DNA from: an uncultured Asticcacaulis sp.
GTDB taxonomy: Bacteria > Pseudomonadota > Alphaproteobacteria > Caulobacterales > Caulobacteraceae
Length of the DNA: 13,429 bases
Assembly: GCA_946480525.1 (NCBI GenBank)
Contig: CAMLLA010000074.1
Coordinates: 1-13,429 of the forward strand
Reading direction: 5' to 3'
A program made the position numbers and the translations under genes. The notes below the pieces were generated by a model that had not been told where the DNA came from, did no database searches, and saw nothing but the letters and a program-made list of their open reading frames with translations. Positions 1 to 13,429 of this stretch are shown here, piece by piece. How positions within the stretch are numbered: the stretch's first letter is position 1; each line of letters starts with the position of its first letter.

Positions 1-2016
1 GATCGTGGCGTCATTGCCGCCAAACTTCAGCTGGATGTAAGCCGCCTTGGTCTGCTCGTTAACCAGCGCAACTTCCGCCGGACGGAAGCATCCGTCGGTT
101 TCACCCGACCGCATACAGATCGGCGCCCAACCGTTGGTGTTGTTGCCGCTGGTGTCGAGCGGCTTGTAAGCCTGGTTGCCAAAGGTGTTGGCAAAGCCTT
201 CGCGATCTTGAAGGGTAGACGTCTTGATGAATGGAGCCGTGCTGACATTGGTCGCACCACCGCCGTAGAAGTCCTCGTCGAACGTATAGTTGCCGTAAGC
301 CGCCTGATCCGGGAACTTCGAACCATTGACGTAGAAGTTGTCACGGTCGTAGTTCGTCCAGTTGTTGACGACGGCCTGCCAGTTATAGGTCGACCAGCGC
401 ACGGTCTGCTCACGGTCGGCGAAGCGGACGCCGGCCTTAAGCGTGTTCAGCCAAGGCGAGTCGAAGCTGTAAGCCAGGTCGGCGCGGGTCGCGAACGACT
501 TGCCTTCCGAATCCGTCACGTGGTCCATGATCCATGGCACGCGATAGTTGTCCTTGTTGGTGATGCCGCCCGGTGCAAGGTACCAGCCGACAGCCGAGTC
601 CGCGATTTCCATCGTCGGATGGTCGCCGGAGAAGTCGAGCTTGGCCGTGGCCCAGGTCGTCAGCTGCGTCGAGATATCGTAGTTTTCCTGCGTCGCCTTG
701 ACGGACTGGACGTCGAAGTTCAGCTTCAGGCGATCCGTCGGATCCCACTTGAAGTTGAACGACACGTCGCTGGTGTCGTTGGTCGAATCGCTCCAGCGCG
801 TATCGTTCGAGTAGGCGGTGGCGCGTTGCGTCGCCGGACAGGCGGTCGAAGCTTCCCACGAATAGCAGGTACGGGCAAAGCCGTTCGGCGACGTTGAACC
901 GGTCGGGTTCTGGAAGGAACCATACCATGCGCCGTTGCCATTGACGAGCGAGCCCGTCTGGATGAAGCCGTTGTCGTCGAAGGTACACGTCGTGCCGGTC
1001 AGGCACTGCACGTTGTCAGCCGTCGACACGAAGTCGATCTGCTGGGCCCAGGCGTCGGCGCCGGTCGAGGCCGTCGCGACATACTCTTCCCACTTTTCAG
1101 TCTTCTTCGACTGGTTGTACTGCAGCGTGGCCAGCATGGTCTTTTCGTGGTTCTGCCACTGACCCGCCAGAGCGACGCCGGTCCGCACGCGGTCGTAAAC
1201 GTTGTCACGCAGCGACACGGACATCGGGAAGTAACGCTTGTCGGTCGTTCCCCAGACGCCTGCGTTGCTGTACGGAACGATACGGCCGAGCTGAACGCCT
1301 TCGGAGTTGGTGTAGATACCCGAATGCGCGGCGTTGATCATGAAGCCGAATTCACCGGCGCTGGTGTCAAAGCGGTCGGCATAGATGCCCGACAGTGCGG
1401 TCGCGCCCTTTTCGACCAGGTCACCATAGGTGTATTCAGCCGTCGCGGCCAGAACACGGCCCTTTTGATCGAACGGCAGACGGGTGCGCAGGTTGATCGT
1501 GCCGGCGATGCCGCCTTCGATCAGTTCGGCGGTCTGGTTCTTATAGACGTCGACGCCGCCCATCAGTTCCGGCGAAACGTCCGACCAGCTAAGACCACGG
1601 TTGGAGTCGGCGGTGAAGATGTCGCGGCCGTTGAATTCCGAACGAACCTGTTGCAGGCCGCGGACGACGACGCCCGACGGTTCGGCCGAGAAGTGGGCCG
1701 TGTCGCCGGTGGCGGCGAAGCGGTTGACCGTGATGCCGGCGACGCGTTGCAGCGCTTCGGCAACCGACTTGTCCGGGAAGGAGCCGATGTCATTGGCCGT
1801 GATCGAGTCGACGACCGTATCGGCGTCCTTCTTGATCTGCTGTGCGCTCTTGAGCGACTTGCGGACGCCGGTAACGACGACTTCGTCCTCACCGCCCGCC
1901 GGGGCATCCTGGGCCATCGCCGACGACGCCGTAACGGCCATAGCCGTTAGCGCTACCAGCGAAACGCCGCCCTTTAAAAGCTTCAGCCCAAAGGCCGCGC
2001 TTCCGGTTTTCTTCAT
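1..2016 (-). CDS. TonB-dependent receptor, partial (N-terminal 672 residues)
   Basis: Outer-membrane beta-barrel receptor that imports a bound ligand with TonB/ExbBD energy. The reading frame is open from the ATG at 2016 to the window edge, so the C-terminal barrel is missing. Seen: a signal peptide of about 35 residues ending AMA before QDAP, then a TonB-box-like DEVVVTGVR near residues 44-52, then a plug domain (PDKSVAEALQRVAGITVNRF near 80-99; VVVRGL near 124) and barrel-like sequence. Three closely spaced cysteine pairs (around residues 335-345, 383-395 and 638-648) fall where long extracellular loops are expected. The start is supported by AGGGAG 7 nt upstream (2024-2029). The architecture fits the Caulobacter/Xanthomonas oligosaccharide-receptor class. 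The neighbouring cupin-like gene fits that too, but the substrate cannot be read from sequence. Confidence 0.95.
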   Translation of the reverse strand, partial: MKKTGSAAFGLKLLKGGVSLVALTAMAVTASSAMAQDAPAGGEDEVVVTGVRKSLKSAQQIKKDADTVVDSITANDIGSFPDKSVAEALQRVAGITVNRFAATGDTAHFSAEPSGVVVRGLQQVRSEFNGRDIFTADSNRGLSWSDVSPELMGGVDVYKNQTAELIEGGIAGTINLRTRLPFDQKGRVLAATAEYTYGDLVEKGATALSGIYADRFDTSAGEFGFMINAAHSGIYTNSEGVQLGRIVPYSNAGVWGTTDKRYFPMSVSLRDNVYDRVRTGVALAGQWQNHEKTMLATLQYNQSKKTEKWEEYVATASTGADAWAQQIDFVSTADNVQCLTGTTCTFDDNGFIQTGSLVNGNGAWYGSFQNPTGSTSPNGFARTCYSWEASTACPATQRATAYSNDTRWSDSTNDTSDVSFNFKWDPTDRLKLNFDVQSVKATQENYDISTQLTTWATAKLDFSGDHPTMEIADSAVGWYLAPGGITNKDNYRVPWIMDHVTDSEGKSFATRADLAYSFDSPWLNTLKAGVRFADREQTVRWSTYNWQAVVNNWTNYDRDNFYVNGSKFPDQAAYGNYTFDEDFYGGGATNVSTAPFIKTSTLQDREGFANTFGNQAYKPLDTSGNNTNGWAPICMRSGETDGCFRPAEVALVNEQTKAAYIQLKFGGNDATI

Positions 2017-2168
2017 ATTTGTTCTCCCTAGTTGCTCCCAACCGCCATACGCAAGCGACGGTGAAGACCGAATTAGCCAAGTGAAATCGCCTCACGGGCG
2101 ACGCCCCTCATTTTGATGATTACCTTAGGTACAGAAACATTCTTAAAGATTCTTAACCTGGCCGCTCG

Positions 2169-2188
2169 AATTGACTTTGTTGTCAATT
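2169..2188. promoter_or_regulatory. Perfect inverted repeat, candidate operator
   Basis: AATTGAC, a 6-bp spacer (TTTGTT), then GTCAATT: both 7-bp arms match perfectly. It lies about 150 bp upstream of the TBDR start and 330 bp upstream of the cupin start. The dyad shape fits a dimeric repressor or activator site. Each strand also contains a TTGAC element that could be a -35 box, but I found no good -10 at the right distance. The regulator is unknown. Confidence 0.45.
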
Positions 2189-2410
2189 GGCATTCACGAG
2201 GTTCGCGCGGACCGGTTTTTTGTTACCTTCGGCTGGACGTGCTTCTTCCCGATTAATTATTTCATCTTTATTAGATACCGAAAGGGCAGGTCAAAAGCTA
2301 GGCGAAATATGACGAAACAACGACGACAGCGCCGGACAATGGCATGAATGTCACACTCAGCGTGTCAATCTGCAAACGATTTTCAACCGCGCGCGCCATT
2401 GCCGCGCATT

Positions 2411-2440
2411 TTGACGATAGTGTTAAAAAAGTCTTATCGG
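2411..2440 (+). promoter_or_regulatory. Possible promoter for the cupin-like gene
   Basis: TTGACG (2411-2416, five of six to the sigma-70 -35) and TATCGG (2435-2440, a weak -10) are separated by 18 bp. Transcription would start about 70 nt before the ATG at 2519. The -10 is poor, as often seen in high-GC alphaproteobacteria, so this is tentative. Confidence 0.3.
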
Positions 2441-2518
2441 CCCGGCCGCTTGTCTTCCCGCTCATGCACCTTGTAGAAGCAGACGGTGTGCCGTTTGAAG
2501 CCTGGCAGGTCGATCCTC

Positions 2519-3538
2519 ATGCTTGAAGAATTTTCCGTACCGTCCGTCGATGTGCGTTATGACGTAACACCTGAGGTGTTCGTGCGGGATATCCTGCCCC
2601 AGGCACGGCCGGTTCTTCTCAAAGGGCTTGTGGCAAAATGGCCAGCTGTCGCCCAGGGAAAAACCTCACCGGAAGCCATCGGCGCCTATCTGAAGGCAAT
2701 GGACTCCGGCCGTCCGACGAGCGTGCTTGAAGCCGGTAGCGTTATCAAAGGGCGATTCGCGTACGGCCCTGACATGCACGACTTCAATTTCAATCGCCGG
2801 ACGCGCGCGATCAGCGACGGCATCGACCAGTTGCTCGGCCTGTTGAACCATCCGAACCCGCCCTATGTCTACATTCAGTCGACGCCGGTTGCCCAATACC
2901 TTCCGCGCTTTGCCGCCGAAAACGTCAACCCGGTCCTGGCGCCGTTCGTCACGCCGAACATCTGGATCAGCAACCAGACCCGCGCCCAGACGCACAACGA
3001 CAACGATCACAATATCGCCTGCGTTGTCGCCGGCCGGCGACGGTTTACCGTTTTCCCGCCGGATCAGCTCGGAAATCTCTACATCGGCCCTCTGGAGCAC
3101 ACACCGTCGGGCCGCGCCATCAGCCTGGCCAGCCTGGAAGAACCCGATTTCGGGAAGTATCCACGCCTGCGCGAAGCCATTGCCCACGCCCAGGTGGCGG
3201 AACTGGAGCCGGGCGATGCTATCTACCTGCCACGTTACTGGTGGCATCACGTCCAGTCACTGGACCGGTTCAATGTCCTGCTCAACTATTGGTGGGGCAC
3301 GCCGCCGAACCCGCTGGAAAACCCCGTCACCTGCTTCAACATGGCGCTTCTGGCGCTCAAGGACCTGCCGGCTCCGGAACGCGACTACTGGAAGGCCATG
3401 TTCAGCGACTACATCTTCAGCGCGGACCAGGCGCCCATCGCCCACATTCCGGTGAAACACCAGGGTGGCCTTGGGCGGCACACGGCCGAAATCCGCAATG
3501 GCCTGATTCGCGCCCTGCAGCAGATCCTGCGTGGATGA
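2519..3538 (+). CDS. Cupin-like / JmjC-type protein (cupin_8), FIH-like metal site
   Basis: A 339-residue protein of the cupin_8/JmjC-like family, which in general are Fe(II)/2-oxoglutarate oxygenases. The metal-binding signature is visible: H159-N160-D161 in THNDNDHNI (HxD) and the distal histidine in LPRYWWHHVQS (H243, or H244), which closely resembles the YWWHHIES segment of the human asparaginyl hydroxylase FIH. FPP after the core strand (179-181) also fits. No signal peptide is seen, so it is cytoplasmic. The ATG at 2519 is preferred over an in-frame GTG at 2486 because AGG lies 9 nt upstream and the sequence from MLEEF fits the fold. Proteins of this type often sit beside carbohydrate TBDRs in Caulobacteraceae and Xanthomonadaceae; their substrate is not established. 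Its stop directly abuts the convergent aminotransferase stop, with no intergenic base. Confidence 0.88.
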   Translation: MLEEFSVPSVDVRYDVTPEVFVRDILPQARPVLLKGLVAKWPAVAQGKTSPEAIGAYLKAMDSGRPTSVLEAGSVIKGRFAYGPDMHDFNFNRRTRAISDGIDQLLGLLNHPNPPYVYIQSTPVAQYLPRFAAENVNPVLAPFVTPNIWISNQTRAQTHNDNDHNIACVVAGRRRFTVFPPDQLGNLYIGPLEHTPSGRAISLASLEEPDFGKYPRLREAIAHAQVAELEPGDAIYLPRYWWHHVQSLDRFNVLLNYWWGTPPNPLENPVTCFNMALLALKDLPAPERDYWKAMFSDYIFSADQAPIAHIPVKHQGGLGRHTAEIRNGLIRALQQILRG

Positions 3539-4681
3539 TTACCTTGAGGCCAGAAGGGCGTCGGCCGCCCTTTCCAGTGTTGCTTCCGACTTGGCGAAAC
3601 ACAGGCGCAGCACGGCCAGTTCGCGACCGTTTTCGCAAAAGGCCGACAGGGGGATGGTGGCGACACCATGGTCACGGACCAGCCTCGTGGCGTAGTCGGT
3701 TGCGCTCTCCGATATGCCCGACGCCGTAAGGTCGATATTGAGAAAGTAGGTTCCCTGCGATGGCAGGACGGCAAAGCCGCCGTCTCCCAGCCGCGACGCC
3801 AGCAGGGCGCGCAGACTGGCAAGCCCGGCCAGCGCTTCGGCGAATCGTTCCTTCGGAAGACCAAGACCGAAGGCGACACCGTGCTGAAGGGCCGGCGGCG
3901 TCGCGAAGGTTACGAACTGGTGCGCCCTCGCGACCTGATCGACCAGGGCTTGCGGTCCGCACACAAACCCGACCTTCCAGCCCGTCAGCGAGAATATCTT
4001 GCCCGCCGAACCGATCTTGAGGCTGCGTTCAGCCAGTCCCGGCAGGTGCAGCGCGCTCAGGTGCGGCGCGCCGAACACGATCTCTTCCCATACCTCATCG
4101 CTCACAAGCCAGGCGTCATGCCGCACGCAAAACCGTTGCAGTAACTCGAGCGCGGCACGATCAAGCGCATGGGTCGTCGGATTGCTGGGCGTCGTGACGA
4201 GCACCAGCCGCGTGCGCGCGCTGAAGGCCGCTTCGAGGTCGGCCTCGCTGAACCTCCAGTGCGGGGGCTGAAGCTGGACGATGCGCGGTACGCCGCCGGC
4301 GCGGCGGATCAGGGGCACGTAGGCATCGTACATCGGCTCGAACACGACCACTTCGTCGCCCGGCGTAATCAGCGACAAAAGCGCGGCACAGATCGCCTCG
4401 GTCGCTCCGGAGGTGATCAGGACATTGCGGTCGGGATCCAGATCCAGCCCCTGTGTCCGCTGGTAAAACGCCGCCACCGCCTGCCTTAACGCCGGCAAAC
4501 CGCGCATGGGCGCGTACTGGTTGGAGTGCGCCATAAGCGCCCCGGCCGCCGCATGGCGCACTTCGGGAAACCCATCGGTCTCCGGAAAGCCCTGGCCAAG
4601 ATTGATCGCGCCGCGGGCCTTCGCCTCAAGCGACATGGTTTCGAATATGCTGGTTTTCAATCCGGCGAAAACGGGGTTCAT
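3539..4681 (-). CDS. PLP-dependent class I/II aminotransferase (methionine/kynurenine type)
   Basis: Cytosolic fold-type I aminotransferase of 380 residues, transferring an amino group to a 2-oxo acid through pyridoxal phosphate. The opening NPVFAGLKTSIFETMS followed by INLGQGFPETDG is typical of the YbdL/KAT-like methionine or kynurenine transaminase branch. Seen: the PLP-pocket segment TSGATEAI (90-97), NPTT (167-170), the PLP-ring aspartate D195 in SDEVW, the Schiff-base lysine K228 in SAGKIFSLTGWK, and the substrate-carboxylate arginine R358 in LRLCFAK. The tyrosine usual after SDEV is tryptophan here (W198). The ATG at 4681 is chosen by family N-terminus, though it lacks a clear Shine-Dalgarno. 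A TTG 33 nt upstream (4714) with AGGA close by is the alternative. Exact substrate is not decidable from sequence. Confidence 0.92.
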   Translation of the reverse strand: MNPVFAGLKTSIFETMSLEAKARGAINLGQGFPETDGFPEVRHAAAGALMAHSNQYAPMRGLPALRQAVAAFYQRTQGLDLDPDRNVLITSGATEAICAALLSLITPGDEVVVFEPMYDAYVPLIRRAGGVPRIVQLQPPHWRFSEADLEAAFSARTRLVLVTTPSNPTTHALDRAALELLQRFCVRHDAWLVSDEVWEEIVFGAPHLSALHLPGLAERSLKIGSAGKIFSLTGWKVGFVCGPQALVDQVARAHQFVTFATPPALQHGVAFGLGLPKERFAEALAGLASLRALLASRLGDGGFAVLPSQGTYFLNIDLTASGISESATDYATRLVRDHGVATIPLSAFCENGRELAVLRLCFAKSEATLERAADALLASR

Positions 4682-4759
4682 GAGCGTGTCATAGCAGGCG
4701 GTGGATTGATGCAAAAGTCCTGTGGCCAGCGTGACACGCCGCCAGCCGCCCTATGGAAA

Positions 4760-4799
4760 CCGGAGCATGATGCGCCGAAATAATCGCATCATGCCCCGG
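4760..4799. terminator. Strong hairpin between DszB-like gene and aminotransferase
   Basis: Arms GCATGATGCG (4765-4774) and CGCATCATGC (4785-4794) pair perfectly around a 10-nt loop. The flanking CCGG on each side extends this to 14 of 15 pairs with one A/C mismatch. It starts about 14 nt after the stop of the upstream minus-strand gene, where a terminator is expected. The following T run on the minus strand is only three bases, so it may be an imperfect terminator, an mRNA-stabilising hairpin or a REP-like palindrome. Confidence 0.55.
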
Positions 4800-4813
4800 A
4801 CACGAACGCGCTG

Positions 4814-5860
4814 TCAGGCCGGGATTCGCCTGAGCGCCTTCGAACGTTGCCGCGCATCGTCCAGAATATCGGCGCGCAACCATATGCCGATATCGTGATC
4901 GTCGGGAACCAGGTGCCTGACCTTGAGCCAGGCCTGTAATTCCGCCAGGCGATCCAGGCGGTCGGGCTCGAGGCCGAGAGTTGCGCCGTCGGCCAGGTGG
5001 TCGCCATAGGCCGCCGCGGCGTCGGTCTCTTCGACCTTTCCTTCGATCGCCACGTGACGCAGCGCTTCCTTCGGAAAGCTTTCCGCCCATGGTGCCGCCT
5101 GAAGCAGGATGTTGAGGATACGCGCCACGACCTCGGGATTGGCCTCGATGAACGGCTCGTCCGCCGTGACCGCACGCAGTTCGACAAGCCCCGCCAGCCT
5201 GGGCTGGCTGCGGATATCGTCGGCGGTAAACCGGTGCACTTCATGCAAATGCGCCGACCGCGCCAGTTCCAGGCCTTTTGCGCCAAAGAGGATGGCTACG
5301 TCGGCATGGCCGCTCAGCAGCGCCTCGACCTCGCGGCGCGCTATGTCGCCGAAAGGAACCGACGGATGATCGGCGACCACGGGTGCGAATTCGATATCGT
5401 GCAGGGAGATGCCGCTGACCTTAAGCACCGTGTCCCATGCCCGGAGTGTCCGTACCTGCGCCGGAGAAAAATTTCCGGCCTCCTTCGGCAGGGACAGACG
5501 GCGTCCGATCAGATCGCGCAAATCAGACACCTGCGCCCTTGGCCGCGTTACGACGCTCACCGAGTGCCAGGTTTCGCCCAGGGCGACCAATCGCGACCGA
5601 CCATTCAAGCCGTGCGCCCACAGCGCCGTGGCGGCATCCGCTTCGCGGATCAGGTTGGACAGGCTGTGGTCGAGATGGCCCTGCCGGACCGACGGCGTAT
5701 CGGTTTCCCGCACCGAAACCATGCGGACATTCTCGCGCAGGAATTCACGCTGAAAGACGCCCCGGTTGGCAACCAGACCCGTCGCCGTCAGCGTCGGGCA
5801 CCGCGCGTACCAGATCAGCGGGACATTGGCGGGCGTGGCAGCCTTATTGAAGAAGGACAT
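4814..5860 (-). CDS. DszB / SsuA-like periplasmic-binding-fold protein, apparently cytoplasmic
   Basis: A 348-residue protein with the bilobal fold of aliphatic-sulfonate binding proteins and the desulfinase DszB. No signal peptide or lipobox is present, unlike transporter binding proteins. The DszB catalytic residues have counterparts: C21 in WYARCP (DszB C27), H62, and R72 exactly ten residues after it (DszB H60 and R70). However, the DszB RxGG motif reads R72-E-A-D75, so the two glycines are lost. The C-terminal segment QAWLKVRHLVPDDHDIG resembles the DszB end. A sulfinate or sulfonate ligand is therefore likely; desulfinase activity is uncertain. The ATG at 5860 is chosen over that at 5893 because GGAGA lies 5 nt upstream. 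The gene diverges from an Rrf2 regulator, which suggests that the regulator controls it. No ABC permease or ATPase is adjacent. Confidence 0.78.
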   Translation of the reverse strand: MSFFNKAATPANVPLIWYARCPTLTATGLVANRGVFQREFLRENVRMVSVRETDTPSVRQGHLDHSLSNLIREADAATALWAHGLNGRSRLVALGETWHSVSVVTRPRAQVSDLRDLIGRRLSLPKEAGNFSPAQVRTLRAWDTVLKVSGISLHDIEFAPVVADHPSVPFGDIARREVEALLSGHADVAILFGAKGLELARSAHLHEVHRFTADDIRSQPRLAGLVELRAVTADEPFIEANPEVVARILNILLQAAPWAESFPKEALRHVAIEGKVEETDAAAAYGDHLADGATLGLEPDRLDRLAELQAWLKVRHLVPDDHDIGIWLRADILDDARQRSKALRRIPA

Positions 5861-5956
5861 GGGCGTCTCCGGATTGCCAGATATTCCTATCATTTAAGTG
5901 TAGATTTATCGTGCGAAAATTTCTACCTCGAAGGTTGAGAAAAAATAGCTGTTTGC

Positions 5957-5985
5957 TTGTGTTGCAAAAAAATGTGCCGTATCTT
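5957..5985 (+). promoter_or_regulatory. Possible promoter of the Rrf2 regulator
   Basis: TTGTGT (5957-5962), a 17-bp spacer, then TATCTT (5980-5985). Transcription would begin about 20 nt before the ATG, leaving the AAGGGGA ribosome-binding site (5997-6003) in a short leader. The spacing is optimal and the match is moderate. Confidence 0.4.
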
Positions 5986-6013
5986 GCCGGTGTGACAAGG
6001 GGAATAACCAGAC

Positions 6014-6427
6014 ATGCTGTCCCAGCGCGCCAAGTATACTATACGTGTGATGCAGGAATTAGCCCGTGCCGGCCCGGAGCAAAGCCTGCAGGCCGGCGAA
6101 CTGGCCAGCCGCATCAAGGCGCCACAGCATTTTCTGGAAGGCATATTGCTCGATCTCAGGCGCGAAGGCCTTCTGACCTCCCGCCGAGGCCGCAGCGGCG
6201 GCTATACCCTGGCCAAGCCGGCGGATCTCATCTCCATCGCCGACCTGATCCGCCTGACGGATGGCCCCCTGGCGCTGACGACCTGCGCCAGCCGCACGGC
6301 CTATGCCCAGTGTGAAGACTGCCCGACACCGGACGACTGCGCCCTGCGCACCATTCTGGTTGCCGCCCGCGACGCCATGGCCCGCGTTCTGGAAGGCTCG
6401 ACCCTGGCCAAGCCGTTTCCGGCCTAA
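6014..6427 (+). CDS. Rrf2-family transcriptional regulator with four cysteines
   Basis: DNA-binding regulator of 137 residues. The N-terminal winged helix is clear: MLSQRAKYTIRVMQELA, a recognition region around residues 27-50, and the wing RRGRSGGYTLAKP (57-69), an Rrf2 hallmark. The sensor segment carries C91, C100, C103 and C109 (spacing C-x8-C-x2-C-x5-C). This is one cysteine more than the three of the Fe-S sensor IscR and fits either a metal/Fe-S centre or a thiol sensor. It has a good ribosome-binding site (AAGGGGA, 5997-6003). It is transcribed away from the DszB-like gene, a common layout for a local repressor. A sulfur- or cysteine-responsive role is inferred from that neighbour and from CymR, the cysteine regulator in this family. 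It ends 11 bp before the convergent receiver gene. Confidence 0.9.
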   Translation: MLSQRAKYTIRVMQELARAGPEQSLQAGELASRIKAPQHFLEGILLDLRREGLLTSRRGRSGGYTLAKPADLISIADLIRLTDGPLALTTCASRTAYAQCEDCPTPDDCALRTILVAARDAMARVLEGSTLAKPFPA

Positions 6428-6438
6428 GCCGTATTGCT

Positions 6439-6870
6439 CTAGCCGCGAGCGCCCCAGACTACGGTGCGATCCTGCGCGGTCGGCTTGGCGACCTGGTCGC
6501 CCAGCATGCGCGCGATGCGGAACAAGAGCTTGTGGTCGTCGAACGGTTTGGCGACATAGTCCTTCGCGCCCAGGCTCAGGGCCATCTGGATGTCGCCCAT
6601 GGCCTGGCGCGCCGTCAGCATCAGGACCGGAATGTCCTTATAGCGCACCGTAGCCTTCAGCCCTTGCAGGAATGAAAAGCCGTCGCGGCCAGGCAAGCCG
6701 ATATCGAGCAATATGCCGTGTGGATTGAATTCCCCGACCAGCCGCATGGCGGTATCGGCGTCATTGGCCTTGCAAGTGGTGTAACCGGCCAGGCCCAGCC
6801 GGATGGAGACCAGCTCGGCGATATCGGGATTGTCCTCGACGATCAGGATACGGCGCGTTGAATCGGTCAT
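6439..6870 (-). CDS. Single-domain response regulator (CheY-like receiver)
   Basis: A 143-residue protein consisting of one receiver domain and about 30 extra residues, with no output domain. Phosphorylation residues are complete: acidic pocket E12-D13, phospho-acceptor D56 in LLDIGLPG, T86 in LMLTA, and K108 in AKPF. It lacks the FATGUY motif of the alphaproteobacterial stress receivers (SdrG type). It starts 10 bp after the kinase stop; its ribosome-binding site (AGGAAG, 6875-6880) abuts that stop, so the two are co-transcribed and probably translationally coupled. It is most likely the phosphate acceptor of that kinase, acting by protein-protein contact or as a shuttle to a histidine phosphotransferase encoded elsewhere. 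Confidence 0.93.
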   Translation of the reverse strand: MTDSTRRILIVEDNPDIAELVSIRLGLAGYTTCKANDADTAMRLVGEFNPHGILLDIGLPGRDGFSFLQGLKATVRYKDIPVLMLTARQAMGDIQMALSLGAKDYVAKPFDDHKLLFRIARMLGDQVAKPTAQDRTVVWGARG

Positions 6871-6880
6871 GACATCTTCC

Positions 6881-9277
6881 TCATGCAGTCTTGTAGGAGG
6901 TTTCGCTGGCCATTCGGATGGCCGCCATCGGATCCAGGGCCGAGCCCGACGGAATATTGAGCCAAAGCGCCACGGCGTTCAGCAGGGTGGCGGGCATGAT
7001 CGGTTTCGTCAGCATGGCATTCATGCCGGCCGACAGACAGGCCTGAAGGCGGGCCTCTCCGCCGGCGGCGGTCAGGCCGAGCAGAGGCGTGTCGGCATTG
7101 AACGGGCAGCCGCCACGGATGGCGCGGGTGGCGGCGAAACCATCCATCACCGGCATATTGATATCCATCAGGATCAGGTCATAGGGCGCGCGCTGGCTGG
7201 CCTGAACCGCGTCATAGCCGTTGGCGGCGACCTCTATCTCGTGACCATAGGGCGTCAGCAGGTTGACAAGCAGGTCGGTCACCGCGTCCTGGTCGTCCAC
7301 CACCAGGATGCGGCCCGGCCGGTGCGGCACGGCGATCGGGGTCGCCTGCGCGTGGTTCATGTCGGGCAGCGGAATTTCGAACCAGAATTCGGCGCCTTCG
7401 CCCAGCACGCTGTCGACGCCGATCGTGCCGCTCATCAGTTCGATCAGCTGCTTGCAGATCGACAGGCCGAGCCCTGTGCCGCCAGGCATGTCGTGGCCGC
7501 TGCGGTCGACCTGGCTGAAGCGTTCGAACAGACGCGCCTGCCCGGCTTCGGATATCCCCGGTCCGGTGTCGCGGACGGATATGCGCAGGCGTTGAGCATC
7601 CCGCATCGAAAACTGCGACAGTGTGATGGTTACACCGCCGATCTCGGTAAACTTCACTGCGTTGCCGACCAGATTCAAAAGGACCTGATGCAGGCGTCCG
7701 TCGTCGACCAGCGCCTGTGGCGCCAGGGTGTCGGCGCCTTCGACCACGAGGCTCAGGCCTTTATTGCCTGCCTGCAGCGATAAAAGATCGACCACATCGG
7801 TCGCGATATCCGCCACCGACGCCGGGGCCAGGTCAAGCTCCAGCTGGCCGGCCTCCAGCTTGGAATGGTCGAGGATGTCGTTGATCAGGCTGAGCAGGCC
7901 CTGCCCCGCCGAATAGATGCGTTGCGAGTGGCGGCGAAGGTCTTCCCTGTCCGTCAGCAGATCACGCAGCAGGGCCGAGAACCCGATAATGCTGGTCAGG
8001 GGTGTCCGCAGTTCGTGGCTCATCGTCGCCAGGAACTGGGCCTTGGCCTCGGCGGCGGCGTTGGCCTCTATGCTGGCGCGCGCCAGGGCGTCTTCGGTTT
8101 CCTTCTGGTGCGAGATGTCGCGCACGACGTCCTGGAAGGCGGTAATCCGGTTGCCGGTGTCGTCCAGGATTGGCGACGGATGAGCTTCGACCCACAGGAC
8201 GTGACCATCCTTGTGCACGGCGCGATACCGGACACGCAGGCCCTCGTCCCATTCCCCGCCCCGGACATAGGCGCTATAGGCGGCAAAGGTCGCCTCGCAA
8301 TCTTCAGGGTGAATGACGTCTCTTACATTGCCACCGACGAGTTCCTCGGGCTGATAGCCCAGAATCTCTTTGACGGCGGGCGATATATATTCAATGCGTC
8401 CGGAAAGATCGAAGATTGTGATGATGTCGCCCGACTCATCGGCCAGCAGCCGATACCGCGCCTCGCTTTGCTCGAGCCGTTCCTGGTTGCGGACAAAGGT
8501 GGTTACATCCCGGCAGATGCCGAACAGGCCGGTAATCTCACCGCCTGGCGCACGCTCGCAAATCCCATGAGTCGTAACGATGCGGACATCGCCTTCGCGC
8601 GGGACACGCACCCGATAGGTAAAGCTGCCACCGCTGGCCAGGGCGGCATCAATGGCCTGCCGCGCATGCTGCTGGTCTTCGGGGTGATACAGGGCGATGA
8701 CCTCTTCCATGCCCGGCGGTCCGGCATTCGGATCTCGGCCGAAAATGCTGTAAACCTCTGCCGACCATTGCGTTTCACCGGTTGCCAGCATCCACGACCA
8801 GTGACCGACATTGGCCAGCTTTTCCGCCATCTGGAGGTAATCACGGTACTGGCGCAACTCACGCCGGGCACGCAGTTGTTCCTGCTCGAACATCCGGCGC
8901 TCCCTGGCCGGAAACAGGGCGATATGAGTAAGGACCTTCGCGCCTTCGGCCCCGGCCTGTCGCGCGCTCAACAGGACCGCCATGCTGGTACCATCGGCGA
9001 TCTGCAGGTCCAGCGACACTTCCTGTACTTTTCCGGCCAGCGCAAGTTGCGGGACCACACGCGCCTTGAAAATGAAGAAGGACGCCCGTGTCAGAAAGCT
9101 GCCGATATTGGCGGAATCCAGGGCGCCGGGTTCGACTCCGGCCATTTCACAAAAGCCGGAATTGGCCCGAACAATACGTCCGGCGTCATCGCAGACGACG
9201 AGGCCACACGGGCTGAGGTCGAACAGTTCGGCGGCGGTGGCGGCCTCACCGGCACGGACGACGGCGTTCAGGGTCAT
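6881..9277 (-). CDS. Soluble hybrid histidine kinase: RsbP-like PAS, two more PAS, HisKA, HATPase, receiver
   Basis: A 798-residue cytoplasmic kinase with no membrane segment. PAS1 (about 15-125) resembles the PAS of Bacillus RsbP: SPCGLVV near 22-28, the helix VVPQLALAGKVQEVSLDL at 74-91, DGTSMAVL at 95-102, and PARERRMFEQEQL leading into a helical linker. PAS2 (about 160-262) and PAS3 (about 275-390, HKDGHVLWVEAHPSP) follow. The kinase core has H421 in MSHELRTP, N539 in the N box, DTGPG (570-574) and GGTGLGLS (599-606). The receiver (about 656-775) has D661/D662, D705, T736 and K758. There is no HPt domain. The hydrolase stop overlaps the start (TGATG). ATG at 9277 is preferred to GTG at 9280, as AAGG lies 7 nt upstream. 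Context says that the partner hydrolase supplies the signal sensed by PAS1. Confidence 0.93.
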   Translation of the reverse strand: MTLNAVVRAGEAATAAELFDLSPCGLVVCDDAGRIVRANSGFCEMAGVEPGALDSANIGSFLTRASFFIFKARVVPQLALAGKVQEVSLDLQIADGTSMAVLLSARQAGAEGAKVLTHIALFPARERRMFEQEQLRARRELRQYRDYLQMAEKLANVGHWSWMLATGETQWSAEVYSIFGRDPNAGPPGMEEVIALYHPEDQQHARQAIDAALASGGSFTYRVRVPREGDVRIVTTHGICERAPGGEITGLFGICRDVTTFVRNQERLEQSEARYRLLADESGDIITIFDLSGRIEYISPAVKEILGYQPEELVGGNVRDVIHPEDCEATFAAYSAYVRGGEWDEGLRVRYRAVHKDGHVLWVEAHPSPILDDTGNRITAFQDVVRDISHQKETEDALARASIEANAAAEAKAQFLATMSHELRTPLTSIIGFSALLRDLLTDREDLRRHSQRIYSAGQGLLSLINDILDHSKLEAGQLELDLAPASVADIATDVVDLLSLQAGNKGLSLVVEGADTLAPQALVDDGRLHQVLLNLVGNAVKFTEIGGVTITLSQFSMRDAQRLRISVRDTGPGISEAGQARLFERFSQVDRSGHDMPGGTGLGLSICKQLIELMSGTIGVDSVLGEGAEFWFEIPLPDMNHAQATPIAVPHRPGRILVVDDQDAVTDLLVNLLTPYGHEIEVAANGYDAVQASQRAPYDLILMDINMPVMDGFAATRAIRGGCPFNADTPLLGLTAAGGEARLQACLSAGMNAMLTKPIMPATLLNAVALWLNIPSGSALDPMAAIRMASETSYKTA

Positions 9278-10089
9278 CACGCGGCCTTTTGCGAGGTTTG
9301 ATCAAGCCATGCGAGCATGGCCAGGCGCACCCTGTCCGGGTCGCTGAGGTGCGGGTAATGACCACGGGTATCCAGGATGACACGATCGCTGCCGGCAATG
9401 TGCGCCTCCATGTACTCCCCGACCTGGGGAGGGGAGATGATGTCGTCCTGGCACTGCATGATCAGGGTCGGAGTGACTACGGCGGCGAGGTCGGCGCGAT
9501 GGTCCGACAGAAAGATGACCCTGGCGAAATCGTGCATGACGTCGGCATCGTTGGCGACGAAGTAGCTTTCGAGCTCGGCCGTCAGTTCCGGCCGGTCGGC
9601 ATTGGCCATGACCAGTGGCGCCAGATAGGACGACCAGCCCTGCAACGACATTTCCAGAAATGCCAGAAGTTCCTCGATGCCGGCCCGGTCGAAACCGCCC
9701 TGATAGTCGTCCAGATTGAAATAGCAGGGCGACGCCCCCAGCACCATGATACTGTCGAACAGGTCGGGCCGCTTGCCGGCGGCGAGAAGCATGATCATGC
9801 CGCCGACGCTGTGGCCGATGGCGTCGACGCGGCTCAGCCCGCATCCCTCAAGAACTTCGATGAAGTCGTCGGCATAGGCGTGGAGCGTGGCGTAGCGGGC
9901 ACGGTCATAGGCGTTGCGATCGGACCTGCCGGCGCCGACATGGTCGAACGTGACGACCTGACGATCGCGCTCGAAATGCTCGGCGATATGACGCCACATG
10001 GTCTGGTCGCAACCATAACCGTGCAGGAAAACGATCGGCTTGCCGCCGGCGCCGCGGATATTGACGGCATTTCTTCTGATCACGGACAT
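9277..10089 (-). CDS. rsbQ: RsbQ-like alpha/beta hydrolase
   Basis: A 270-residue soluble alpha/beta hydrolase very close to Bacillus RsbQ in length and motifs: MSVIRRNAVNIRG at the start, HGYGCDQTMW (23-32), FDHVGAGRSD (48-57), the nucleophile elbow GHSVGG with S94, SPCYFN (120-125), RPEL..ELESYF (166-177), SDHRADL (195-201), acid D216 in QCQDDIISP, and base H244 in RGHYPHLSD. The catalytic triad is intact. RsbQ is also the bacterial relative of the plant receptors KAI2 and D14. In Bacillus, RsbQ acts with the PAS domain of RsbP to signal energy stress, probably by producing or handling a small hydrophobic ligand. Here the gene precedes, and overlaps the start of, a kinase with an RsbP-like PAS. 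The Shine-Dalgarno before the ATG at 10089 is weak. Alternative: a generic esterase; the context argues against this. Confidence 0.92.
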   Translation of the reverse strand: MSVIRRNAVNIRGAGGKPIVFLHGYGCDQTMWRHIAEHFERDRQVVTFDHVGAGRSDRNAYDRARYATLHAYADDFIEVLEGCGLSRVDAIGHSVGGMIMLLAAGKRPDLFDSIMVLGASPCYFNLDDYQGGFDRAGIEELLAFLEMSLQGWSSYLAPLVMANADRPELTAELESYFVANDADVMHDFARVIFLSDHRADLAAVVTPTLIMQCQDDIISPPQVGEYMEAHIAGSDRVILDTRGHYPHLSDPDRVRLAMLAWLDQTSQKAA

Positions 10090-10098
10090 GGCGGGACA

Positions 10099-10117
10099 CG
10101 CTGAAATGAACTCAGCG
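10099..10117. promoter_or_regulatory. Short inverted repeat in the rsbQ leader
   Basis: CGCTGA, a 7-bp spacer, then TCAGCG, ending 10 bp upstream of the rsbQ ATG. It could be an operator or a leader hairpin influencing translation, which would matter because the rsbQ ribosome-binding site is weak. The rest of the 106-bp gap to gntR shows no clear promoter. Confidence 0.3.
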
Positions 10118-10195
10118 CATCATGCATCCCCAGGGTTAGTATCCCCTTAAGCCGGTATCAAACTCCGCTTCGTGCAGGCGATTGCCCAGCGAACG

Positions 10196-10969
10196 TTAAT
10201 ACCCCGTCCGGCGCGACAAAGTATTGCGCTTGTCGCGCAGCCTCTGCCGCAGGGTTTCCATTTCAGCTGTTTCCGTCGCAACCAGCAAATATTCCCGCAC
10301 CTGCTCCAGGTGATGACGCATGGCGGCGCGGGCAGCGGCCGGGTCACGGCTGGCCAGGGCCCTGACGATCTGACGATGCTCATCGATGCGTGCGGCGCGG
10401 CCGCCGCCCTGGGCGCGTGTCATGATCTGCGATGCCAGCTTCGAGCGCGTACGCAGGTCCCACAGGTGATCGATCGTGTCGATCAGCGCGCTGTTGTCGG
10501 TGATGCCTGCCAGGTAGTCATGGAATTCACGATCGGCCTGTTCGCACTCGATTTCGCTGCCCCGGACCATACGTTCGATCAGTGCATCCAGCGCGCTGAT
10601 GTCCGCATCGGTGACGGCAGCGGCGGCAACGGCCGCGGTTTCGCCTTCGATGATAATGCGCGCTTCGATCAGTTCGAACGCGCCGACATCAAGATCTTCG
10701 CGAGACGCACCGCCTTCACTGTTGTTGCCGTTCGTTTCCGGTTCGATGACGTAGATGCCGGACCCGTGACGGATTTCGACCACGCCGTAGATTTCAAGGG
10801 CGATCATGGCCTCGCGCACGGTCGGGCGGCTGACTTCGAAGGTCTCGGCCAGCTCGCGTTCCGCCGGAAGCTTGTCGCCAACGGCGTATGTTCCGTTGCG
10901 GATGGCTTCGACGAGTTCGTCGGCGACGCGACGATAAAGGCGGACACTCTTGTTGGACGTGAGTTGCAT
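10196..10969 (-). CDS. GntR-family regulator, FadR subfamily (UxuR/ExuR-like)
   Basis: A 257-residue repressor-type protein. The winged helix spans about residues 8-77, with VGDKLPAERELAETFEVSRPTVREAM (30-55) and wing IRHGSGIYV (66-74), the standard GntR motif. A hydrophilic linker (78-92) leads to an FCD effector domain (about 95-230). D146, H150, H198 and H220 match the metal-binding tetrad of FCD domains, which usually bind a carboxylated ligand. Length and layout equal those of E. coli UxuR and ExuR, the hexuronate repressors. It lies downstream of the alpha-glucuronidase on the same strand, so glucuronate or a metabolite is the expected inducer (inference). AGGA is 4 nt before the ATG. 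The 124-bp gap to the upstream gene holds its own likely operator, so it may be autoregulated. Confidence 0.92.
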   Translation of the reverse strand: MQLTSNKSVRLYRRVADELVEAIRNGTYAVGDKLPAERELAETFEVSRPTVREAMIALEIYGVVEIRHGSGIYVIEPETNGNNSEGGASREDLDVGAFELIEARIIIEGETAAVAAAAVTDADISALDALIERMVRGSEIECEQADREFHDYLAGITDNSALIDTIDHLWDLRTRSKLASQIMTRAQGGGRAARIDEHRQIVRALASRDPAAARAAMRHHLEQVREYLLVATETAEMETLRQRLRDKRNTLSRRTGY

Positions 10970-11067
10970 GACATCCTGGCCGGGACGACAACCGGAAAGT
11001 CGCCGGCAGGGTCCCGAATCCCGCCAGTTGAAATCTTTCTAATCGATTTGTCGTATGAATGGCAAGG

Positions 11068-11078
11068 TGGTCAGGCCA
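11068..11078. promoter_or_regulatory. Candidate GntR operator upstream of gntR
   Basis: TGGTCAGGCCA, one base from the perfect dyad TGGTCAGACCA that is typical of FadR-subfamily sites. It shares TGGTCAG with the site before the alpha-glucuronidase. It lies in the gap after the alpha-glucuronidase stop, next to a weak minus-strand -35-like TTGCCA (11060-11065). GTCAGGC is also directly repeated at 11070-11076 and 11079-11085, which could make the match fortuitous. Confidence 0.4.
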
Positions 11079-11093
11079 GTCAGGCTCCCCCTG

Positions 11094-13253
11094 TCAACCC
11101 TTGCCCGGCGCATAGGGAAATTCCAGCGACATATAGTATTCGAGCGGCCTTGCGGGTTCCGCCTCGCCCGCGGGCAATGGCAAGCCGGACTTAGAGCGGA
11201 ACCACGCGATCGAAGCGTCGCGCCACCACTGCGCCTCCTTTTCCTGAATGATCAGGTTCGAGGAAACGGCGCGGAAACGCTGCGGATCGACATAGGCTTC
11301 CAGCCCCGTCCAGGTGCGCCGCATACCCGCCACCTCCCTGACACCTTCGCCACAGGTGACGGCGAGGCTGTCCCACAGGGTCCGGCCGTCCGGCATCTTC
11401 CACGTCCACGGCACGTGGTGAAACCACAAAAGGTACTTCGGATCGATTGTTTTCGGGTCGAGCCACTGCCTGGCCGCGCCCGGCGCATATTGCGCCAGGG
11501 CATTGCTGCCGGTCCTTGTCCGGTCGAAGCCGATCCCTTTGGCGTCGGCCTTTGCATAATAGCAGGGGTTCCACTCCGGCCGGCTGAGGTCGCAGACCCA
11601 CGGTCCCGGCCCATAGTGATGCCCGGTGGCCATCTGGTGATGCAGGCCCAGCGGCGTCATGTACTTCACGACCGTCTCACGCGACGCCATCATCATATCG
11701 ACGACAGGCGCGACAAAGGCCGGGTCGTTGCTCCAGGTCATCTTCGTCCAGTCGGCGGCGATGTCGCGGCTGGAGGCGCCGGGATTCCACGCCAGGCGGC
11801 CGAAGCCATACCAATCGGCCTGGTTGAAGTCCGATCCCGTCCAGTCGCGGTCGTCACCGATATTGGCGACACCGGCCATCCCCGTCAGAGGCGTTGCTTC
11901 CAGCACGTCGGCGACTGTCAGCTTTTTTGACTTCTTTCGATCCTGGCCCCTGCCCTGGAACGTATCGGCGTCGAGCACCTCTTCGTACAGGGCTGTCGAA
12001 TAGACGAGATGCGTCGCCTGCCCCAGATATTCCTTGGTCAGCTGCACTTCCAGCATCTGGTTGGTTTTCGGCATGGCGCCGAACAACGGATGGAAGGGTT
12101 CGCGGGGCTGGAAGTCGATGGCGCCGTTCTTGATCTGCAGAAGGACGTTCGGCGCGAATGCGCCGTCAAGCGGCTGAAGCTCGCTGTAGGCCTGCTTGGC
12201 GCGGTCGTCGGCATCGTGTTCCGAGTAGATGAAGGCCCTCCACATGACGATGCCGCCGTGCGGCTTCAACGCTTCGGCCAGCATGTTGGCGCCGTCGGCG
12301 TGGCTGCGCTTGTAATCGCCGGGTCCCGGCTGGCCTTCCGAATTGGCCTTGACCAGAAAACCGCCGAAATCGGGAATGGTGGCGTAGGTTTCGTCGGCCT
12401 TGGCCTTCCACCACGCCCTGACGCAAGGGTCGAGCGGATCGGCGGTCGGGCAGCCCTTCAGCTCCATCGGGGCCGAAAAGCGCGCCGACAGGTACACCTT
12501 CATGCCGTAGGGCCGCAGGACCTGGGCGACCGCCGCCGCCTTGGCAAGATAGGGCGCGGTCAGGCTGACGGCCTTCGAGTTGACGTTGTTGAGCACCGCG
12601 CCATTGATGCCGACCGAGGCATTGGCGCGGGCATAGTCCGTATACCGGTCATCGACCAGATCCGGTAACCGCCACCAGTCCCAGATGGAATCGCCGGCAT
12701 AGCCGCGTTCGACGTGGCCATCGAGATTGTCCCAGTGGTTGAGGACACGCACCTGAAGTTTCGGCGCGTCATTGATGTCGAGTCTCGTAACCTCCCGCCG
12801 TGTCTGGATCAGGCTCAGGTAACGGAAGGCGCCATAAAGCACGCCGACATCGCTGTTGGCGGCAATGACCGTGGCCGGATGACCGTCGATGGTCACGCTG
12901 CGGATGACAAAACCCTCCTTGCCGACCGTGTCGAGCGGCAGGTTGAGACCCCTGACGATCGGAGAGCCGGCGGGTGTACCCAATACGATGGCGCCATCGG
13001 CAAGCGTGTCGACAACCGGCACATCCGCCGCCAGCATGCCTTTCAGGCCGCGCTGCAACTCAACCTCGGCCGCATCCAGCGTTGCGCCCGATCCGCCGAC
13101 GATGACGGTCGCCCCTGGCCGGTACTGGCTCTGGGCGGTCGCGTCGACAGGCCGGTACCGCAGCCACAGATCATAACCGTCTTCGGCCACGGCAGGCATT
13201 CCAGACACCAGTGACAGGGCCAGGCACAACCCGGCGGCAAGGCGAAAGCGCAT
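11094..13253 (-). CDS. aguA: Secreted GH67 alpha-glucuronidase
   Basis: Exo-acting alpha-glucuronidase of 719 residues, releasing (4-O-methyl)glucuronic acid from the non-reducing end of xylo-oligosaccharides. A signal peptide (MRFRLAAGLCLALSLVSGMPAVA, cut after A23) sends it to the periplasm or beyond. The N-terminal domain (about 25-155) is followed by the catalytic barrel starting near LNHWDNLDGHVERGYAG (171-187). GH67 catalytic residues are seen: acid E306 in KANSEGQPGP, an aspartate in the SEHDADDRAKQAY segment (D347-D350), and E385 in QIKNGAIDFQPREP. Length matches the family. The start at 13253 is set by the signal peptide and GGAGG (13259-13263), 5 nt upstream; an upstream in-frame start at 13298 would place 15 residues before the signal and is rejected. 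No other xylanolytic gene is in the window. Confidence 0.97.
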   Translation of the reverse strand: MRFRLAAGLCLALSLVSGMPAVAEDGYDLWLRYRPVDATAQSQYRPGATVIVGGSGATLDAAEVELQRGLKGMLAADVPVVDTLADGAIVLGTPAGSPIVRGLNLPLDTVGKEGFVIRSVTIDGHPATVIAANSDVGVLYGAFRYLSLIQTRREVTRLDINDAPKLQVRVLNHWDNLDGHVERGYAGDSIWDWWRLPDLVDDRYTDYARANASVGINGAVLNNVNSKAVSLTAPYLAKAAAVAQVLRPYGMKVYLSARFSAPMELKGCPTADPLDPCVRAWWKAKADETYATIPDFGGFLVKANSEGQPGPGDYKRSHADGANMLAEALKPHGGIVMWRAFIYSEHDADDRAKQAYSELQPLDGAFAPNVLLQIKNGAIDFQPREPFHPLFGAMPKTNQMLEVQLTKEYLGQATHLVYSTALYEEVLDADTFQGRGQDRKKSKKLTVADVLEATPLTGMAGVANIGDDRDWTGSDFNQADWYGFGRLAWNPGASSRDIAADWTKMTWSNDPAFVAPVVDMMMASRETVVKYMTPLGLHHQMATGHHYGPGPWVCDLSRPEWNPCYYAKADAKGIGFDRTRTGSNALAQYAPGAARQWLDPKTIDPKYLLWFHHVPWTWKMPDGRTLWDSLAVTCGEGVREVAGMRRTWTGLEAYVDPQRFRAVSSNLIIQEKEAQWWRDASIAWFRSKSGLPLPAGEAEPARPLEYYMSLEFPYAPGKG

Positions 13254-13285
13254 GAAGGCCTCCAAATATACTTGAAATTCAACAG

Positions 13286-13313
13286 ACCATAGCGACAAAA
13301 TTGGTCAGATCAA
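13286..13313 (-). promoter_or_regulatory. Possible promoter of the alpha-glucuronidase
   Basis: On the minus strand TTGATC (13313-13308), a 16-bp spacer, then TATGGT (13291-13286). The leader would be about 25 nt and contain the GGAGG site. The -35 box sits inside the candidate operator, so a bound repressor would block polymerase. Confidence 0.35.
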
Positions 13314-13314
13314 T
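13300..13314. promoter_or_regulatory. Candidate GntR (UxuR-like) operator before the alpha-glucuronidase
   Basis: ATTGGTC-A-GATCAAT, a 15-bp dyad with one mismatched pair, close to the FadR-subfamily consensus (PdhR and UxuR sites have ATTGGT..ACCAAT ends). It is 46 bp upstream of the ATG. The GntR gene downstream is the obvious candidate binder. A further GACCA half-site lies at 13285-13289. Confidence 0.5.
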
Positions 13315-13315
13315 A

Positions 13316-13329
13316 GATTGTCGACGATC
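13316..13329. promoter_or_regulatory. Second palindrome upstream of the alpha-glucuronidase
   Basis: GATTGTCGACGATC, a 14-bp dyad centred on GTCGAC with a single mismatched pair (12 of 14 bases symmetric). It is one base from the preceding candidate operator. It could be a second regulator site or chance symmetry around a six-base palindrome. Confidence 0.3.
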
Positions 13330-13429
13330 ATTTTCAAACTTCGTTCATAATACACTGGTACCGAATCGCATCGATTTCTTACATCGGCAGCACGATAAGA
13401 ACATCATGGGGCTACAATCTTCAAATCCA

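What the first reader, a model, noticed from the sequence alone, without database searches (positions are those of the whole stretch)
6439..10089. RsbQ hydrolase wired to a PAS hybrid kinase instead of a PP2C phosphatase
The three genes overlap or nearly touch (TGATG overlap, then a 10-bp gap). The hydrolase keeps the RsbQ triad and signature segments, and the kinase's first PAS matches the RsbP PAS in several places (PCG, the PxLxLxxxxxEVxLxL helix, the PxRxRxxxE exit into a coil). In Bacillus that pair controls a PP2C phosphatase and sigma-B. Here the same input pair apparently controls a soluble phosphorelay, suggesting a modular hydrolase-PAS sensor related in principle to KAI2/D14 signalling. 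The ligand and the output are unknown.
Basis: partly seen in the sequence, partly recalled or inferred. Interest (0 to 1): 0.78.

Follow-up and report, generated by a model that had tools for sequence, protein, structure and literature searches.

The report
RsbQ–PAS sensor wired to hybrid kinase
Three touching bacterial genes encode an RsbQ-type hydrolase, a sensor kinase carrying the PAS domain that goes with it, and a receiver protein; this is a new example of a sensing module described in 2011, with a changed contact helix as its one unusual feature.

Summary
The minus strand carries an RsbQ-type hydrolase (9277-10089; best solved relative B. subtilis RsbQ, E 1.2e-72), a soluble PAS-PAS-PAS-HisKA-HATPase-REC hybrid kinase (6881-9277) and a single-domain response regulator (6439-6870). 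A profile of ten RsbQ-partnered PAS domains from outside this family scores PAS1 at 74.4 bits, PAS2/PAS3 below zero, and non-partner frames in the same loci at most 10.6. Of 61 distinct RsbQ-like loci examined (window included), 49 have such a PAS gene next door. The reading is not new: Nadezhdin et al. 2011 (PMC3183031) described this bipartite module with phosphatase, histidine kinase (including hybrid) and diguanylate cyclase outputs. Unusual here is the PAS Fα helix: of four positions whose alanine mutants are null in B. subtilis RsbP, L48 and E72 are kept, but F55 and Y59 (both also affecting RsbQ binding) are Ile and Arg. Canonical residues at both occur in 14 of 19 partnered PAS domains outside the family survey, but in 7 of 30 within it (window included). 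The contact may be rewired in this lineage, or partly lost. Ligand and target remain unknown. New member of a known kind.

The parts
9277..10089 (-). RsbQ-type alpha/beta hydrolase, 270 aa, triad S94/D216/H244
   Evidence: Best solved relative RsbQ 1wom E 1.2e-72, then Olei00960, KAI2-like and D14/DAD2; Pfam Abhydrolase_1; 81% identical to the copy in Asticcacaulis solisilvae L001
6881..9277 (-). Cytoplasmic hybrid histidine kinase, 798 aa from ATG (799 from GTG at 9280): PAS1-PAS2-PAS3-HisKA-HATPase-REC
8858..9241 (-). PAS1, RsbP-PAS-like domain, most N-terminal, ends FPARERR instead of a DIT motif
   Evidence: 74.4 bits, residues 14-141 of the 799-aa frame; alignment; end motif
9041..9082 (-). 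Approximate F-alpha region of PAS1 (SFFIFKARVVPQLA) with changed positions: F55 is I, Y59 is R (B. subtilis numbering transferred by alignment)
   Evidence: coordinates; functional roles
8486..8833 (-). PAS2 (approximate limits), generic PAS
   Evidence: PAS_3 E 4.5e-11 when scanned alone; no score with the RsbP-PAS profile
8111..8458 (-). PAS3, generic S-box PAS
   Evidence: PAS_3 and TIGR00229 sensory_box
7847..8047 (-). HisKA with H-box MSHELRTP; phospho-acceptor His 421 of the 798-aa form, codon 8015-8017
7364..7705 (-). HATPase_c
6971..7309 (-). C-terminal receiver domain (REC) of the hybrid kinase
6439..6870 (-). Single-domain response regulator, 143 aa, no output domain
   Evidence: a receiver gene follows the kinase in L001 and L002 too

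Best explanation
This is an RsbQ-PAS bipartite sensing module whose output is a soluble histidine-kinase phosphorelay. The hydrolase binds, and probably slowly hydrolyses, a still unknown small molecule and reports this to PAS1 of the kinase by direct contact (contact inferred from B. subtilis RsbQ-RsbP). PAS1 changes the kinase dimer through the helical linker, PAS2 and PAS3; phosphate passes from His421 to the kinase's own REC and, directly or through an unlinked phosphotransferase, to the single-domain response regulator encoded next door, which acts by protein contact. Shown here: gene order, domain anatomy, aligned triad, RsbP-type identity of PAS1, recurrent pairing. Inferred: contact, direction of regulation, phosphoryl route. 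Unknown: ligand and final target.
For: RsbQ identity. PAS1 scores 74.4 bits against at most 10.6 for non-partner frames and below zero for PAS2/PAS3; 68.3 bits with a profile of phosphatase-fused members only, non-partners at most 14.0. 49 of 61 distinct RsbQ-like loci, window included, have a same-strand RsbP-PAS-like gene next door. RsbQ and PAS1 distances correlate over 46 of 49 pairs (Pearson 0.76, Spearman 0.59; 0 of 2000 permutations as high as the Pearson value). Gene triple kept in L001 and, with an interrupted kinase frame, in L002. Published precedent with hybrid kinases and extra PAS domains, and two-hybrid/pull-down evidence for contact in B. subtilis.
Against: F55 and Y59, both needed in B. 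subtilis, are I and R here, and P86 is A, so contact through F-alpha may differ or be weak. 12 of 61 loci had no partner detected; 10 of them have room on the contig and no PAS gene reaching the threshold, so RsbQ homologues do not always sit beside one. The distance correlation does not remove shared ancestry. A receiver-only gene right after the kinase is seen in 9 of the 49 paired loci, so it is not a general part of the module. I found no experiment on this pair.
Confidence: 0.82

Rival explanations
1. The hydrolase is an enzyme that makes a product delivered to the PAS1 pocket, and PAS1 is the true sensor (Model 1 of Nadezhdin et al.), rather than the hydrolase being the receptor (Model 2). 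This is a rival only about which partner senses.
For: Triad kept by alignment; in B. subtilis triad mutants are null (discussion read); PAS folds can hold ligands.
Against: KAI2/D14, relatives by sequence, act as receptors (recalled); no ligand or cofactor had been found with RsbP-PAS by 2011 (passage).
Confidence: 0.35
2. The contact has been lost or is vestigial: the kinase now responds mainly through PAS2/PAS3, and the hydrolase is kept in the operon for another reason.
For: Two null-type F-alpha positions and P86 are changed; extra PAS domains are present.
Against: L48 and E72, the other two null positions, are kept, as are C10 and P62; hydrolase and PAS1 stay adjacent in L001 and L002; the distances go together.
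Confidence: 0.12
3. Chance neighbourhood: an ordinary metabolic esterase beside an unrelated sensor kinase.
For: The hydrolase belongs to a very large superfamily, and 10 RsbQ-like genes with room on the contig have no PAS gene reaching the threshold.
Against: RsbQ is the best solved relative; the PAS profile results and 49 of 61 co-occurrence.
Confidence: 0.02

Closest known systems
RsbQ-PAS bipartite sensing module, histidine-kinase class (Nadezhdin, Brody and Price 2011, PMC3183031)
   Same: RsbQ gene immediately upstream; RsbP-like PAS most N-terminal; kinase output; hybrid kinases and additional PAS domains were already recorded; no DIT motif at the end of PAS1
   Different: F-alpha positions F55, Y59 and also Q53, and P86, differ; a single-domain response regulator gene follows (in the held text 'response regulator' occurs twice, once for the fused domain and once in a reference title). 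Asticcacaulis and Caulobacter do not occur in the held text, but its figures, which carry species names, are not held
RsbQ/RsbP of Bacillus subtilis
   Same: Hydrolase with the triad and an RsbP-type PAS in adjacent genes
   Different: Output is a hybrid kinase and receiver, not a PPM/PP2C phosphatase that activates sigma-B
KAI2/D14 plant receptors
   Same: Same hydrolase family by sequence, E about 1e-36 to 3e-49; possible receptor logic
   Different: Partner is a PAS kinase; the plant F-box and repressor partners (recalled) are not part of this system
LuxP-LuxQ
   Same: Separate small-molecule binding protein that signals to PAS domains of a hybrid kinase (comparison made in PMC3183031)
   Different: Its PAS domains are periplasmic; the partner here is a hydrolase beside a cytoplasmic kinase

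Membership tests
RsbQ hydrolase | Closest solved relative is RsbQ, over nearly full length | tested here: met
   E 1.2e-72, residues 2-254 of 270
RsbQ hydrolase | Ser-Asp-His triad | tested here: met
   S94, D216, H244 by alignment
RsbQ hydrolase | Triad needed for signalling | not testable with these tools
   Needs mutants
RsbP-PAS domain | Scores with RsbQ-partnered PAS domains above unrelated PAS | tested here: met
   74.4 bits against at most 10.6; phosphatase-fused members only: 68.3 against at most 14.0; control limited to frames in these loci
RsbP-PAS domain | RsbQ gene immediately upstream and PAS most N-terminal | tested here: met
RsbP-PAS domain | No DIT motif at PAS exit | tested here: met
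   FPARERR
RsbP-PAS domain | Null-phenotype positions L48 and E72 | tested here: met
   L and E
RsbP-PAS domain | Null-phenotype F-alpha positions F55 (aromatic) and Y59 (H/Y) | tested here: not met
   I and R. A class tendency rather than an absolute: both canonical in 14 of 19 partnered PAS outside the family survey and 7 of 30 in it, window included
RsbP-PAS domain | P86 | tested here: not met
   A; P in 17 of 19 and 21 of 30
RsbP-PAS domain | Coiled coil of at least 21 residues after PAS | not tested
   No coiled-coil program was run; proteins with extra PAS are among the published exceptions
RsbP-PAS domain | Physical binding to RsbQ | not testable with these tools
   Bench only
Hybrid histidine kinase | HisKA, HATPase_c and REC with phospho-acceptor His | tested here: met

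The most novel reading that the evidence does not exclude
In this Caulobacteraceae lineage the RsbQ-PAS contact has been rebuilt: the aromatic pair of the F-alpha helix has become Ile/Arg (Val or Ile with Lys in another group of the family) with matching changes in the hydrolase, giving an insulated second channel that can run beside a canonical RsbQ-PAS kinase in the same cell, as the two modules of A. solisilvae suggest (L001 and L073).
Probability: 0.25. Interest if true: 0.45.

Novelty: new member of a known kind. Interest (0 to 1): 0.24.

Why it matters
The signal for RsbQ-PAS modules is unknown, as is the natural ligand of the related plant receptor KAI2 (abstract seen). A kinase-linked module gives a phosphorylation read-out on which ligands could be tested, and two modules with different contact helices in one genome would let the contact be dissected. 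As a kind of system it is already described.

Tried and rejected
Chance neighbourhood was rejected. A search of the window's own genome was not possible. PAS1 alone against the protein database gave four hits, the window's own and three at 78-82% identity, one of them named Asticcacaulis, so pairing was surveyed through the hydrolase. The hydrolase search itself scored only 8000 candidates, of which 511 passed 1e-40; it was not used for counts. A search of solved structures with an alignment of 11 PAS1 domains showed no match named RsbP among 33; the best was 3bwl at 3e-05 over about 50 residues. Hydrolase positions that differ between pairs with H/Y/N and with R/K/Q at PAS position 59 were listed: position 147 separates the groups most sharply and 11 of the top 25 fall at 121-190 (lid limits recalled), but shared ancestry is not removed, so this is only a hint. 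Structure prediction of the complex was considered and not run: the tool's description names no inter-domain confidence with which to judge an interface.

Limits. The B. subtilis RsbP sequence was not fetched; its numbering was carried over through C10, P62 and P86 and their spacing. Partner means a same-strand frame with a profile match at E 1e-3 and a gap of -1200 to 1500 bases; the gaps found run from -820 to 132, the large negative ones because the longest frame was taken. Output domains come from small profiles that I built from Pfam-annotated members; they missed HisKA_2, which Pfam found in all six loci concerned. The survey starts from similarity to this hydrolase; the family survey drew 299 genomes from a larger group and scored at most 8 candidates in each genome listed. 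Copies were merged when the last 200 residues of the hydrolase frame were identical. One of the 21 matches (a partial one in G012, contig 25) was not fetched and is not among the 61. L104, counted as a miss, has a downstream frame at 9.1 bits, under the threshold. In one search, three of 49 pairs were dropped (L091 truncated PAS, L010 broken hydrolase frame, L110 at an edge), one of 61 rows (L010, too short). One search was a script that failed on one pattern and was rerun.
Full report
What is there. On the minus strand three genes run hydrolase (10089-9277), hybrid kinase (9277-6881) and single-domain response regulator (6870-6439), with a TGATG overlap and a 10-base gap. Pfam gives an alpha/beta hydrolase; PAS folds, HisKA, HATPase_c and Response_reg; and Response_reg alone; PAS2 and PAS3 match PAS_3 when scanned alone. 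The kinase shows no membrane segment (highest 19-residue hydropathy 1.32). The window resembles Asticcacaulis solisilvae: its hydrolase is 81% identical to that of locus L001, where the kinase and a receiver gene follow, a GntR/FCD gene lies upstream, and frames alike to the window's Rrf2, NMT1-like and aminotransferase genes lie downstream (read from the frame lists; window genes named). Asticcacaulis is in the Caulobacteraceae.

The hydrolase. By sequence the best solved relative is B. subtilis RsbQ (E 1.2e-72), then Olei00960 (4e-59), then KAI2-like and D14/DAD2 proteins (3e-49 down to about 1e-36). The triad aligns as S94, D216, H244.

PAS1. A profile was built from ten PAS domains encoded beside RsbQ in organisms outside the Caulobacteraceae. 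It finds PAS1 at 74.4 bits (E 1.8e-21); the best other stretch of the same protein scores -1.8 bits. Among the 4163 frames of the loci (count) the highest non-partner scored 10.6 bits. Three higher rows (L105, L084, L074) are second copies of partner genes already counted, and L023/L112 (12.2 bits) is one RsbQ neighbour with a GGDEF-EAL output. A profile of four phosphatase-fused members alone gives PAS1 68.3 bits and non-partners at most 14.0. The control set is limited to proteins in these loci.

Recurrent pairing. Twenty-four loci came from the genome collection, others from the genomes of 12 of them and from 28 of 299 genomes of the family of A. solisilvae with a match at E <= 1e-35; longer stretches were fetched. 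After merging copies there are 61 distinct hydrolase loci, the window included; 49 have a same-strand RsbP-PAS-like gene next door. The 12 misses are L004, L015, L016, L017, L019, L021, L023 (the GGDEF-EAL neighbour), L024, L086 (end of contig), L101, L103 and L104 (downstream frame at 9.1 bits, under threshold). One further match, partial, was not fetched. Outputs among the partners scanned are kinase, hybrid kinase, HWE or HisKA_2 kinase, SpoIIE-type phosphatase and GGDEF-EAL. On a quick tree of 60 hydrolases the output classes, orphans included, need 18 changes at the fewest against a shuffled mean of 34.5; the four phosphatase rows are one group with support 86, under the tool's star. RsbQ and PAS1 distances correlate (Pearson 0.76, Spearman 0.59, 46 of 49 pairs; 0 of 2000 permutations as high as the Pearson value), as expected of partners but also of any two genes that travel together.

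What is already known. Nadezhdin, Brody and Price 2011 (PMC3183031; abstract, results sections 5, 6 and 7, first part of the discussion and search passages seen) report 45 adjacent RsbQ and RsbP-PAS pairs with phosphatase, histidine kinase or diguanylate cyclase outputs; three kinases carry a C-terminal receiver and five proteins have extra PAS domains. They report two-hybrid and pull-down evidence that RsbQ contacts the PAS domain and that F55A disrupts this. An eLife paper of 2025 (PMC12143880; passages) repeats the point and gives an AlphaFold2 model of the RsbP-RsbQ complex.

What is unusual. Of the positions tested in B. subtilis, L48A, F55A, Y59A and E72A were null and P86A weak; lower protein levels may have contributed for L48A and Y59A. 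The window keeps C10, L48, P62 and E72, but has Phe for Q53, Ile for F55, Arg for Y59 and Ala for P86 (numbering carried over by alignment). Aromatic 55 together with H/Y 59 occurs in 14 of 19 partnered PAS domains outside the family survey (ten of the 19 are the profile's seeds) and in 7 of 30 in it, the window included. A. solisilvae has a second module (L073) with F and H at these positions, though His at P86. This fits a rewired contact or, less likely, a decaying one. A literature search for RsbQ with Caulobacter gave one review (listing only); the other searches made listed nothing on this lineage by title, so I found no account of it in the held library, which lacks most subscription papers.

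How it most likely works. Hydrolase occupancy or turnover is reported to PAS1, passed through the linker and the other PAS domains to the kinase dimer, and then from His to REC and to the neighbouring response regulator. A receiver gene also follows the kinase in L001 and L002; in L002 the kinase frame is interrupted. It is not a general part of the module: a receiver-only gene right after the partner was seen in 9 of the 49 paired loci (window, L001, L002 and the six HisKA_2 loci), some others ending too near a contig edge to tell. Contact, direction and route are inference; ligand and target are unknown.

Verdict. The finding is real and correctly read, and belongs to a kind described in 2011. 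Its interest lies in the changed F-alpha helix and in a kinase read-out for the long-sought ligand.

Noticed in passing
L096 5287-7594, also L097, L098, L099, L100, L102: Six loci of the family survey have RsbQ beside an RsbP-PAS kinase of HisKA_2 type (all six by Pfam) with a receiver-only gene right after it. HisKA_2/HWE kinases feed the alphaproteobacterial general stress response elsewhere (recalled), so the module may reach stress sigma factors there too.
   Followed up: partly
L096 9119-12021: Near that module lie a second HisKA_2 kinase, a response regulator and a PAS-HWE kinase with an NCRLLQG stretch like that of LOV photosensor kinases (motif recalled); seen in this one locus.
   Followed up: partly
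L016, L017, L019, L021, L024: Five Duganella loci have an RsbQ-like gene with no PAS partner and a gene on the opposite strand that reads like ankyrin repeats (by eye). The genomes of L016 and L017 also hold another RsbQ with a PAS kinase beside it (L107, L108).
   Followed up: partly
L001 and L073 (one genome, G001): A. solisilvae has two RsbQ-PAS-kinase modules, one divergent like the window and one with aromatic 55 and His 59 and a receiver gene upstream.
   Followed up: partly
L002 3867-6640: The kinase gene of this Asticcacaulis metagenome-assembled genome is split into separate frames; sequence error or decay not resolved.
   Followed up: no
window 10196-10969 and 11094-13298, minus strand: A GntR/FCD regulator lies 106 bases upstream of the hydrolase, next to a GH67 alpha-glucuronidase; a GntR/FCD gene is also upstream of the module in L001. 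Possibly a glucuronate regulon unrelated to the module.
   Followed up: partly
window 4814-5893 (-) and 6014-6427 (+): An NMT1/THI5-like protein with no obvious signal peptide (by eye) lies divergent to an Rrf2 regulator; alike frames lie at the same place in L001 and L002. Its beginning recalls DszB-type desulfinases, untested.
   Followed up: no
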